NCBI RefSeq assembly: GCF_009299835.1
Contig: NZ_VKCZ01000021.1
Location: forward strand, 124,001 to 188,000
DNA: 64,000 nt
Source of the DNA: Microlunatus speluncae
Lineage (GTDB): Bacteria; Actinomycetota; Actinomycetes; Propionibacteriales; Propionibacteriaceae
Direction: 5' to 3'
Below the pieces are notes generated by a model. The model ran no database searches and was not told where the DNA came from. It saw nothing but the letters and a program-made list of their open reading frames with translations. Shown piece after piece: positions 1 to 64,000 of the stretch. Both the position numbers and the translations under genes were made by a program. The stretch's first letter is position 1. Each line of letters opens with the position of its first letter.

Positions 1-120
1 GCCGTCGGCGTCACCGGACTGGAACACCAACTGATGCTCGACCAGCGGGCCGGGATCGCCCGCGCCGTCGTGCGGGCGGCCGACACGGTCGCGCTGAGCA
101 CCGGTCTGCGAGGATCCTGA
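1..120 (+). CDS. C-terminal end of an unidentified protein (5' cut by window)
   Basis: The frame is open from the first base to a TGA at 118-120 and gives 39 residues ending in ADTVALSTGLRGS. It contains no recognisable motif. The final helix-like stretch (DQRAGIARAVVRAAD) would suit the end of a DeoR-type sensor domain, but this is a weak resemblance. The stop lies only 2 bases before the GTG of the deaminase gene, so the two are probably co-transcribed and may be translationally coupled. Confidence 0.5.
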   Translation, partial: AVGVTGLEHQLMLDQRAGIARAVVRAADTVALSTGLRGS

Positions 121-122
121 CC

Positions 123-1133
123 GTGCCGCCCGACCCGACCCGGATCCGTGATCTTGCTCGCCTGCCGAAGGCCAACCTGCACCTGCATCTGACCGGCTCG
201 ATGCGGCCGGCGACGGCCGACGCCTTGGCCGCGCGGCACGGGCTGCCACTGCTGCCGCCGGTCGATCCGGACCAGCCGACGCCGCACGGCTGGGAGGTGT
301 TCCAAGATCGCTACGACGCCGCCCGGGCCGCCCTGCGGACCGCCGAGGACCTCGAACGCGTGGTGACCGAGGCGATCGACGACAACCAGGCCGACGGCGC
401 CGGCTGGGTGGAGCTCCAGGTCGACCCGACCTCGTACGCCCGCCATCTCGGCAGCCTGGAGGCGGTGATCGAGGCCGTGCTCGGAGCCCTCCGGGACCGG
501 CCGGCGGGCCTGATCATCGCGGCCAGCTGGGGCGCCGCCGGTGATCATGCCGAACGCCTGGCGGAGCTGGCGATCCGTTACGCGCCGGAGGGCGTGGTCG
601 GCTTCGGGCTGTCCAACGACGAGCGCCTCGGCCGCACCGCCGACTTCGTACCGGCCTTCCGGATGATCAAGGACGCTGGCCTGCTGGCGACGCCGCACGC
701 CGGCTTCTATCACGACGCCTGGCACGTCCGCGAGGCCGTGACCCTGCTCGGCGCCGACCGGATCGGCCACGGTCTCACCGCCGTGAACGACCCGGCCCTG
801 CTCGACCTGCTGGCCGAACGCCGGGTGACCCTGGAGGTGTGCCCGACCTCGTACCCGCCCTTCGGGGTCGTCACCGACCTCGCCGCGATTCCCCTTGATC
901 AACTACGGCGGTCCGGCGTCCCGGTCGCCCTGGCCACCGACGACCCGCTGATCTTCGGCGTCGGCCTGACCGGCCAGTACGAGATCGCCCGCGACCACCT
1001 CGGCTGCACCGACGCCACCCTGGCCGACCTGGCCCAACAGTCGATCGAAGCCTCCACCGCCCCACCCCACCTCAAAACCACCCTCACCACCACCATCCCC
1101 ACCTGGCTCAAACCCCCGACTTGTCAGAATTAG
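123..1133 (+). CDS. add: Adenosine deaminase family protein
   Basis: The 336-residue length is usual for the family, which hydrolytically deaminates adenosine or deoxyadenosine in purine salvage. The metal site is visible: H20 and H22 in NLHLHLTG, H192 in ATPHAGF, H216 in RIGHG, and D273-D274 in LATDDP. The oddity is that the HAGE motif reads HAGF, so the catalytic Glu that protonates N1 of the purine is replaced by Phe. GLSNDE replaces the usual GDE segment. It may therefore act on another substrate or by an altered mechanism. The GTG start follows GAGG and lies 2 bases after the upstream stop. The last four codons (TCQN) and the TAG stop lie inside the left arm of a large hairpin repeat. 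The fold is certain; adenosine as substrate is not. Confidence 0.8.
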   Translation: MPPDPTRIRDLARLPKANLHLHLTGSMRPATADALAARHGLPLLPPVDPDQPTPHGWEVFQDRYDAARAALRTAEDLERVVTEAIDDNQADGAGWVELQVDPTSYARHLGSLEAVIEAVLGALRDRPAGLIIAASWGAAGDHAERLAELAIRYAPEGVVGFGLSNDERLGRTADFVPAFRMIKDAGLLATPHAGFYHDAWHVREAVTLLGADRIGHGLTAVNDPALLDLLAERRVTLEVCPTSYPPFGVVTDLAAIPLDQLRRSGVPVALATDDPLIFGVGLTGQYEIARDHLGCTDATLADLAQQSIEASTAPPHLKTTLTTTIPTWLKPPTCQN

Positions 1134-1171
1134 GGCACGCCAGGACGTGCCCTAATTCTGACAAGTCGGGG
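1114..1171. terminator. Hairpin repeat family H1, copy 1: bidirectional terminator between convergent genes
   Basis: A perfect 26-bp inverted repeat: arms 1114-1139 and 1146-1171 with a 6-base loop. The core is GACTTGTCAGAA and its complement TTCTGACAAGTC. It carries the stop codon of the deaminase gene and ends 2 bases before the stop codon of the convergent dehydrogenase. There is a short T run on the right flank. The same core recurs at 2879-2930 and 44604-44653. Confidence 0.75.
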
Positions 1172-1173
1172 TT

Positions 1174-2139
1174 TCAGGGAGTGAGGGTGAGGACGAGGCG
1201 GGTGCCTTGGGGGTTGCGGTGCCAGGCGGCGGTGACGTCGCTGAGCGGGATGGCTTCGACGTCGATCACCAGGTCACCGCGGACGGCGGCGGCGAGCACC
1301 TGGGCGAAGGACGCACGGAGCACCTCGGGGGCGGGCAGGTTGCCGGTGCCGTTGCCGACGATCTCCAGGCCGGACGAGCGCAGCGCGCCGGCCGGCAGTG
1401 AGATCCGCGAGCCGGCCATCTCCCCCACCTGGACCAGCCGGGTGCGCTTCTTGGCCGAGCCGAGATCACCACGGCTGAGCGAGGTGATCAAGGCCTCGGC
1501 CGGTGCACCCCATAGGTAGTCGATCACCAGGTCGAAGCCGTCGCCGGCCACCGCGGCCAGCTGCTCGGCAAGATCATTTTCGTCGTCCAGTCGTACCGTC
1601 GCATCGGCGCCGAGCTCGGCCAGCCGGTCCAGCGAGGTCTGGTTGCGGCCGACCGCGACGACCCGCCGAGCCCCTTGCAGCTTGGCGCACTGGACGGCGA
1701 GCCGGCCGGTGACGCCGGTGGCGCCCATGATCAACACGTCCTGCCCCTCGGTCAGTCCGCCGGTGTGAGCCAGCGACAGCCAGGCCGAGACGCCGGCGTT
1801 CGGCAGGGCGGCGGCGGTCACCGTGTCCAACTCGTTCGGCACCGGGGCCAGGAAGCGGGCCGGGGCCGCGACCAGCTCGGCCATGCTGCCGTACGGCTCG
1901 CGCGGCGCCCCGAAGTAGACCCGCGTGCCGTCGTCGGTGTGCCCGACGCCGTCCAGCCCGGCGACGGCCGGCAGTGCGTCGTGGCCGGAGTAGTGGGTGC
2001 CGGCGACCCGCATCCGGGCGATGTTGGTGATCGCCGCCGCCGCGACCCGGACCAGCGTCTCGCCCTCGGCGAGGACGGGCTCCGGGAAGTCCTGATAGGC
2101 GGGCGGCAGGCCGAGCGCAGTGATCACTGCAGCCTTCAT
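1174..2139 (-). CDS. Zinc-independent medium-chain dehydrogenase (quinone oxidoreductase-like)
   Basis: A 321-residue MDR-superfamily enzyme with an N-terminal GroES-like fold and a Rossmann domain. The dinucleotide motif GATGVTG is at residues 139-145, followed by AVQCAKLQGA. No structural-zinc cysteine cluster is seen, as in NADPH:quinone reductases and enoyl reductases. The start chosen is the ATG at 2139, preceded by AAGGAGC at good spacing; a 12-codon upstream extension would run through the operator. It is divergent from a TetR gene, with two palindromic operator boxes between them, so it is probably induced by a small electrophile or quinone that releases that TetR. The substrate is unknown. 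Confidence 0.85.
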   Translation of the reverse strand: MKAAVITALGLPPAYQDFPEPVLAEGETLVRVAAAAITNIARMRVAGTHYSGHDALPAVAGLDGVGHTDDGTRVYFGAPREPYGSMAELVAAPARFLAPVPNELDTVTAAALPNAGVSAWLSLAHTGGLTEGQDVLIMGATGVTGRLAVQCAKLQGARRVVAVGRNQTSLDRLAELGADATVRLDDENDLAEQLAAVAGDGFDLVIDYLWGAPAEALITSLSRGDLGSAKKRTRLVQVGEMAGSRISLPAGALRSSGLEIVGNGTGNLPAPEVLRASFAQVLAAAVRGDLVIDVEAIPLSDVTAAWHRNPQGTRLVLTLTP

Positions 2140-2150
2140 GATGGTGCTCC

Positions 2151-2199
2151 TTAACAGCGTTAAATTCCTGACCACGCCAGGATGCCTTAACGCTGTTAA
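2151..2199. promoter_or_regulatory. Pair of TetR operator boxes in a divergent promoter
   Basis: TTAACAGCGTTAA at 2151-2163 and TTAACGCTGTTAA at 2187-2199 are near-perfect palindromes and reverse complements of each other, with centres 36 bp apart. One covers the leader of the dehydrogenase gene and the other the leader of the TetR gene. Their symmetry and position fit autoregulation plus control of the divergent gene. That the adjacent TetR is the binder is inference. Confidence 0.8.
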
Positions 2200-2231
2200 G
2201 CTGTCAACCCGTTGACGAGGAGAGGACTTCG

Positions 2232-2876
2232 ATGGCCCTGGACCGCGAGACCGTCGTCCGCACCGCGCTGCGATTGCTGGACGCCGACGGCCTGGAGCGG
2301 CTGACCCTGCGCCGGATCGCGGGCGAGCTCGACGTCCAGGCCCCCGCGCTCTACTGGCACTTCAAGAACAAGCAGGAGTTGCTGGACGCGATGGCGACCA
2401 CGGTCCTGACCGACGCGACCCGGGAAACCGCCGACTGGACCGGGCTGCCCTGGCGCGAGTTCCTGCCCGCGTACGCCCACGGCCTGCGCGGGGCCCTGCT
2501 CCGCTATCGGGACGGCGCGAAGATGGTGCCCGGCACCTATCTCACCGATCCGGCGATGTTCGCGGTGATGGAGCGAGCCCTGGGCGTGCTGACCGGCGCC
2601 GGTTTCTCGGCCCGGACCGCCTCGACCGCGCTGTCCACGATCTACTGCTACACGGTCGGTTTCGCGATCGAGGAACAGGCCGTGCATCCGCGCCCCGGCG
2701 AGAGCGACCCGCGCTACACCCCCGAGGCCCGGCGCCGCCGGATCTCCGCCGACACCGAGCCGACGGTCGACGCACTCAACCGCAGCACTCCGCTCGACGG
2801 TGATCGCGACGCCGACTTCGACCACGGCCTGCGGTTGATCATCGCCGGCCTCGCCGCCGAATCCCCCTCCCCCTAA
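2232..2876 (+). CDS. TetR family regulator with tetracycline-repressor-like C-terminal domain
   Basis: 214 residues. The N-terminal helix-turn-helix spans about residues 24-51 (LTLRRIAGELDV then ALYWHFKNKQELL, the classic TetR recognition helix). The C-terminal domain resembles that of true TetR/TetR_C-type repressors of efflux genes. The ATG follows GAGGAGAGG. It is divergent from the dehydrogenase with two palindromic boxes between them and convergent with an MFS pump gene: the two stop codons overlap, with TAA at 2874-2876 and the pump stop at 2873-2875. A small lipophilic inducer is likely. Confidence 0.85.
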   Translation: MALDRETVVRTALRLLDADGLERLTLRRIAGELDVQAPALYWHFKNKQELLDAMATTVLTDATRETADWTGLPWREFLPAYAHGLRGALLRYRDGAKMVPGTYLTDPAMFAVMERALGVLTGAGFSARTASTALSTIYCYTVGFAIEEQAVHPRPGESDPRYTPEARRRRISADTEPTVDALNRSTPLDGDRDADFDHGLRLIIAGLAAESPSP

Positions 2877-4318
2877 GCCGACTTGTCAGAACTGAGTTGT
2901 GTCATAGGGCTACTCACTTCTGACAACTCGGGCGGAGGGAGGATTCGGCGGGAGAGGAGGGCGCCGGTGGTGGCGAGCAGGGCGGCGGCGGCGAAGACGA
3001 TCACGAACAGGGCGGCCGGCGGATGCGGGGCCGAGGCGGCGATCGCGTAGCCCACGCCGACGCCGCCGGCGCTGATCGCGGCCGAGCCGAGCAGGCTGTT
3101 GCCCGCCGCGACCCGGCCCTGCTCAGAGTCGGCGACCAGGGTGTACCGGTGCACGGAGAGACTGGCCGACGCGAGCCCGATCCCGACGCCGGCGACCGCC
3201 CAGCCGGCCAGGCCGATCACGGGCATGATCAATCCGGCCGCGGTGCCGGCCATCGCGATCAGACCGAACGCGACGAAGGCGAAGCCGAGCCCGACCCGGC
3301 GGGTGACCCGGGTCCGCCGCTGGACCGCGGGGCTGCCCTGGAGCCAGGAGCCGGCGGCCCAGAACAGCCCGGTGATCGTCATGCTCAGCCCCGCCATCGC
3401 CGGGCTGAAGCCCGACACCTCGATCAACATCAGCGGCAGGTAGCTGCTGCCGACCGCGAAGGCGGCCGACAGGGCCGCGCCGAGACCGACGGTCGCGCCG
3501 ACACCGCGCCGCAGCGCCAGGGTTCCGGTCGGCAGCAACGGCCGGGCGCACCAGATCCCGATCCCGACCAGCAAGATCAACCCAGCGGCACCGATGATCA
3601 ACAACGATCCGCCACCGGCGGCCAGCGGAGCCAACGCGGCGGCCGCTCCCATCGTCCCGGCCACGGCGATCGCGTACGGCAGCGTGCCCAATCCGACCCC
3701 GCCGTGGTCGGCCGCGTCCTGCGGTGCTCGCCGGGACCGCCGGATCGGCCCGATCAGCGCCAGTGCCACCGGCACGGCCAGCACCCCGCCGAGCAGGAAG
3801 ACCCAGCGCCAACCGGCCTGCTCGGCGATCCCGCCGGCCAACTGCGGGCCGAGCACCGACGGCAGGATCCAGGCCATCGCGATCAGGCTGATCATCCTCG
3901 GCCGCAGCCGCTCCGGAATGGTGGTCACGATCAACACCGTGATGCCGATGTCGAACAGCCCTTCGGCGATGCCGGACATCAGTCGGCCGGCGACGACCAC
4001 CAGCATCGTCTGCGCCGAGGCGATCACCAACTGCCCGATCAGGAACAGGCCGACCCCGGTGAAGATCGCCGGGCCCGGGCCGCGGCGATCGATCCAGGCC
4101 CCGGCCAGCACGACGGCGATCACGTACGTCAGCCCTGGTCCGATCGTCGCCGCACCGAACCAGGTCAGCCCGCCGAGATCCTCGGCGACCACCGGCAACA
4201 CCGTGCTGGTCGCCCGGTTCTCCAACGCTCCCAGGGTCACCAGCGCGATCATGGCCAGGGCCGGCAGCAGGTGCCGGCGCTGCAACATGCTCCGCGCGGG
4301 AGAAAGATCATCGGTCAC
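2873..4318 (-). CDS. MFS transporter, drug-efflux type
   Basis: A 481-residue polytopic membrane protein with many hydrophobic segments, the pattern of a drug:H+ antiporter. The first helix region (LPALAMIALVTLGALENRATSTVLPVV) and a GRLMSGIAEG motif support an exporter. The GTG start at 4318 lies about 7 bases after a possible -10, so the transcript is probably leaderless. The promoter carries a SoxR-like palindrome. The last ~17 residues (from about LSEVSS to SSDKSA) are encoded by hairpin repeat H1, which the gene reads straight through, so the original C-terminus has probably been replaced. The substrate is unknown. Confidence 0.85.
   Translation of the reverse strand: MTDDLSPARSMLQRRHLLPALAMIALVTLGALENRATSTVLPVVAEDLGGLTWFGAATIGPGLTYVIAVVLAGAWIDRRGPGPAIFTGVGLFLIGQLVIASAQTMLVVVAGRLMSGIAEGLFDIGITVLIVTTIPERLRPRMISLIAMAWILPSVLGPQLAGGIAEQAGWRWVFLLGGVLAVPVALALIGPIRRSRRAPQDAADHGGVGLGTLPYAIAVAGTMGAAAALAPLAAGGGSLLIIGAAGLILLVGIGIWCARPLLPTGTLALRRGVGATVGLGAALSAAFAVGSSYLPLMLIEVSGFSPAMAGLSMTITGLFWAAGSWLQGSPAVQRRTRVTRRVGLGFAFVAFGLIAMAGTAAGLIMPVIGLAGWAVAGVGIGLASASLSVHRYTLVADSEQGRVAAGNSLLGSAAISAGGVGVGYAIAASAPHPPAALFVIVFAAAALLATTGALLSRRILPPPELSEVSSPMTQLSSDKSA
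2879..2930. repeat. Hairpin repeat family H1, copy 2
   Basis: Arms 2879-2897 and 2912-2930 pair over 19 bp with two mismatches, around the same GACTTGTCAGAA core as at 1114. The loop (TTGTGTCATAGGGC region) is almost identical to that of copy 3 at 44604. It begins 2 bases after the TetR stop codon and lies wholly inside the 3' end of the convergent MFS gene. Confidence 0.75.
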
Positions 4319-4325
4319 GCGGCCC

Positions 4326-4356
4326 AGGTTGCAACCTCAAGTTCCCTCGAGGTCAA
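4326..4356 (-). promoter_or_regulatory. MerR/SoxR-type promoter of the MFS gene
   Basis: Reading the minus strand, a -35 of TTGACC (4356-4351) and a weak -10 of CAACCT (4331-4326) are 19 bp apart, the long spacer that MerR activators act on. Between them lies an 18-bp palindrome at 4335-4352, CCTCAAG-TTCC-CTCGAGG, very close to the known SoxR box CCTCAAG-TTAA-CTTGAGG. Transcription would begin at or beside the GTG at 4318. The box overlaps the last codons of the DUF6194 gene. Confidence 0.6.
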
Positions 4357-4820
4357 GGGTGGGTCTCAGAACGGCGTTCGACCCGGGCCCGGGCGAGACC
4401 GTACGCGCCGGTGATCAACTCGCGCAGCGTCTGATCGGTGCGCGGCCCCGGGTTGACCACGGCGAGCCAACCCAGCGAACCATAGACGGGATGGGCGATC
4501 ACCGTGTCCTCAAGACTCGGATCGTCCGACCCCGGCTCCCGGGGCGCGCGACCGGTCCAGCGCCGGAAGGCCTCACGGCCGGCGGCGACGTTGGCCCGGA
4601 ACGCGCCCGGCCGGTCCAGCCGTGACCCGGCGTCGTCCGGATAGTCCTTCGTGACGATGGTGGCGAACGGCTGCGTCGCCGGCGGCAGCACCCCGTCCGG
4701 CGCGTAGTAGAAGAAGACATCACCCCAGGCCAGCTCGGGCGATCCGTCACCCGGCCCGGGTCGGAGGGTCAGCACCCCGTCCAGTTCCGACCCGAACTCG
4801 ATCAGTTCATCAAGGCTCAT
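4353..4820 (-). CDS. DUF6194 family protein
   Basis: 155 residues, small and cytoplasmic, with the family's conserved blocks: RPGPGDGSPELAWGDVFFYY near residues 20-38, QPFATIVTKDYPDD, and HPVYGSLGWLAVVNPG near the C-terminus. The family is of unknown function and common in actinobacteria. The start chosen is the ATG at 4820, which has GAAGG at the right spacing. A 23-codon upstream extension would run into the divergent MerR gene. It lies directly upstream of, and in the same direction as, the MFS pump, which has its own promoter over this gene's 3' end. Confidence 0.8.
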   Translation of the reverse strand: MSLDELIEFGSELDGVLTLRPGPGDGSPELAWGDVFFYYAPDGVLPPATQPFATIVTKDYPDDAGSRLDRPGAFRANVAAGREAFRRWTGRAPREPGSDDPSLEDTVIAHPVYGSLGWLAVVNPGPRTDQTLRELITGAYGLARARVERRSETHP

Positions 4821-4882
4821 GCCTTCAACCGTCGCATTAAAGTGCTTGTGGAGAGTCGCCGTCGTAGAGGAAGGAATCCGGA

Positions 4883-5596
4883 ATGACAACCCTCAACCCG
4901 GCCGAATTCCGGACGAAGGCCCTGGCCGATCGGGCCGGCTACTCGGTGCAGCAGATCCGCAACCTCGAGCGGGACGGAGTCCTGCCGCCCGCCGTCCGGT
5001 CCAGCAACGGCTACCGGACCTATCGGGAGCCACACCTGCAGTCGGCGCTGGCCTATCGGGCGCTGGCGGCCGGGATCGGCCCGGTCGCGGCGAAGTCGAT
5101 CATGGTCGCGGTCCATCGGCGACCGGCCGCCGAAGTGCTGGCCTCGCTCGACGCGGCACATGCCGGGCTGGACCGGGAACGCGCCGAACTCCGGCTGGCC
5201 CGGGCGGCGGTGGCGGCGATCACCGTCGAGCCGCTCGAGGACGTACGGCCGAGCGACTCGATGAGCGTGTCCGAACTGGCGACCGCCCTCGGCGTCCGAT
5301 CATCGACGCTGCGGCATTGGGATGCCGAGCGGCTCGTCGTACCGGATCGGATCAGCCCGGGCGGGACCCGTCGCTACACCCCAGCCCAGGTCCGCGATGC
5401 CCGGATCGTGCACCAACTCCGCGCGGCCGGCTATCGGATCGAAACCCTGCGAGCGGTGCTGCCGGAGTTGCCGAGCGGTCGCCGGCTGACCGAGGTCGAG
5501 GCCGCGCTGGCCGTCCGGGAGGACAGCATCACCGCCCGGTCGCGGGCGCTGCACACCGCCTCGGCCCACCTGTCCACCCTCCTCCCCACCTCGTGA
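4883..5596 (+). CDS. MerR family regulator with two tandem DNA-binding domains
   Basis: 237 residues with two MerR-type winged helix-turn-helix domains. The first spans about 12-62 (LADRAGYSVQQIRNLERDGVLPP then NGYRTYRE). The second spans about 127-185 (MSVSELATALGV, STLRHWDAERLVVPDR, GTRRYTPAQVRDARI). A charged linker helix lies between them. No C-terminal effector domain follows beyond a short helical tail. The ATG has AGGAAGG upstream. It is divergent from DUF6194, and a SoxR-like box sits before the MFS pump 0.5 kb away, so it may control both. No Fe-S cysteines are present: the protein has no Cys cluster, so it is not SoxR itself. Confidence 0.85.
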   Translation: MTTLNPAEFRTKALADRAGYSVQQIRNLERDGVLPPAVRSSNGYRTYREPHLQSALAYRALAAGIGPVAAKSIMVAVHRRPAAEVLASLDAAHAGLDRERAELRLARAAVAAITVEPLEDVRPSDSMSVSELATALGVRSSTLRHWDAERLVVPDRISPGGTRRYTPAQVRDARIVHQLRAAGYRIETLRAVLPELPSGRRLTEVEAALAVREDSITARSRALHTASAHLSTLLPTS

Positions 5597-5619
5597 GGTG
5601 ACGAAGAGGGCGGAGGTGA

Positions 5620-6783
5620 TCACATGCCGGAGGTGTTGACCCGCTTGATCGCGGCGCCGTCCTTGCTCTTGCTGCCGGTCGAGGTGGCTGCCTTCTTCAG
5701 TGCCGCCTCGACCTGGGCCGGCGTCGCCGTCCTGTGCTTGGAAAGATAGAGCGCTGCCGCCCCGGCTCCGTGCGGCGCCGCCATCGAGGTGCCCGACATG
5801 TAGCCGATGCCGCCACTGTTGCCGGTGGACAAGATCTTCACGCCCGGCGCCCAGATGTCGACGCAGTCGCCGTAGTTGGAGAACGACGCTTCCTTGTTGC
5901 CCGAGTCGAGCGCCGCCACGGTCAGGATGCCGTTGTTCGTGCCCGCCCCGGCCCGGGCCGGCGTCTGGCCACAGGCCGATTTTCCCTTGTTACCGGCGGA
6001 GAGGGCGAAGAACACGCCCGACTTCACCGCCCGGCGGATCGCGTCATCGACCGCCTGGCTGGGATTGCCACCGATGCTCATGTTGGCGACGGCCGGCTTC
6101 TTCGCATTCTTGGTCACCCAGTCGATCGCGGCGATCATGTCCGAATACCAGCCGTGGCTCTCGCAGTCGAGCACCTTCAGCGAGGTGATCGGCAGCCCCG
6201 GCGCCACCCCGACCACACCGCGGGAGTTGTCCCGGGCCCCGATCGTCCCCGAGATGTGCGAGCCGTGGCCGTGGCAGTCCTCGTTCGGCTCCTCGGTGAA
6301 GTTGAGCCGCTGCACCACGTTGAGGTCGGCATCCTTGGCCACGCCGGAGTCGATGGCGTACGCGTTGACGCCGGAGACGGCACCGGACCCGTTGCCGGCC
6401 TTGGTCGAGCTCTTGTCGGCCTCCACCCGGTCGATACCCCAGGGCAGCGACTGGCCGTCGGCGCTGACCTTCTCATCGGCCTCCAGGTAGGCGACCCGCG
6501 GGTCGTTCCGCAGCTCCTCCACCTGGTCGTTCGGGATGGTCGCGCTGAAACCGTTCAGCACCTCGCCGTACAGGTGGCCGACTCGCAGCCCCTTGACCAC
6601 CGACTGCAGCTGCTGCGAGGTCGTGCCGAGCACCCCCTTGTCCCGCTGCTGTTCGTTCAGGACGACGATGTAGCGCCCCGATCCTTCCTCCTTCGGCCGG
6701 TCCGCTGCCGCGGTGCCGGCCGCCGCGCCCACCAGAATCGTGGCGAGCGAGAGTATGACAAAACCGTTCAGAAACCTGCGCAT
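5620..6783 (-). CDS. Secreted S8 (subtilisin-like) serine protease with I9 propeptide
   Basis: 387 residues. A signal peptide occupies 1-27 (cleavage near GTAAADR). An inhibitor-I9 propeptide runs about 36-103 (RYIVVLNE to VAYLEADE). The catalytic domain has the triad D145 (YAIDSG), H173 (CHGHGSH) and S333 (SGTSMAAPH), with N265 as oxyanion residue. Two cysteine pairs are possible. The family matures by cleaving its own propeptide outside the cell. The start is the ATG at 6783, preceded by AAAGGCG. The 5' region carries a CTGTAA...TACAG box resembling one before the divergent Rrf2 gene, so shared control is likely. The protein ends within the catalytic fold with no extra domain. Confidence 0.92.
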   Translation of the reverse strand: MRRFLNGFVILSLATILVGAAAGTAAADRPKEEGSGRYIVVLNEQQRDKGVLGTTSQQLQSVVKGLRVGHLYGEVLNGFSATIPNDQVEELRNDPRVAYLEADEKVSADGQSLPWGIDRVEADKSSTKAGNGSGAVSGVNAYAIDSGVAKDADLNVVQRLNFTEEPNEDCHGHGSHISGTIGARDNSRGVVGVAPGLPITSLKVLDCESHGWYSDMIAAIDWVTKNAKKPAVANMSIGGNPSQAVDDAIRRAVKSGVFFALSAGNKGKSACGQTPARAGAGTNNGILTVAALDSGNKEASFSNYGDCVDIWAPGVKILSTGNSGGIGYMSGTSMAAPHGAGAAALYLSKHRTATPAQVEAALKKAATSTGSKSKDGAAIKRVNTSGM

Positions 6784-6943
6784 GAAGCATTCGCCTTTCC
6801 CCAAAGCCCCCAAGACCCCCGCATCGGCGAACGACATGCCGCCTGGTCTTGCCGAATTACGATTGCGTCAGCTGACCGACCACACATTTCCGGTAAGCGC
6901 ATGCCGGAAACAAGTAGATTGAAAGTTCTTTAAGCAATACCTG

Positions 6944-7073
6944 CTGTAATCGTGAGCGAATACAGATCCTCTTGGGCGACAAGAGCGACTGTTGCAATCG
7001 ATCGCACCGATCTTGCGGCTCGCCTGACTTGTGCAGCCCGGGCAGCCGCCTACTGTAATCATGACAGTTACAG
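6944..7073. promoter_or_regulatory. Two related operator boxes between protease and Rrf2 genes
   Basis: The palindrome CTGTAA-N9-TTACAG at 7053-7073 stands 15 bases before the Rrf2 start. A related copy CTGTAA-N10-ATACAG lies at 6944-6965, upstream of the divergent protease. Both read CTGTAATC then TGA, and both continue as ACAGATC. A partial copy (CTATAA...TTACAG) lies before the MFS remnant at about 7570. The rest of the 305-base interval holds no gene. Confidence 0.6.
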
Positions 7074-7088
7074 ATCGCAGGAGTCACC

Positions 7089-7530
7089 ATGAGCATCAGC
7101 AGTCGCAGCGCCATCGCTGACCATGCTCGCCCAACGTGGTCAAGATCAACTCTTGACCTCGGCGGAGATCGCCGACAGCCTGAACAGCAATCCTGCCGCC
7201 GTGCGCCGACTGCTCAGCCAGCTCCGCCGGGCCGGGCTGGTGCAGGCGACCGAGGGGTACGGCGGCGGCTGGCGCCTGACCCGGCCGGCCCGGCGGATCA
7301 GCCTGTACGACGCCTACACCGCGGTCGAGGACGGACCATTGCTGGCCGGCCACAACCACCCGCCGAGCGAGGCCTGCGTCATCGGTCGCAACATCATCGC
7401 CCTCCTCGACACGGAGTTCACCGAGGCCGAGCGGGCCTTGCAGAAACGCTTACAGGGAACGAGTATCGCCACGATTCTCGATCGCATCATCCAAGCCGAA
7501 CGCGCCTCCGCGACGTCCGCGAAGTCCTGA
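7089..7530 (+). pseudogene. Rrf2 family regulator with apparent frameshift
   Basis: The ATG at 7089 has a strong AGGAG site and begins MSISSRSAIADHA, the normal first helix of Rrf2 proteins. The rest of the protein (LAQRGQDQLLTSAEIADSL, winged helix LVQATEGYGGGWRLTRP, 135 residues) is in the next frame from about 7123 to 7530. Joining the two frames at about 7120 restores an ordinary ~147-residue Rrf2 regulator. Only one Cys is visible in the sensor region (EACVIG), so an Fe-S cluster is not evident. If the frameshift is real, an ATG at 7123 gives a protein lacking its first helix and without a ribosome site. Sequencing error is equally possible. Palindromic boxes lie directly upstream. Confidence 0.75.
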
Positions 7531-7613
7531 TCAACCCACCATGATCATCAGCAGTTCACTGCTGCCGAATCTATAACAAAAACGTGTTACAGACGAAGGA
7601 AGGAATCCCTATT

Positions 7614-7890
7614 CCCTTCTACGGCAGAGTTTCCGATCGGTTCAGCCTGCGCCGGCCGGCCCCTGTCGGGCACGGCAAGTCTGATCATGATCGGCGCGGC
7701 CATGATGTTGCTCACCTTCGCGGCGGGCGGGACGCCTCCCCGATCCTGATCGCCCTCGCCATCGTCGCCCTGGACGCCGGCTTCGCGTTCGTGATCACCA
7801 CCGTCGCCGCCGAGTCCCAGCCGCACCGGTTGGCCGGCTCCGGGATCGGCATCTTCCAGGGCGCGCAGTTCCTCGGCACCTGTCCTCGCC
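7614..7890 (+). pseudogene. Remnant of an MFS transporter
   Basis: Three short segments in different frames line up as a continuous piece of an MFS protein: FYGRVSDRFSLRRPA, then TASLIMIGAAMMLLTFAAGG, then LIALAIVALDAGFAFVITT with GIGIFQGAQFLGT. This is about helices 8-11 of a 12-helix transporter, broken by two frameshifts. A good ribosome site (GAAGGAAGGA, about 7593-7602) and a promoter-like stretch stand just upstream, so an internal deletion seems to have joined the old 5' leader to a late fragment. The remnant stops at the hairpin at 7891. It was probably the target of the neighbouring, also damaged, Rrf2 gene. Confidence 0.75.
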
Positions 7891-7938
7891 GAATCATGTG
7901 CAAATCTCACACCAGCTGTAAGATTTGCACACCGATTC
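7891..7938. terminator. Hairpin terminator downstream of the RecQ-like gene
   Basis: TGTGCAAATCT at 7897-7907 pairs with AGATTTGCACA at 7921-7931. GAATC/GATTC extend the stem outward and a few more pairs extend it inward. It begins 10 bases after the stop codon of the minus-strand helicase gene. It is AT-richer than its surroundings. No clear T tract follows. Confidence 0.6.
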
Positions 7939-7947
7939 TGGAAGGCC

Positions 7948-10014
7948 TTACGGCAGTTGGTGCAGGGCCAGCGGCAGGACGGTGGTCGCGCCGGCGTCGG
8001 CCATCAGGGCGCCGGCGACGGTGATCGTCCAGCGGGTCCGGATCGTGTCGTCGATCAGCAACACGGGCCCGTCGAAGGAGACGCCGGGCTGGACGGTGGT
8101 CCGGGCCAGCAGATCAGTCGCCCGGGCCGAGGAAGAGGCGTCCTCGACCGGACGTGGGCCGGAGACGGCCAGGGCGTCGACGTAGGGCAGCCGGCCCTTG
8201 TCGGCGACGTGCCGGGCCACCGATTCGATCATGGTCGGGAATCGCCGGGACGGCATCGGCACCACCGCGGTCGGCCGGTCCCAGTGCGGCGACCAGCGCT
8301 TCAGCACCGCGACGACCGCGTCCAGGATCTCTTGATCAACGGGCTCGTCGCGAACCCAGAGCCGGCGCAAGGTGTCGCTCCAGGCGGGGTCGTCCGCGTA
8401 CGCCAGCGCCCGGCCCGGCGCCAGGAAGTTGATCTTGCCCTTCCGGTCACCGAGTCGGGCCGCCCACTGCTTGCGCGGCTCGACGACGGTGTCCTGGCCG
8501 CGGAAGAAGGTCCGCGCGGCCGTGATCAACTCCTCGCTGGGAGCGGTGCCGGGCTCCGGCAGCGTGCCGGTACAGACCGAGCAACGGCCACAGGCCTGGG
8601 GATCCGGATCGTCCAGGGCCTGCTGCAGGAAGCGCATCAGGCAGCCCTCGCCGTGGGCGTACGACCGCATCAGCCCGGCCTCGTCGGCGCGGACCTGGCG
8701 CAGCGCGGACCACTTCTCCTCGTCGTAGTACCAGCGCTTCCCGGTCGCGACCCAGTCGCTGCGATCCCGTTCCACGACGCCGTCGACGGCCAGGATCTTC
8801 AGCGTCGACTCGAGCCGGCCGCGGCGGATACCGGTCGCCGCCTCGATCGCGCCCAGCCCGGCCGGCGCCTCGGCGAGCACGTCGAGGATCTGCTCCACCT
8901 GCGATTCGACCGGGATCCCGGCGGTGGCGAAGTAGTCCCAGATCCGCTCGTCCGACTCGGCCGGCACCAGCACCGCGACGGCGTCGTCCAGGGCCCGGCC
9001 GGCCCTGCCGACCTGCTGGTAGTAGGCGACCGGCGAGGCGGGCGAGCCGAGATGGATGCAGAACGCGAGGTCCGGCTTGTCGTAGCCCATGCCGAGCGCC
9101 GAGGTCGCCACCAGCGCCTTGACCTGGTTGGCCCGCAACCGGTCCTCCAGTTGCTCCCGGTTCTCGGTCTGACCCGAATAGGCCGCGACGTCGAGGCCCT
9201 GGCTCTGCAGGAAGCCGGCGACCCGCTCGGTCTCGGCCACGGTGAGCACGTACACGATGCCGGAGCCGGGCAGCGACCGCAGCGCCTCGGCCACCCAGGC
9301 GTAGCGCTGCAAGGGAGTCAATTGGGGCACCACCGAGAGCCGCAGCGAGGCCCGGGCCAGCGAGCCGCGCAGCGTCACGGTTTCCTCGCCGAGCTGCCGC
9401 GCGACGTCGGCAGTGACCCGCTCGTTCGCGGTCGCGGTGGTGGCCAGCACCGGAGTGCCCGGGGCCAGCTCGAGCAGCGTCCGGGTCAGCCGCTGGTAGT
9501 CCGGCCGGAAGTCGAAACCCCAGTCCGAGACGCAGTGCGCCTCGTCGATCACCAGCAACCCGCAGCGCGACAGCAGCTCCGGCAGCCGAGCCGCGAACCG
9601 TGGATTGACCAGGCGTTCCGGCGAGATCAGCAGGACATCGAGCTGGTCGCCGGCCAGGGCCTCGAAGATCGGGTCCCAGTCGTCGAAGTTGGTCGAGTTG
9701 ATCGTCGCCGCCCGCAGCCCGGCCCGCTCCGCGGCCGCGATCTGATCCCGCATCAGCGCCAACAGCGGCGAGACGACCAGCGTCGGCCCGGCCCGGTGCT
9801 CGCCGGATCGGAGCGCGGCGGTGGCGCCCCAGTAGACGACCGACTTGCCCCACCCGGTCGCCTGCACCACCAGCACCCGCCGCCGGTGGTCCACCAGCTC
9901 CTCGACCGCCCGGAGCTGATCCGCCCGCGGCTCGGCCTGCGGCCCCGCCACCGCCCGGATGGTCGCGGCCAGTTGCTCGGCGGTACGGGTGGGCGCGGTG
10001 CTGGTCTCCGACAT
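7948..10014 (-). CDS. RecQ-like DNA helicase with C-terminal phosphoribosyltransferase-like domain
   Basis: 688 residues. The superfamily 2 helicase core has Walker A ATGWGKS (about 52-58), DEAH (157-160) followed by CVSDWGFDFRPDY, and the late motif QQVGRAGRALD. A zinc-binding region follows (GEGCLMRF...CGRCSVC). No HRDC domain is seen. The last ~70 residues (GPVLLIDDTIRTRWT...AGATTVLPLALHQ) match the PRPP-binding signature of ComF-type phosphoribosyltransferases. This architecture is known in actinobacteria as a second RecQ-type helicase; the role of the PRT tail is not established. Three in-frame ATGs lie between 10014 and 10026; I use 10014, but GAGGGG favours 10023. A canonical recQ lies at 29300. 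Confidence 0.9.
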   Translation of the reverse strand: MSETSTAPTRTAEQLAATIRAVAGPQAEPRADQLRAVEELVDHRRRVLVVQATGWGKSVVYWGATAALRSGEHRAGPTLVVSPLLALMRDQIAAAERAGLRAATINSTNFDDWDPIFEALAGDQLDVLLISPERLVNPRFAARLPELLSRCGLLVIDEAHCVSDWGFDFRPDYQRLTRTLLELAPGTPVLATTATANERVTADVARQLGEETVTLRGSLARASLRLSVVPQLTPLQRYAWVAEALRSLPGSGIVYVLTVAETERVAGFLQSQGLDVAAYSGQTENREQLEDRLRANQVKALVATSALGMGYDKPDLAFCIHLGSPASPVAYYQQVGRAGRALDDAVAVLVPAESDERIWDYFATAGIPVESQVEQILDVLAEAPAGLGAIEAATGIRRGRLESTLKILAVDGVVERDRSDWVATGKRWYYDEEKWSALRQVRADEAGLMRSYAHGEGCLMRFLQQALDDPDPQACGRCSVCTGTLPEPGTAPSEELITAARTFFRGQDTVVEPRKQWAARLGDRKGKINFLAPGRALAYADDPAWSDTLRRLWVRDEPVDQEILDAVVAVLKRWSPHWDRPTAVVPMPSRRFPTMIESVARHVADKGRLPYVDALAVSGPRPVEDASSSARATDLLARTTVQPGVSFDGPVLLIDDTIRTRWTITVAGALMADAGATTVLPLALHQLP

Positions 10015-10059
10015 GCCCGCCATCATGCCCCTCACCCCCGACGACCCACCCAAACCCCC

Positions 10060-10120
10060 GCCGACCCGTCACTTATGCACGCGTTTCTGCGGCGTGTCGG
10101 CGCACAAGTGACGTCTCGGC
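10060..10120. repeat. Hairpin repeat family H2, copy A
   Basis: GCCGA...GTCACTTATGC (10060-10078) pairs with GCACAAGTGAC...TCGGC (10102-10120), with one mismatch in the inner arm. Its reverse complement is strongly similar to the element at 10798-10856, including the shared segment CCGACACGCCGCA. The two copies bracket the lectin-like gene in inverted orientation. Confidence 0.7.
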
Positions 10121-10167
10121 GAGGCGTGGGCGGGCTGGAATCCGGGGATGAGCAGGGTCCGGGGGGA

Positions 10168-10638
10168 TCAGCAGGTGGCGATGTGCCCGTACCCGATCCA
10201 GAACTCGCCCTTGTCGTTCAGGTTGGCGGTCCGGCCGAGATCCAGGATGTTGTTGGAGCCGTGGATCTGATGATCACCGACGCTGATGAACGGCGTGAAC
10301 TGTCCGGCCGGCCCGGTGCCCTTGCCCGGAGTGAAGGTCACGGACACGCCCGGCTTCGACGTGCCCGAGCGCCAGCAGGTCTTTCCGGTCGAGGCGTTGC
10401 GCAGGACCAGGTCCCCGTTGTCCTGCATCCGCAGCACGGCGCCGCCGTTGCACAGGGCGCGGCCGGGCCGCAGGATGTCGGTCTGGTCCAGATAGTCCTG
10501 GGCCGAGCAGCCCGCCGGTTCCGCCGCCGCGCTCGGGGCGGTCGCCACCAGGAGGCCCGAGGCCGCGGCGATCGCCGCCGCTCCGGCCAGGGCCACGCGG
10601 GTGGATCGGTGGGACAGCTGATTGATCGCAGTCTTCAT
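10168..10638 (-). CDS. Secreted small protein with a bulb-lectin-like segment
   Basis: 156 residues. A signal peptide spans about 1-39 (basic N-terminus, hydrophobic LAGAAAIAAASGLLVATAP, cleavage near AAAEP). The mature part contains LRMQDNGDLVLRN, the repeating D/N-V pattern of B-type (bulb) lectins, and four cysteines (in AGCSAQ, ALCNGG, KTCWRS and the terminal IATC). An extracellular carbohydrate- or surface-binding role is plausible but not proven. The start is the ATG at 10638, preceded by AGGAGCG. The gene stands alone between two inverted copies of repeat H2, as though carried as a cassette. Confidence 0.75.
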   Translation of the reverse strand: MKTAINQLSHRSTRVALAGAAAIAAASGLLVATAPSAAAEPAGCSAQDYLDQTDILRPGRALCNGGAVLRMQDNGDLVLRNASTGKTCWRSGTSKPGVSVTFTPGKGTGPAGQFTPFISVGDHQIHGSNNILDLGRTANLNDKGEFWIGYGHIATC

Positions 10639-10797
10639 CTGACGCTCCTGTTCGGGTGCCACTCTCCCCGCCGAGAGGGTGGAATCGGTGTGCGGTCGGC
10701 CACGACGCTATCGACGCACGGGGTCACCCGGTGGAACGGTTGGAACGCACCGCGCCCCATCCCGGCCAGGCCGGAACGGGACGCAGATTCAGTTCAG

Positions 10798-10856
10798 CGA
10801 GACGTCGCTTGTGCACCGACACGCCGCAAAAGCACGTGCGTTTGTGCCGTCTCGGC
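10798..10856. repeat. Hairpin repeat family H2, copy B (inverted relative to copy A)
   Basis: CGAGACG at 10798-10804 pairs with CGTCTCG at 10848-10854, with further partial pairing of the CTTGTGC and GCGTTTGTG segments inside. The interior segment CCGACACGCCGCA is found in the reverse complement of copy A. It lies in the spacer upstream of the lectin-like gene and 17 bases downstream of the cysO stop, so it could also terminate the cysO transcript. Confidence 0.7.
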
Positions 10857-10872
10857 GGGGTTTCTTGGGGGA

Positions 10873-11151
10873 TCAGCAGCCGCCGGCTACGGCGGGGATG
10901 ATGGAGACTTTGGCGTCGTCTTCGACCTTGGCTTCGAGGCCGCCTACGAAGCGGACGTCTTCGTCGCCGACGTAGACGTTGACGAAACGGCGCAGTTCGC
11001 CGGCGTCGTCGACGACGCGCTCCTTGATGCCGGGGTGGGCCGACTCGAGGGAGTCGAGCAACTCGGCCAGGGTGGAGCCCTCCGCGGTGACCTCTTTGGC
11101 GCCGCCGGTGTAGGTGCGGAGGATGGTCGGAATGCGTACGGATGCGCTCAT
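10873..11151 (-). CDS. cysO: MoaD/ThiS-family sulfur carrier protein, CysO-like
   Basis: 92 residues, ubiquitin-like beta-grasp fold, ending KVSIIPAVAGGC. In Mycobacterium, CysO ends in Gly-Gly and carries sulfide as a C-terminal thiocarboxylate for CysM-dependent cysteine synthesis, after the protease Mec removes any extra residue. Here the di-glycine is followed by one Cys, so trimming by a Mec-like enzyme would be needed. The start ATG overlaps the threonine synthase stop (ATGA), so the two are translationally coupled and share the SAM riboswitch upstream. No cysM or mec is in the window. Confidence 0.87.
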   Translation of the reverse strand: MSASVRIPTILRTYTGGAKEVTAEGSTLAELLDSLESAHPGIKERVVDDAGELRRFVNVYVGDEDVRFVGGLEAKVEDDAKVSIIPAVAGGC

Positions 11152-12434
11152 GACCGGTAATCCTCCCAGAAGGTGGCGAAGTCCTCATAGCGCGGCGCGA
11201 TGGTCGTTTTCGGGCCGACCTGATCGGCGACCGCGTCAAGCGTCTTCAGCCCGTCACCGGAGTTGATCACCACGGTCTCGGCGGCCGGGTCGAGCGCGCC
11301 GTCGGCGATCAGCTTGGCGGTCACGCCGATCGTCACGCCGCCCGCGGTCTCGCCGAAGATGCCCTCGGTCCGGGCCAGCCGGCGGATGTTGGTGACCACG
11401 GTCTCGTCGTCGACGTCGGCGATCACGCCGCCGGTGCGCCGGATCGTGTCCAGCACGTAGGGGCCGTCGGCCGGGTTGCCGATCGCCAGCGACTTGGCGA
11501 TCGTGTCCGGCTTCACCGGGCGGACCACGTCGTGGCCGGCACGGTAGGCCTGCGCGATCGGCGAGCAGCCGGTCGCCTGGGCGCCGAAGATCTTGTACGC
11601 CTTCTCCTCCACCAGGCCGAGCTTGATCAACTCCGTGAAGCCCTTGTCGATCTTGGTCAGCTGGGAGCCGGACGCGACCGGGATGACGAGTTGATCAGGA
11701 ATGCGCCAGCCCAACTGCTCGGCGATCTCGTACGCGAGCGTCTTGGAACCCTCGGCGTAGTAGGGCCGGACGTTGACGTTGACGAAGGCCCAACCCTCTT
11801 CCTCACCGGCGATCTCGCTGGCCAGCTTGTTGACGTCGTCGTAGCTGCCCTTGATCGCGATCAAGGTCGTGTCGTAGACGGCGGAGGCGAGGATCTTCTG
11901 TCGTTCCAGGTTTTCCGGCACCAGGACGACGGACTGGATGCCGGCCCGGGCGGCGGCCGCGGCGACCGCGTTGGCCAGGTTGCCGGTGGACGGACAGGCC
12001 AGCACCTTGAGGCCGAGCTCGCGGGCCGCGGACAGCGCGACCGCGACCACCCGGTCCTTGAACGAGTGGGTCGGGTTGCCGGAGTCGTCCTTTACCCAGA
12101 GCTGCTTCAGACCAAGATCATCGGCGAGGTTGCGGGCGTCGACCAGCCGGGTGAAGCCGGGGTCGGTGGAGCGGAAGGTAGCAATGTCGGCCGGCACCGG
12201 CAGCAGCGGGGCGTAGCGCCAGATGCTCTTCGGACCGGCCTCGAGGTCGGCCCGGGTGATCGTCGGGAACTCATAGCCGACCTCGAGCGGGCCGAAGCAT
12301 TCGACGCAGGCGTAGAACGGACCGAGCGGCCCGGTGGCGCCGCAGGCGCGACAGATCAGGTGGGTGGCGTTGCCGAAGGCTCCGGGGCGACAGCCGGCCG
12401 GGGCCTCAGTGGTGGATACCGTGGTCACTGGCAT
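11148..12434 (-). CDS. thrC: Threonine synthase
   Basis: 428 residues. It converts O-phospho-L-homoserine to threonine with PLP. An N-terminal zinc-ribbon-like segment (LICRACGATG...ACVECFG) is followed by a fold-type II PLP domain. The PLP lysine lies in SGNPTHSFKDR, and the phosphate cradle is the CPSTGNLANA segment. The end SGDGLKTLD is typical of the actinobacterial type. The ATG at 12434 follows AAGGACTGA. A SAM-I riboswitch ends about 10 bases before the start, and cysO follows with a 4-base overlap. The pairing places threonine and cysteine-sulfur genes under methionine-pathway control. Confidence 0.95.
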   Translation of the reverse strand: MPVTTVSTTEAPAGCRPGAFGNATHLICRACGATGPLGPFYACVECFGPLEVGYEFPTITRADLEAGPKSIWRYAPLLPVPADIATFRSTDPGFTRLVDARNLADDLGLKQLWVKDDSGNPTHSFKDRVVAVALSAARELGLKVLACPSTGNLANAVAAAAARAGIQSVVLVPENLERQKILASAVYDTTLIAIKGSYDDVNKLASEIAGEEEGWAFVNVNVRPYYAEGSKTLAYEIAEQLGWRIPDQLVIPVASGSQLTKIDKGFTELIKLGLVEEKAYKIFGAQATGCSPIAQAYRAGHDVVRPVKPDTIAKSLAIGNPADGPYVLDTIRRTGGVIADVDDETVVTNIRRLARTEGIFGETAGGVTIGVTAKLIADGALDPAAETVVINSGDGLKTLDAVADQVGPKTTIAPRYEDFATFWEDYRS

Positions 12435-12445
12435 TCAGTCCTTCG

Positions 12446-12554
12446 TCATCTGTCTCGGTCGACTGTCGCCGAGTCGGAATTGGCACCTGGACCTGTGGTA
12501 GGCCGGTTGCCGGGGAGTCATCGGGCCGAATCCCTCATCCCCTCTTGATGAGCG
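12446..12554 (-). promoter_or_regulatory. SAM-I (S-box) riboswitch upstream of thrC-cysO
   Basis: Read on the minus strand, the conserved S-box core is plain: TCATCAAGAGGGGATGAGGGA, then CGGCCCGATGA, CCCCGGCAACCGGC, and AGGTGCCAATTCCGA, in the right order and spacing. The 5-bp P1 pairs TCATC (12551-12547) with GATGA (12450-12446), and CTCGG/CCGAG forms P4. P1 ends about 3 bases before the thrC Shine-Dalgarno, so control of translation start is more likely than a terminator. Binding of S-adenosylmethionine is inferred from the family. Confidence 0.88.
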
Positions 12555-12667
12555 CCCCAGAGGAGCGAATGCCAGCGTAAGGTCCGAAGCGGCAGAACCT
12601 CGAATGCATTCTCAGATGACAAGATCGGTGCCCGCATCGTGGACATCGAGCCGGGAGGTGGGCAGCG

Positions 12668-13093
12668 ATGAGGCTGCGGTATCAGCTGCGCCGGATCGGC
12701 AACGTGATCACCCTGGGCACCCCGTTGGGCCTGCTGGCCGCCCGGATCGGCGGCGCCCGGTTCGTGGCCGGGCCGCGTGGGCTGGTGCTGGCCGAGGGCT
12801 ATCGGCCCGGCTTCCCGTACGCGACGGCGTTCACGGTCGGCAACGTGCTGATCACCCGCGGCAGCTGGGACGAGCAGCTGCGCCGCAACCCGCGGCTGCT
12901 CGAGCACGAGGAGGGCCACACCTGGCAATGGCTCTATTGCCTCGGCCTGCCGTTCCTCTTCGCCTACTCGGCCTGCATGCTGTGGTCGGTGTTCCGCACC
13001 GGCGACCGCGCCACCGGCAACTTCTTCGAGCGTCAGGCCGGCCTGGAGAGCGGCGGCTATGTCCCCACGACCAGACCCGAGCCGGTGGACTGA
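12668..13093 (+). CDS. Uncharacterised protein with HEEGH motif, membrane-associated
   Basis: 141 residues. HEEGHTWQW at about residues 79-87 resembles the HExxH zinc site of metallopeptidases, and GFFERQAGLESG-like residues follow later. A hydrophobic helix lies between (LGLPFLFAYSACMLWSVF) and another near the N-terminus. I cannot assign a family. GGGAGGTGGGCAGCG precedes the ATG. It is divergent from thrC and convergent with the kinase gene, whose stop begins 2 bases after this one. A role as a peptidase is unproven: no third zinc ligand is obvious. Confidence 0.75.
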   Translation: MRLRYQLRRIGNVITLGTPLGLLAARIGGARFVAGPRGLVLAEGYRPGFPYATAFTVGNVLITRGSWDEQLRRNPRLLEHEEGHTWQWLYCLGLPFLFAYSACMLWSVFRTGDRATGNFFERQAGLESGGYVPTTRPEPVD

Positions 13094-13094
13094 C

Positions 13095-13907
13095 TCAGTC
13101 GGCGAGCAACCACTCGACGAGCTCGAGGGAGCCGGGGTACGGGTCGCCGTCCTCGTCCATCACCCAGGCCATGGTCTGGGCGATGGTCCAGCCCTTGGCT
13201 CGGTCCCGGTCCAGGCCGTGATCGCCGCAGAGCCGGTCGAGCCGGCCCAGCACCTGGGTGCGGGAGAAGCCGAGTTCGCCGGAGCGGACGATCGGTGCGA
13301 CGGCGAACTCCCGCTCCCCCAGCAAGGGCTTCGGGTCGATCAGCAGCCACGGCTCGCGCTCGGCGGCGATCACGTTGTCGCCGTGCAGGTCCTGGTTCAC
13401 CAAGACCTGTTCGCCCTGGGTGCCGGGCAGCCAGGCGAGCAGTTCCAGGGCGACGTCGAGCAGCCGGCGATCGTACGCCCGACCGGACTCCTCCCACTCG
13501 GCCGGCAGTTCGTCGAGCCAGAGCCGGGATTCCTCGGCGAGCGTGTCGAACGGGCCTGCGGGGTCCGGGATCCACAGTCGGGGCAGCAGGTCGGCGAGGA
13601 CATCCAGCGCGAGGTCGGCGCCGGCGGCGGCGAGCGGGGTGCCGGGGTGGCAGCGCTCCAGCAGCATGGCCCAGCGGTCGTCGTCACGCTCCAGCAGGCG
13701 GATCGCGCCGTTGCCGATCCAGGCGGCCAGGGCGTCGACCTCGCAGCGGGCCTCGCGGTGCGGCTTGGAGATCTTCAGGACGGCCGGGGTGCCGTCGGCG
13801 CGGGTGACGGCGCGGACCTCGCCGGCGGAGCCGCCAGGCAGGCGGGGGCCGAGGGTCAGATTCCAGTGGGCGGCCAGTTCGGCCGATGAGGCCAGGAGGT
13901 CACTCAT
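13095..13907 (-). CDS. Aminoglycoside/hydroxyurea phosphotransferase family kinase
   Basis: 270 residues of the APH(6)/hydroxyurea kinase family. The Brenner-type catalytic loop is LVNQDLHGDN (D173, N178) and the metal-binding motif is LLIDPKP (D191); K45 in AVLKISKP is the ATP lysine. Members such as streptomycin 6-kinase inactivate antibiotics, but most genomic homologues have unknown substrates, so resistance should not be assumed. It is convergent with the HEEGH gene, 2 bases apart. Upstream lies a CCTTCGACAGGCTCAGG-type repeat and then the DUF3263 gene in the same direction. Confidence 0.88.
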   Translation of the reverse strand: MSDLLASSAELAAHWNLTLGPRLPGGSAGEVRAVTRADGTPAVLKISKPHREARCEVDALAAWIGNGAIRLLERDDDRWAMLLERCHPGTPLAAAGADLALDVLADLLPRLWIPDPAGPFDTLAEESRLWLDELPAEWEESGRAYDRRLLDVALELLAWLPGTQGEQVLVNQDLHGDNVIAAEREPWLLIDPKPLLGEREFAVAPIVRSGELGFSRTQVLGRLDRLCGDHGLDRDRAKGWTIAQTMAWVMDEDGDPYPGSLELVEWLLAD

Positions 13908-13915
13908 CGGGCCCG

Positions 13916-13935
13916 CCCTTCGACAGGCTCAGGGG
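13916..13935. repeat. Short dispersed repeat TTCGACAGGCTCAG
   Basis: The segment CCCTTCGACAGGCTCAGGGG lies just upstream of the kinase gene. The reverse complement, CCCTGAGCCTGTCGAAGGG, recurs at 53274 and, in two copies, at 60114-60152. It is a short widespread bacterial intergenic repeat with partial dyad symmetry (CCCT/AGGG ends). Confidence 0.7.
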
Positions 13936-13951
13936 ACGAACGAAGGTGCAG

Positions 13952-14260
13952 TCAAGCGTCGATGTTGAGGTCGATGCCGAGGCGGCGGGCGGAGCGCTCG
14001 CGCTGGCGGTTGGCGCGCAGCCGGCGCAGCCGCTTGACCAGCAGCGGGTCGTGGGCCAGGGCCTCGGGCTTGTCGATCAGGGCGTTCAGGACCTGGTAGT
14101 AGCGGGTCGCCGACAGCTCGAAGCGTTCCCGGATCGCCTGCTCCTTGGCGCCGGCAAACTTCCACCAGTGGCGCTCGAAGGCCAGGATGTCGGAATCGCG
14201 TTCGCTCAAGGTCTCTGTGGGGTCGACGGGCTGATGTTCGGGGTTCGTCGCGGCCACCAT
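13952..14260 (-). CDS. DUF3263 domain protein
   Basis: 102 residues, basic C-terminus. The core (LSERDSDILAFERHWWKFAGAKEQAIRERFELSATRYYQVLNALID) is the DUF3263 signature: a helix-turn-helix-like domain found only in actinobacteria, with a function that is not established. The ATG at 14260 is chosen: TACTAT (14273-14268) would be a -10 whose start site falls at this ATG, giving a leaderless transcript; an ATG at 14269 would overlap that -10. It was probably acquired vertically. The repeat at 13916 lies downstream. Confidence 0.82.
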   Translation of the reverse strand: MVAATNPEHQPVDPTETLSERDSDILAFERHWWKFAGAKEQAIRERFELSATRYYQVLNALIDKPEALAHDPLLVKRLRRLRANRQRERSARRLGIDLNIDA

Positions 14261-14435
14261 GTTTCTCATAGTAGGGCGGAATCACAGTCATGTCATTCAC
14301 CGCGCCGTGGCTCCCGCGGGCCCAACAGGCCGTACGTGGTGCCGAGCCCGAGACTAGCAAGCGATTCCACTCCCGTGTCTCCAACGTCGGTCACCGGCGA
14401 GACGGGATCGGAGCGAATACGGTTTGATGGTGGTC

Positions 14436-15548
14436 ATGACGGATCGCATCGGGTGGGGGATTCTCGGCGCCGGCCACATCGCGGGGGTGTTCGCGGCGGA
14501 TCTCGCCCTGCTTCCAGACGAGGCCGAACTGGTGGCCATCGGGTCCCGGTCGCAGGCGAAGGCGGACGAGTTCGCCCAGCAGTACGGCTTCGCCCGCGCC
14601 TACGGAACCTACGCCGACCTGATCGCCGATCCCGACGTGGACGTCGTCTACATCGCCTCGGTGCACAGTGATCATTTCGAGTCCGCGCTGCTCTGTCTGG
14701 ATGCCGGCAAGGCGGTGTTGATCGAGAAGCCGATCACCGTCTCCGAGCCGCGGGCGAGCGTGTTGATCTCCCGGGCCCGTGATCGCGGGCTGTTCCTGAT
14801 GGAAGCGCTGTGGACCCGGACCAACCCGCTGATCCGCCAGACCGCGGAGCTGGTCACCGCCGGCGAGATCGGCGACGTCAAGCACATCACCTGCACCTTC
14901 GGCTTCGCCTTCGACGGGCCCGATGATCATCGACTGCTCGACCCGGCCCAGGCCGGCGGCGGCGTGCTCGACCTCGGGGTCTACCCGGTGCACCTGGTCG
15001 ATCTGTTCCTCGGCGAGCCGGACCGGGTGATCGGGTACGGAAACCTGAGCGGCACCGGCGTCGACGCCCACGCCGCGGCCCTGCTCGGCTACGACCCGCG
15101 GGACGGCCGGCCGGCCGCGACCGCCTCCGTGGTCTGCAGCCTCGAGGCCAACCTGCCGACCCGGCTGGAGATCTTCGGCAGCAACGGGCAGGTGATCATC
15201 GACGAGTTCATCCGGCCGCCCGAGGTGGCGATCCGGCGCGGCACCGACCGGGACGCGAAGCCGGAGATCTTGATCAACCAGTGGCCGGGCGGCGGCTACG
15301 GTTACCAGGCGCAGGAAGTGATGCGGTGTATGCGGGCCGGTGAGCTCTCCTCGCCGATGGTGCCCTGGGAGTCGACCCTGTCGTCGATGCGCACGCTGGA
15401 CCGGTGGATCGCCGGCGTCGAGACCGCCCAGTCGCGACCGCGATCGGCCCAGGAACGATCAGCCCTGGAACACCCCGTCGAGGCGGATCCGACCGCGTCG
15501 AAGACGGGCGACGCGAAGTCAGTCGAGGCACGTTCCAGCGACTCATGA
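14436..15548 (+). CDS. Gfo/Idh/MocA family oxidoreductase
   Basis: 370 residues. The N-terminal Rossmann fold has WGILGAGHIAGVFA, and the family's EKP motif is in LIEKPITV, where the Lys is catalytic. A C-terminal beta-sheet domain holds the substrate site (GGGVLDLGVYPVHL, with the catalytic His). Such enzymes oxidise sugars or cyclitols with NAD(P). The gene overlaps manA by 4 bases (ATGA), so the pair probably works on a related hexose or hexose phosphate. The start could be the ATG at 14427 or 14436; neither has a strong Shine-Dalgarno. The last ~35 residues are a polar tail beyond the family fold. Confidence 0.87.
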   Translation: MTDRIGWGILGAGHIAGVFAADLALLPDEAELVAIGSRSQAKADEFAQQYGFARAYGTYADLIADPDVDVVYIASVHSDHFESALLCLDAGKAVLIEKPITVSEPRASVLISRARDRGLFLMEALWTRTNPLIRQTAELVTAGEIGDVKHITCTFGFAFDGPDDHRLLDPAQAGGGVLDLGVYPVHLVDLFLGEPDRVIGYGNLSGTGVDAHAAALLGYDPRDGRPAATASVVCSLEANLPTRLEIFGSNGQVIIDEFIRPPEVAIRRGTDRDAKPEILINQWPGGGYGYQAQEVMRCMRAGELSSPMVPWESTLSSMRTLDRWIAGVETAQSRPRSAQERSALEHPVEADPTASKTGDAKSVEARSSDS

Positions 15549-16732
15549 TCAACCGACTGACCGGGACGATCCAGCCGTACCCGTGGGGCTCGACCACGTC
15601 CATCCCCGAGTTCCTGGGCACCGAGCCGACCGGCGGACCGCAGGCCGAGCTGTGGCTCGGGACGCATCCGCAGGGGCCGAGCCGGCTCAATGATGATCAA
15701 GGTCTGGCCGAGTTCCTGGCGGCGGCGCCGGAGCGGCGGATCGGCGCCGAGCCGGTGGCCCGGTTCGGCCCGCGGCTGCCGTACCTGATGAAAGTGCTGG
15801 CGGCGGCCCGGCCGTTGTCGCTGCAGGCCCACCCGTCCCGGGAGCAGGCCGAGCACGGCTTTGCCCGCGAGGACGCGGCCGGCATCGCACGGGACGCGCC
15901 GAACCGGACCTACCGGGACGACTGGCCCAAGCCGGAGGCGTTGTGTGCCCTGGCGCCGGTGCAGGCGCTGTGCGGGTTTCGTGAGCCGGAGCTGACGTAC
16001 GCGATGTTCGAGCGGCTCGAGGTGCCGGCCGCGCTCGAGCTGGTCGCGCCCCTGGCCGACGGCGGTCCCGAGGCGCTGGCCGAGGTGTTCGGCCGGCTGC
16101 TCCGGCTGCCGGAGGACCGGCGCGGCGTGATCGACGACGTGGTCTCCTCCGCCCTCGACCGACAGGGGCGCCGGCTGGACGAGTTCGGCGCGACGGCGGT
16201 CGAGGTCGCGACCCACTATCCCGGTGATCCGGGGGTGCTCGCCGCGCTGCTGATGAACCGCGTCTCCTACGGCCCGTACCAGGCGATCTTCCTGCCGGCC
16301 GGCAATCTGCACGCCTATCTCAGCGGCACCGGCGTGGAGATCATGGCCAACTCCGACAACGTGCTCCGCGGCGGGCTGACCGGCAAATACATCGACGTCG
16401 ACGAGTTGATCAAGCTGCTCGACTTCACCCCGGGGATGCCGGGCCTGGTGCCGATCGACGAGCCGTCGCCGGGCGTGTTCCACTACCGGACCCCGGCCCC
16501 GGAGTTCGGGCTGTGGCGGCTCGAGCCGGACGGTGCCACCCTGCCGCTGCCCGCCCCGGGCACCGGCCGGGTGCTGCTGGCCGCGGCCGGAACGATCATG
16601 GTCTCCGCCGCCGGTGCGGACCTGACGCTCAGCCGGGGTCAGGCCGCTTTCGTACCGGCCGAGATCGACGACGCCGAGCTCTCCGGCGCCGGTGTCGCGT
16701 TCGTCGGCGGGCCCGGTCTCTCCGGCCACTGA
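15545..16732 (+). CDS. manA: Mannose-6-phosphate isomerase, class I
   Basis: 395 residues. It interconverts mannose 6-phosphate and fructose 6-phosphate; zinc enzyme. Seen: QAHPSREQAEHGF (zinc ligands Q and H), CGFREPEL, and GNLHAYLSGTGVEIMANSDNVLRGG, in which the His and the Arg-containing loop are the known active-site features. The length is typical. The ATG overlaps the oxidoreductase stop, so an earlier in-frame ATG within that gene is not used. It feeds GDP-mannose synthesis or mannose use; no other mannose gene is near. Confidence 0.93.
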   Translation: MINRLTGTIQPYPWGSTTSIPEFLGTEPTGGPQAELWLGTHPQGPSRLNDDQGLAEFLAAAPERRIGAEPVARFGPRLPYLMKVLAAARPLSLQAHPSREQAEHGFAREDAAGIARDAPNRTYRDDWPKPEALCALAPVQALCGFREPELTYAMFERLEVPAALELVAPLADGGPEALAEVFGRLLRLPEDRRGVIDDVVSSALDRQGRRLDEFGATAVEVATHYPGDPGVLAALLMNRVSYGPYQAIFLPAGNLHAYLSGTGVEIMANSDNVLRGGLTGKYIDVDELIKLLDFTPGMPGLVPIDEPSPGVFHYRTPAPEFGLWRLEPDGATLPLPAPGTGRVLLAAAGTIMVSAAGADLTLSRGQAAFVPAEIDDAELSGAGVAFVGGPGLSGH

Positions 16733-16792
16733 TCAGATTCGACGACCGGTAGGTCGGGCAGCCGGTAATCTTGGGGGAAACCAGAGGGGTGG

Positions 16793-17944
16793 ATGCGGGT
16801 GACCGACGAGCCGGTGATCAGAAGGCTCGAACGAGCGTTGGCCGACGACGACTTCTCCTGGTCGCTGCTGCTGGTCGGCGAGGACCAGACCGACAAGTTG
16901 GCGACGCTGACAGGCGAGTTGCGCGGCGGCTACTCCGAGACCGGCGACGGCAAGCAGATCAGTTCGGGCTTCTCCTACTGGGGGATCGGGCCGACGATCG
17001 CCTGGGCCCACGCCTGCAGCGACCCGTTCTATCTGGTGATGAAGGCCGGCTCGGAGTCGTTCCAGCGGCACTGGGCCAAGATCAAACCGCATCTCGACGG
17101 CGTCCATCTGGTCAGCCTGGGTGTCGGCAACGGGCAGAAGGACCGGACGATCCTGGCCGATCTGCACCGGACCCGGCCGGACATGTTCTATCTGCCGGTC
17201 GACATGAGCTCGGAGATGCTGCGGCTGGGCGTGATGGAACCGGTCCGCGGCATCCCGTTCCCGATGGCCCAGGTGCTGCCGATCCAGCTCGACTTCTCGC
17301 TGGCGAGCAATCTCGACGAGTTGCGCCAGATGCTCAACCGACTGATCGGCGACGAGCCGCTCCTCTACACCCTGACCGGCAATACGCTGGCCAACTTCGA
17401 GAGCGATCAGGACGCGCTGGCCACGATCACCCGGGCACTGCGGCCGCAGGACCGGCTGCTGCTCGAGGTCGCCACCACCACCCGGATCGACGAGGAGGCT
17501 GCGGCCGAGGCGGCCGACGAATATCACCGGACCCGGGCCTTCGCCGAGTTCGTGACCAGCGCGCTGCGTTACAACACGGATCTGCGGATCGACTACGACC
17601 GGGTGAAGTTCCGCGGCTTCATCGAGGACGACGACGCCCTGCTGGTCAAGATCATGTACGAGAACGACACCGACGACGAGATCCGGATGGGGCTGCCGGA
17701 CCACACCGAGCTGGTGCTGCCGATCGGCGACACGATCCGGCTCCTCACCACCCGTAAGTTCTCCGCCGGCCGGTTGCAGCGACTGCTCGCCGGTTGTGAG
17801 CTGACCTTGATCGAAAGCGCCCACTCGCAGTTCCGGCACACCCGGCGGCCCACCCCGTTCGGGCTCGATCTGCTGCTGCTGGCACCGAAGGGAGCCCAGG
17901 GCACCCGGCGCACCGTCGCCGACGAGATGTGGGATCGTCGGTGA
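16793..17944 (+). CDS. EgtD-like SAM-dependent methyltransferase (histidine-specific methyltransferase family)
   Basis: 383 residues of the family that includes EgtD, which trimethylates histidine in ergothioneine synthesis. The SAM loop is VSLGVGNGQKD (residues 107-117). LPVDMSSEML, LTGNTLANF and LLLEVATTT correspond to the following conserved blocks. EgtB, EgtC and EgtE are not nearby, and the neighbour is a small membrane protein, so the histidine substrate is doubtful. The ATG has a GAGGGGTGG site. The gene overlaps the next by 4 bases (GTGA), implying a functional pair. Confidence 0.72.
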   Translation: MRVTDEPVIRRLERALADDDFSWSLLLVGEDQTDKLATLTGELRGGYSETGDGKQISSGFSYWGIGPTIAWAHACSDPFYLVMKAGSESFQRHWAKIKPHLDGVHLVSLGVGNGQKDRTILADLHRTRPDMFYLPVDMSSEMLRLGVMEPVRGIPFPMAQVLPIQLDFSLASNLDELRQMLNRLIGDEPLLYTLTGNTLANFESDQDALATITRALRPQDRLLLEVATTTRIDEEAAAEAADEYHRTRAFAEFVTSALRYNTDLRIDYDRVKFRGFIEDDDALLVKIMYENDTDDEIRMGLPDHTELVLPIGDTIRLLTTRKFSAGRLQRLLAGCELTLIESAHSQFRHTRRPTPFGLDLLLLAPKGAQGTRRTVADEMWDRR

Positions 17945-18522
17945 TCGACGGGCCGCTCCGGCGGACCATGATCACCGTCGTGACGTACGGGCTGCTGGGG
18001 GTGGCGTTCGTCCTCGGCGTGGTCTGGTTCTTCTGGCCGGAGAACACCCGCTGGGAGCCGGCGGTCAACTCCCTCACCCTGGTCGCCGGACTGACCGGGA
18101 TCTTCGTCGACCGGCTGACCCGGGAAGCCGAGCGGCGGCGCGAGGTGGTGGCCGCGGTGATCGACGAGCTGCGCGAGAACGAACGGGTGCTCTCCGACGA
18201 GCGCTTCACCGGGAGCGGCCGGCGACGCCAGATCTATCCCCGGCTGGTGGTCTCGGCGGTGGACGTCGCCCTGGTCTCCGGAGTGCTGGTCGGGCACCGC
18301 GACACCGACCTGGTCACCCAGCTACACCGCTGGCGCGACACCGTGCACGAACTCAACCGACGGCTCGACCTGACCGAGTTCCGGACCTTCTCCGAGTCGG
18401 TCACGGACGAGGAGCTGGACGGGTTCCAGCGCGCCCTGCAGGGCGAGAACAGTTTCTTGATCACGACCCGGGAACGGCTGACCCAGCTCACCGCTCGCCT
18501 CGCGCCGCTGCGCCCGGTGTGA
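17941..18522 (+). CDS. Small two-helix membrane protein coupled to the methyltransferase
   Basis: 193 residues from the GTG at 17941, which overlaps the methyltransferase stop. Two transmembrane segments near the N-terminus (MITVVTYGLLGVAFVLGVVWFFW and LTLVAGLTGIFVDRL) are followed by a charged, probably helical cytoplasmic domain (EAERRREVVAAVIDELREN...). No family is recognised. The layout suggests a membrane-tethered regulatory or signalling partner. It ends 10 bases before the convergent sigma-factor gene. Confidence 0.75.
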   Translation: MIDGPLRRTMITVVTYGLLGVAFVLGVVWFFWPENTRWEPAVNSLTLVAGLTGIFVDRLTREAERRREVVAAVIDELRENERVLSDERFTGSGRRRQIYPRLVVSAVDVALVSGVLVGHRDTDLVTQLHRWRDTVHELNRRLDLTEFRTFSESVTDEELDGFQRALQGENSFLITTRERLTQLTARLAPLRPV

Positions 18523-18532
18523 TCTTGGAGCC

Positions 18533-19423
18533 TCAGCCCAGATGGGCCAGCTTGTCGGGATTGCGGACGAGGTAGACGTCGGTGATCATCAGTGCCCCGT
18601 CCCGGTCAACGACCTGCAGCAGGCCGATCGTGTCCAGCAGTCCGTCGCGGCGGACCTCGAACCCCGGCAGGCCGTTGTAGGTCACGGCACTGTAGGTCAG
18701 CCCCGGCAGGGTGGCCAGCCCGGCCAGCAGCCGGGCGATCTTGTCCCGGCCGCGCACCGGCCGCCGCGCCGCGGACACCTTGCCACCGCCGTCGGACAGT
18801 TGCACCGCGTCCGGCGCCAGCATGGCCACCATCGAGTCCAGGTCCCCGGTGGTGGCCGCGGTGACGAACGCCTCGGCCAGACCGCGGGCCCGACCGGCCG
18901 ACACCGTGAATCGCGGACGGCGCGCCTGCACGTGGGACCGAGCCCGATGGGCCAGCTGCCGCACCGCCGCCGGGGACTTGCCCAGAGCGGTGGCGATCTC
19001 CGGGTGCGGATAGCCGAACGCCTCGTGCAGCACGAAGACCGCCCGCTCGTCCGGGGTCAGCGTCTCCAGCACCAGCAGCATCGCGACCGACAGCTCGTCG
19101 GAACGCTCGAGTTCGGCGGCCGGGTCGGGCCCGTCGGTGCGGATCGGCTCCGGCAGCCACGGCCCGACGTAGTCCTCGCGCAGCCGGGCCACCGTCCGCA
19201 GCCGGTTCAGGGCCTGCCGGCTGACCAGCCGGGCCAGGTAGGCCCGTGGGTTGTCGACCCGATCGTGGTCGACCGCGGACCAGCGCAGCCAGCTGTCCTG
19301 CAGCACGTCCTCGACCTCGCCCGCGCGACCGAGGATCTCGTACGCGAGCGTGAACAGCATCCGGCGATGCCGGGTGAACTCGGCCGCCGGATCGAAGCCC
19401 GCGTCCGGATCCGGGGTCTCCAT
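18533..19423 (-). CDS. ECF41-type RNA polymerase sigma factor (SigJ-like)
   Basis: 296 residues. Sigma-2 and sigma-4 domains (about 15-80 and 110-165) are followed by a SnoaL-like C-terminal extension. All three ECF41 signatures are present: WLPEP at 89-93 in the linker, DGGGK at 211-215, and NPDKL at 288-292. In this family the extension replaces a separate anti-sigma factor and both stimulates and restrains activity. The gene overlaps the flavoprotein gene by 1 base in an ATGA arrangement. An ECF41-like promoter (TGTCACA then TGTC) precedes that operon, so autoregulation is likely. Confidence 0.93.
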   Translation of the reverse strand: METPDPDAGFDPAAEFTRHRRMLFTLAYEILGRAGEVEDVLQDSWLRWSAVDHDRVDNPRAYLARLVSRQALNRLRTVARLREDYVGPWLPEPIRTDGPDPAAELERSDELSVAMLLVLETLTPDERAVFVLHEAFGYPHPEIATALGKSPAAVRQLAHRARSHVQARRPRFTVSAGRARGLAEAFVTAATTGDLDSMVAMLAPDAVQLSDGGGKVSAARRPVRGRDKIARLLAGLATLPGLTYSAVTYNGLPGFEVRRDGLLDTIGLLQVVDRDGALMITDVYLVRNPDKLAHLG

Positions 19424-20547
19424 CAGGCCGCGATCCGCTCGGTGGCGCCGGCCCGACTGGGCCGGTCGATCGTCCCGCGCATGGTTCGTACCGTAAACCT
19501 GCAGATCCGTTCCTTCACCCAGGCTGCCGCCAGGCCACCGAACGACACGCCGCGGGAACGGTCGTCGTGGCCCACCGCGTGCACCGCGCCGTCACTCCGA
19601 CCGAGGCTGACGCACTGCAGCACGTACGAGATCGTCACCGGGTCGGGCGTGCGGTCCCGCAGCCGGGCCAGCACGGTCCCGGCGGCGGCGCGGCCGAGCG
19701 GCAGCGCCGCCTGACAGCTCATCCGGACGAAGCCGACCGACGCCGGCGCGGCGATCGCGTCGCCGGCGCCGACGATCCGGCGGTCGCCGGTGCTGGTCAG
19801 CGTCTCGTCGACGATCAGCCGGCCGGCCCGATCGACCGGCAGCCCGCTGCGCCGGGCCAGCTCGGGCACGCCGAACGAGCCGGACCAGATCGCCAGGTCG
19901 GTCGGATGGCTGCCGGTTCCGGTGATCACCGCCCGCTCGGTGACCGCGGTGACCCGCTGCCCCTCGATCACCTCGACCCCCTGCCGCCGCAGCGAGGCCC
20001 GCATCCGGGCCCGCTCGGCCGGCCGCAGCGACGCCGCCAGCTCACCCTGGCTGATCAGCCGGATTCTTAGATCCGGTCGTGCCCCCGCGGCCTCGGCCGC
20101 CGCCTCGATCCCGGTCAGCCCGCCGCCGACGAAGGTGACGGTGCCACCCGTCAGCACGGCCAGCGCCGTCCGGGTCCGCTCGGCCTGGTCCACGTCGTCC
20201 AACCGGAACAGCGGCCCGGGCACCACCGGCACCGCCCCGGCGCTGCCGACCGCATAGACCAGCCGGTCGTACGGCAGCCGGGCACCGTCGGCCAGCTCGA
20301 CCGAGCCGTCATCGATCTTCGTCACCGTGCCGAGGACCAACCGGACCCGGTCGTCGAGCAGCGTGCGCAGCTCGATCCGCGCCGATCCGGAATCGACCGC
20401 GTACTGGTGCAGCCGGATCCGCTCGACGAAATCCGCCCGCGGATTGATCACGGTCACCCGAGCCGCGTCGCGGGCCCCGGTGGCGATCCGGTTGGCGGCG
20501 ATCACGCCCGCATAACCCGCTCCGACAACGATCACTGCTTCGGTCAT
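19423..20547 (-). CDS. FAD-dependent pyridine nucleotide-disulfide-type oxidoreductase (NDH-2-like)
   Basis: 375 residues. FAD-binding GxGxxG is at 9-14 (VVGAGYAGV). An NAD(P)-binding Rossmann motif follows (TVTFVGGGLTGIEAAAEAAG), and a C-terminal GAGDAIA motif binds FAD. It resembles type II NADH dehydrogenase and nitrite reductase-type flavoproteins; the redox partner is unknown. The start is the ATG at 20547, behind GAGGAC. Partnership with an ECF41 sigma factor is characteristic: ECF41 genes usually sit beside an oxidoreductase or carboxymuconolactone decarboxylase that is also their target. Confidence 0.88.
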   Translation of the reverse strand: MTEAVIVVGAGYAGVIAANRIATGARDAARVTVINPRADFVERIRLHQYAVDSGSARIELRTLLDDRVRLVLGTVTKIDDGSVELADGARLPYDRLVYAVGSAGAVPVVPGPLFRLDDVDQAERTRTALAVLTGGTVTFVGGGLTGIEAAAEAAGARPDLRIRLISQGELAASLRPAERARMRASLRRQGVEVIEGQRVTAVTERAVITGTGSHPTDLAIWSGSFGVPELARRSGLPVDRAGRLIVDETLTSTGDRRIVGAGDAIAAPASVGFVRMSCQAALPLGRAAAGTVLARLRDRTPDPVTISYVLQCVSLGRSDGAVHAVGHDDRSRGVSFGGLAAAWVKERICRFTVRTMRGTIDRPSRAGATERIAA

Positions 20548-20581
20548 TGGCTGTCCTCTCGGCCTCGGTGGTCGACCATGG

Positions 20582-20609
20582 GACACCGCCGACCGCCCAG
20601 CCTGTGACA
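20582..20609 (-). promoter_or_regulatory. ECF41-like promoter of the flavoprotein-sigma operon
   Basis: On the minus strand TGTCACA (20609-20603) and, 17 bases later, TGTC (20585-20582). The published ECF41 promoter is TGTCACA with a CGTC -10 after about 16 bases. The -35 is an exact match and the -10 has one difference. It stands 35 bases before the flavoprotein ATG. Confidence 0.65.
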
Positions 20610-20662
20610 ATCCGTGACCCACTTCACACCAGGGCAACCGACCGTCTCACGACAACGCGGGC

Positions 20663-21154
20663 TCAGTCCGTCGCGTCGCGAACGTCCGTTCCCTGCTCGG
20701 CGAACGCCTTGAAATCCCGCATGTGCAGGAGTGACTGCTTGCGGAAGGAAGCCCCCATGAACAGCGCCATGAGTCGCATCGGCAGGCTGCTGAAGCGGTA
20801 TTCGTTCTCACTCGCCCAGACCGTCGTCTCCGGACCGGCTTCCGTGAGCCGCTCCCGCCCGGCGCTCCACATGCCTTGAGCGACGATCTCGCGTTCGAAC
20901 CGGACGACGGTGCCGCTCGGGATCTCCTGCAGATTCGCCGGCTCCCGGCGCGTGATCGTCTCGACGGCCTCCAGCTCCTGCTGGCCCGTCCGCAGCACCA
21001 CGCGCGACCTGGTCCCGACCTCACCGTGCATCCCGTTCAGCGGCTCGTGCAGCACCAGTCCGCGCAGCCACTTCGGCACCAACGTGAGATCGGCGAGCAG
21101 CTGCACCACCTTCTGCAGCGGCAGGGCGATCTCGATGGTGACGGTGTATTTCAT
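20663..21154 (-). CDS. SRPBCC family protein
   Basis: 163 residues. The start (MKYTVTIEIALPLQKVVQLLADL) and the later strands (TTVWASENEYRFSSLPMRLMALF) show the helix-grip START/Bet-v-1 fold, which forms a cavity for a hydrophobic ligand. The function is not predictable. GAGGC stands before the ATG. It lies upstream of the ECF41 operon, with which it shares direction, but is separated from it by that operon's own promoter. Confidence 0.82.
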   Translation of the reverse strand: MKYTVTIEIALPLQKVVQLLADLTLVPKWLRGLVLHEPLNGMHGEVGTRSRVVLRTGQQELEAVETITRREPANLQEIPSGTVVRFEREIVAQGMWSAGRERLTEAGPETTVWASENEYRFSSLPMRLMALFMGASFRKQSLLHMRDFKAFAEQGTDVRDATD

Positions 21155-21229
21155 GCGGATGCCTCGGATCTCGTTGCGGTACGTTCGCTCCGGCTTCTCA
21201 TATTAGCGCAGACTTATACGAGCCGCGGT

Positions 21230-21418
21230 CACAGGACGAAGATCAGGCCCTGCACCCAGGCGACGAGCACGTACGCCGCGCCCTCGATCAACAGCGCGAC
21301 CCAGTGGACCAGAAAGCTCGGGTCGCTCTCCGAAGAGCGCAAGGTAGACACCGGCGAGAACGAGGAGGGCGGTGCGATCTCGGCGGATGACGTCAAGACC
21401 ATCGCGAAACACGGACAT
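21230..21418 (-). pseudogene. Frameshifted small membrane protein
   Basis: MSVFRDGLDVIRRDRTALLVLAGVYLALFG reads in one frame from 21418. The continuation FLVHWVALLIEGAAYVLVAWVQGLIFVL to a TGA at about 21230 is in the next frame. Together they would form a ~62-residue protein with two membrane segments. The start overlaps the stop of the truncated TetR gene (ATGA), so an old operon has decayed here. No family is recognised. Confidence 0.5.
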
Positions 21419-21828
21419 CAGTTCTCCTGTCGCAGAGGGAGTTGGGCGAGCATCCAGCGCAGCCGACGGCGAAGATCGTCGGGATCGTCGTCGAGCCCGT
21501 TGACGTGGCGCATGGCGAGGCCGTCGAGGTACGTCATGATCATGAACGGCGCCGGCTCAATGGCCGCCGGGTCGAGCTGATCTTCATCGGCGAGCACCGT
21601 CAGCCAGCCGGTGATCTTCTGCTCCAGCGCGACGTACGCACTGCGGATGAAGATCGCGAACGAACTGTCAGGATCGTGCCGACCAGCGTCGCGCAGCCGC
21701 AGCCACAGCTCGAGCCCAGCCAGCGCGCCGATGCCGTCGCTCTTCGCGAGCTCGACAGCGGCTCTGACGGCGGTCCGAGGAGGGCCACCCGAATGCATCC
21801 GGACACCTCCGGCAACGACCATGACCAC
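21418..21828 (-). pseudogene. TetR regulator lacking its DNA-binding domain
   Basis: About 125 residues matching only the C-terminal ligand and dimer domain of a TetR protein: LAGLELWLRLRDAGRHDPDSS, then YVALEQKITGWLTVL and FMIMTYLDGLAMRHV. The first ~60 residues with the helix-turn-helix are missing: upstream is repeat-like, non-coding sequence (hairpin at 21849). It may be a dead gene or, less likely, a free dimer domain. It overlaps the frameshifted membrane gene. Confidence 0.65.
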
Positions 21829-21848
21829 CTGTGACCCGCCTTGCCCGC

Positions 21849-21916
21849 CTTCGCCCCACGTACCGGCTCATCGCACCACCTTCAGTGGGCGCGAAGGAGC
21901 AGAAAGTGGGGCGAAG
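21849..21916. repeat. Hairpin element in the decayed region
   Basis: CTTCGCCCCAC at 21849-21859 pairs perfectly with GTGGGGCGAAG at 21906-21916. Inside, CCTTC and GAAGG form a smaller stem. It lies exactly where the N-terminal half of the TetR gene should be, 20 bases upstream of the surviving fragment. Confidence 0.55.
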
Positions 21917-22001
21917 ACCGGGCTCCAGGCGACGGGAGCTCAGCCGATGGTGCGCAGGGCGGTGGTTTTGGGCGGCTCGCGCAGGACCCTCCTGACACGG
22001 A

Positions 22002-22991
22002 TCACAGAGCCGACCACCGCTGGGCGAGATCGTGACAGGCGGAGACGAGGTCCGCGGGTTCGAGTTCGGTGATGTCGGCGTCGAAAGTGGCGAGGATCCC
22101 GGCGACGCCGGCCCAGGACCAGGCGCCGATGGTCAGTCGGGTGTGATCCGGATCGAGAAACTCAACGACGGAGCCACCCGGCGCCCAGCGGGCGACGGTC
22201 TGGGCCGGCAGCGCGATCCGGACCGTCCCGATGCACTGCCACGGAGCCGGCGTATCACCACGGTCGTGGGTCGTCATGACGTAGTGCGCCGCGCTTCCGC
22301 CGGGCACCTGGCGTGGCGGGAACGAGCCACCGGTGAGTGAGTGCGGGTGGATCCGATCGGCCCGGTAGACGCGCCAGTCCTGGTCGGTCAGGTCGAAGGC
22401 GACCACGTACCACCGGCCGGCCCAGACGACCAGATGGTGGGGTTCGATCCGGCGAGGTGGTTCGAAGTCCGCCTCGGCCGGCTCCGGCCGGGTCCCGTCG
22501 GGACGGAGCAGGTCGAACTCCAACATCCGGCGTTCGCGCACCGCGGTGCCGACGGTGGTGACGATGTCGGCGGCGATGGGCGGTGCGGCGAAGTCCCAGT
22601 AGTTGTGCAGGCGGGTCAGGTGCATCGCGTCCATCGTGGTTCGGAGCTTCGGCGGCAGCACCTGCTTCAGCGTGTCGAGGGCTCGTACGGCAGCCTCGCC
22701 GAGACCGAAGACGCTGCTGGGCGCCGTCTGGAGTGACACCGCGATCGCCAGCGCCTGGTCGTCATCGAACAGCAGTGGCGGCAGCCGCTGGTTGCTGCCC
22801 AGTTGATAGCCGCCGCCTGGCCCTCGAATCGCCTCGATCGCATAGTCCAGGTGGCGCAACGTCTCCACGTCGCGGCGTACGGTCCGCGGACTCACGTCGA
22901 GCCGATCCACCAGCTCGTTCAGCGGCCAGCGACGACGCGACGCCAGCAGCGTCAGGAGCCGCAGGGCCCGCCGTGACGTATCACTCACCAT
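22002..22991 (-). CDS. HTH-WYL domain transcriptional regulator
   Basis: 329 residues. A DeoR-like winged helix-turn-helix occupies 1-60 (RRALRLLTLLASRRRWPLNELVDRLDVSPRTVRRDVETLR), and a WYL domain sits in the middle (FEPPRRIEPHHLVVWAGRWYVVAFDLTDQDWRVYRADRI) with a C-terminal WCX-like extension. The family senses small ligands or nucleic acids. The start is the ATG at 22991, with GGAG 6 bases before it. It is divergent from an FAD monooxygenase gene, with a GTGGCC-N7-GGCCAC palindrome between, which it probably controls. Confidence 0.9.
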   Translation of the reverse strand: MVSDTSRRALRLLTLLASRRRWPLNELVDRLDVSPRTVRRDVETLRHLDYAIEAIRGPGGGYQLGSNQRLPPLLFDDDQALAIAVSLQTAPSSVFGLGEAAVRALDTLKQVLPPKLRTTMDAMHLTRLHNYWDFAAPPIAADIVTTVGTAVRERRMLEFDLLRPDGTRPEPAEADFEPPRRIEPHHLVVWAGRWYVVAFDLTDQDWRVYRADRIHPHSLTGGSFPPRQVPGGSAAHYVMTTHDRGDTPAPWQCIGTVRIALPAQTVARWAPGGSVVEFLDPDHTRLTIGAWSWAGVAGILATFDADITELEPADLVSACHDLAQRWSAL

Positions 22992-23005
22992 CCCATTCTC
23001 CAATT

Positions 23006-23024
23006 GTGGCCGCTCCATGGCCAC
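23006..23024. promoter_or_regulatory. Operator palindrome between WYL regulator and monooxygenase genes
   Basis: GTGGCC-N7-GGCCAC, a perfect 6-bp dyad at 23006-23024, in a 54-base divergent spacer. It lies close to both start codons and is the only symmetric site there. Binding by the WYL regulator is inferred from position. Confidence 0.55.
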
Positions 23025-23045
23025 TACCGGTGACACGGTGACCGC

Positions 23046-24332
23046 ATGAATCAAGCAACAGTTCCTGACCCGGTGGGCGCCAACGACGAGCGGCTGAGGG
23101 TCATCGTCGTCGGGGGTGGGATCGGCGGGCTGGCGTTGGCCGCCGGGCTGCGCCGACACGACTTCGAGGTGGTGGTGTTCGATCGTGATCATGACGTCGC
23201 GGCCACCGGTGGGTATCACATCACCCTCGATGGCCGGGCCCAGCTCGCGCTGCAACAACTGATCGAGCCCGACCTCTATGAGCGGCTGCTGGCGTCGTCG
23301 TCCGCCTTGCGGCTGCGTGACCCGGACGTGTTCTGGGATCGCCGCGGCCGGTTGCTCGGCCAGGGCCGCGATCTCGGCTCCGACCCGAGTATCGACATCG
23401 ACCGAATCACGCTGCGACTGCTGCTGGCCGACGCCGCCGGAAACAGCCTGAAGCTCGGACACACCGTCACCGAGGTCGCGCCCTCCTCCGGCAGCGGCCC
23501 CTCCGTCACACTGGCCGATGGGGTCCGCCACACCGCCGAGCTGATCGTTGGCGCCGACGGCGCCCACTCCGTTGTCGCGCGCCACCTCGCCGGCGGACCG
23601 ACCAACCAACCAGCCGGCCTGATCGGCTTCTCCGGCCGCACTCCATCCCCGGCCTTGGACGAGATCGAGCAGCTCCGCCTCGGCCCACGGTCGAGCATGA
23701 CGATCGGACCCCGCGGCGCCGCCCTCTACGTCGGATTCCTCGATCCCGTCGGCCGAGCCGTCCTCGACGCGCCCGAGCTGCGGAGCGCGATCACGACCGG
23801 CCCCACCTACATCTGGGGCGCGATGTTCCCGGAGTCCAGCCAGACCAACAGGCTGCGGAAGCTGGCCGGCACCGCGCTCCGCGACGCCCTCCTGCACCGG
23901 TTCCGGGGGCACCGCTGGACCGAGCAGGTCCTGCAGGTGATCGAACGTACGGATCCCGGCAGCATCGCCGCCTTCCGATTCAACGCCGCCTCCAGCAAGC
24001 CGCAGGACCTCGCCCCGTGGCCCGCCGGGCCGATCACGGCCCTGGGCGACGCCGTCCACGCCACCCCGCCCACCGCCGGCATGGGCGCCGGCGCCGCCAT
24101 CCGCGACGCCGCCGACCTCCTCCGGCAACTCCGAGCGGTCCGCGCCAAGGACAAGACGCTGTCCGTAGCGATCAACGACTACGAGACCACTCTCCGGGCC
24201 CGCGGCAGTGAGGTCCTCACCCTGGCCATGAAGACCGTCCGGTGGATCCTCGCCACCGACACCCCGATCGGCGCCGCCGCCACCGCGGTCGTCACGCCCA
24301 TCCTCGGGACCGTACGTCGGCTCCGATCATGA
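23046..24332 (+). CDS. FAD-dependent monooxygenase (aromatic hydroxylase type)
   Basis: 428 residues. FAD motif VIVVGGGIGGLALAAGLRR (about 20-38), the DG motif ELIVGADGAHSVVARHL near 175, and GD motif ALGDAVHATPPTAGMGAGAAIRDA near 340 define a class A flavoprotein hydroxylase. Such enzymes hydroxylate phenols or tailor and inactivate natural products with NAD(P)H and O2. The substrate is unknown. A hydrophobic C-terminal tail (IGAAATAVVTPILGTV) could contact the membrane. It is probably regulated by the divergent WYL protein. Confidence 0.9.
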   Translation: MNQATVPDPVGANDERLRVIVVGGGIGGLALAAGLRRHDFEVVVFDRDHDVAATGGYHITLDGRAQLALQQLIEPDLYERLLASSSALRLRDPDVFWDRRGRLLGQGRDLGSDPSIDIDRITLRLLLADAAGNSLKLGHTVTEVAPSSGSGPSVTLADGVRHTAELIVGADGAHSVVARHLAGGPTNQPAGLIGFSGRTPSPALDEIEQLRLGPRSSMTIGPRGAALYVGFLDPVGRAVLDAPELRSAITTGPTYIWGAMFPESSQTNRLRKLAGTALRDALLHRFRGHRWTEQVLQVIERTDPGSIAAFRFNAASSKPQDLAPWPAGPITALGDAVHATPPTAGMGAGAAIRDAADLLRQLRAVRAKDKTLSVAINDYETTLRARGSEVLTLAMKTVRWILATDTPIGAAATAVVTPILGTVRRLRS

Positions 24333-24464
24333 CTCCGGAAGCATGATCACGAAAGGACGTTCTGGGGCTAACCCCACCACGAAGAGGCAGGCTCGCCGCA
24401 GGGTGCTGCCGGCCGCGAATCCCTAGTGTCGAAGGACAATCCAAATCCACGGGAGGAACGCCGG

Positions 24465-25313
24465 ATGATCATCAGCGACCGCACTCGCTCCGTCGCCACG
24501 GAGCCGTCGACCGCACCACCGGGGCGGGCACCGGTCCGCCGGCTGGTGCAGTTCGGGGTGATCTGCCTGGTGCTGACCTGGATCCCCTGGACGGTCCTCG
24601 GGCTGACCGGCACCGACATCAGCGGCGGGCCCGGTCAGTTGATCTTCGGGCTCGCCGCCAGCGGTCCGTCGCTGGCGGCGTTGATCATGTGGCTGCGATT
24701 CCGACGGGAGCGGATCCGGCCGGCGGCCGGAGTGGCCTGGCACCGGCGGATCTCCGGGCTCGGGCTGGTCGCCGGGTTGGCGCTCGGCGCGGTGCCGGCG
24801 ATCGTCACCGCCCTGCTGTTCAGCGGCGGTGATCTGGCCGGCATCGGTGCGCATGCGGCGACAGTGGCGGCCGGGGCTGGCGGGGCCCTGGGCGTGATCG
24901 GTTACACCTTGATCGCCGGGCCGCTGGCCGAGGAGTTCGGCTGGCGCGGCTACGTCCAGCCTCGGCTGCGGCGGAGCCTGACCCGGCTTCGTACCGCGAC
25001 GGTGTTGGGCCTCGGCTGGGCGCTCTGGCACGTGCCGCTGTTCCTGCTGCCGGGGACCGGGCAGCACGAGACCGGGCTGTTCACGGTCGGCGCGGCCGCG
25101 TTCTTCGTCTCCATGATCCCGCTCAGCTACACAATGATCTTCGTCGTCGAGCGGCTCCGCGGCGGGGTCTGGGCGGCCGTCCTGGCCCATGCCGGGCTGA
25201 ACGCGGCGGGCGCACTGATGCCGTCCCATGGTGATCTTGGTGCGGTCGTCGAGCTGGCCGTGACGATCGTCGTGGCGGTGATCATCGCCACGCTGACCGT
25301 CCGTCGCCGGTGA
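24465..25313 (+). CDS. CPBP family intramembrane glutamic protease
   Basis: 282 residues with about 8 membrane helices. The CPBP/Abi motifs are all present: EEFGWRGYVQPRL (E156, E157), GWALWHVPLF (H189), and HAGLNA (H242, N246). The family includes Rce1 and bacteriocin-immunity proteins. The substrate is unknown. The start chosen is the ATG at 24465, behind GGGAGG; an in-frame ATG 13 codons earlier has a poorer site. The 130-base spacer upstream has only a small GGGG/CCCC hairpin. It is convergent with the DUF1345 gene. Confidence 0.9.
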   Translation: MIISDRTRSVATEPSTAPPGRAPVRRLVQFGVICLVLTWIPWTVLGLTGTDISGGPGQLIFGLAASGPSLAALIMWLRFRRERIRPAAGVAWHRRISGLGLVAGLALGAVPAIVTALLFSGGDLAGIGAHAATVAAGAGGALGVIGYTLIAGPLAEEFGWRGYVQPRLRRSLTRLRTATVLGLGWALWHVPLFLLPGTGQHETGLFTVGAAAFFVSMIPLSYTMIFVVERLRGGVWAAVLAHAGLNAAGALMPSHGDLGAVVELAVTIVVAVIIATLTVRRR

Positions 25314-25340
25314 CGAACTCGCCGCCACCCAAGCGGGCGG

Positions 25341-25973
25341 TCAGTTGCTACCGGTGATCACGCCGATGGCGATGCCGAGCGTGGCCGTGTTGTACAGGAA
25401 GGACAACACGGCGTGCGCGAGCAGTTGGGCCCGGATCGGCGTCGAGTTCGTCTCGACGTCGGAGACCGCGAAGGACACCCCGACGGTGAAGGCGAAGTAG
25501 GCGAACTCGACCAGGGTCGGCTCCGCTTGCCCGGGAAAGATCAAGATCCGTTCCGGCAGCGCATCCTGATAGAGATGGGCATACCGCTCGGCGTACCCGA
25601 AGTGGAGGATCGCCCAGGACAACAGCACCGCCGGCACCGCGAGCACGTTCGCCAACTCCGGCGGCATCCCGGGCGTGATCGCGTCGCCGTAGCGGTCGCC
25701 GACCACGATCGCCAGGCCGGCCCCGATGCCGGTCAGGCTGATCAAGATCGTGAACAGGAATCCCAGCCGCCGCGGCAACAGGGCCTCCCGCCAGTCCGGA
25801 TCTCGTCCGAGCCGGACCCGGCGGACCCGCCGGGCCCGGATCAGCAGGTAACCGATCGCGGCCAGGTTCCAGGCCAGCAGCGCCAAGGCGTCGTCGCTGA
25901 TCATGAGGACGAGACTCAGCGCGATCAGCAGGACTTCGAGTGCTCGGGCCGGCAGATACCGCCGCTTCCTCAT
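25341..25973 (-). CDS. DUF1345 integral membrane protein
   Basis: 210 residues with about five to six membrane helices. The signature FAYFAFTVGVSFAVSDVETNS and the following RAQLLAHAVLSFLYNTATLGIAI identify the DUF1345 family, small integral membrane proteins of unknown function. The ATG at 25973 starts a basic MRKRRYLPAR leader, consistent with inside-positive topology. Monocistronic; convergent with CPBP. Confidence 0.88.
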   Translation of the reverse strand: MRKRRYLPARALEVLLIALSLVLMISDDALALLAWNLAAIGYLLIRARRVRRVRLGRDPDWREALLPRRLGFLFTILISLTGIGAGLAIVVGDRYGDAITPGMPPELANVLAVPAVLLSWAILHFGYAERYAHLYQDALPERILIFPGQAEPTLVEFAYFAFTVGVSFAVSDVETNSTPIRAQLLAHAVLSFLYNTATLGIAIGVITGSN

Positions 25974-26164
25974 CCCGTCCCCTTTCCGCCGCCGCTGCGC
26001 AGACCGTAGCAGCGGCCCGGCCGCGGAACCGCGAGCAACGAGGTCGGTGGCGGCGACACCCGAGGAGTCGGTGGATTCTGGGACCGCGACCCGTACATCT
26101 TGACGTTTCGGTCAGCCCATACCTAGGTTTGAGGACATCACAAACTCTTCACCCCGGGGGCTCG

Positions 26165-28228
26165 ATGATGCCGCTCCATCGCCTGACACCACCCACGCCC
26201 GGTCGCACCGGCGGCCGGTGTAACCGGCTGGGACTGATCGTGCTGATCATCGGCCTCGGGCTGGGGATGATCATCCCCGGCGCCGCCGCAGCGCGGGCCG
26301 CGACGAGGGAGGTCACGTTGCCGATTGCCGAGCACGGCGCGATCCCGCTGACCGCGACCACGGTTGCCGGCGCCATGTCGGGCACCATGCCCGACGGCAC
26401 CGCGCGGACCTGGGCGGCGGTCAGCGGGAAGCCGGCCTATCTGGCCGAGATCGACCCGATCGCCGGCGACGTGATCACGACCTATCCGATGCCGGATTCC
26501 GGCGGCGCGTGGGGCGTCGAGATCGGCCCGGACGGCACGGTGTGGGTGGCGAGCTACGGCAGTGGCAATCTCTACTACCTGCCGTTCGGGGCCGCCGCGA
26601 TCATCAACGCCGGCCGGCCGCATCCGCAGACCAGCTTCCTCTGGCAGGTCGACACCGACGCCGACGGAATCGCCTACACCGGCACCTTCCAGGGTTTCGC
26701 CGGCGGCTCGGTGCTACCGCCGGCCCGGGTCGCCGCGTTCGACCCGAAGACCGGGCAGTACCGCGACTACGGCGAGTTCGGCGCCGCGTACACCTACGTC
26801 CGCTCGACCGCGGTGATCGGCAACACGATCTATGCCGGGATGGGGACGACGGCGGCGCTGTTCGCGATCGACATCGACAGCGGCGCCAAGTCCGAGATCC
26901 CTTTGCCGGAAGGCCGGGAGGGCTGCCAGTTCACCTATGAGCTGGCGACGTCCGGGACCGATCTCTGGGTCCGGTTCGACTGCACCAAGATCAGCTACGG
27001 CTACGTGTACGACACCGTCGGCCGGGCCTGGACCCGCGGCCCGCTCACCGGCTACAGCGATCAACGGGTCGGCCGCGACACCGCCGGCAACACCTGGTTC
27101 ACCATCGGCTCGACGCTGCACCGCCTCAGCCCCGACGGCGAGGACACCGAGCTCGACGCCGCGATCGGCAGCAAGGGCATCGGCGTCGTCGAGTCCGGCG
27201 GCCAGGAGTACGTGATCGGCCTGACCAACAACGTGCTCGACCGCTACGACATCGCCACCGGCGAGCAGGAACAGCACATCCTCGACCTGCCCGGCACCCC
27301 GACCACGCCGCGCTCCGCGGTGCTCGGGCCGGACGGCCGGCTGCACTTCGGCGGCTACTTCTCCGGCGGCCTGGCCAGCTTCGATCCCGCCGCCGAGGAG
27401 TGGCAGTTCCAGGCCCGGCTCGGTCAGACCGAGGGCTTCGCCACGGTCGGCGACCGTCTCTACGGCGGCCACTATCCCGGCGCCAAGATCGAGAAGATCG
27501 ATCCGACCAAGCCGCTGGGCTCGGGCAACCCGACCGAGGTGTTCAACCTGACCGCCGAGGGGCAGGACCGGCCGTTCGCGCTGACCGACGCCGGCGGGCT
27601 GCTGGCCGTCGGGACCGTGCCCGGCTACGGCAACCTCCAGGGCGCGTTGGCGATCCACGACCCCGCGACCGGCGACGTCGACCGCTATGTCGGGCTGATC
27701 CCGGACCAGTGCATCACCGCGCTGGCGTACGCGAACGGCGTGGTCTACGGCGGCACCTCGGTCTACGGCGGCAACGGGGTCGAGCCGACCCAGGACAACG
27801 CCCGGGTCTTCGCCTTCGATCTGTTGACCCGGAAGCTGCTCTGGAACGTCGAGGTCGAGGGCCAGCGCCAGGTCACCTCACTCGAGGTCACTCCCGGCCG
27901 CCGGGTCTGGGCCGGGACGAAGGGCACCCTGCACGCGCTCTCCACCGTCGACGGGAAGCAGGTCGCCGATTACGAGATCGCACCGTTCGACTGGTCCACC
28001 TTCCCCGGCGGCACCTGGCAGGGCACCAGCCTCGCCTACGACCCGAGCACCAACCGCCTCTACGGCTCGATCGGGGGCAAGGTGATCAGGATCCGTCCCG
28101 CCGGGCGCCCGGACCTGCAGATCCTCGCCGGCACCGGCGGCGCCCACATCGTCCTCGCCCCCGACCACCGCCTGTACTTCGTCAACGGCCAGAACCTGAA
28201 GAGCATCGACTGGCGCGAAGCCGACTGA
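26165..28228 (+). CDS. Secreted beta-propeller protein (PQQ/NHL-like repeats)
   Basis: 687 residues. A long signal peptide or anchor includes LGLIVLIIGLGLGMIIPGAAAARA (about 22-46). The rest is made of ~40-residue beta-propeller blades with recurring patterns such as GVEIGPDGTVWVASYG, AVIGNTIYAGMGTTAALFAIDI and VFAFDLLTRKLLWNVEVEG. It lacks recognisable catalytic residues and probably binds a polymer or scaffold outside the cell, although such propellers can also be lyases. The start is the ATG at 26165; no clear Shine-Dalgarno except GGGGG. The 1-kb repeat array begins just after the stop. Confidence 0.82.
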   Translation: MMPLHRLTPPTPGRTGGRCNRLGLIVLIIGLGLGMIIPGAAAARAATREVTLPIAEHGAIPLTATTVAGAMSGTMPDGTARTWAAVSGKPAYLAEIDPIAGDVITTYPMPDSGGAWGVEIGPDGTVWVASYGSGNLYYLPFGAAAIINAGRPHPQTSFLWQVDTDADGIAYTGTFQGFAGGSVLPPARVAAFDPKTGQYRDYGEFGAAYTYVRSTAVIGNTIYAGMGTTAALFAIDIDSGAKSEIPLPEGREGCQFTYELATSGTDLWVRFDCTKISYGYVYDTVGRAWTRGPLTGYSDQRVGRDTAGNTWFTIGSTLHRLSPDGEDTELDAAIGSKGIGVVESGGQEYVIGLTNNVLDRYDIATGEQEQHILDLPGTPTTPRSAVLGPDGRLHFGGYFSGGLASFDPAAEEWQFQARLGQTEGFATVGDRLYGGHYPGAKIEKIDPTKPLGSGNPTEVFNLTAEGQDRPFALTDAGGLLAVGTVPGYGNLQGALAIHDPATGDVDRYVGLIPDQCITALAYANGVVYGGTSVYGGNGVEPTQDNARVFAFDLLTRKLLWNVEVEGQRQVTSLEVTPGRRVWAGTKGTLHALSTVDGKQVADYEIAPFDWSTFPGGTWQGTSLAYDPSTNRLYGSIGGKVIRIRPAGRPDLQILAGTGGAHIVLAPDHRLYFVNGQNLKSIDWREAD

Positions 28229-28265
28229 GCCCAGGCAGGCCACCCTCGCGGGGCGCCGCATCGGC

Positions 28266-29250
28266 GGACGCGACCACTATCGGCGGACGCGACCGCCACA
28301 ACGATCGCGCGGACGAACAACAGTCGCGCGCACCAGCACCATCGCGAAGCGCCCGAGCGACTGTCTCGCGACGCGACCGCCACCTGCCGACGCGACCGCT
28401 ACAACGATCGCGCCCGCCCACAACAGTCGCGCCGCCGCGAACACCGCTCCCGCGGCACCGAAACAGGACTCGGTAGCAGATCCGGCACCATCAGCCAGCA
28501 AGCACTCACGACCAGCCCGACGCGACCCGAATCTGCCGACGCGACCGCCACAACGATCGCGCCCGCCCACAACAGTCGCGCGACACCACGAGGCTTTGCC
28601 AGCGCTCCTCGCGCCGAGGCGATAGTCGCGCCGGCACCATCCGCGAAGCGCAGCAACACTCGCGCCCGAGCGACTATCTCGCGACGCGACCCCTACCTGC
28701 CGACGCGACCGCCACAACGATCGCGCCCGCCCACAACAGTCGCGCGGCACCACGAGACTTGCCAGCGATCCTCGCGCAGAGGCGACAGTCTCGTCCGGCG
28801 CGACCACTATCGGCAGCCGCGACCGCCACAACGGTCGCGCGGCGGAACAACAGTCGCGCCGGCACCATCGCGAACCGCAGCAACACTCGCGCCCGAGCGA
28901 CTATCTCGCGACGCGACCGCCGCCTGCCGACGCGACCGCCACAACGATCGCGCCCGCCCGCAACAGTCGCGCCACCGCGAGCACCGACCTGCGCGAACGC
29001 TTCGCGAGCAAAGCCGAAGCCACCGGTCGGGCAACAACGCCGCCAGCACCAGCGACTCACGGCAAGAGCCCGGCGCGACCACTATCGGCAGCCGCGACCG
29101 CTACAACAGTCGCGCGGGCGAACAGCAGTCGCGCCGGCACCATCGCGAAGCGCAGCAATACTCGCGCCGATGCGACTATCCCGCGATGCGACCGCTGCCT
29201 GCCGACGCGACCGTCGACGAGGGTCGCGCGACTTGTCGGCGGCGGTCGCG
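28266..29250. repeat. 1-kb array of nested GC-rich repeats, non-coding
   Basis: A 1,070-base gap between genes is filled with degenerate repeats. The core unit is about 48 bp: TGCCGACGCGACCGC, ACAACGATCGCGC, then CCGCCCACAACAGTCGCGC. Copies start at 28281, 28385, 28534, 28698, 28811, 28925 and 29086, with a partial one near 29190. They are 100-165 bp apart, and the material between is itself repeated: GCGACCACTATCGGC (28270, 28799, 29075), AGCGCAGCAACACTCGCGC and GCGACTATCTCGCGACGCGACC (28350, 28640, 28870, 29145), and a CACCACGAG..CTTGCCAGCG block (28583, 28749). This gives higher-order units of about 275 bp. Frames that stay open on the minus strand have biased R/G/V composition and no start signals, so I do not call genes. 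Confidence 0.85.
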
Positions 29251-29299
29251 TGACCGGTGGTGCGGGTCGCGATCGGCCGAAAGGCAGAGGTCGGGACGG

Positions 29300-31162
29300 T
29301 CAGGGGTCGAGGGGTAGGGCTGTGTCGTCGGGTGACTGGGCGGGAGCGGATCCGCCGAGCACTTCGAGGACCTGGTCGCCGTACTTGGCGAGCTTGTTTT
29401 CCCCCACGCCGCTGATCGTGCCCAGCTCGGTCAGGTCGGCCGGCTCGCGGCTCGCGATCTCGCGCAGGGTGGCGTCGTGGAAGATCACGTAGGCGGGCAG
29501 GCCCTGCTCCTTGGCGACCGAGGCCCGCCAGGCCCGCAGCCGCTCGAACAACGGCGCGGCCTCCTCGCTCAGCTCGGCCTGCGGGGCCCGAGCAGACCGG
29601 CTCCGCTGCTTGGCCTGGCGCGGCGGATCACGGCGCAGTGACACGGTGCGGTTCTCGTACAGCACCTCGCGGCTGGCCTCGGTCAGCAGGAACGTCTGGT
29701 ACGTGCCCTCGACGGCGAGCAGGCCCTGGGCCAGCAGCTGGCGGACCACTGTGCGCCACTCGGGCTCGCCCAGCTCGGCGCCGACGCCGAAGACGCTCAG
29801 TTGATCATGGTTGAACTGCTCCACCTTGGGCGTGCGCCGGCCGATCAGGATGTCGACGATCTGGCCGGCGCCGAAGCGCTGCCGGCGCTCCCGGTCGAGC
29901 CGGTAGACGGTGGACAGCACCTTCTGCGCCGCGACCGTGCCGTCCCAGGTCTCCGGCGGGGTGAGGCAGGTGTCGCAGTTGCCGCAGGCCTCCCCCGGCT
30001 GGCCGAAGTAGGCCAGCAGCTGGCTCCGCCGGCACTCGACGGTCTCGCACAACGCGAGCATCGCGTCCAGGTGTTGCGACAGCCGCCGCCGGTGCGCGAG
30101 GTCGCCTTCCGAGTCGTTGATCATCTTCCGCTGCTGCACCACGTCGGCGAGCCCGTACGCCAGCCAGGCGGTGGACGGCAGCCCGTCGCGGCCGGCCCGC
30201 CCGGTCTCCTGGTAGTAGCCCTCGACCGACTTCGGCAGGTCGAGATGGGCGACGAAGCGGACGTCGGGCTTGTCGATGCCCATCCCGAAGGCGATCGTCG
30301 CGACCATGATCACGCCGTCCTCGCGGAGGAACCGGGACTGGTTCTCGCTGCGGGTCCGGGCATCCAGACCGGCGTGGTACGGCAGCGCGGTGTAGCCCTG
30401 CCCGACCAGGAACTCGGCCGTCTTCTCCACCGACGCCCGGGACAGGCAGTAGACGATCCCGGCGTCGCCGGCGTGCTCGTTCTTCAGCAGCTCGATCAGC
30501 TGCCGCCGCGGCTCGTTCTTCGCCACGATCCGGTACTGGATATTGGGCCGGTCGAAGCTGGCCACGAAATGCCGGGCCTCGGTCAGGTCCAGCCGGGTCG
30601 CAATCTCGGCCCGGGTCGCCGCGGTCGCGGTCGCGGTGAGCGCGATCCGCGGCACGTCCGGCCAGCGCTCGTGCAGCTCGGACAGCGCCAGATAGTCCGG
30701 CCGGAAGTCGTGCCCCCACTGGGCGACGCAGTGCGCTTCGTCGATCGCGAACAAGGCGATCGAGCCCCGGTCCAGCAACCGCAGCGTCGACTCGACCCGG
30801 AGCCGTTCCGGCGCGAGATAGAGCAGATCGAGCTCGCCCTCAACGAAGGCGGCCTCGACCTCCCGCCGCTCCTCCGGCCCCTGGGTCGAGTTGAGGAAGC
30901 CGGCCCGGACGCCCAGGGCCCGCAACGCATCGACCTGGTCCTGCATCAGCGCGATCAGGGGTGAGACGACCACCCCGACGCCAGGCCTGGCCAGCGCGGG
31001 GATCTGGTAGCAGAGCGACTTCCCGCCGCCGGTCGGCATCAGCACCAGGGCGTCGCCGCCGCCGGTCACGTGCTCGATGATCTCGGCCTGTTCACCGCGG
31101 AACGCGTCGTAGCCGAAGACCCGTTTCAGGACATCGACCGGCAGCGTCGCGAGTGGCAGCAC
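29300..31162 (-). CDS. recQ: ATP-dependent DNA helicase RecQ
   Basis: 620 residues with full RecQ architecture. Helicase core: Walker A PTGGGKS (43-49), DEAH (141-144) then CVAQWGHDFRPDY, and YYQETGRAGRDG. The RecQ-Ct zinc site has four cysteines (CETVEC...ACGNCDTC), followed by a winged helix and a C-terminal HRDC domain (about 530-605). 3'-5' helicase acting in recombination and fork repair. The start is the GTG at 31162; GGAGGG lies very close upstream. An in-frame ATG farther up would add a Cys-rich stretch not seen in the family. It flanks the repeat array. Confidence 0.93.
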   Translation of the reverse strand: MLPLATLPVDVLKRVFGYDAFRGEQAEIIEHVTGGGDALVLMPTGGGKSLCYQIPALARPGVGVVVSPLIALMQDQVDALRALGVRAGFLNSTQGPEERREVEAAFVEGELDLLYLAPERLRVESTLRLLDRGSIALFAIDEAHCVAQWGHDFRPDYLALSELHERWPDVPRIALTATATAATRAEIATRLDLTEARHFVASFDRPNIQYRIVAKNEPRRQLIELLKNEHAGDAGIVYCLSRASVEKTAEFLVGQGYTALPYHAGLDARTRSENQSRFLREDGVIMVATIAFGMGIDKPDVRFVAHLDLPKSVEGYYQETGRAGRDGLPSTAWLAYGLADVVQQRKMINDSEGDLAHRRRLSQHLDAMLALCETVECRRSQLLAYFGQPGEACGNCDTCLTPPETWDGTVAAQKVLSTVYRLDRERRQRFGAGQIVDILIGRRTPKVEQFNHDQLSVFGVGAELGEPEWRTVVRQLLAQGLLAVEGTYQTFLLTEASREVLYENRTVSLRRDPPRQAKQRSRSARAPQAELSEEAAPLFERLRAWRASVAKEQGLPAYVIFHDATLREIASREPADLTELGTISGVGENKLAKYGDQVLEVLGGSAPAQSPDDTALPLDP

Positions 31163-31323
31163 CCTCCGATCGTAAGGGGGACAACCGACGTGACCGCAGC
31201 CGACGTTCCGATCCGGCACCATTCGGACGACACCTCGGCCACACCGACAACACTCATCGGTTCGTCGACTGGGCGTCATGTGGAGTTCGGGCCGGCGTGG
31301 CCGGGAGCGGTCACGGTGACGGT

Positions 31324-33153
31324 GTGAATGCGATCGGGCGCAACACCCTGACCTTGATCATGACCATCGGAATCGCGCTACCTCTGATCAGTTCGGCCTT
31401 GATCGGGTTCGCCCCGGCGACGCCGGCGACGGCCGCTCCGGCGACCCGATTTGATCTTCAGGCTCACCGCGGCGGGCTCGGGCTCACCGTCGAGAGCACC
31501 CTCTCAGCCTTCGGCAACGCCTTGCGGCTGGGCGTGAGCACCCTCGAGCTGGACGTGCAGATCACCGCGGACGGACATGCGGTGGTCACCCATGATCGCA
31601 AGATCTCCGGCTCGAAGTGCGCCGACACCGCGCCCTACTCCAGCGGGGATCCGGAGTATCCGTACGTCGGGAAGTACATCAAGAACCTCACCCTGGCTCA
31701 GGTCCGGCAGCTCGACTGCGGCTCCCAAACGCTGCCCGGATATCCCGGCCAGCAAGCCGATCCCGGGGCCCGGATGCCGGAGCTGCGGGACGTTTTCGAT
31801 CTTGTCCGGCGCCACCGGGCCGACTCGGTCAAGCTCAACATCGAGACCAAGGTCGAGGCCGGCGCGCCGGAGGAGACGGCACCGCGGGAACAGTTCGTCC
31901 AGGTGGTCGCCGCCGAGGTGCGTAAGGCCAGGATCGCCCGCCAGGTGACGATCCAGAGCTTCGACTGGGGCGCCCTGATGCGGATGCGCAAGGTCGCACC
32001 GGAGCTGCCGATCGTCGCGTTGACCAACCGCGATTTCCTGCAGGTGGGCCAATCCGGCGCCTCACCGTGGCTCGGCGGGATCGACATCGACGACTTCGAC
32101 GGCAACCTGATCCGAGCGGTGAAGTCGTTCGGCGCGGACGCGGTGTCACCGGTGCACGGCTTCCCGCAGGGCGGCACGGTCGGTGATCCCGACTACCGTC
32201 CGTACGTCGACGCGGCCATGGTGCGCCAGGCCCACCGAGCCCGGATGAAGATCATTCCGTGGACGGTCGACGACCCGGCCACGATGCGTTCCTTGATCGA
32301 ACTCGGTGTGGACGGCATCATCTCCGACTACCCGGACCGGCTGCGCACGGTGATGAAGCAGGCCGGACTGCGGCTGCCGCCCGGCTATCCCGCGCCCAGG
32401 GTGGTGCCGCTGGCACAGGCGCACGCGCACAACGACTACGAGCACGCGTACCCGCTGGCCGACGCGCTGGACCGCGGCTTCAGCAGCGTCGAGGCCGACG
32501 TCTGGCTGGTCGACGGCGAGCTCCGGGTCGCCCACGATCTTGATCAGACCGAGCCGGGCGTGACCCTGCAGAAGCTCTATCTCGAGCCGCTGGCCGCGCG
32601 GGCCCAGCAGGGCCGTGGCAGCATCTATCCGGCCGCCCCCGGCGCGCCGTTCCAGCTGTTGATCGACATCAAGAGCGACGGCCCGGCCACCTACGCCGCG
32701 ATCGACCGCGCCCTTCGTGATCATGACGATGTGTTCAGCCGGTTCACCGCCGCGGGCCTGGAGGAGCGGGCCGTGACCGCGGTGATCAGCGGCAACCGAC
32801 CGCTGGCCGTGATGCAGGCGCAGCCGGACCGGTTCGCCGGCTTCGACGGCCGGCTGTCCGATCTCGGCGGCGACCTGACTCGGGAGATCATGCCCCTGGT
32901 CAGCGACAACTGGACCAATCACTTCTCCTGGACCGGCCAGGGTGGGATGCCGGCCGCCGAGCGGACCAAGCTGCGCGCCATCGTCGCCCGGGCCCACGCC
33001 GCCGGCTTCCGGCTCCGCTTCTGGGCGACCCCGGACGTGCCCGGCGCCGCCCGCAACGCGCTCTGGTCCGAGCTGCTCGCCGCCGGCGTCGACCACCTGA
33101 ACACCGACGACCTGCACGGCCTGGACCTCTTCCTCCGCGAACAACGAGCCTGA
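31324..33153 (+). CDS. Secreted glycerophosphodiester phosphodiesterase with a second PLC-like domain
   Basis: 609 residues. A signal peptide lies at 1-38. Domain 1 (about 43-350) is a GDPD TIM barrel: AHRGG at 47-51, LELDVQ with E75 and D77, H90, and WTVDDPATMRSLIELGVDGIISDYP near the end. Domain 2 (about 362-605) starts AHAHNDYEHAYPLADALDRGFSSVEADVWLV and is a second barrel of the PLC-like phosphodiesterase superfamily. Extracellular release of glycerol phosphate or attack on teichoic acid or phospholipid head groups is likely. The GTG start lacks a strong ribosome site. Divergent from recQ; the 160-base spacer has no other gene. Confidence 0.87.
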   Translation: MNAIGRNTLTLIMTIGIALPLISSALIGFAPATPATAAPATRFDLQAHRGGLGLTVESTLSAFGNALRLGVSTLELDVQITADGHAVVTHDRKISGSKCADTAPYSSGDPEYPYVGKYIKNLTLAQVRQLDCGSQTLPGYPGQQADPGARMPELRDVFDLVRRHRADSVKLNIETKVEAGAPEETAPREQFVQVVAAEVRKARIARQVTIQSFDWGALMRMRKVAPELPIVALTNRDFLQVGQSGASPWLGGIDIDDFDGNLIRAVKSFGADAVSPVHGFPQGGTVGDPDYRPYVDAAMVRQAHRARMKIIPWTVDDPATMRSLIELGVDGIISDYPDRLRTVMKQAGLRLPPGYPAPRVVPLAQAHAHNDYEHAYPLADALDRGFSSVEADVWLVDGELRVAHDLDQTEPGVTLQKLYLEPLAARAQQGRGSIYPAAPGAPFQLLIDIKSDGPATYAAIDRALRDHDDVFSRFTAAGLEERAVTAVISGNRPLAVMQAQPDRFAGFDGRLSDLGGDLTREIMPLVSDNWTNHFSWTGQGGMPAAERTKLRAIVARAHAAGFRLRFWATPDVPGAARNALWSELLAAGVDHLNTDDLHGLDLFLREQRA

Positions 33154-33155
33154 AG

Positions 33156-33171
33156 TATCACATCTGATAAT
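33156..33171 (+). promoter_or_regulatory. Palindromic operator and -10 of the NTase/HTH pair
   Basis: TATCA-CATC-TGATA at 33156-33169 is a perfect dyad. GATAAT at 33166-33171 is a good -10 inside it, and the GTG at 33180 lies 8 bases downstream, so the transcript is probably leaderless. A repressor here would block the promoter directly, as in autoregulated toxin-antitoxin operons. Confidence 0.65.
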
Positions 33172-33179
33172 CTGGACTC

Positions 33180-33875
33180 GTGTCCGATGATCACCTTCCC
33201 GCCGGCATCGCCGAGGTGCTGGAGTCAGCCGCCCGACTCCAGCAGCTGGTGCCGAACGCAGTGCTGGTCGGGGGTTCGGCCGCGGTTTGGTATGCCAGGC
33301 ATCGGTCGTCGTTCGATCATGATCATGTAGTCAGTGACCTGCGCCAGCGGTTCCACCTCGTGCTCGATGCGTTGGAACAAGAGGGCGATCGGGTCACCAA
33401 CCGCGCGGCAGAAGGCAAGATCGTGCTCCGCGAGCTGGGTGGCATCGAGACCGGGGTCCGTCAACTCCGCCGCGCCCACCCGCTGGAGGTGCAGCAGATC
33501 AAGCTCCCGTCCGGGAACCTCGTCACCGTCCCCACCATCGAGGAAACGCTGCGTGTGAAGGCGTTCCTCCTGATCGCCCGCAATCGGGTCCGGGACTTTC
33601 TCGATGTCGTCGCACTCTCCGACACCATGGGAATCACCGCCGCAGCAGCCACCCTGAGGCGGATCGACGTCTATTACCAGGACACCCGCCGGGGCGACGA
33701 CGCCGTCGTATCCCAGCTGGCGCGCCAGCTCGCCGATCCCGACCCCGCCGACAGCCGGGTGCTGCGCCAGCTGGCGAACTACAAGAACCTCGCACCTCGC
33801 TGGCAGAACTGGGCGAACGTCGTCGACCAATGCCACAAGATCGCCCTGGCCATGACCATCGGGGCGCAGAAATGA
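33180..33875 (+). CDS. Nucleotidyltransferase, AbiEii-like (putative toxin)
   Basis: 231 residues. The polymerase-beta-type nucleotidyltransferase motif is visible: GGSAAVWYA at 31-39 followed by FDHDHV with D46 and D48 as metal ligands. A later VKAFLLIARNRVRDFLDVVALSD segment is typical of AbiEii/MenT-like proteins. Such toxins transfer nucleotides to tRNA or other RNAs. The next gene overlaps by 4 bases (ATGA) and encodes a helix-turn-helix protein, giving a two-gene module with its own palindromic operator. The toxin-first order is the reverse of classical AbiE. A tRNA-Thr gene lies 0.5 kb downstream. Confidence 0.8.
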   Translation: MSDDHLPAGIAEVLESAARLQQLVPNAVLVGGSAAVWYARHRSSFDHDHVVSDLRQRFHLVLDALEQEGDRVTNRAAEGKIVLRELGGIETGVRQLRRAHPLEVQQIKLPSGNLVTVPTIEETLRVKAFLLIARNRVRDFLDVVALSDTMGITAAAATLRRIDVYYQDTRRGDDAVVSQLARQLADPDPADSRVLRQLANYKNLAPRWQNWANVVDQCHKIALAMTIGAQK

Positions 33876-34306
33876 CGACCCGCGCCTTTCGCAACCTCGA
33901 GGTCCATCCCGACGATCCCGTCGAGCACTGGGGCGTCGAGGGAATTCTTGCCGCGATCGACCGAGGTGGCATGCACCTGTGGCGACGCATCGCCGACGCC
34001 GTGGCTGCGGACCCCCAGGGAGAGGTCGCCGCAGACCTCGAACAGGCGCTCACGGGTGCTGAATCCCGGTCCTCGGCAGCCGTGCTCCGCCTCGTGCTCG
34101 ATGCGGCCCGGGAGACCTCCGAGCAGCGCGTCGCGCGACGAGTCCGCGAAGCCGTCGGCAGCACGACCCTGTCCCAGGCAGAGTTCGCAGGCCGCCTCGG
34201 CACTTCGGCATCACGGTTGTCGACCTACGCCACCGGTCGCGTTGTCCCGTCTGCCGTGATGCTGGACCGCATCGAACGCCTGGCGCAGGACCTCGCCAAC
34301 GACTGA
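33872..34306 (+). CDS. XRE-type helix-turn-helix protein (putative antitoxin)
   Basis: 144 residues. The N-terminal part (LEVHPDDPVEHWGVEGILAAIDRGG) is a conserved head seen in proteins paired with AbiEii-like enzymes. The C-terminal helix-turn-helix (LSQAEFAGRLGTSASRLSTYATGRVVPSAVMLDRIERLA, about 99-138) is XRE-like. The ATG overlaps the toxin stop, so both are made together. It probably binds the toxin and the upstream TATCA-N4-TGATA operator. The antitoxin role is inferred from layout. Confidence 0.78.
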   Translation: MTTRAFRNLEVHPDDPVEHWGVEGILAAIDRGGMHLWRRIADAVAADPQGEVAADLEQALTGAESRSSAAVLRLVLDAARETSEQRVARRVREAVGSTTLSQAEFAGRLGTSASRLSTYATGRVVPSAVMLDRIERLAQDLAND

Positions 34307-34406
34307 AGCGGGCAAGACTCCGGTGACGGTGAACTCGGTTGGGCGGCACGGCACGGTTTGGATAGGCTTCTTGCGCGCTCATCGAAGCTAGCTGCGTCGG
34401 GCGCAG

Positions 34407-34479
34407 GCCGCGTTAGCTCAGTTGGCAGAGCGTCGATCTTGTAAATCGAAAGTCGGGAGTTCGATTCTCCCACGCGGCT
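34407..34479 (+). tRNA. tRNA-Thr (TGT anticodon)
   Basis: The 73-base cloverleaf is complete: acceptor GCCGCGT/ACGCGGC with discriminator T, D-arm AGCTCAGTTGGCAGAGC, anticodon loop CTTGTAA within TCGAT/ATCGA, and T-arm GGGAG-TTCGATT-CTCCC. CCA is not encoded. The anticodon TGT reads ACA/ACG codons. No integrase is adjacent. Confidence 0.95.
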
Positions 34480-34514
34480 CCCAGCCGGAGCAGGGATTCG
34501 AGTGCCGGCCTCGG

Positions 34515-35105
34515 TCAGTGAGCGGTGGGGCTGGCCGCGGCCCATTGCTGCTCGATCTGCCGGAGCAGCGCGGGATAGACGAAGAGATGGCGCAGCGGCT
34601 TGATCGCGGCCAGGTAGCCGGCGCCGAGCCGGCCGTTCGGTCTGACCAGCACCGTCATCAGGGCGTAGTGGACGCCGCGCTGCGGATCCGGCACCCAGCC
34701 CAGATGCATCACCGTGTGGACGGTGCGGTTGGCCAGTTCGGCCGCGAACTCGGCGTCGGTCTGGAAGATCCGGGAGAAGGGTCCGAGCTCGGCATAGGCG
34801 GCGTCGGCCGATCGAAGATCATCGGGCAGGCGCTTCCGCAGTGACTGGACCCGGGCGTCGAGTCCGCCGTCCTCATCGTCCAGGCCGAACCACTCGCCGA
34901 GCTTCCATCGGGCCGCCCAGAGGAAGCGGACCAGCGCCGGTGCGCCCTCGGGGAATCGGCTGCCGAAGATCGCGTCGACCACGCGCGGGAACTCCTCCGG
35001 GCCGCCGCGGGTCGGCAGCTCCCAAACGTCCTCCACGGTGAACTCCGGCGCGATCTCGTGCATCCGCCAAGGACGGGACGTGTAGGCACTCTTCGGTAGG
35101 CCCAT
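34515..35105 (-). CDS. DUF2867 domain protein
   Basis: 196 residues. The pattern (DVWELPTRGGPEEFP...VRFLWAARWKLGEWFGLD...LGWVPDPQRGVHYALMTVLVRPNGRLGAGYLAAIKPLRHLFVYPALLRQIE) is the DUF2867 family, often found as the C-terminal part of SDR-like proteins and of unknown function. The start is the ATG at 35105, preceded by GAGGTGATC. It is divergent from a TetR gene with a palindrome between them, and is the likely target of that repressor. Confidence 0.85.
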   Translation of the reverse strand: MGLPKSAYTSRPWRMHEIAPEFTVEDVWELPTRGGPEEFPRVVDAIFGSRFPEGAPALVRFLWAARWKLGEWFGLDDEDGGLDARVQSLRKRLPDDLRSADAAYAELGPFSRIFQTDAEFAAELANRTVHTVMHLGWVPDPQRGVHYALMTVLVRPNGRLGAGYLAAIKPLRHLFVYPALLRQIEQQWAAASPTAH

Positions 35106-35138
35106 GATCACCTCGATCTATACGGTTGCGTACACAAG

Positions 35139-35165
35139 ACGGTAGCACGATCTGTGCGCTACCGT
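35139..35165. promoter_or_regulatory. TetR operator between DUF2867 and TetR genes
   Basis: ACGGTAGC at 35139-35146 and GCTACCGT at 35158-35165 form an 8-bp dyad with an 11-base centre. A weaker TACGGTTGCG stands at 35121. It lies midway in the 92-base divergent spacer. Confidence 0.65.
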
Positions 35166-35197
35166 ATAAATCACCGACGACGACTTGAGGGAGGCCG

Positions 35198-35770
35198 ATG
35201 GCGAAGCCGCGCACGCCGCGCCGGGCGTGGATCGATCAGGGCCTGCGGGCGCTGGCGTCCGGCGGGCCGGACTCCGTCCGGGTCGAGGTGCTGGCGGAGT
35301 CGCTGGGGGTGACCAAGGGCGGGTTCTACGGCTACTTCGCCGATCGTCCAGCACTGCTGACCGAGATGCTGGACACCTGGGAACTCGAGGTGACCGACAA
35401 GATCATCCAGCGGGTCGAGGAGTCGGACGGTGATCAGGATGCCCGGGCCAAGCTGCGTCGGCTCGCTGCGATCGTGACCGAGATCGACGACGACCCGACG
35501 ATCGGCATCGCCGTCGAGCTCGCCGTCCGTGACTGGGCCCGGCGCGATCCGGAGGTCGCGATCAGGTTGCGCCGGATCGACGACCGCCATCTGGCCTACC
35601 TCCGGCCCCTGTACGGCGAACTCTGCGCGGATCCGCTGGAGGTCGAGGCCCACTGCATGATCGCCATGTCACTCCGGCTCGGTGATCATCTGATGTCGTT
35701 CGATCATGGTCGCTACCCGCGGAGCGAGGTGCAGGCCTACATCCAGAACCGGCTGATCACTCCGGGATGA
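35198..35770 (+). CDS. TetR family transcriptional regulator
   Basis: 190 residues. The helix-turn-helix is at about 26-50 (RVEVLAESLGVTKGGFYGYFADRPALL). The C-terminal domain is of the type seen in repressors of DUF2867 and similar small genes; the ligand is unknown. GAGGGAGG precedes the ATG. The 3' end overlaps the convergent RidA gene by 14 bp. Confidence 0.88.
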   Translation: MAKPRTPRRAWIDQGLRALASGGPDSVRVEVLAESLGVTKGGFYGYFADRPALLTEMLDTWELEVTDKIIQRVEESDGDQDARAKLRRLAAIVTEIDDDPTIGIAVELAVRDWARRDPEVAIRLRRIDDRHLAYLRPLYGELCADPLEVEAHCMIAMSLRLGDHLMSFDHGRYPRSEVQAYIQNRLITPG

Positions 35771-36152
35771 GGGCGACCGCTTCGATCTCGACCAGCGCGT
35801 CGGGCCGGGCCAGGCCGGCGACCGTGAGCACCGTGATCCCGGTTCGGTGATGGCCCCAGATCGCTTGGGACGCAGCGAATCCGGCCTGGACGTCGACGCC
35901 GGCCACGACGTAGATGCCCAGCCGGGCGACGTGCTCGGGGCCACTGCCGGCCGCGGCGAGCACGGACAGGACGTTGCGCATCGCCTGGGCGGTCTGCGCC
36001 TCGGCGCCGCCCTCGACGAGCTCGCCGGCGGAGTCGGTCCCGTTCTGGCCGCCGACGTAGATCGTCTTCCCGGTGGGAATGATCACGCCCTGGGCGAAGT
36101 ACGGGCTCTGGTGCAGGTCGTCCGGATCGACGTGGGTCGTGCTGGTTGCCAT
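35757..36152 (-). CDS. RidA family protein (Rid/YjgF)
   Basis: 131 residues with the Rid trimer fold: SPYFAQGVIIPTGKTIYVGGQNGTD, QTAQAMRNVLSVLAAAGSG, and the end RPDALVEIEAVALIPE. The canonical RidA arginine that binds the imine carboxylate is in the ARPDALVEIEAV segment. RidA hydrolyses reactive enamines from PLP enzymes; this subgroup may have another substrate. The start is the ATG at 36152, behind GGAGGG. It follows the first CGNR gene in the same direction by 49 bases, suggesting an operon. Confidence 0.88.
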   Translation of the reverse strand: MATSTTHVDPDDLHQSPYFAQGVIIPTGKTIYVGGQNGTDSAGELVEGGAEAQTAQAMRNVLSVLAAAGSGPEHVARLGIYVVAGVDVQAGFAASQAIWGHHRTGITVLTVAGLARPDALVEIEAVALIPE

Positions 36153-36201
36153 GGTCGTGCCCTCCTGAGCTGGTGACTTCGCCCCGATGGGGATCGCGAG
36201 G

Positions 36202-36777
36202 TCAGTGGTTTCGGTGGTAGTGGGTCTTGGCCTTGGCCCGGCCACCGCACCGGCGCATCGAGCACCAGCGGCGGCTGCCCGGCCGTGACGTGTCGAGGAA
36301 GATCAGCCGGCAGTCGTCGGCGGCGCATTCCCGGACCCGGTCCGGCATCGAGCCGAAGGTGCGGATCGCGTCGTGCGCCACGGTCGCCAGCATCTCCGCC
36401 GGGCCCGGCGCAACCGGCTTCCCGGTCCCGCCGGGCAGCCGGGGCGGGATGGCCGGCCGGGCGGCCCAGTCGTTGATCACATCCACGTCGGTCGCTGCCG
36501 GCGGCTCGCCCGTGCTGACCCGACGGGCCGTTGCGGTGATCGCCGCTCGGAGCCGGCGAGCACCGGCCAGGTCGGTCTCGCCACAAGGCCGCGCCGGCGG
36601 CCCGAACCGATCGGCCAGCCAGGAGTCCAGGTCCGCGGGGCCGTGCAGGCTCTCCCACGCGGCGACGCCGTAGCCGTAGTCGCCGGTGTAGCCGAGGTCG
36701 AGGCTCAGCGCGCCGGAGTCGAAGAACCAGCGCCGGCCGTCCGGCGGGTCCATCCACAGCCCGGTCTTGATCTCCAT
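36202..36777 (-). CDS. CGNR zinc-finger (ABATE) regulator, first copy
   Basis: 191 residues. An N-terminal ABATE stress-associated domain is followed by a CGNR zinc finger: CAADDC, then RRWCSMRRCGGRAKAK. The eponymous CGNR reads CGGR here. The finger probably binds DNA. A TATAGT -10 (36789-36784) lies 6 bases before the ATG at 36777, so the message is probably leaderless. A TTTAACCGGTTAGG dyad stands just upstream. Likely regulator of itself and RidA. Confidence 0.82.
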   Translation of the reverse strand: MEIKTGLWMDPPDGRRWFFDSGALSLDLGYTGDYGYGVAAWESLHGPADLDSWLADRFGPPARPCGETDLAGARRLRAAITATARRVSTGEPPAATDVDVINDWAARPAIPPRLPGGTGKPVAPGPAEMLATVAHDAIRTFGSMPDRVRECAADDCRLIFLDTSRPGSRRWCSMRRCGGRAKAKTHYHRNH

Positions 36778-36803
36778 CACCCAACTATAACCACTTTAAC
36801 CGG

Positions 36804-37502
36804 TTAGGTAAACCTGTGGTCGCTGCGCCGGGTCCGGCGGCGATCGTTCTGCCGGCGGGACTTGCTGGCGTTGCCGCAGTCGGACATGCTGCACCAGCGC
36901 CGGGAGCCGTTCTTGGTGCTGTCGATGAAGAGCCAGCCGCAGGGGATGCCGTCGCGCCCGGCCCCCGGGCAGATCTTGATCTTGCTCGACCCGACGGCCC
37001 GGAGCGTGTCGAAGGCGGACACGGCGGCGGCCCGGGGAACGATCCGCAGGTCGGGCTCGGGCCAGTCGAACGCCGGCCCGGTCGGAGTGATCGACATGGT
37101 GCCGGTCCGGACCGCCTCACCGTAGGCCTGCTGCAGCTCGCCGAGGTCACTCGCGTCCGGCCGTCGGCCGTCGGCCAGAGCGCCGAAGATCCGGTACGTC
37201 AGGTCGCTGAGCACCCGGGTCCGCCGCAGCACGGGATCGGCCCGCCGCCGATCACCGGCCAGCCGCCAGAGGCGCTCGGCCTGCTCGTTCCCGTACAACT
37301 GTTGCCGCAGTCCCCAGGCCACCAGGTCGTAGCCGTCATTGAAATCCTGCCGCAGCCGCGGAGTGCCGGCACCGTCCGCGGCCGTGTCCCCGCGCGGTTC
37401 CACACTGTTGGCGAAGTCCAGACAGAGTGCCCCGCCGAAGCTCTCGCCGAGCGCGTCGACCCGCGCGGCCAACTCCCGGACGGGCCGGGTCGATTCCGCC
37501 AT
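36804..37502 (-). CDS. CGNR zinc-finger (ABATE) regulator, second copy
   Basis: 232 residues. The same architecture as its neighbour: ABATE domain (LCLDFANSVEPRG...), then a zinc finger with CPGAGRDGIPCGW and RRWCSMSDCGNASKSRR, here with the standard CGNA/CGNR form. The inserted GxGRDGIPC loop makes it differ from the first copy, so the two are diverged paralogues and not a recent duplication. A basic tail follows (RRQNDRRRTRRSDHR). It is divergent from an MFS exporter gene and probably regulates it. Confidence 0.83.
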   Translation of the reverse strand: MAESTRPVRELAARVDALGESFGGALCLDFANSVEPRGDTAADGAGTPRLRQDFNDGYDLVAWGLRQQLYGNEQAERLWRLAGDRRRADPVLRRTRVLSDLTYRIFGALADGRRPDASDLGELQQAYGEAVRTGTMSITPTGPAFDWPEPDLRIVPRAAAVSAFDTLRAVGSSKIKICPGAGRDGIPCGWLFIDSTKNGSRRWCSMSDCGNASKSRRQNDRRRTRRSDHRFT

Positions 37503-37589
37503 CCCTACCGCCTATCGCTCTTTTACTGGTAGCTTGATCGAATGCTTCCAACAAAGGCAGCTTAGCTGGTAGCGAAGGAGCTGGCCCGG

Positions 37590-38942
37590 ATGACCGTCGC
37601 CGAAGACTCCCGGGTGCGCCCCCGCCGCGCCCTGCGGATCGGTGCGCTCGGGCTCGGTCAACTAACGGTCGTGGTGGCGTTCCAGGCGGTGGCCATCGTG
37701 GTGCCGGCCATCGGTGCCGATCTCGAGGTCCCGCCCTCGGTGCTGCAGTGGCTGGTCGGCGCCACCGCACTGACCCTCGCGGGTGGTTTGTTGCTGGCCG
37801 GGCGACTGGCCGACCGATTCGGCGCTCGGCAGATGCTCATCGTGGGCTCGTTGGTGACCGCCGCCGGCAGCGTGGTCGCCGCGGTCGCGCCCGAGTTCGG
37901 CTCGCTGCTCCTGGCCCGAGTGGCCCAGGGAGTCGGGATGGCGCTCTACACCCCGGCGATGATCTCCCTGCTGTCGACCGGCTTCGACGATCGGCGCGAC
38001 CGGCACCGGGCCCTGATCTGGTGGAACGTCGCGGGCGGCGTCGGCGGCGTGCTGGGCGTCGCCGGCGGCGGTTTCGTCGCCCAGTTCGGCTGGCGCGGAG
38101 TGTTCTGGCTGCTGGCCGTGCCGCCGGTGATCACCGCGGTCCTGGCCTGGCTGGCCTTCCCGGCGGGACGACGGCGACCGGTCGCGGTGGCCGGACGCCG
38201 GGTCGCCGTGATCAACGCCGCCCTGTTGCCGGTCGCGGCCACGCTCCTGGTGGCCGGGCTGACCACCCTCCAGCAGGGCATGATCATCGGCGCGGTGCCG
38301 GTGATCATCAGCGTACTGCTGGCGGTGACCTGGGTGGCCAGGGAACGCCGGAGCAGCCGGCCGCTGGTGCCGCCGGAGCTCCGCCGCTGGTCAGTGCTGC
38401 AACCGATCATGATCGCCGTCCTGCACGGTGCGGCGATCAACACCCCGATCTTCTTCTACGGCCTGTTCCTCCAGTCCTTCCGCCACGCCACCCCACTGGA
38501 GGTCGGTCTCGGCTTCCTGCCGGCCAATGCCGGACTGATCGCCGGCTCCGTGGCCGGCAGCGCGATCGTCCGCCGTTGGAGCCATCGGGTCGCCGCCGGC
38601 AGCGGCTTCGCCCTGCTCGCCCTCGGGATCGGACTGTTGATCACGATCAACGCCGACAGCACGGTCTGGCATCCGTTCCTGACCGGCTGGCTGATCTTCG
38701 GCCTCGGCGTCAACATCGCCCAGGTCGGGTTCATCGGCCTGGCCGGTGAACAGTCGGCCGAGGAGGCGGGCACCGTCGCGGGGTTCGTCACCGCGGGCGG
38801 GCAGCTCGGCACCGCGATCGGCCTGGCCGCCTTCGTCGGCCTCTCCGGCCTCGCCGGCACCGAACTCGCCGGCTATCAACTGGGCTTCCTCGGGGCGGCC
38901 GTCGCCGCCTTGGCGGGCCTCGCGGTGGCCGCCAGACGTTGA
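37590..38942 (+). CDS. MFS transporter, drug-efflux type
   Basis: 450 residues with about 12-14 helices. GRLADRFGARQML (motif A, about 70-83) and RVAQGVGMALYTPAMISLLS (motif C-like) indicate a drug:H+ antiporter. AAGGAG lies upstream of the ATG. The 87-base spacer to the divergent CGNR gene contains two partial inverted copies of AGCTGGTAGC/GCTACCAG, a likely operator. The substrate is unknown. Confidence 0.88.
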   Translation: MTVAEDSRVRPRRALRIGALGLGQLTVVVAFQAVAIVVPAIGADLEVPPSVLQWLVGATALTLAGGLLLAGRLADRFGARQMLIVGSLVTAAGSVVAAVAPEFGSLLLARVAQGVGMALYTPAMISLLSTGFDDRRDRHRALIWWNVAGGVGGVLGVAGGGFVAQFGWRGVFWLLAVPPVITAVLAWLAFPAGRRRPVAVAGRRVAVINAALLPVAATLLVAGLTTLQQGMIIGAVPVIISVLLAVTWVARERRSSRPLVPPELRRWSVLQPIMIAVLHGAAINTPIFFYGLFLQSFRHATPLEVGLGFLPANAGLIAGSVAGSAIVRRWSHRVAAGSGFALLALGIGLLITINADSTVWHPFLTGWLIFGLGVNIAQVGFIGLAGEQSAEEAGTVAGFVTAGGQLGTAIGLAAFVGLSGLAGTELAGYQLGFLGAAVAALAGLAVAARR

Positions 38943-39021
38943 TCGCTCAGTCCTGCGGATCCACCAGCGAAGTGGTGCGAATCCACCAGGCCGAGGTTCT
39001 GCTGGTCAGCACCGAGGGGCG

Positions 39022-39828
39022 TCAGTGAATGGTGAAGCCGCCGTCGACGACGAGGTCGGCGCCGTTGATCATGTCGGCGGCGGCACTGGCCAGGAAGGCG
39101 GCGACGGCCGCGATCTCCTCCGGCTTGGCGAACCGGCCGACCGGGATCTCGGCCTGGTGCGCCTCGCCCTTGGCGTTGTCCCAGGCGTCGATGCCCAACG
39201 GGGTGAGCACCACGGTCGGCGAGATCGAGTTCGCGGTCACGCCCCGACCGGCCCACTCCAGCGCGAGCACCTTGGTCAGCCCGACCACGCCGAACTTCGA
39301 CGCACAGTAGGCGGCGTGCTCGGCGATCGCCACCGTGGCCGCCTGCGAGGCCAGGTTGATGATCTTGCCGCGGCCACGGCCGAGCATCCGCCGGCCGACC
39401 TCGCGGCACATCCGGTAGGTGCCGCTCAGGTTGACCGCCAGGGTCGCGTCCCAGTCGCTGTCGTCCAGCGCCTCGGCCGGCGCCAGTCGGGCGATGCCGG
39501 CCGAGTTGACCAGGATGTCCGGCTCCCCCGCCCGTTCGACCGCTTCCGCGACGGCCGCCACCACCGACTCGGTCGCGGTGACGTCGCAGGCGATCGGCAG
39601 CAGGTCCGGCCGGTCCTCGGCCGCCGCGTTCAGCTCCACCGCGACCGCGGTCGCCGCGTCATGATCACGATCGAGCAGCACCACCGTGGCTCCCGAGGCC
39701 TGATACCGCTCCGCGATCGCCCGGCCGATCCCGGACGCGCCGCCGGTGACAAAAGCCACCCGGCCGGTCAGCCGAACCTGCAGTTCGGAAAGATCGACGT
39801 CGATGTCGGTGACCAGACTGCCGGTCAC
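39022..39828 (-). CDS. SDR family oxidoreductase (polyol or sugar dehydrogenase)
   Basis: 268 residues. Classical short-chain dehydrogenase: TGGASGIG cofactor motif, NSAGIA, and the triad S-Y-K in [30 protein letters not shown] suggests NAD preference (Asp at the end of strand 2). It is the last gene of an ABC importer operon and its start overlaps the substrate-binding gene (ATGA). It therefore probably oxidises the imported sugar alcohol or sugar. Threitol/erythritol-type polyols are plausible; not proven. Confidence 0.9.
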
Positions 39829-40892
39829 TGACTGCCCTCGCTCTGGCCCGGAATCCCTTCATAGGCGATGTTTCCGGTCTCCAGGTTCTTCTTCGTCAGC
39901 TCGGGGATGCCGGCCAGGAACTCCTGCCGTTTGGTCACCACATGCTCCATCGTCACGTCGACATTGTCCTGCGTGATCTTGGCCATCAGGTACGTGGGCT
40001 TGGTGTTGACCTGCTCACCGCGGGCGAGGGCCGCCGCGACCGCCAGCCCGGCGGACAGCTCGACGGTGCCGTTCTGCAGCATCGTGCCGATGAACTCGCC
40101 CGACTTCACCGCGCGCAGGCCGTCCTCGATGCCGTCGATGCCGACCACCGGCACGTCGGTCATCCCCGCTTCCTTGAGCGCCTGCAGCGCGCCGAGGCCC
40201 ATGTCGTCGTTCTGACCGACCACCCCGTCGATGTCGTCGCCGTGCGCGGAGATCCAGTTCTTCATCTTGTTCACCGCCTCGTCCCGCTTCCAGTTGGCGG
40301 TGTCCTGGGCGATCACCTTGATGTCGGGGTACTTCTTCAGCACGTTCTCGATGCCGGTCTGCCGGTTGATCTGACCGGACTGGCCGAGCGGGCCCTGCAG
40401 CACGACGATGTTGCCCTCGCCGCCGAGCTTGTCGGCCATCATCTGCATCTCGCCCTCGCCCGCCAGCACGTCGTCGGGTTGGACGTCGCCGTCGATCTCC
40501 GGATTGTTCAGCGACGCGTTGACCGCGATCACCGGGATGCCGGCGGCCTTGGCCGCGGTCACCTGCGGTTGCAGCGAATCCGCCTGCACCGGGACCACGA
40601 CGATCGCATCCACCTGGGCACTGATCAACTGGTCCACCTGGTTGGCCTGGGTGCTGACGTCCAGGTTGGCGGCGTTCCAGGCCAGCTCGATGTTGTTCGC
40701 CTTCGCGTAGGCGTCCATCCCCTCCTTCCCGGCGGTGATGAACGAGCTCATGTCATAGACCGTGACGCCGATCCGCAGCGGCTTGTCGCCGCCCTCGGCG
40801 CCCTGCTGGTTGCGGCTCGGGTCGCCCAGGCCACAGGCCGAGACGACCGTCAACACCAGGGCGATGATCAACACCGGGACGAGCTTGCGCAT
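39825..40892 (-). CDS. Sugar ABC transporter substrate-binding lipoprotein
   Basis: 355 residues. Lipoprotein signal with lipobox VVSAC (C20). The mature part is a type I periplasmic-binding fold of the ribose/xylose class: [44 protein letters not shown], and [14 protein letters not shown]. It delivers ligand to the permease encoded 43 bases upstream. The start overlaps nothing upstream; ATG at 40892, behind AGGAG. Confidence 0.93.
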
Positions 40893-40935
40893 CGGAGAAC
40901 TCCTTCGTCGGTAAGGAAACTTGGTGGATCGAGCG

Positions 40936-41973
40936 TCACTGCCGGCGGCGCGCGGTCCACACGTCGACCGCCACTGCGAACACGATCAGCACGCCCTTGA
41001 TCACGTCCTGCCAGTACGAGGGCACCAGCAGGATGTCCAGGCCGTTGTTCAGCGTCTGGATCAACAGCAGGCCGAGGGCGGTGCCCCAGATCGAGCCGCG
41101 ACCGCCCATCAGGCTGGCGCCGCCGATCACCACGGCCGCGATGGCGTCCAGCTCGTAACCCTGACCGAGGTTGGGCGGGCCGGAGATCACCCGCGAGGCC
41201 AGCATCACCCCGGACAGTCCGGCCAGGGCGCCGGAGATCGCGTACACGCTGAACAGGATCCGGCGAGTGTTCACGCCGGCGATCTCGGCCGCGGCCCGGT
41301 TGCCGCCGACCGCGTAGACCCGCATCCCGTACGCGGTCCGGCGCATCACGATCGCCAAGATCACGATCCCGAAGATCATCACCAGCACCGGCACCTGCAG
41401 GCCGAGGACGGTCGTGTTGGCGATCGCGCCGAACTCGGGCGGCAGGCCGTTGATCGGGGCGCCGCCGCCGATCGCGTACGCGGCGCCGGACCCGGCGGTC
41501 AGCATGCCCAGGGTGGTGATGAACGGCGGCACGTTGACCACCGAGACGAAGAAGCCGTTGATCGCGCCGGCGAGCAGGCCGACCGCGACCGCGGTCAGCA
41601 CGGTCAGCCAGACCTGCCCCGGATTGGCCTTGGCCACGGCGGCACCGGTCATCGCGGCGACGGCGATCACGCTGCCGACCGACAGGTCGATGCCGCCGGT
41701 CAAGATCACCAACGTCTGGCCGAGCGCGATCAACGCGAACGGTGCCGCGGCGATCAGGATCGTGCTCACGTTGTCCAGACTGGAGAACCGCAGGCTGCGA
41801 TAGCTGAAATAGCAGATCACCAGCACGACCACGATCAACATCGCGTTCCGCAGGGCCAGCTGGGCCCACCACGGTCCGGAGAAGCGACGGGCCTCGCCGC
41901 CCAGCCGGGCCTGTTCGTGATCACCGGTCAGGGTGTCCGGCGCGGTGGCCGGCGGTGTGGTCCGGTTCGTCAT
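40936..41973 (-). CDS. Sugar ABC transporter permease (RbsC-like)
   Basis: 345 residues with about 10 helices. [27 protein letters not shown] is the RbsC family signature, and [21 protein letters not shown] the conserved loop that contacts the ATPase. A single permease presumably forms a homodimer. The start is the ATG at 41973, overlapping the ATPase stop by 4 bases; upstream in-frame codons lie inside the ATPase gene. Confidence 0.93.
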
Positions 41974-43526
41974 TCGGGGCCCCGATTCTGATCGTGGGAT
42001 TCGGAGGGCAGATCGGCCGCCAGCGCAAAGATCCGGGCCTGGGCATCCGGGCCGGACAGCTCCGCTCGGTCGAGTTCGCCGACGACGGCGCCGCGGCGCA
42101 GCACCAGCGCGCGGTGGGACAGGCCGAGGATCTCCGGCATGTCGGAGGACGCCATGATCACGGCGACGCCCGCGGCGGCGAGGTCGGCGACGATCCGGTA
42201 GATCTCGGACCGGGCGCCGACGTCGACGCCGCTGGTCGGCTCGTCCAGCAACAGCACGTCGATGTGGCCGGTCAGCCACCGGGCCAGCACCACCTTCTGC
42301 TGGTTGCCGCCGGACAGGGTGCCGACCTCCTGACCGAGCCCGCGGGAGCGCAGCCCGACCGACCGCATGGCCTCGCCGACGGCGCCGACCCGGGCCCGGC
42401 CGCGCAACCAGCCGGCCACCGAGAACTGTCGCAGCCGCGGCAGGGTTCCGTTGTCCAGCACGGACATGCCGAGGATCGCGCCGTTGAGTTTGCGGTCCTC
42501 CGGCACCAGCGCCAATCCGTGCCGGATCGCCTCGGCCGGGGCCCCGCGACGCACCGGCCGGCTGTTGATCATGATCGTGCCCGCGGTGGTCCGCCGGGTG
42601 CCGAAGATCGCCTCCAGCAGCTCGGTGCGGCCGGCTCCGACCAGCCCGGCCAGGCCGAGGATCTCGCCCCGGCGGACGGACAGGCCGATCGGCTCCGCCG
42701 CGCCGGCCACTCGCAACCCGCTGACCTCGAGCACCGGCCCGGACGCCGACTCCGGGACCGGCTCGAGCTCCGGAAAGAGCGTGCCGAGCTCCCGGCCGAT
42801 CATCGCGGTCACGATGGCGTCGTCGTCGACGTCGTCGATCGCGCTGTCCAAGATCAGATTGCCGTCGCGGAGCACGACCACCCGATCGGCCAACGCTCGG
42901 ATCTCCGCCATCTTGTGAGTGGTGTAGATCATCGCCACTCCTTGATCACGAAGCCGACGGACGACCAGATAGAGCTGCTCCACCTCACGTTCGGAGATCG
43001 CGGAGGTCGGCTCGTCGAGCAACAGCACCGTGGCCCCGGCCGACCCGCCCGAATGACTCCGGGTCGCCTTGACGATCTCGACGATCTGCTGCAGGCCGAC
43101 GGGCAGGCTGCGCATCCGCGCCGTCACCGGGATCTCGACCCCGAACTCGGCCAGTGCCTGCCGGGCCGCCATGATCATCGCGCGTCGGTCGAGGAACCCG
43201 AATCGCCGCAGTTCGCGGCCGACGAACAGGTTCTCGTACACGGTGAGATCGGGGATCGAGGCCAACTCCTGCGGCACGATCGCGACCCCGGCCCGGTGCG
43301 CGTCGGTGACGCTGCCGCCGTGTAACTCGCGGCCGTTGAGCTCGACGCCACCGCGGTCGGCGCGATACTGCCCGGAGGCGATCTTCAGCAGCGTCGACTT
43401 GCCGGCGCCGTTCTCACCGGCCAGGGCGGTCACCGTGCCGGGCTCGAGATCGAGGCTGACCCCGGTCAACACCGGCACACCGCCGAACCCCTTGGCCACC
43501 TCCCGGCACCGAAGAACAGGAGCCAC
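41970..43526 (-). CDS. Sugar ABC transporter ATP-binding protein, two nucleotide-binding domains (RbsA-like)
   Basis: 518 residues. N-terminal domain: Walker A GENGAGKST (37-45), Walker B LLLDEPTSAI. C-terminal domain: degenerate Walker A GLVGAGRTEL, then LSGGNQQKVVLARWL and LLLDEPTSGVDVG. Such tandem domains, one with a degenerate Walker A, are normal for RbsA/MglA. The start is the GTG at 43526, with GGAGGAG 7 bases before. First gene of the importer operon, controlled from the spacer with the divergent SorC gene. Confidence 0.93.
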   Translation of the reverse strand: MAPVLRCREVAKGFGGVPVLTGVSLDLEPGTVTALAGENGAGKSTLLKIASGQYRADRGGVELNGRELHGGSVTDAHRAGVAIVPQELASIPDLTVYENLFVGRELRRFGFLDRRAMIMAARQALAEFGVEIPVTARMRSLPVGLQQIVEIVKATRSHSGGSAGATVLLLDEPTSAISEREVEQLYLVVRRLRDQGVAMIYTTHKMAEIRALADRVVVLRDGNLILDSAIDDVDDDAIVTAMIGRELGTLFPELEPVPESASGPVLEVSGLRVAGAAEPIGLSVRRGEILGLAGLVGAGRTELLEAIFGTRRTTAGTIMINSRPVRRGAPAEAIRHGLALVPEDRKLNGAILGMSVLDNGTLPRLRQFSVAGWLRGRARVGAVGEAMRSVGLRSRGLGQEVGTLSGGNQQKVVLARWLTGHIDVLLLDEPTSGVDVGARSEIYRIVADLAAAGVAVIMASSDMPEILGLSHRALVLRRGAVVGELDRAELSGPDAQARIFALAADLPSESHDQNRGPE

Positions 43527-43561
43527 GTCGCTCTCCTCCGCACGCAATAACCGCGCTCGTA

Positions 43562-43590
43562 TGAGCTTGCAAGACCTATTTGCTTGCTCA
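43562..43590. promoter_or_regulatory. Putative SorC operator
   Basis: TGAGCTTGCAA (43562-43572) and TTGCTTGCTCA (43580-43590) form an imperfect dyad with two mismatches, in the 122-base spacer between the ABC operon and the SorC gene. It overlaps the likely promoter of the importer operon. Binding by SorC is inferred. Confidence 0.55.
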
Positions 43591-43648
43591 CCTGATACCC
43601 CGGACCGTAGTTCACACGCGAGCACTGGTCAAGGGCTAGGCTGCTCAC

Positions 43649-44605
43649 ATGAGCACCAGCAAGCGGCGCGGCAACCCCCGGCCCTCGTCGCTCGACGAGC
43701 AGCTGCTGATGGCCGACGTCGCCCGGCGACACTTCTGGGGCGGTCGGACCCGGGTCGAGATCGCCGACGAGCTCGGGCTGTCCCGGTTCAAGGTCGGCCG
43801 GTTGCTGGAGACGGCGATCAGCACCGGCCTGGTCCGGATCGAGATCAACCTGCCGGAGTCGGTGGACTCGGATCTGTCGCTGCGGCTGAAGGAGCGGTTC
43901 GGGCTCGACCGGGCCCTGGTCACCGCCCCGAAGAACGAGAGCCCGGAGGAGACCCGGGACGCCCTGGGCCGGGCGGCGGCGGCCCTGCTCAGCGACCTGG
44001 TGACCGAGGACGACGTGCTCGGGGTGACTTCCGGCCGCACCATCGACGCCACCGCGCGGCACCTGACCCGGCTGGCCGGCTGCGAGATCATCCAGCTGAC
44101 CGGGATGAGCGGCAACCTGAACGACAATCCGGTCGAGGTGCTGCGCCGGGTGGCCGAGGTGTCGGGCGGCCAGGCGCACTCGATCTACGCCCCGCTCACC
44201 GTGGCCACCGCGGAGGCCGCCACCGCGCTCCGCTCCGATCCGCGGCTCTCCTCCGCCTTCGGCCGGTTCGCCGCCGTCACCATCGCGGTCGTCGCCGTCG
44301 GCTGCTGGCACCCGCCGGACTCCCGCTTCTACGACGGCATCAGCGCGACCGAACGGGCCGAACTGCTGGCCGGGGACGTGATCGCCGACATCGGCGGCGC
44401 GCTGATCGACTCCCGCGGCCGGGTCGTGCACGACTTCGACGACCGTACGCTCGGGATCAGCCTGGACGAGCTGGCGGCAATCGACCAGGTGATCATCGTC
44501 GCCGGCGGCGAACGCAAGGCGCCCGCCATCCGCGCCACCCTCGAAGCCGGCGTCGTCGGCACCCTGATCACCGACAACACCGTCGCCCGCCGCCTCCTCC
44601 GCTGA
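43649..44605 (+). CDS. SorC family sugar-responsive regulator
   Basis: 318 residues. An N-terminal helix-turn-helix (TRVEIADELGLSRFKVGRLLETAISTGLVRIEI, about 33-66) is followed by a SorC sugar-phosphate-binding domain (LGVTSGRTIDATARHL...TLGISLDELAAIDQVIIVAGGERKAPAIRATLEAGVVGTLITDNTVA). Members respond to phosphorylated sugars. Divergent from the ABC importer operon, which it presumably controls. Its TGA (44603-44605) overlaps the first base pairs of hairpin H1 copy 3. Confidence 0.92.
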   Translation: MSTSKRRGNPRPSSLDEQLLMADVARRHFWGGRTRVEIADELGLSRFKVGRLLETAISTGLVRIEINLPESVDSDLSLRLKERFGLDRALVTAPKNESPEETRDALGRAAAALLSDLVTEDDVLGVTSGRTIDATARHLTRLAGCEIIQLTGMSGNLNDNPVEVLRRVAEVSGGQAHSIYAPLTVATAEAATALRSDPRLSSAFGRFAAVTIAVVAVGCWHPPDSRFYDGISATERAELLAGDVIADIGGALIDSRGRVVHDFDDRTLGISLDELAAIDQVIIVAGGERKAPAIRATLEAGVVGTLITDNTVARRLLR

Positions 44606-44653
44606 CTTGTCAGAACTGAGTTGTGCCATAGGGCAACTCAGTTCTGACAAGTC
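44604..44653. terminator. Hairpin repeat family H1, copy 3
   Basis: Perfect 20-bp stem: 44604-44623 pairs with 44634-44653, loop of 10 bases (TGCCATAGGG). The core GACTTGTCAGAA is shared with the copies at 1114 and 2879. It overlaps the SorC stop codon and lies 20 bases before the next gene in the same direction, so here it separates two tandem genes. Confidence 0.78.
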
Positions 44654-44672
44654 GGCAGAAGGGCGTGGCAGA

Positions 44673-46022
44673 GTGTCGGGCGTGGCTGAGGACGTGCGGG
44701 ATTCTGCCGGGGAGATCAGGCCGGAGTCGATGGGGCGGGTGGCGGTGGCCAGCTTCATCGGCACCACGATCGAGTTCTTCGACTTCTACGCGTACGGTCT
44801 GGCCGCGGCGCTGGTGCTGAACAAGGCGTTCTTCCCCGAGCTGGATCCGGTCACCGGCACCCTGGCGGCGTTCTCCACCTATGCGGTCGCCTTCGTGTCC
44901 CGGCCCCTCGGTGCCGCCCTGTTCGGCCACTTCGGCGACCGGGTCGGCCGGAAGACCATCCTGATCGTCTCGCTGTTGCTGATGGGCGGCAGCACGTTCC
45001 TGGTCGGTCTGCTGCCCGGATACGCCAGCTGGGGCATCGCCGCGCCGGTGGTGCTGGTCGTGCTCCGGTTCATCCAGGGGATCGGGCTGGGCGGCGAGTG
45101 GGGCGGTGCGGCGTTGCTGGCCACCGAGCACGCGCCGCCGGGCAAGCGCGGGTTCTACGCGATGTTCCCGCAACTCGGCCCGGCGGTCGGCTTCATCCTG
45201 GCCAACCTCAGCTTCCTCGGCGCCCGGCTGGCGATGCCGCAGGACCAGTTCGTCGCGTGGGGCTGGCGGATCCCGTTCATCGCCTCGGCGGTGCTGATCT
45301 TGATCGGCCTCTACATCCGGGTCCGGATCGCGGAAACGCCGGTGTTCCGGCGCGCCCTGGCCCGGCAGGAGGCCGCCTCGACGGTCAACCGGGTGCCGCT
45401 GCTCCGGCTGTTCCGGGCCCAGCCCGGCGCGCTGCTGCTCGGTGCGGGCGTGATGATGATCCAGTACACGCTCTTCTACACCTCGACCACCTATCTGCTC
45501 AGCTACGGCACCAGGATCCTCGGCATCGGCGAGATCACGATGTTGGTGATCGTGCTACTCGCGGTGGTGGTGCTCGGCCTGGCCACCGCGGCATCCTCGA
45601 TCCTGTCCGACCGGGTGGGCCGGCGCCGGCTGCTGGTCATCTCGGCCGCGGTCGCGATCGGCTGGGCGCTGCTGATCTTCCCGCTGGTCGACAGCGGCAA
45701 CCTGTTCCTGGTCTGGCTGGCGCTGGCCGGCTGCCTGTGCCTGATGGGCCTGTCGTTCGGGCCGATGGGTGCGTTCCTGCCGGAGCTGTTCCCGACCCGC
45801 TACCGCTACAGCGGCGCCGCGCTCTCGTACAGCCTCGGTGGGGTGCTCGGCGGTGCGCTGCCGCCGATCATCGCCGTCCAGTTGCAGGCCAATCTCGGAT
45901 CGTGGTCGATCGGGATCTACATCGCGATCGTCGCGGTGATCTCGCTCGGATCCGTCCTGGCGTTGCCGGAGACCCGGGAGGTCGATCTGGACGCCGAAGT
46001 CGCGGATGAGAAATTCCGCTAA
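44673..46022 (+). CDS. MFS transporter, metabolite:H+ symporter (MHS) family
   Basis: 449 residues, 12 helices. The start of the fold (ASFIGTTIEFFDFYAYGLAAALVLNKAFFPE) and GDRVGRKTILIVSLLLMGGSTFLVGLLPGY are diagnostic of MHS symporters (ProP, KgtP, shikimate transporter). They import organic acids or compatible solutes with protons. The start is uncertain: GTG at 44673 (AGAAGG 10 bases before) or 44682; an ATG at 44607 lies in the hairpin repeat and is unlikely. The substrate is unknown. Confidence 0.9.
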   Translation: MSGVAEDVRDSAGEIRPESMGRVAVASFIGTTIEFFDFYAYGLAAALVLNKAFFPELDPVTGTLAAFSTYAVAFVSRPLGAALFGHFGDRVGRKTILIVSLLLMGGSTFLVGLLPGYASWGIAAPVVLVVLRFIQGIGLGGEWGGAALLATEHAPPGKRGFYAMFPQLGPAVGFILANLSFLGARLAMPQDQFVAWGWRIPFIASAVLILIGLYIRVRIAETPVFRRALARQEAASTVNRVPLLRLFRAQPGALLLGAGVMMIQYTLFYTSTTYLLSYGTRILGIGEITMLVIVLLAVVVLGLATAASSILSDRVGRRRLLVISAAVAIGWALLIFPLVDSGNLFLVWLALAGCLCLMGLSFGPMGAFLPELFPTRYRYSGAALSYSLGGVLGGALPPIIAVQLQANLGSWSIGIYIAIVAVISLGSVLALPETREVDLDAEVADEKFR

Positions 46023-46062
46023 CGATCTTGCGCGCTGGAATTCGCGAGTACTCTGGGCCATT

Positions 46063-46111
46063 GGATGCGGGGTCGACCGCATGACCCGCAGCGTGCCGGT
46101 CCCCCGCATCC
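46063..46111. terminator. Hairpin between convergent MHS and glycosidase genes
   Basis: GGATGCGGGG at 46063-46072 pairs exactly with CCCCGCATCC at 46102-46111, followed by TTTC. It is centred in the 158-base convergent spacer, so it can serve both genes. No gene is seen in the rest of the spacer. Confidence 0.6.
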
Positions 46112-46180
46112 TTTCAACGTTTCAATGCTGTGGAATCCCCGACCGGCCGACGTGATGATCTTGGTCGTCACGGCCCAGGG

Positions 46181-49100
46181 TCAGTCGACGGAGATGGTCT
46201 GCCTGGCGGTGACGCCATTGACGATCACCTCGAGCTCGGCCAGGCCGGGCCGGAGAGCGGTCAACTCGCCGGTGCCGGGGTCGTAGGCGAGGGTGGCGCG
46301 CGGATCCGGTCGCTGCCGCTCCGGGTCGCCGATCCAGACCCCGGCGCCGCCCCACCGGGCGCTGACCGGCCAGCTCACCGGGACCTCGCGGTCCCCGTCC
46401 TGGATGATCTTCGCTGTGGCGGGCTGGACCCCGCCGACCACCATCGCGGTCGGCGCGGACAGGAAGATGTCGTCGACCCGGACCAAGGTCTCGACCCGAA
46501 GCCAGTCCAGCCTGCTCCGGTCGGCCGAGATCTTGCCCTGCTCGGGGTCGACGCCGAGCATCGACCAGCCGGTGAATCCACCCTCGTCGGGGGCGCCGGA
46601 CGGGCTCTTGCCCGAGTTGCCGTTGATCACCCGGGAGACTCCGCCCGAGGCCTCGGCGAAGAAGGTCCCGACGTGCCCGTTGACCAGCGCCACCGACTTG
46701 CCGTGGTCGGCCTGGAAGTCGGCCAGCACCCGGTCCAGGGCGGCGGCCTCGTAGCGGTCGCCGAGCTGGCTGGCCTTGTCCGGGTGCGGGTCGTCGATCG
46801 GGTGGTGCTGGAACACCAGCACGCCGGTGAGCTCCGGGTCGGCGGCCGCGGCGGAGAGCTGACTCTCCAGCATCCGCAACTGGTCGGTGCTGCCGCCGGG
46901 GTGCAGGTGGCCGCTGCTCGAGTTCAGGGTGATGATCTTGGTCCGGCCGAGATCGCGCTGCGTCGCCGCGGCGCCGAAGATCGACTCGAAGTTGCCGATC
47001 GGGCCGCCCATGATCTCGTGATTTCCCGGTACGTAGACGTACGGCAGCTTGCCGCCGACCTCCTCGTCCAGGATCCGCTTGGCCAGCTGGAAGTCGATCA
47101 TGGCCGCCTCGTCGACGAAGTCGCCGTTGATCACCAGCAGATCCGGCTTGGCCGCGACGATCTCGCGCAGGGTCCGCCGGGCGGCCGCGACCAGCTCGCT
47201 GTCCGGATCCCGGCCGACGAACTGGCTGTCACTCATCACCGCGATCCGCTGCGGCCGGTCGGCGACCGAGCCCTGGCTGATGATCACCGGATCGAGCAGC
47301 TCCGGCTGCTCCGGTAGCTGCACCTCGGGCGGCACCTGCGCGACCAGGCCGGCGATCTCCAGCCGGTCGGTGTAGCTGGCGTCGGAGCGGATCTCCATGA
47401 ACCGCAACGCGGTCAGCGTGAGCGGGAACTTGGTCCCCGCCGGCACCGGGAAGCGCACCTGGCGCCAGCCGGTCCAGTCGATGTTGGGGCCGTCCAGGTT
47501 GGTCGAGGTGCCGTCGCCGCGGGTGATCTGGATCCGCGGCCACTCGCCCTTCCCGGTCCCGTTGATCCACAGGGTCAACGCCTGCGGCTGGCCGGCGATC
47601 GCGATCGGCTGCACCGGCACCGCGTACATGCCGCGAGTCGCTGTGGTCTGGGTGAAGTCGAAGTCCAGGCCGAGCGCCGGACCGCCGTCCGGGCCGGTGG
47701 CGGCGGACAGGCTCCCGGTCGCCCGGGCGGTCTCCACCTTCCAGTCGGCCGGGTCGGCGAAGTCGGCCAGCGGAGTCTCGGTGTGACCGATCGTGATCGG
47801 CACGGTGACGCGGTGGTCCTGCACGGTGAAGGTCACGCTCGAGGCGCCGGTCGTGATCGTCGGGGTCACGGTGAACCGGCCGACCGCGCCGGGCACCACC
47901 TCGGCACCGGCGGCGGCGTCGATCGTCACGTCGGCGGCCTCGACCGGCACCCGGTGCCCGTCCGCGTCGACGGCGGTCAGGGTGAGGGTCGCGGTCGCGT
48001 CGGCGTCGGGCAGCGCGACGATCGGGCTGGACGGTTCCAGCCGGGTCATCGGCCCGTGCACCCGGATCGGGATCTCGGCCTTGCCCTGCCGGGCCTGGTA
48101 GCTGACCGTGCCGGTGCCGCGCCGGTGGCCGACCACGATCGCCTCGGTCTTGACCCGGCTGGAGGCCAGCCCGACGACGCCGCCCGGCCGGGCCTGGAAG
48201 TGCCCGGTCACCGGAGCGGCCGCCAGATTGCCGTCCAGGCCGGTGCCGACGACGGTACGGCTCAGTCCGGGCAGCAGGTCGTACGCCTCGGGCCGGGCCA
48301 GTCCGGCCGCGGGCTCGAGCGCCGGCCGCAGCGCGACGTCCTTGACCGGCGTGGCCGGGGCGGTGGAGCGGAACACCAGGGCGTTGGCGTCGGCCCGTTC
48401 CTGGCCGTCCGACGGCCGGTTGATCACGGTCCGCTCCTTCGTCCCGGCCGGCCGGGCCACCAGGGTGGTGGACCCGCCGCCGTCGAGGTTGATCGCGTTC
48501 CAGGCGCCGAGGTCCTGCATCAGCCGGGCCAGTTCGGCGATCGTCATGCCGTGCGCGTCGCCCTGCCGGCCGTCGATGCTGACCACGCTGAGGCTGCTGC
48601 CGTCCTTGCTGATCCCGATCGCGGTGCGGGCCGCGGCCACCTGGTCCTGGTCGGTGGGCTTGCCGTCCTCGAGCAGCCGCTGGTCGCCGCCGACGGCGAG
48701 ATCCACGTCCGCGTCGGCCCGGACGATGAGGTCGGCCTCGTCCCCGACCTCCGCGCCGGCCAGCAGCTCGGTCCCCCGGCCGCGGGCGACCAGCGCCGAA
48801 CCGCCCGCCGGCAGCTCGAGCGGCCGGTCGAGCACCGACCGGTCGGTGCTGCTGGCGGTGATCTTGCCGTCGACCACGGTGAGGACCCGGACCGGCTCGC
48901 CCGCCGGGATCAGCCGGCCGACCGGGAACGTGCCCCAAAGCCGGTTGAACAGCCCGACCGAGTCGGCGGCGAAGCTCGGCGAGTTGACCGAGCGGACCTG
49001 CTGGATGATGCCGTTGATCTCGACCGTGGCGTCCGACATCAGCTCGCGTACCGCCGCCTTGCCGTCGGTCAGGGTGAACGCCTGCCGGGCCTCGGCGGCG

Positions 49101-49513
49101 GCCGTCCGCAGGCCGCCGGTGGGCGAGATGTTCGTGCCGATCGGCGCCTCGGACCGGTTCAGGTCGAAGTAGTCGCCGTTGACCGCGGCAACGGCCCGGC
49201 CCGCCGCAGCGAACTCGCTGACCGTCGCCTTGGAGGCGGAGACGGTGCCGCCGTCCTCGACGTCGAGCGACAGCGTCGGCACCGACAGATCGGCCGTCAG
49301 CACGGAGCCGGTCACCCAGCCGCCGGGCTGCAGCCGCTGGAACGAGGTCAGGTCCAGGCCCGGCGCGACCCGCACCTCACGCTGCTGCAGCAGCGTGGAG
49401 CCGGCGCCGGACAGCTCCGGGCCGGTGGGCGGCTCGGCGTACGCGATCGTGCCGGACACCAGCGACAATCCGGTCAGCACGGCCAGCAGGCCGGCTAGGA
49501 CACGACGAGCCAT
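46181..49513 (-). CDS. Secreted phosphodiester glycosidase fused to a metallophosphoesterase
   Basis: 1,110 residues. Signal peptide 1-26 (cleavage near IAYAEPP). A NAGPA-type phosphodiester glycosidase domain spans about 95-390 (NGDYFD near 113, LDGGGSTTLV near 349). Two or three Ig-like/beta-rich segments follow (about 400-620), then a carbohydrate-binding-like region. A calcineurin-like phosphoesterase domain lies at about 755-970, with MSDSQF, NGDFVD, GNHE, HHP and NGHVG supplying the metal ligands. A last beta domain ends the protein. It probably hydrolyses cell-wall glycosyl phosphodiesters outside the cell, such as teichoic-acid GlcNAc-1-phosphate. Monocistronic. Confidence 0.9.
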   Translation of the reverse strand: MARRVLAGLLAVLTGLSLVSGTIAYAEPPTGPELSGAGSTLLQQREVRVAPGLDLTSFQRLQPGGWVTGSVLTADLSVPTLSLDVEDGGTVSASKATVSEFAAAGRAVAAVNGDYFDLNRSEAPIGTNISPTGGLRTAAAEARQAFTLTDGKAAVRELMSDATVEINGIIQQVRSVNSPSFAADSVGLFNRLWGTFPVGRLIPAGEPVRVLTVVDGKITASSTDRSVLDRPLELPAGGSALVARGRGTELLAGAEVGDEADLIVRADADVDLAVGGDQRLLEDGKPTDQDQVAAARTAIGISKDGSSLSVVSIDGRQGDAHGMTIAELARLMQDLGAWNAINLDGGGSTTLVARPAGTKERTVINRPSDGQERADANALVFRSTAPATPVKDVALRPALEPAAGLARPEAYDLLPGLSRTVVGTGLDGNLAAAPVTGHFQARPGGVVGLASSRVKTEAIVVGHRRGTGTVSYQARQGKAEIPIRVHGPMTRLEPSSPIVALPDADATATLTLTAVDADGHRVPVEAADVTIDAAAGAEVVPGAVGRFTVTPTITTGASSVTFTVQDHRVTVPITIGHTETPLADFADPADWKVETARATGSLSAATGPDGGPALGLDFDFTQTTATRGMYAVPVQPIAIAGQPQALTLWINGTGKGEWPRIQITRGDGTSTNLDGPNIDWTGWRQVRFPVPAGTKFPLTLTALRFMEIRSDASYTDRLEIAGLVAQVPPEVQLPEQPELLDPVIISQGSVADRPQRIAVMSDSQFVGRDPDSELVAAARRTLREIVAAKPDLLVINGDFVDEAAMIDFQLAKRILDEEVGGKLPYVYVPGNHEIMGGPIGNFESIFGAAATQRDLGRTKIITLNSSSGHLHPGGSTDQLRMLESQLSAAAADPELTGVLVFQHHPIDDPHPDKASQLGDRYEAAALDRVLADFQADHGKSVALVNGHVGTFFAEASGGVSRVINGNSGKSPSGAPDEGGFTGWSMLGVDPEQGKISADRSRLDWLRVETLVRVDDIFLSAPTAMVVGGVQPATAKIIQDGDREVPVSWPVSARWGGAGVWIGDPERQRPDPRATLAYDPGTGELTALRPGLAELEVIVNGVTARQTISVD

Positions 49514-49588
49514 GATCCCCCTCAGCGGTGTTCTCCGGGCTCAGCGGACCACGACTCTGCCACCAATTGCCAGGTTGTGCTGAATCCG

Positions 49589-49604
49589 GGGTGAATTCTC
49601 ACCC
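49589..49604. terminator. Short hairpin after the ParA-like gene
   Basis: GGGTGA-ATTC-TCACCC, a perfect 6-bp stem with 4-base loop, lies 10 bases downstream of the stop of the minus-strand ParA-like gene. No T tract. Confidence 0.4.
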
Positions 49605-49613
49605 ACCGAAGGA

Positions 49614-51812
49614 TCAGAGGCCGTCCGCGATCGCCGCCGTGACGTGCACCCAGGCCTCCCGGGTCTCCGGGTGCAGGTTGTCGATCTCGATCGTGCCGCC
49701 CTCGACCAGCGTCGGGTCGTGTGGGACGTCAAGCACCGCCCTGGTCAGCCGGCCGAAGTGATCATGCAACCGCCGGGACAGGCCCTCCTCGGGTTCCCGG
49801 GCCGGCGCGGACAGCACCGTGACCGCGTGCTCGACCTTGTGCTCCATGCCACGGGAGCGCAACCCGTCGATCAGCCAGGCCGCCGAGCTGGCCGTGTCCT
49901 CGCGCACGCTGCTGCTGATCACCAGCATGTCGGCGGCCTCGACCGCGGCGATCCAGTTCGAGGCCCGCATGTTGTTGCCGGTGTCGATGATCAACAACCG
50001 GTAGAACCGGGACAGCGTCTGGTGCAGCCGGTCGAACGCCTCCCCGTCCAGGGTCGCGGAGCGGGCCGCGTCCTCGTCGGAGGCGAGTACGTCGAACTGG
50101 GCCGTGCCCTGGGTCCGGACATAGTTGTCCAGGTCGCCCACCCGGGCCCGGTCGACGGCCTGGAACCGTTCCAGGTCGGCCAGCAGGTCGACCGCGGTGT
50201 TGGTGTGCCGGGCCGGGATCGAACGCCAGCCGAGAGTGCCGCGGGTCTCGTTGTTGTCCCAGGCCAGCGTGTAGCCGCCGCGGAACAGGCCGAACGTCGC
50301 CCCGATCAGATAGCAGGTCGTGGTCTTGCACGCCCCGCCCTTCGGGTTGACCACGGCGATCGTCTTCGGGCCGGACAGCGACCGCTGGATCGCGGACACG
50401 TCGGCCCGGTGCTGCATCTCGGCCTGGGACGGACGGAACTTGACCGCGCCGAAGGTGGCTTTGCGGAGAGCGCCGCGAACGCCCCACTCGGCCGGGCCGG
50501 CCTTGGGCTTCGGCCGGGTCTTCAGCAGGTCGTCCAGGGTCGGCTTGCGGAAGGGCTCCTCACCGGGCGGCTGGACCTGGAGCACGTCGGACGGCGGCGG
50601 CTCGTGCCGGCCGTCGCCAGGATCCTGCTCCGCGCCCGGCTGGCCCGGCGGGGTCTCGTCCAGGGCGCGATGCGGTGCCGTGCCCGGCCCGCCGGCCGCG
50701 GGCTGCGGCATCCGACCGGAACTCGGCGGCGGAGCCGCGGGACCAGGTTGCCGGCGGTGGGCGTCGAGCGCCTGCTGGGCCGAGTACGGCTGCGGCACGG
50801 GCGAGGCCGGCTGCTGCGGCTCACCCCAGGGCTGTCCGTACGCCGGGCCGGACTGCGGCGAGCCGGCCGACTGGTCCAGCGGCGGATGCTGCGGGGTGGA
50901 CGGACGCAGTGCACCGGGGTCCTGCGGCGCCGTGGGTGTCCAGGACGATCCGCTGCCGGGCCAGGAGGTCGGTTGCGTGCCCGCTCCCGTGGCGGCGGAC
51001 GGCGCGGTCGGCGACGGCTGCGAGGCCGAGGCCGGCTGCGGCACCGCCGACGACGACGAGAGCGGCACCGCCGAGGACTGGGTGGCGGGCTGCGAGGGCT
51101 GCGTGACCGGCTGCGCCGGAGCGGCCGACGACCGATTCGGTGCCGGGTAGTCGCTCGGGTCGGTCGGGCTGAGGTTGCCGAGCATGCCGAGCGATCGGTG
51201 GTCGGCGGGCCGGGTTCGCTCCGCCGCCTGGCTGTGGTCCGCCGGTTGGCTGTGATCCGGCCCCTCGTCGTCGGGACTGGCGTCGATCGCGGCCGACCAG
51301 GGCGTCGAGTCCGCGTCATCGGCGCTCGTGGCCGGGCCCTGCTCCGGCGCCTGGTACTCCTGTGGTGCCTGATGCTGTTGGAACGGATCCTGGCCGTACG
51401 ACTCCGAGCCGAACGGGTTCGCGGCCGGCGGATTCGAGGCCGGATGGTGCGCGAACGGATTGTGACCGGGCGGGTTCGGGGCCGGCTGCTGCGCCGCCGG
51501 GTCCGGCGGGAATCCAGCCGCCCCGCCCTGGGCCGGATCGAAGGACTGGGACGGGCGGATCGAGCGATCCTCGAAGACCTGCCCGTTGGCGTGCACGATC
51601 AGCCACCAGCGACCGGCCGGCTCGGACGTGGTCAGCCGCACCGGGTGGCCGGCGATCACCGCCCGCTGCCGGGCCCGCTCCAGGATCTGCTGCCGGACCG
51701 AATCCTCGTCGGCCGCCCGGATCTCCTGGGTCACGCCGTCGACCGTCACCGCGGCCGTCCCGTCGGCGCGGACCTCTGCATACAGGGTCGGGTCCTGGTG
51801 CCGCTCGGTCAT
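49614..51812 (-). CDS. ParA/MinD-like ATPase with long proline-rich N-terminus
   Basis: 732 residues. A small N-terminal domain (1-90) is followed by a ~300-residue disordered region rich in P, Q, S and A, then a MinD-type ATPase (about 480-732): deviant Walker A NPKGGACKTTT near 495, RLLIIDTGNN, and VISSSVREDTASSAAWLIDGL. Similar proteins (EspI-like, in ESX loci) control type VII secretion in mycobacteria, and others position machines at the cell pole. No ESX gene is visible here, so the role is open. The ATG at 51812 is preceded by AGGAGG. Confidence 0.87.
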   Translation of the reverse strand: MTERHQDPTLYAEVRADGTAAVTVDGVTQEIRAADEDSVRQQILERARQRAVIAGHPVRLTTSEPAGRWWLIVHANGQVFEDRSIRPSQSFDPAQGGAAGFPPDPAAQQPAPNPPGHNPFAHHPASNPPAANPFGSESYGQDPFQQHQAPQEYQAPEQGPATSADDADSTPWSAAIDASPDDEGPDHSQPADHSQAAERTRPADHRSLGMLGNLSPTDPSDYPAPNRSSAAPAQPVTQPSQPATQSSAVPLSSSSAVPQPASASQPSPTAPSAATGAGTQPTSWPGSGSSWTPTAPQDPGALRPSTPQHPPLDQSAGSPQSGPAYGQPWGEPQQPASPVPQPYSAQQALDAHRRQPGPAAPPPSSGRMPQPAAGGPGTAPHRALDETPPGQPGAEQDPGDGRHEPPPSDVLQVQPPGEEPFRKPTLDDLLKTRPKPKAGPAEWGVRGALRKATFGAVKFRPSQAEMQHRADVSAIQRSLSGPKTIAVVNPKGGACKTTTCYLIGATFGLFRGGYTLAWDNNETRGTLGWRSIPARHTNTAVDLLADLERFQAVDRARVGDLDNYVRTQGTAQFDVLASDEDAARSATLDGEAFDRLHQTLSRFYRLLIIDTGNNMRASNWIAAVEAADMLVISSSVREDTASSAAWLIDGLRSRGMEHKVEHAVTVLSAPAREPEEGLSRRLHDHFGRLTRAVLDVPHDPTLVEGGTIEIDNLHPETREAWVHVTAAIADGL

Positions 51813-52011
51813 CGTCGGTTCCTCCTGACTCGGCCGGGAAGTGCAGGCGTCGGGTCAATTCTGCTGGCTCCGCCGCTCAAGTCACGCCTCCGGGTCTTGG
51901 TTACCCTCAATGCCCACTCCCTGAATCGCCCGCATGGCCCCGCCGGACCCGATCCTATCCAGCCGACTCGGGTCGAGCCGGTGATGCACGCTGCACTTCT
52001 ACACTGGCCCG

Positions 52012-52524
52012 GTGACGATCGAGTGCCGGCAGGGTGACCTCGCCAAGGTCGCCGCAGACGCCATCGTCAACGCCGCGAACTCGTCCCTGCTCGGCGGGGC
52101 CGGGGTCGACGGTGCCATCCACCGCGGCGGCGGGCCCGAGATCCTGGCCGCCTGCAAGGAACTGCGGGCGACCCGCTATCCCGACGGGCTGCCGGCCGGC
52201 GCGGCCGTCGCGACCACCGCCGGCCGACTGGCCGCCCGCTGGGTCATCCACACCGTCGGCCCGGTGCACTCCCGCGCCGAGGACCGCTCCGAGTTGCTCG
52301 CCGCCTGCTACACGTCATCACTGCGGGTGGCCGACGAGCTCGGCGCCCGCTCGATCGCGTTCCCGGCGATCTCGACCGGCCTCTACGCCTGGCCGAAGGA
52401 GGACGCCGCCCGGATCGCCCTCCGCGCCGTCCGCGAGGCGACGACCGCGGTGCAGGCGATCATCTTCGTCCTGTACGGCGAGGACAGTTACCGTGCGTTT
52501 CGTACCGTCGCCGAGGAAGGATGA
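52012..52524 (+). CDS. Macrodomain protein (O-acetyl-ADP-ribose deacetylase type)
   Basis: 170 residues, a single MacroD-like domain. DAIVNAANSSLLGGAGVDGAIHRGGG holds the catalytic Asn and Asp region, and FPAISTGLYAWP the second ribose loop. Such enzymes remove ADP-ribose from acidic residues or hydrolyse O-acetyl-ADP-ribose. The GTG start lies about 8 bases after TACACT, consistent with a leaderless transcript. The next gene overlaps by 4 bases. Confidence 0.92.
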   Translation: MTIECRQGDLAKVAADAIVNAANSSLLGGAGVDGAIHRGGGPEILAACKELRATRYPDGLPAGAAVATTAGRLAARWVIHTVGPVHSRAEDRSELLAACYTSSLRVADELGARSIAFPAISTGLYAWPKEDAARIALRAVREATTAVQAIIFVLYGEDSYRAFRTVAEEG

Positions 52525-52526
52525 TC

Positions 52527-52907
52527 ATGAAGACGATCTTGAACGTGATCTGGTTCGTGCTCTCGGGAGTCTGGCTGTTCCTCGGCTACCTGATCGCCGG
52601 GGTGATCTGCTGCATCCTGATCGTCACGATCCCCTGGGGCATCGCCTCGTTCCGGCTGGCCAACTATGCCGCCTGGCCGTTCGGCCGAGAAGTGATCAAC
52701 AAGCCCCGTAGCGGTTGCCTGACCTTGATCGGCAACATCATCTGGCTGATCGTCGCCGGCTGGTGGATGGCACTGCTGCACGTGATCACCGGCGTGCTGC
52801 TCTGCATCACGATCATCGGCATCCCCCTCGGCGTCGCCAACTTCAAGATGATCGGCATCTGCCTCGTCCCCCTGGGCAAGGAGATCGTGCCCAAGGGTCA
52901 GGCCTGA
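52527..52907 (+). CDS. YccF domain inner-membrane protein
   Basis: 126 residues with two tandem YccF repeats: ILNVIWFVLSGVWLFLGYLIAGVICC...IPWGIASFRLANYAAWPFG and LIGNIIWLIVAGWWMALLHVITGVLL...IPLGVANFKMIGICLVPLG. About four membrane segments. Function unknown. The ATG at 52527 is preferred (AGGAAGG 6 bases upstream); an ATG at 52521 would overlap the macrodomain stop. Likely co-transcribed with it. Confidence 0.9.
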   Translation: MKTILNVIWFVLSGVWLFLGYLIAGVICCILIVTIPWGIASFRLANYAAWPFGREVINKPRSGCLTLIGNIIWLIVAGWWMALLHVITGVLLCITIIGIPLGVANFKMIGICLVPLGKEIVPKGQA

Positions 52908-52931
52908 TCTTGACCACCGCCCCCGAAGCCT

Positions 52932-53245
52932 GGCGCACCAGGTGAGGAGCCCGAAGCCGCCGCCGCTCGGGAACTGCTCGAAGAGACCGACCACGCGGCG
53001 GCCGAGCTGGTCGATCTTGGTTGGTGCTGGGCGAACTGGGCCAACCAGACCAACCAGGTGCATCACTTCCTCGCGAAAGACTGCCGGCAGATCGCTGCGC
53101 CGCCCCGGATCCGACCGAACAGATCGCGGTCCGATCCATCGACCTCGACGACCTCCTGACAGGCCCGCCCCTGCTGCGAAACAGCTACCACCTGGTCACC
53201 CTGTCGCTCGCCCGACCACTGCTGACCGCGTACACCGGCCCGTAG
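52932..53245 (+). pseudogene. Remnant of a NUDIX hydrolase
   Basis: The Nudix box is recognisable: GEEPEAAAARELLEET, starting at 52941. Downstream VDLGWCWANWANQTNQVHHFLAKDC stays in frame. A shift at about 53100 is needed to continue as DPTEQIAVRSIDLDDLL... to a TAG at 53243-53245. The N-terminal strand before the box is missing. So it is a truncated, frameshifted copy, downstream of the YccF gene. Confidence 0.75.
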
Positions 53246-53273
53246 CGCCAGACCAAGGCCCGCTTGTTCCGTT

Positions 53274-53292
53274 CCCTGAGCCTGTCGAAGGG
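53274..53292. repeat. Short dispersed repeat TTCGACAGGCTCAG
   Basis: CCCTGAGCCTGTCGAAGGG, followed by CAAGCCAG. The same repeat plus the CAAGCCAG tail is found at 60135. It lies just after the NUDIX remnant, in a 578-base gap (53246-53823) that has no gene and also contains two long hairpins. Confidence 0.7.
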
Positions 53293-53427
53293 CAAGCCAG
53301 GCCCGTGCGCCCTCCTGGGGGTTTCGGCCTGTCGGCCGGAAAGACGCGCCAAGGACGGGTGGGTTGGAGCGGTCGGACCGGAATCGCGGCCGGCCACCGG
53401 TCCGGCGCTGGGATCGGATGCACTCCG

Positions 53428-53484
53428 CGAGTGGTCACTTTGGGCGCGGATCCTCGCCTGGCAGCTGCCCAAACTGACCACTCG
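53428..53484. repeat. Hairpin repeat family H4, copy 1
   Basis: CGAGTGGTCACTTTGGGC (53428-53445) pairs with GCCCAAACTGACCACTCG (53467-53484) over 18 bp with one mismatch. It is followed by ACGCAA, as is copy 2, so the shared ending is CTCGACGCAA. Confidence 0.65.
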
Positions 53485-53529
53485 ACGCAAACCGGCAGCG
53501 ATCTCGGTTGCGGATCGGCGCCGACGCGC

Positions 53530-53586
53530 CGAGTGTGACCTTATCGACGCGGATTCGACGATTTCAGGTCGATAAGGTCACTCTCG
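53530..53586. repeat. Hairpin repeat family H4, copy 2
   Basis: A 19-bp stem with one mismatch: 53530-53548 (CGAGTGTGACCTTATCGAC) and 53568-53586, 102 bases after copy 1. Both elements are exactly 57 bases long. Both open with CGAGTG and end in CTCGACGCAA. Confidence 0.65.
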
Positions 53587-53823
53587 ACGCAAGCTCGGCC
53601 ACGCACCGTGCCGACTCAACGCCCGCAGCAGAACGCGAGCGGGCGAACCGGAGCCGACCAGCACCCGAACCCGCCCCCTCTTGGCGCCAAGAAAGTCCCC
53701 GAAGACTCAACCGGCAGCGATGATCGTCCTGAGCCCGTCGAGCGGCAAACCCCGAGCTCAGCGGTGGTTCCGGGCCCAGGGAACGGGGCACCCAGATCTG
53801 CAGCCCGACCGAACCGGTGGTGG

Positions 53824-54807
53824 TCAGGTGATCATGGTCGGATCCGGCTGGGTCACGGCGCGGCGGCAGTGTCGGATCGCCAGGGCGAGGAGCAGGAGGG
53901 CGCCGGCGGCGAAGATCGCGTTGCCGAGCAGGGCCGTCGGGCCGCCGGTGCCGACCGTCGGGCTGGCGCCGAAGGCGTGCCAGGCGTAGCTGAGCAGGGC
54001 TCCGCCGGCCAGGGCCAGTTTGTGCTGCGGGCCCCACGAGCGCCCACGGGACCACAGTCGGACCAGCATGATCATCGCCGCGAACAAGGCGAGGAAGATG
54101 ATCACGGCCAGCCAGCCCAGGCCTCGACCGGCGGCCGAGAACCAGACGAAGAACGAGCAGGCGATCAGCGACACGAGCCCGACCAGCCAGGCGTTCGGCG
54201 GTGCCGCCGCCGGCCCGGAGACGTTCGTCGGCCGGCGCCCGATCACGAAGGCCGCGAGGACGAGCACGACGACGGCGGCCGCGGCCAGGGCCAGTTGGGC
54301 CGGCGTCGCGGTGAACCCCGAGGTCGAGACGGCGAAGATCACGTTCACCGCGACCCCGGCCAGATACAGCGCAGCCACGACGCCGAGGCCGAGGCGGCCC
54401 AGCCACGGCTTCCGGTCGCCGGCGAAGGTCTCCACCAGCACGATCGGCACGGCGATGCTCCACACCGTGTGCAGCGTGATCACATAGATCGTCCACCAGG
54501 CACCGATGCCGAGGGCCGGGACGTAGGCGGTGTCGAGCAGCCGCAGACCCACGTAGTCGGGGTTGAACAACGACTGGGTGGCCAGGCCCTCTTCGACGAT
54601 GCCGTACGCGGCGGCGAGCAGCAGGATTGTCGGCCAGCCGCGGCCGGCCCGGCGGGCGATCTCGCGGATCAACAGGGCTCCGCCTCCGTAGAGCGGAGCC
54701 AGGAAGAGGAGGGCACCGAACTCGACGATGGAGACGTTGCCCAGAAGGTATTCGGCCACCAACGGGGCGAGCAGGAACAGGCCCAGGGCCGGCAGGATTC
54801 GTTTCAC
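53824..54807 (-). CDS. Multi-pass integral membrane protein, unknown family
   Basis: 327 residues with about 9-10 hydrophobic helices (LPALGLFLLAPLVAEYLLG, LLLAAAYGIVEEGLATQSLF, IYVITLHTVWSIAVPIVLVETF and others). The YGIVEEGL segment in an early helix recalls the paired glutamates of CPBP proteases, but the other two CPBP motifs are missing. The GTG at 54807 is the likely start. The gene stands alone. Confidence 0.8.
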   Translation of the reverse strand: MKRILPALGLFLLAPLVAEYLLGNVSIVEFGALLFLAPLYGGGALLIREIARRAGRGWPTILLLAAAYGIVEEGLATQSLFNPDYVGLRLLDTAYVPALGIGAWWTIYVITLHTVWSIAVPIVLVETFAGDRKPWLGRLGLGVVAALYLAGVAVNVIFAVSTSGFTATPAQLALAAAAVVVLVLAAFVIGRRPTNVSGPAAAPPNAWLVGLVSLIACSFFVWFSAAGRGLGWLAVIIFLALFAAMIMLVRLWSRGRSWGPQHKLALAGGALLSYAWHAFGASPTVGTGGPTALLGNAIFAAGALLLLALAIRHCRRAVTQPDPTMIT

Positions 54808-54900
54808 GGTTTCATGATCACCCGCAACCGGCGGGCGACCACAGATCGTCCGTCATGATCCTGTCGTGACAAATGTCAGCGCGGCAGCGATCCAGCAAGA

Positions 54901-55857
54901 TCATTCCCCGCCCTTGGCCTCCTTCGCCCGCTTGCGTCGCTTGCCCTCGTGCATCGCCTGCACTCGGGCGATCGGGATGGCGTGGCCCTCGTCGACCAGA
55001 TCGGCCGGCAGGGCCTGGGGATCGGGCATCGCGTCGGCCCACGGGTCGCCGGTGAGCTCGAGGGTCGACTTGATGGTGAAGTCGGCCGGCGTCACGTCGT
55101 CGAGGTCGGCCCAGGCCACCGGGAACGAGACCGTGGCACCCGGCCGGATCCTGGGACTGTAGGCGGCGACGACGGTCGCGCCGCCGGCCCGGGTCGAGTC
55201 CAGGAACACCTTGCCGCCGCGATCTTCCTTGATGTAGGCCGTCGTCGCCACGTCCGGGCCGAGCTTCTCGGCCCGAGCCGCGAGGGCGCGGGTCGCCGCG
55301 GCGACCTCCTCGATCGAATCGGTTCCGTCGAGCGGCACCATGATGTGCACGCCCTTGGAGCCGCTGGTCTTGATCGCGCCGCTGAGCCCGGAGTCCTGCA
55401 ACGCCTGCTCGACCAGGCGCGCGGTCCTGATCACCACGTCGAAGCCGGAGCCCTCCGGCGGGTCGAGGTCCATGATCAGATGGGTCTGTCGGTCCGGCCG
55501 GGACAGCGCGGTCAGAGTCGGGTGATACTCGACCGCGCGCTGGTTGCCGAACCAGAGCAGGGTCCGGCGATCATCACAGAGGGCGTACGCCACGTCCCGG
55601 TGCGACGACTCCGCCCACACGGTCACCGTCTTCACCCAGTCCGGGGTGTATTTCGGCACGTTCTTCTGCATGAACGGCTGCTGCCCCGGCCGGACCCGGA
55701 CCACCGACAGCGGCCGGTCCCGGAGCTCGGGCAGGATCCGGTCCCGGCCGGCGTCGAGATAGTCGATCAGATCCCGCTTGGTCGCGTCCGCGCCGGTGAA
55801 CAGCGGCTGATCAAGATTGGTCAGCCCGACTCCGTCGCGCTCCTCCTCAGCCGCCAT
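54901..55857 (-). CDS. ligD: LigD-type primase-polymerase (NHEJ polymerase domain protein)
   Basis: 319 residues, the PolDom of bacterial LigD as a free protein. The metal aspartates are in LIMDLDPP; SGSKGVHIMVPL and FLDSTRAGGATVVAAYSPR are further hallmarks. It fills gaps with ribonucleotides during non-homologous end joining. No ligase, phosphoesterase domain or Ku gene is in the window; Ku may be elsewhere. The start is the ATG at 55857, with AGGAG before it. Exonuclease III precedes it by 10 bases, suggesting a repair operon. Confidence 0.93.
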   Translation of the reverse strand: MAAEEERDGVGLTNLDQPLFTGADATKRDLIDYLDAGRDRILPELRDRPLSVVRVRPGQQPFMQKNVPKYTPDWVKTVTVWAESSHRDVAYALCDDRRTLLWFGNQRAVEYHPTLTALSRPDRQTHLIMDLDPPEGSGFDVVIRTARLVEQALQDSGLSGAIKTSGSKGVHIMVPLDGTDSIEEVAAATRALAARAEKLGPDVATTAYIKEDRGGKVFLDSTRAGGATVVAAYSPRIRPGATVSFPVAWADLDDVTPADFTIKSTLELTGDPWADAMPDPQALPADLVDEGHAIPIARVQAMHEGKRRKRAKEAKGGE

Positions 55858-55867
55858 GATCACGCTC

Positions 55868-56734
55868 CTATTTCTTGGCCTGGGGCAGTTTCTTGGTGCC
55901 ACGGCGAGCGGCCGGAGCCGACGGCGGCGGCACGACCGGACCGATGTCGCCGTCCGGCGCCTCGTCGAGATCGATGATCACCGGAGCATGATCACTCGGC
56001 CCGGTCCCCTTGCGGGCCTTGCGATCCACCCAGGCCGCCTTGACCCGGTCCGCCACCGGATCGCTGGCCAGGACGAGGTCGATCCGCATCCCGAGGTCCT
56101 GGTGAAACATGCCGGCCCGGTAGTCCCAGTAGCTGAACACCCGCTCGGTCGGCCAGCGGTCACGGACGACGTCGTGCAGGCCGATCGACTGCAACTCGGC
56201 CAGCGCCGCCCGCTCCGGCTCGGTGACATGGGTCTGCCCGACGTAGGCGTCCGGATCGAACACGTCGGCATCGGTCGGCGCGATGTTCATGTCGCCGCAG
56301 ACGATCCGCGACTCCGGCCCGGCGTCGACCTGCCGCTTCAGCGCAGCCAACCACTCCAGCTTGTACCGGTAGTGATCGGAATCGGGCTCCCGCCCGTTCG
56401 GCACGTACAGGCCGTGGATCCGTACCCCAGCGCAGGTTGCGGCGATCGCCCGAGCCTCCTGATGCGGGAAGCCGGGCCCGTCCGGGATGCCGCGGACGAC
56501 ATCCTCCAGGCCGACCCGGGACAGGATCGCGACGCCGTTCCACTGGGTCTCACCATGCGCCGCGACCTGGTAGCCGCGATCCGTCAGCTCCGCGTCCAGC
56601 AACGCCCCGAAGGCGTCGTCGGCCAGCTTGGTCTCCTGCAGGCAGACCACGTCGGGCCGGCGTTCATCCAGCCACGGCAGCAGCCGCGGCAGCCGCTGCT
56701 TGACCGAGTTCACATTCCAGGTGGCGACACGCAC
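55868..56734 (-). CDS. xth: Exodeoxyribonuclease III
   Basis: 288 residues of the EEP nuclease fold. Active-site motifs: N7 (WNVNS), E34 (QETK), GLYVPNGRE, CGDMNIAP, and SDHAPVIIDL with the catalytic His. AP endonuclease and 3'-exonuclease in base-excision repair. The C-terminal 25 residues (PPPSAPAARRGTKKLPQAKK) are a flexible basic tail. The start is GTG at 56734. Same operon as the LigD polymerase. Confidence 0.95.
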   Translation of the reverse strand: MRVATWNVNSVKQRLPRLLPWLDERRPDVVCLQETKLADDAFGALLDAELTDRGYQVAAHGETQWNGVAILSRVGLEDVVRGIPDGPGFPHQEARAIAATCAGVRIHGLYVPNGREPDSDHYRYKLEWLAALKRQVDAGPESRIVCGDMNIAPTDADVFDPDAYVGQTHVTEPERAALAELQSIGLHDVVRDRWPTERVFSYWDYRAGMFHQDLGMRIDLVLASDPVADRVKAAWVDRKARKGTGPSDHAPVIIDLDEAPDGDIGPVVPPPSAPAARRGTKKLPQAKK

Positions 56735-56844
56735 CGGACCACCGTAGCCGGTACCGTCCGCGGCGGCGGCAGATCCGTTGACATGGAAAGCTGTTTCAGA
56801 TGATCCTTCGAGCCTGACCGCAGGCCTTGCGAAGGAGCCCGATC

Positions 56845-58536
56845 ATGCCGTCACATTCCGCACCGATCCGCCGCCGTCTCCGGACCCTCGGCGCCGGTGC
56901 CGTCGCGCTCGCCCTGCTCGGCCCGCTGCTGGCGGGCGCCGGCTCGGCCGCGGCCCAGCCCGGCGGAGCCGACGTCGGCAGTCTCACCGTGACCGCCCCG
57001 CGGACGATCTGGAATCCGACCGGGTTCGCCTCGTTCCCGAGCCTGTACGACACGTCGCGGACCAACGCCAACGGCAGCCGGGAGTCCCGGCTGATGATCA
57101 GTTACGGCACCTCCAACGACGTCTTCGGCAACTCGACGGTGTTGATCGAATCGGGCGACGGCGGCGACACCTGGGCCGAGCGAGCGATCTGCGATCGGGA
57201 GACGACGCCGTGCCGGACCGCCGGCGTGGTCAACGCCGTCCGGCTGGCCGATGCCGAGCACACGGTCGTCACCGTCGACTACGAGCCGCTGGTCAACTCC
57301 GGCGCCCCGGAGGATCCCGACCCGAGCACCCCGGTCAACGAGGGCAATCTTTGGTTCCGCCGCTGGCACGTCGCCGACCAGGGCTGGCAGCAGCAGTCGC
57401 CCGCCAAGACCGACCTGTGGCCGGGCGTCCTCTGGCTCCGATTCCAGCGCGGACTGCTGCTGCTCGACGACGCCCGGACCATCGTCGGCACGGTCTACGG
57501 CGCCGACGGCACCGGCAACTTCGTCGCGCTGGTCCGCAGCACCGATGGCGGCGCCACCTGGACCAGCGGCGCGGTGCTGGCCCGCGGGGCCACGTTCAGC
57601 GAGGCCAACCTCGCCTTCACCGCCGACGACCGGCTGATGGTCTGGATGCGGCGCGACGTCAAGGACGACTGGACTCCCGACCTCTACTACAGCCATTCGA
57701 CCACGGCCGACGGCTCGGGCACCTGGTCGACCCCGGTCCGACTGGACGGCAACACCGGCAACTCACCCGGATCGATGCTGCTCGGCAACGGCACCGGCCT
57801 GCAGGGCTCGGGGCGGCCGGGCAACGTGCTGCGGGTCAAGTATTCGGGCGAGTCCGGCGCGGGCGGCTGGGTGGGCAACCTCAATGTGTACGACAACCGG
57901 CCCACCGCCGGCCGTGGGCTGGGCGGCCGGCCGCTGGCGATCTCCGGGTCCAGCGCGACCATCGGCCTGGCTCCGCTGTCGGCCGACACCGCCCTGGTGA
58001 TCGGCGACAACTGCGCCGCCAACTGGGGTTGCCCGGCGTCGGCGACCGGCTATCCGTACGGGAATGATCATTTTCTCTGGGCCCTGACCGCGAAGGTCGA
58101 TCCCGGCCGGCCGACGCTCGACCTGAAGGCACTGTTTCAACAGGGCCGACTCGACGTGCTCGATGACGAGGCCCTCGCGACCTATGGCGCGGCCGGCTCA
58201 CCGCGGCAGTCACTGCTCGCGTACGCCTTCGACGGTGATGTCCGCAACGACTCCTCGGTGGTGACCGCCGATCGCTCGCTCGCGTTGGACCTGGGCCAGG
58301 AGTATGCGATCGCCGGGATCGGGGCGGTGGCCCGGCTCCGCGGCGCCCGTGATCTGGTCGTCCAGACCTCGGTCGACGGGATCAACTGGCAGACCCCGAC
58401 CCGGTCGCCGCGGGACGGCATCGTGCGCCCGTTCCGGACCCCGGTCACGGCCCGGTATCTCCGGCTCACCGACCCCAACACCGGCGGCTCGGCCGAGGCC
58501 TTCCTGAACGAGTTGCAGGTCTACCCCGCCAGATGA
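56845..58536 (+). CDS. Secreted sialidase-like glycosidase with C-terminal F5/8 (discoidin-like) domain
   Basis: 563 residues. Signal peptide about 1-38. A six-bladed sialidase-like propeller carries two clear Asp-boxes (SGDGGDTW, STDGGATW) and a degenerate third (TADGSGTW). Conserved Arg/Glu catalytic residues of true sialidases are not all identifiable. The C-terminal ~120 residues (SLALDLGQEYAIAGIGAVARL...QTSVDGINWQTPTRSP...ARYLRLTDPN) are an F5/8 C carbohydrate-binding domain. It follows AAGGAG. The sugar cleaved or bound is unknown. Confidence 0.88.
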   Translation: MPSHSAPIRRRLRTLGAGAVALALLGPLLAGAGSAAAQPGGADVGSLTVTAPRTIWNPTGFASFPSLYDTSRTNANGSRESRLMISYGTSNDVFGNSTVLIESGDGGDTWAERAICDRETTPCRTAGVVNAVRLADAEHTVVTVDYEPLVNSGAPEDPDPSTPVNEGNLWFRRWHVADQGWQQQSPAKTDLWPGVLWLRFQRGLLLLDDARTIVGTVYGADGTGNFVALVRSTDGGATWTSGAVLARGATFSEANLAFTADDRLMVWMRRDVKDDWTPDLYYSHSTTADGSGTWSTPVRLDGNTGNSPGSMLLGNGTGLQGSGRPGNVLRVKYSGESGAGGWVGNLNVYDNRPTAGRGLGGRPLAISGSSATIGLAPLSADTALVIGDNCAANWGCPASATGYPYGNDHFLWALTAKVDPGRPTLDLKALFQQGRLDVLDDEALATYGAAGSPRQSLLAYAFDGDVRNDSSVVTADRSLALDLGQEYAIAGIGAVARLRGARDLVVQTSVDGINWQTPTRSPRDGIVRPFRTPVTARYLRLTDPNTGGSAEAFLNELQVYPAR

Positions 58537-58576
58537 TCACGCCGACAGTGTCAGTGGTCGGCGCGAGACTCGGCTC

Positions 58577-59026
58577 ATGACCACTTCGTCGAGCCCCACG
58601 GCGTCGGCCCTCGGGGCGCAGCTCGAACAATTCTTCGCCGACGCCGGCGGCCGCGTCGCTGCCCGCACCAGGGCCCGGTACGAGCGGGTGCACGCGCGCC
58701 TGCTCCGATTCCTGGAGGAGGTCGACGTCACCGACCTGCTCGGCTCCGAACCGCAGGCCGTGCTGGCGATGGAGCGTCAGTTCGGCCGGACCGGGGCATT
58801 TCAACGACTGCACGATCCGGAGGAATTCGTCTGCTGCCTGCCGGTCTTCCTCTCGCCCGACTGGCTGCTGCCCGACCCGGCCGACGCGCGCAGTCAGGTC
58901 GTCCTGACCGAGCGCCTGACCCGCCAGATCTACAGCATCTACCGCTACCGCCTGCGCACCTGCAGCTGCACGTTCAACAACGTCTACACCGCCGCGACGA
59001 CGGCCCGGCGGCGCTTCGGTCCTTGA
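58577..59026 (+). CDS. Uncharacterised protein
   Basis: 149 residues, cytoplasmic, helical. A central region has TRARYERVHARLLRFLEEVDVTDLLG, then FVCCLPVFLSPDWLLPD, and the end CSCTFNNVYTAATTARRRFG. It has four cysteines in two CC/CxC groupings. RARYERVHARLLRFLEE resembles the core-binding helix of tyrosine recombinases, but no catalytic domain follows. Convergent with the M15 peptidase gene; stop and stop are adjacent. Confidence 0.7.
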   Translation: MTTSSSPTASALGAQLEQFFADAGGRVAARTRARYERVHARLLRFLEEVDVTDLLGSEPQAVLAMERQFGRTGAFQRLHDPEEFVCCLPVFLSPDWLLPDPADARSQVVLTERLTRQIYSIYRYRLRTCSCTFNNVYTAATTARRRFGP

Positions 59027-59764
59027 TCAACAATTGGGGGCGGACCATGACCGCGAAGCCTTGTTGCCGAAGTGCACGTGATCATTGTGCCCCGGGTAGC
59101 CCGGGCCGAGCAGCTCCTCGAAGCCGGCCGACTTGCCCGCGTTCCACAAGGTGCACTGGGCCGGATTGTTCAGGCCGAGATCAGCCGCCTGCCCGTACAT
59201 GTGCAGGCTGGTCGAGGAACCACCGGAGGCGTTGTTGCAGGACACACTGCGGAAGCCGGAGGTGACGTTGAGCGCTCGATCACCGAGCTTGCGCCGCATC
59301 GCCTCGAGCTGCCACATGATCCGCTTGATGTTCTCCTTCGCCGTGGCCTCGGAGACCTTGCCACCGAGGTAGTTGTTGGCCCCGCAATTGTTGTCGAACT
59401 CCGAGTAGGCGAAGTGGATCGGCGTGCAGTCGTTGTCCTGCAGCTCATAGATCTTGGTGTACGTCGCCGAGTCGGCGACTCCGGTCTGCGGCAGCCCGTA
59501 GCCGGCCTGGAACCGCTTGACCGCCGCCGCCGTCGCCGGCCCGAAGTCCCCGTCGAGCGCCAGGTTCTCCCCCGAGCTGACCCAGCCGGCGACCCGGATC
59601 TGCAGCTGAGTCACGTCGGCCCCGTTGGCGCCCTGCTGCAGGGTCCGTTCCCAGGTGTAACAGCCGTCCGCGGCGGCGCGGTCCGGGGCGAGAACCTGCA
59701 CCGTCACCGTGCCGACCAGCGCCAGTGCCAGGGCGGAGACAACGCAGAGAATTCGTCGAAACAT
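59027..59764 (-). CDS. Secreted D,D-carboxypeptidase-like M15 peptidase with peptidoglycan-binding domain
   Basis: 245 residues. Signal peptide 1-32. A peptidoglycan-binding-1 domain spans about 45-105 (LQQGANGADVTQLQIRVAGW...LALDGDFGPATAAAVKRFQ). A peptidase M15 domain carries the zinc ligands H188 and D195 (SLHMYGQAADL) and H231 (NDHVHF, with H229 catalytic). Several cysteines suggest disulfides. It cleaves peptidoglycan side-chain or cross-link peptides. The ATG at 59764 has GGAGG before it. Confidence 0.93.
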   Translation of the reverse strand: MFRRILCVVSALALALVGTVTVQVLAPDRAAADGCYTWERTLQQGANGADVTQLQIRVAGWVSSGENLALDGDFGPATAAAVKRFQAGYGLPQTGVADSATYTKIYELQDNDCTPIHFAYSEFDNNCGANNYLGGKVSEATAKENIKRIMWQLEAMRRKLGDRALNVTSGFRSVSCNNASGGSSTSLHMYGQAADLGLNNPAQCTLWNAGKSAGFEELLGPGYPGHNDHVHFGNKASRSWSAPNC

Positions 59765-59873
59765 CGCAGTCCTCCATCGCGTCGATGGTGAGGATCGCAG
59801 TGTGTCAGGAGCCAACATGAAACGTCAATGGATGGTGAGAAGATCACCCGGCTTTCAAGAGCAGCGGCATCCC

Positions 59874-60011
59874 GCGGTGGGGTCTGGGGGATAGGTGCGC
59901 GGGCAACCATCCGCCCGCGAGCAAGTGTGGGAGCCGCTGCCGCGGTACAGCGTTCGCGGGCTCCCGCCAGGCCCGTCCACGCCCGCGCACCTATCCCCCA
60001 GACCCCACCGC
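59874..60011. repeat. 138-bp MITE-like element with 31-bp perfect inverted ends
   Basis: 59874-59904 and 59981-60011 are perfect reverse complements over 31 bp (inner sequence GGTGGGGTCTGGGGGATAGG, then TGCGCGGGC). The 76-base interior has its own 7-bp hairpin (GGGAGCC...GGCTCCC). The 4-base sequence TCCC flanks both ends directly (59870-59873 and 60012-60015), as a short target duplication would. No ORF. It could also be a strong terminator for the upstream region. Confidence 0.75.
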
Positions 60012-60113
60012 TCCCTTTGGCTCCCGCATATGTTTACCGCCTCAGCCGAGCGCCGGTCTGATCATGTCGACTGCCACAACGGAGCGGTTGGAGTGGTCAC
60101 GAGGGCATTCGTT

Positions 60114-60152
60114 CCCTGAGCTTGTCGAAGCATGTCCTGAGCCTGTCGAAGG
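60114..60152. repeat. Two tandem copies of the TTCGACAGGCTCAG repeat
   Basis: CCCTGAGCTTGTCGAAG at 60114-60130 and CCTGAGCCTGTCGAAGG at 60136-60152, followed by GGGCAAGCCAG. The single-base variant (CTTG for CCTG) in the first copy is the common alternative form of this dispersed element. Confidence 0.7.
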
Positions 60153-60189
60153 GGGCAAGCCAGATCTGGTTTTTCCCGGAGCAGCAAGA

Positions 60190-62163
60190 TCAGATCACGA
60201 TCACTTCGAACAGTTCGAAGGAAGGAAGCTCCACCAAGATCGAATCACTGTCCTGCCTGATCTTGCAATCTTGATCACTGACGAGCGACCTTGCGGAAGT
60301 GCCGGCCGGCAGGCGGAGTCGAGCCCCGGAGATCGGTAGTGGTGCGCCGAATCCCTGGCGCCGAGCCCCACTCAGATTGATCAGATGGACGACGGTGCGG
60401 GATCCGTTGGTCCCGATGATCACTTCGACCTGCTCGGGCAGGTCACTGTCGGCCACCGGTTGCGGTCCGGCAAGCCCACGAACCAGCTCGAGCATCAATC
60501 TTCGAAGATCGCCGGTGCCGAACTCCCGGAAGGTCCGGCCGATGGTCCAGGCGACGCGGACCGCGGTGCCGGCGGCGTTGGCGGCGACGGCAGCCAGTTC
60601 GCTGACCTGGTGGCCGTAGGCCTTCTCCGGCGGAGCGAAGGAGGCCTGCGGCAGCACCCGCCAGTTCACCGCCGCCTCCGCCGGAAGGTCGAGGTCGAAC
60701 AGGTCACCGTAGATCGGCAGCAGGGTGTCGCCGTCGGTGGCGTAGGTCGAGCGGGTCTCGGTGAAGCCGAGGTGCCGGCCGGTCACCCGGCCACCCGGTG
60801 ATCGGCTGAGTTGATCTTGGTCGCCGGCCAGGGCGCTCGATCCGGTGATCACGAAGGCGGTGGTATCGCCGATGCCGTCGAGTGCGGTGATCACCTCGGC
60901 CGGTAGCGGGCCGAGGTCGGGCAGGATCAGGGTCCGGAACCGGCTCAGCGCGCCGAGCCGGGCGGCCTCGGCCAGTCGCTCGACCGGCAGCACGTCGAAG
61001 GGGACGTGTCCCTGCTGCAGGGCGGCGTACCAGCCGAGGAACTCGTCCCGCGCCGGGCCCGACTGGGTCATCGCGTCGGGTCGGACCAGGGCGACGGTGG
61101 CGGCCGGGCGCAGGCCGTCATAGACCGCGCGATGGTCACGGTGGAACCGGGTGAGCTCGGCCGCCGCTTCCAGTCCCGGGTAGTTGATCACGCCGACCGG
61201 TCCCATGATGTAGGTGGACGGGTTGGCGCCGCGGGCGATGGCCTGGGCGAAGAACTGCCCGACGTGATGCGGATCCTCGGCGGCCATCCGGTACGGCATG
61301 TCCACGAAGACCGTGGAGTTGACCAGCACCGGCTTGTCCGGCCGCACGGTCTTGGCGGCACTGACCGCCTCGGCGGTGGCCGAAGGCCACAGCTCGCGGC
61401 CGATCTTGTTGTTGGCCTCGTGGAAGACGATGTCGGAGCGGGAGCCGAGGATCAGCGGCGCGTCGGGCCGGCGGGCGGCGAGGTGATCACGGATCCGGCC
61501 GGTCAGGTCGTCCAGGACGCCGCGACAGAAGGCACGCCAGCGGGGGAAGTCCGGCGACTCCGGCCCGGCCGGCAGGGTGAGCCCGTCCGCCGCCTCGGCG
61601 AAGCGGACCTGGCAGGCGTCGCAGTGACAGACCCCGTGCCGGACCCCGTGGTAGTCGACCTCGCTGTAGCCGAACCAGTTGAAGAAGAACCCGTCGATCG
61701 GGTAGCGGTCGAGGATCTCGTCCAGGATGTCGAACGTCCGGTGCTGGTAGTAGTCGCCACTGGGGCAGACGCTGGCCAGGCCCTCGATCTGCTGCCGGTT
61801 GCCGTCCCGCGACCGGAAACACCAGTCCGGATGCTCGTCGGCGATCGGCAGCGCGATCTTGGAGAAGTCCATCCGGGCCATCAGCCGCATTCCGCGATCA
61901 TGGGCGGCCCGGACCGCGTCGCCGACCAGGTCACCGCTGGACCGCTCGCGCAGGAAGGGATTGCGGGTGTGGAAGGGCAGCTCGCTCGGATAGTTGGCCA
62001 GGATCCCGCCGGTGTTGATCAACCAGGTGTCGGCCCCGTGCCGCTGGATCGCGTCCAAGATCGCGTCGACGTCGAGACCCGCGTCGATCTCCCGCAGATT
62101 GGTCTGGAACATCTCGAACGGTCGCTCCCACCAGCGGGCCCGTTCCCCGGCGTCAGCGGTCAT
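60190..62163 (-). CDS. Glycoside hydrolase-like TIM-barrel protein (GH42/alpha-amylase-like fold)
   Basis: 657 residues. The N-terminal barrel (WWERPFEMFQTNLREIDAGLDVDAILDAIQRHGADTWLI...DGFFFNWFGYSEVDYHGV) is followed by a flavodoxin-like beta-galactosidase-trimerisation-type domain (DATTAFVITGSSALAG region) and a beta-sandwich tail. NWFGY and the CHCDACQ motif mark uncharacterised GH-like proteins that are usually in sugar catabolic clusters. The start is the ATG at 62163. Divergent from a second barrel protein. No signal peptide, so it works inside the cell. Confidence 0.75.
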   Translation of the reverse strand: MTADAGERARWWERPFEMFQTNLREIDAGLDVDAILDAIQRHGADTWLINTGGILANYPSELPFHTRNPFLRERSSGDLVGDAVRAAHDRGMRLMARMDFSKIALPIADEHPDWCFRSRDGNRQQIEGLASVCPSGDYYQHRTFDILDEILDRYPIDGFFFNWFGYSEVDYHGVRHGVCHCDACQVRFAEAADGLTLPAGPESPDFPRWRAFCRGVLDDLTGRIRDHLAARRPDAPLILGSRSDIVFHEANNKIGRELWPSATAEAVSAAKTVRPDKPVLVNSTVFVDMPYRMAAEDPHHVGQFFAQAIARGANPSTYIMGPVGVINYPGLEAAAELTRFHRDHRAVYDGLRPAATVALVRPDAMTQSGPARDEFLGWYAALQQGHVPFDVLPVERLAEAARLGALSRFRTLILPDLGPLPAEVITALDGIGDTTAFVITGSSALAGDQDQLSRSPGGRVTGRHLGFTETRSTYATDGDTLLPIYGDLFDLDLPAEAAVNWRVLPQASFAPPEKAYGHQVSELAAVAANAAGTAVRVAWTIGRTFREFGTGDLRRLMLELVRGLAGPQPVADSDLPEQVEVIIGTNGSRTVVHLINLSGARRQGFGAPLPISGARLRLPAGTSARSLVSDQDCKIRQDSDSILVELPSFELFEVIVI

Positions 62164-62352
62164 CGTGATCACTCCCGATCGGCGTCGTCGCTGCCCGTAC
62201 CCTAACAACAATTTTGTCAGACCAGAATGCTTGACTTGCAAGATCTCGGCCGGAAGACTTCCACTTACCGGAACCAGTGTGGTGCTTATCGGAAAGATTT
62301 GCGATGGCATCGCGTTCCCCTCCCGTCGATCACCGTCTGAAGGGATGCAGCA
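62164..62352. promoter_or_regulatory. Divergent promoter region of the two barrel genes
   Basis: A 189-base spacer. TAACAACAATTTTGTCAGACC at about 62202-62222 contains a TNGTnnnACnA-like half, the form bound by GntR/FadR-type regulators. A GCTTGACTTGCAAGATC segment follows with partial symmetry. It probably carries promoters for both genes; no regulator gene is in the window. Confidence 0.4.
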
Positions 62353-63684
62353 GTGCCGCTGAACGAGATCGCCGCCAGCCTCTACGCCTGGGACCTCGCC
62401 GACGAGACCGTCGAGCGCTGCCTGGACAACCTGCAGGCCCTCGCCGGGGTCAACTCGGCCTACCTGGTCGGCATGATGCACAAGGAGAAGCGGCCGCTGC
62501 ACGCCCGCTTCTATCCGCACAATCCGGTCCGCAAGTACTACACCCCGGAGGACAGCCGGGCCTACTGGCGGCCCGACCCGGCCGCCTACCCGGGTCGGAT
62601 CAAGCCGCTCACCTCCGATCGCGACTTCCTGGCCGGCACCGACTGGCTGGAGGTGTTGATCAAGGACGCGCGCAGCCGCGGGATGAAGACCGGTTGCGAG
62701 ATCTCGCACACCGTGATCGACGCCCAGGTCGCCCGGGAGCAGTATCCCGATGTGCTGCAGCGCGATGTGTTCGGCCACGTGGTCGGCACCTTCGAGGCGA
62801 TCGAGGCCCAGCGGGCCCTGCCCTGCCTGAACAATCCCGATGTCGCGGAGTATCTGGCCGGACTGGTGACCGACCTGGTCGGCCGGCACGACATCGACTT
62901 CATCCAGTCCTGCCTGGTGATGTTCGGCTCGGGCTACAGCCGCAGCAACACCGTCGGCGGCAGCGCCGTCCGCGCCTCCTGGAACGAGGTGCTGGCCACC
63001 ACGACCGGCGGCTGCTTCTGCGACAGTTGCCGGGACAAGGCGGTGGCGCAGGGTCTCGACTGGGACGCGATCGTGGCCGAGGTGCGCCACCTCAATCTGG
63101 TCTACACCGGCCGGGACCTGGAGCAGGCGCACGAGGGGCAACTGCTCCGGGAGAGCAACTACAGCGAGGCCGAGCTGCTGCTGGAGAACGCGGCGTTCGC
63201 GTCCTGGCTGGCTTTCCGCCGGCGCAGCATCGACGACCTGTTCGCCTTGATCAACAAGGCCGCCCACGACGCCCGGCCGGGCATCGACTTCCGTTACAAC
63301 ACCTACATGGCGCGGCCCGAGCTGGCCGGGCTCAACTTCACCTCCGCCTTCCAGCACGTCGATTCGGTCCGCGAGTCGGACTATTCCGATCAGCTGGGCA
63401 CGGCAGAGGGCGTCGCGATCAAGCGGGCGAAGCTGATGAAGGTCCGCCGCGCCCTCGCCTACGACAAGCCGCTGCTGGCCGCCCTCGGGGTCCGGCCCAA
63501 CGCCACCCCGGAGACCCTGCGTGCCTCGGTCAAGGCCGCCGTCGACTCCGGCTGCGACGGGCTCTCGCTCGGACACTACGACGGCGCCACGATGGAGCGG
63601 TTGCGCGCCGTCACCGAGGGAGTCGCGGAGTGGGAGGGGCTGGAGAGCAGCTGGATCCACCAGCCCGACCGGGATCGATCATGA
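62353..63684 (+). CDS. Uncharacterised TIM-barrel protein of a sugar catabolic cluster
   Basis: 443 residues. The start ASLYAWDLADETVERCLDNLQALAGVNSAYLVGMMHKEKRP and a CDSC motif (GCFCDSCRDKA) mirror the GH-like neighbour's CHCDACQ, suggesting a related barrel with a metal-binding Cys pair. GCDGLSLGHYDGATMERLRA closes the barrel. No catalytic family can be named. The GTG is behind AGGGATGCAGCA. It overlaps the enolase-superfamily gene by 4 bases. Confidence 0.75.
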   Translation: MPLNEIAASLYAWDLADETVERCLDNLQALAGVNSAYLVGMMHKEKRPLHARFYPHNPVRKYYTPEDSRAYWRPDPAAYPGRIKPLTSDRDFLAGTDWLEVLIKDARSRGMKTGCEISHTVIDAQVAREQYPDVLQRDVFGHVVGTFEAIEAQRALPCLNNPDVAEYLAGLVTDLVGRHDIDFIQSCLVMFGSGYSRSNTVGGSAVRASWNEVLATTTGGCFCDSCRDKAVAQGLDWDAIVAEVRHLNLVYTGRDLEQAHEGQLLRESNYSEAELLLENAAFASWLAFRRRSIDDLFALINKAAHDARPGIDFRYNTYMARPELAGLNFTSAFQHVDSVRESDYSDQLGTAEGVAIKRAKLMKVRRALAYDKPLLAALGVRPNATPETLRASVKAAVDSGCDGLSLGHYDGATMERLRAVTEGVAEWEGLESSWIHQPDRDRS

Positions 63685-64000
63685 GCACGATCCGCTCGAT
63701 CACGATCACCGAGTTCGAGTGGCAGCCGCCGGGGTCGAAGCGCGACTCGCGCAAGTTCGCGGTCTCGATCAGCACCACCGACGACGAGCTCGGTGAATAC
63801 GTCGCCCTGTGGAGCGCCCCGCCGTTGGCCGTGCCGCAGACGATCGCCGCCGCCCGGATGTTGATCAATCATGATCCGCGGGACCGGGAACGACTGTGGA
63901 ACCTGGTCTCCCGGGCCCACGCCAAGAACGACCGGATCGGCTACGGCGCCCTGGACATCGCGCTCTGGGACCTGGCCGGCCGGACGCTGGGGGTCCCGAT
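63681..64000 (+). CDS. Mandelate racemase/muconate-lactonizing enzyme family protein (3' cut by window)
   Basis: The first 106 residues of an enolase-superfamily enzyme: an N-terminal capping domain (ITEFEWQPPGSKRDSRKFAV...RERLWNLVSRAHAKNDRIGYGALDIALWDLAGRTLGVP), in which ALDIALWDLAGR is the family's signature. Such enzymes abstract a proton next to a carboxylate in sugar acids. Coupled to the barrel gene (ATGA), so the cluster probably degrades a sugar acid or uronate. Confidence 0.88.
   Translation, partial: MSTIRSITITEFEWQPPGSKRDSRKFAVSISTTDDELGEYVALWSAPPLAVPQTIAAARMLINHDPRDRERLWNLVSRAHAKNDRIGYGALDIALWDLAGRTLGVP

Follow-up and report, generated by a model that had tools for sequence, protein, structure and literature searches.

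The kilobase of repeats beside recQ in the 64,000-nucleotide window (the whole stretch of Microlunatus speluncae DNA that was analyzed) contains a 60-bp near-palindrome built from four boxes, present in seven full copies and an eighth, degenerate one. The same four-box element is dispersed among intergenic gaps of this genome and of one sister genome. On balance, we consider that the array arose when a dispersed non-coding repeat of the REP/REPIN-like kind expanded locally in tandem, with the boxes acting as putative protein-recognition sites. The best reading of the element itself is that it is non-autonomous and lineage-restricted. In those stretches of the sister genome that were compared, most of its positions are not the same in both species.

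Layout of the array beside recQ

The array (28269-29250, no strand assigned) lies in a gap of about 1.07 kb between convergent genes. On its left is a plus-strand gene (26240-28228) for a 662-aa protein with a weak, propeller-type PQQ_2 match that falls under the Pfam cut-off, and 41 bp separate the end of this gene from the start of the first element. The right neighbor, on the minus strand and convergent with the left gene, encodes a RecQ helicase (29300-31162) with Pfam matches to DEAD, Helicase_C, RecQ_Zn_bind, RQC and HRDC.

Comparison of loci by eye gave the true unit as CGCGAC-N13-CGCGAC-N10-GTCGCG-N13-GTCGCG, a 60-bp near-palindrome with its boxes oriented >>-<<. Seven full elements, likewise without an assigned strand, were found in the array. 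Five of them carry a single box mismatch (elements 1 to 4 at 28269-28328, 28372-28431, 28521-28580 and 28685-28744, and element 6 at 28912-28971), and the remaining two, elements 5 (28799-28858) and 7 (29074-29133), are perfect in all four boxes. A degenerate eighth element of no assigned strand (29187-29250), read off the sequence, has box gaps of 13, 11 and 16 in place of the usual 13, 10 and 13. The repeats were found where the original prediction had placed them, and its count of seven copies and one partial copy agrees with the elements listed. The unit of about 48 bp that it described does recur as a piece but covers only boxes 2 to 4 of the longer element.

The start-to-start distances between elements 1 to 7 are 103, 149, 164, 114, 113 and 162 bp. 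A 144-bp block reappears at a distance of 275 bp (91% identity), and TRF reports a period of 113 bp (score 443) across 28624-28973, which bears out the higher-order layout of about 275 bp with repeating linkers that had been proposed. The view that the layout is unlike a simple tandem repeat also holds. A CRISPR array would need unique spacers between near-identical repeats; here the linkers recur and the elements diverge, as had been argued from the start. Open reading frames of up to 184 aa span the array mechanically, and our gene caller (self-written, based on codon usage, trained on the window and used in place of annotation there and at the other loci) places no gene in it, so that a coding array was rejected in line with the initial view that nothing there is coding.

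Copies, neighborhoods and turnover in two sister species

Full elements with no more than 2 of 24 box positions mismatched number 83 in the M. speluncae genome (G000; 6.8 Mb, a draft that is 97% complete), against 0 for the reversed control. A half-element pattern with a small freedom in its gaps gave 94 matches in the same genome and none for the reversed control pattern, and for this reason the array is not attributed to chance. With fixed spacing and at most one mismatch, the half pattern occurs 159 times (82+77) in G000 and 131 times (64+67) in the sister genome (G008; 7.2 Mb, one contig), and 0 times in each of the 18 other genomes of the genus searched. The spacing is rigid, as a gap of 13 between direct CGCGAC boxes was counted 122 times in the element loci of G000 and 112 times in those of G008, where the next commonest gap between two such boxes occurs at most 9 and 8 times respectively; no single gap of this kind exceeds 4 occurrences in 398 kb of G000 control stretches. 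The interior consensus differs between the two species whereas the boxes and the spacing are the same.

A blastn search gave 54 matches in the genome that carries the array. With a 341-bp piece, single matches were obtained in each of two further genomes (G018 and G038), and the 10-kb stretches around both contained no four-box element. The order sample comprised 391 genomes, and none of the 389 besides the two sister genomes held the four-box family; scattered half-matches with at most one mismatch (1-4 in a genome) were seen in 130 of these 389, with 0-3 per genome for the reversed control. The family was likewise found in none of 395 other genomes of the phylum, a sample without G008 that was searched with the full pattern at no more than 2 mismatches, although one of them held one isolated full-pattern place. 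Among the genomes searched, the four-box family therefore appears to be restricted to this lineage, namely to M. speluncae and one sister species. A viral source was also considered and was dropped, with 0 exact full elements in viral contigs. No published description of the element was found in the literature searched, which reached few subscription papers.

The element sets, chosen at no more than 3 of 24 box mismatches, contain 80 elements in G000 and 62 in G008. None of the 80 and none of the 62 lies inside a called gene, and one G000 element overlaps a gene end by about 12 bp. The G000 elements occupy 28 classified gaps, of which 20 are convergent, 5 tandem and 3 divergent (a further gap at the edge of a stretch was left unclassified), compared with 27 convergent, 87 tandem and 52 divergent among 166 background gaps in the 398 kb of control stretches. 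For G008, the element gaps comprise 20 convergent, 23 tandem and no divergent gaps (n=43) against a background of 29, 82 and 58 (n=169). Convergent or tandem gaps, a REP-type location, thus account for 25 of the 28 classified gaps in G000 and for all 43 in G008. The loci in G008 were taken from exact half-matches together with blastn matches, and elements without an exact half may for that reason be missing from its set.

In tandem gaps the element is closer to the upstream stop codon in 4 of 5 cases in G000 and 21 of 23 in G008 (25 of 28 together). A position 10-60 bp past a stop codon was observed for 16 of 25 scored gaps in G000, against 9.6 expected from random placement in the same gaps, and for 29 of 42 in G008, against 15.6 expected. 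The median distance to the stop codon is low in G008 (0.5% of simulations are as low) and is not significant in G000 (9%). The clustering at 10-60 bp exceeds what mere tolerance of insertions would give, and could reflect targeting or a function at the 3' ends of genes. With respect to the G008 chromosome as a whole (dnaA at 3.683 Mb, calculated terminus at about 63 kb), none of the 41 element loci falls between about 7.00 Mb and 0.556 Mb around the terminus, but the loci do not depart significantly from a uniform distribution between ori and ter (KS p 0.64).

The comparison of sites between the two species covered about 0.8 of the 7.2 Mb of G008, in stretches that include the listed exact half-match loci. 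Flanking proteins identified a G008 counterpart for 9 of the 28 element gaps of G000, and the other 19 had none in the stretches compared. Only two neighboring gaps, which flank a single gene (locus L021, matching L222 in G008), are occupied in both species. At the L011 gap both flanking genes are kept in G008 (L195) and the element is absent there. The G008 recQ locus, at which a counterpart was found for recQ only and not for the left gene, contains no four-box element either. With so few common sites, and with the L195 and recQ loci empty, the family looks mobile or rapidly turning over on this small comparison. The ends of isolated elements (24 in G000 and 36 in G008) show no consistent direct repeat, and no clean empty site emerged. 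A connection with the neighboring recQ helicase, once regarded as attractive, appears incidental because 27 other classified gaps have the element and the sister recQ locus does not.

Several further features were observed in the same stretches. A second dispersed repeat with the core GACAGGCTCAGG occurs in the window at 13922 (+), 53275 (-) and 60136 (-); the G000 control stretches (398 kb) hold 41 copies of it and an equal length of G008 holds 8. At L011:4164-4560 its copies form a tandem array that shares an intergenic gap with a four-box element. The word GTGACCTTTTCCAC recurs between genes at L017 and L023 and lies in part inside an inverted repeat; it has 4 occurrences in the G000 element loci, 1 in the G000 controls and 0 in the G008 stretches. 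A gene of about 300 aa (L021:5154-6065 in G000 and L222:4682-5572 in G008, 67-68% identical) has element clusters on both sides in both species. This gene may be AbiEi/DUF559-like; Pfam gives no match. It was rejected as a REPtron-like partner gene, since all 20 genus genomes searched have relatives, including 18 without a half-match to the element, and since Pfam assigned it to no family.

Boxes, arms and the RNA question

The boxes differ far less between loci than the interior does. In G000 the mean pairwise difference is 5.1% for boxes and 39.6% for the interior (2,992 pairs), and in G008 it is 2.5% and 29.8% respectively (1,861 pairs), with box conservation being partly inflated since the elements were picked by their boxes. 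When matches were picked by the interior alone, using a profile trained on the same box-picked elements, 79 of 84 in G000 and 62 of 70 in G008 had no more than 3 of 24 box mismatches.

The arms do not show the compensatory base changes expected of a conserved stem, either in arm-pairing permutations or in chimera folding. Out of 13 possible Watson-Crick pairs, the outer arms form on average 6.84 within elements against 7.13 when permuted in G000, and 8.02 against 8.42 in G008. The inner arms, with 5 possible pairs, form 2.29 against 2.82 and 3.35 against 3.56 respectively. When each locus contributes one element only, G000 shows no difference in its outer arms (7.46 against 7.58), and the outer arms of G008 still pair less well (7.88 against 8.37). 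Columns 11, 13, 15 and 26 are systematically mismatched between the arms in G008. Real elements also fold slightly worse than two-element chimeras, a result obtained for both strands and both species in all 8 shuffles. Since the boxes and their spacing are conserved and the arms lack compensatory pairing, the conserved information looks like DNA boxes held at a set spacing rather than an RNA stem. As judged from sequence, we favor recognition at the DNA level as the meaning of constrained boxes at rigid spacing, and a role of the array as a protein-binding site is possible.

These results bear on the proposal that the element acts as RNA, that is, as a hairpin at the 3' end of mRNA which terminates transcription or protects the message, in both directions where genes converge. 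The frequent position 10-60 bp from a stop codon would suit such a role. So would the folding of the seven window elements, which reaches -31 to -46 kcal/mol on the sense strand of recQ compared with -20 to -29 kcal/mol on the other strand. Arm mismatches are moreover coherently G.U on one strand; in G000 the sum of |GU-AC| reaches 317, where 5,000 simulations average 146 and do not exceed 191, and in G008 the value of 121 falls just inside the simulated range (mean 89, maximum 123). This coherence can nevertheless be explained by strand-biased composition, because the linkers on the G.U strand share the skew, with T exceeding A in 12 of 14 arrays, and because the T+G-rich strand of the G008 elements coincides with the leading strand at 27 loci and with the lagging strand at 9. 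Eight G000 loci can be oriented on G008, and their strand is mixed. The flanks of the G008 elements (loci L147-L151 and L205-L239) were also observed to lean T+G-rich in the same way in sum.

Evidence for a terminator is similarly lacking in the array, as a scan of 28100-29400 found no U-tract or intrinsic terminator within it; the sole terminator-like site (29376-29391) lies outside, and one such site compares with 0.9 in shuffles. Rfam has no match over 27800-29700 up to E 1. The outer arms of one element pair worse than those of different elements in three of the four comparisons made and about equally in the fourth, and chimeras fold better, so that the early suggestion of a structured RNA receives no support from covariation. 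The RNA hairpin was therefore dropped as the main explanation and we regard it as doubtful. Given the strength of the hairpins on the recQ sense strand, the four-box elements may still have an effect on RNA.

Rival readings and likeness to known repeats

The boxes could instead be sites for a host chromosome protein of the kind of gyrase or a nucleoid protein and be under selection at points of converging transcription, in which case the array would be a high-capacity site. Constrained boxes at fixed spacing, the convergent bias in both species and the spread of 41 loci over most of the G008 chromosome would all be expected of such sites. It is harder to reconcile with this proposal that few sites were found in common between the sister species, that the 18 other genus genomes examined have no half-matches, that 23 of the 43 G008 gaps are tandem, and that the distribution along the ori-ter axis of G008 shows no departure from uniform. 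We therefore consider host-protein sites to be unlikely, though somewhat less so than the RNA hairpin. A neutral GC-rich repeat grown by slippage, with no recognized part, was among the initial suggestions and agrees with array copies that recur together with their linkers and with a sister recQ locus that lacks the element. However, drift would hardly keep boxes at 2.5-5% difference beside interiors at 30-40%, a contrast that expanding neutral repeats do not easily explain. Nor would it give the identical spacing seen in both species despite their different interiors, and dispersal to 28 gaps requires a copying route. This last explanation is the least probable of those considered, and we give it very little weight.

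The four-box element shares traits with several known systems. The BIMEs of E. coli are clusters of palindromic units and linkers at the 3' ends of genes, proposed to serve as sites for host chromosome proteins (gyrase, a nucleoid protein or similar) where transcription converges. Our array resembles them in its clustered palindromic units with linkers and in its location at gene 3' ends, whereas the element is unrelated to them in sequence and architecture. MITEs are non-coding, multi-copy sequences with inverted ends, as is the four-box element, which unlike them has no parent transposon in the stretches read and no consistent target-site duplication among the isolated elements. In integron attC arrays the repeated units are imperfect palindromes whose arms contain mismatches and which have four short boxes each. 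This description also fits our array, but CGCGAC boxes do not fit the attC core, and no gene is called between the window copies. The imperfect arms may also recall the hairpins that HUH enzymes read in single-stranded form.

The closest likeness is to REPs and REPINs. GTAG-type REPs are tied to RAYT transposases. A REP survey describes GTAG and CGTC superfamilies of tagged 20-40 bp palindromes that are extragenic, lie mostly in convergent or tandem gaps downstream of coding regions and are often lineage-specific; CGTC REPs are stated there to be without a dedicated transposase (PMC3733652). The four-box element is alike in being a short, imperfect palindrome in many extragenic copies (83 full ones in G000) that occupies convergent and tandem gaps and can cluster, and is unlike in its 60-bp length, four equal boxes and rigid spacing. 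The original prediction that the array is unlike REPs was thus not upheld, since the element is dispersed, extragenic, imperfectly palindromic and located at gene 3' ends, as REPs are. A GTAG tag occurs in 1 of 80 elements in G000 and in at most 2 of 62 in G008. CGTC formed jointly by box and flank occurs in 49 of 80 and 3 of 62 respectively and is not a conserved family tag. The search for a mobilizer by profile covered the Y1 family; Y1_Tnp (PF01797; Y1/RAYT transposase) has 0 matches in either genome, with 5 of 14 control genomes positive, and a RAYT-driven REP was therefore rejected. Lacking a conserved GTAG or CGTC tag and a Y1/RAYT match, the element is named REP-like and not REP. The main text of the survey has 0 matches to 'actino' and names no Actinobacteria (PMC3733652).

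Under the preferred reading of a locally expanded REP-like repeat, the CGCGAC boxes would be recognized as DNA by a protein that would copy or move the element, and the form recognized would be either the duplex or a single strand folded into an imperfect hairpin. The element would persist mainly downstream of genes because insertion there would spare coding sequence and promoters. Once settled, an element and its linkers might expand by tandem duplication to give the nested layout beside recQ; if the 3' ends of recQ or of the left gene were affected at all, this would be a secondary consequence.

A more ambitious proposal, which we put forward only tentatively and consider unlikely, is that the family represents a new actinobacterial mobile or chromosome-organizing DNA site. 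Such a site would be a >><< four-box palindrome that avoids perfect pairing, is recognized by a putative non-Y1/RAYT protein, settles tens of bp from stop codons and builds arrays. The REP-like populations of the two sister species agree in boxes and spacing but not in interiors, their sites mostly differ where these are comparable, and neither genome has a Y1 match. The four-box populations would thereby offer a natural test of REP-like spread without a Y1 transposase and of settling just past stop codons.
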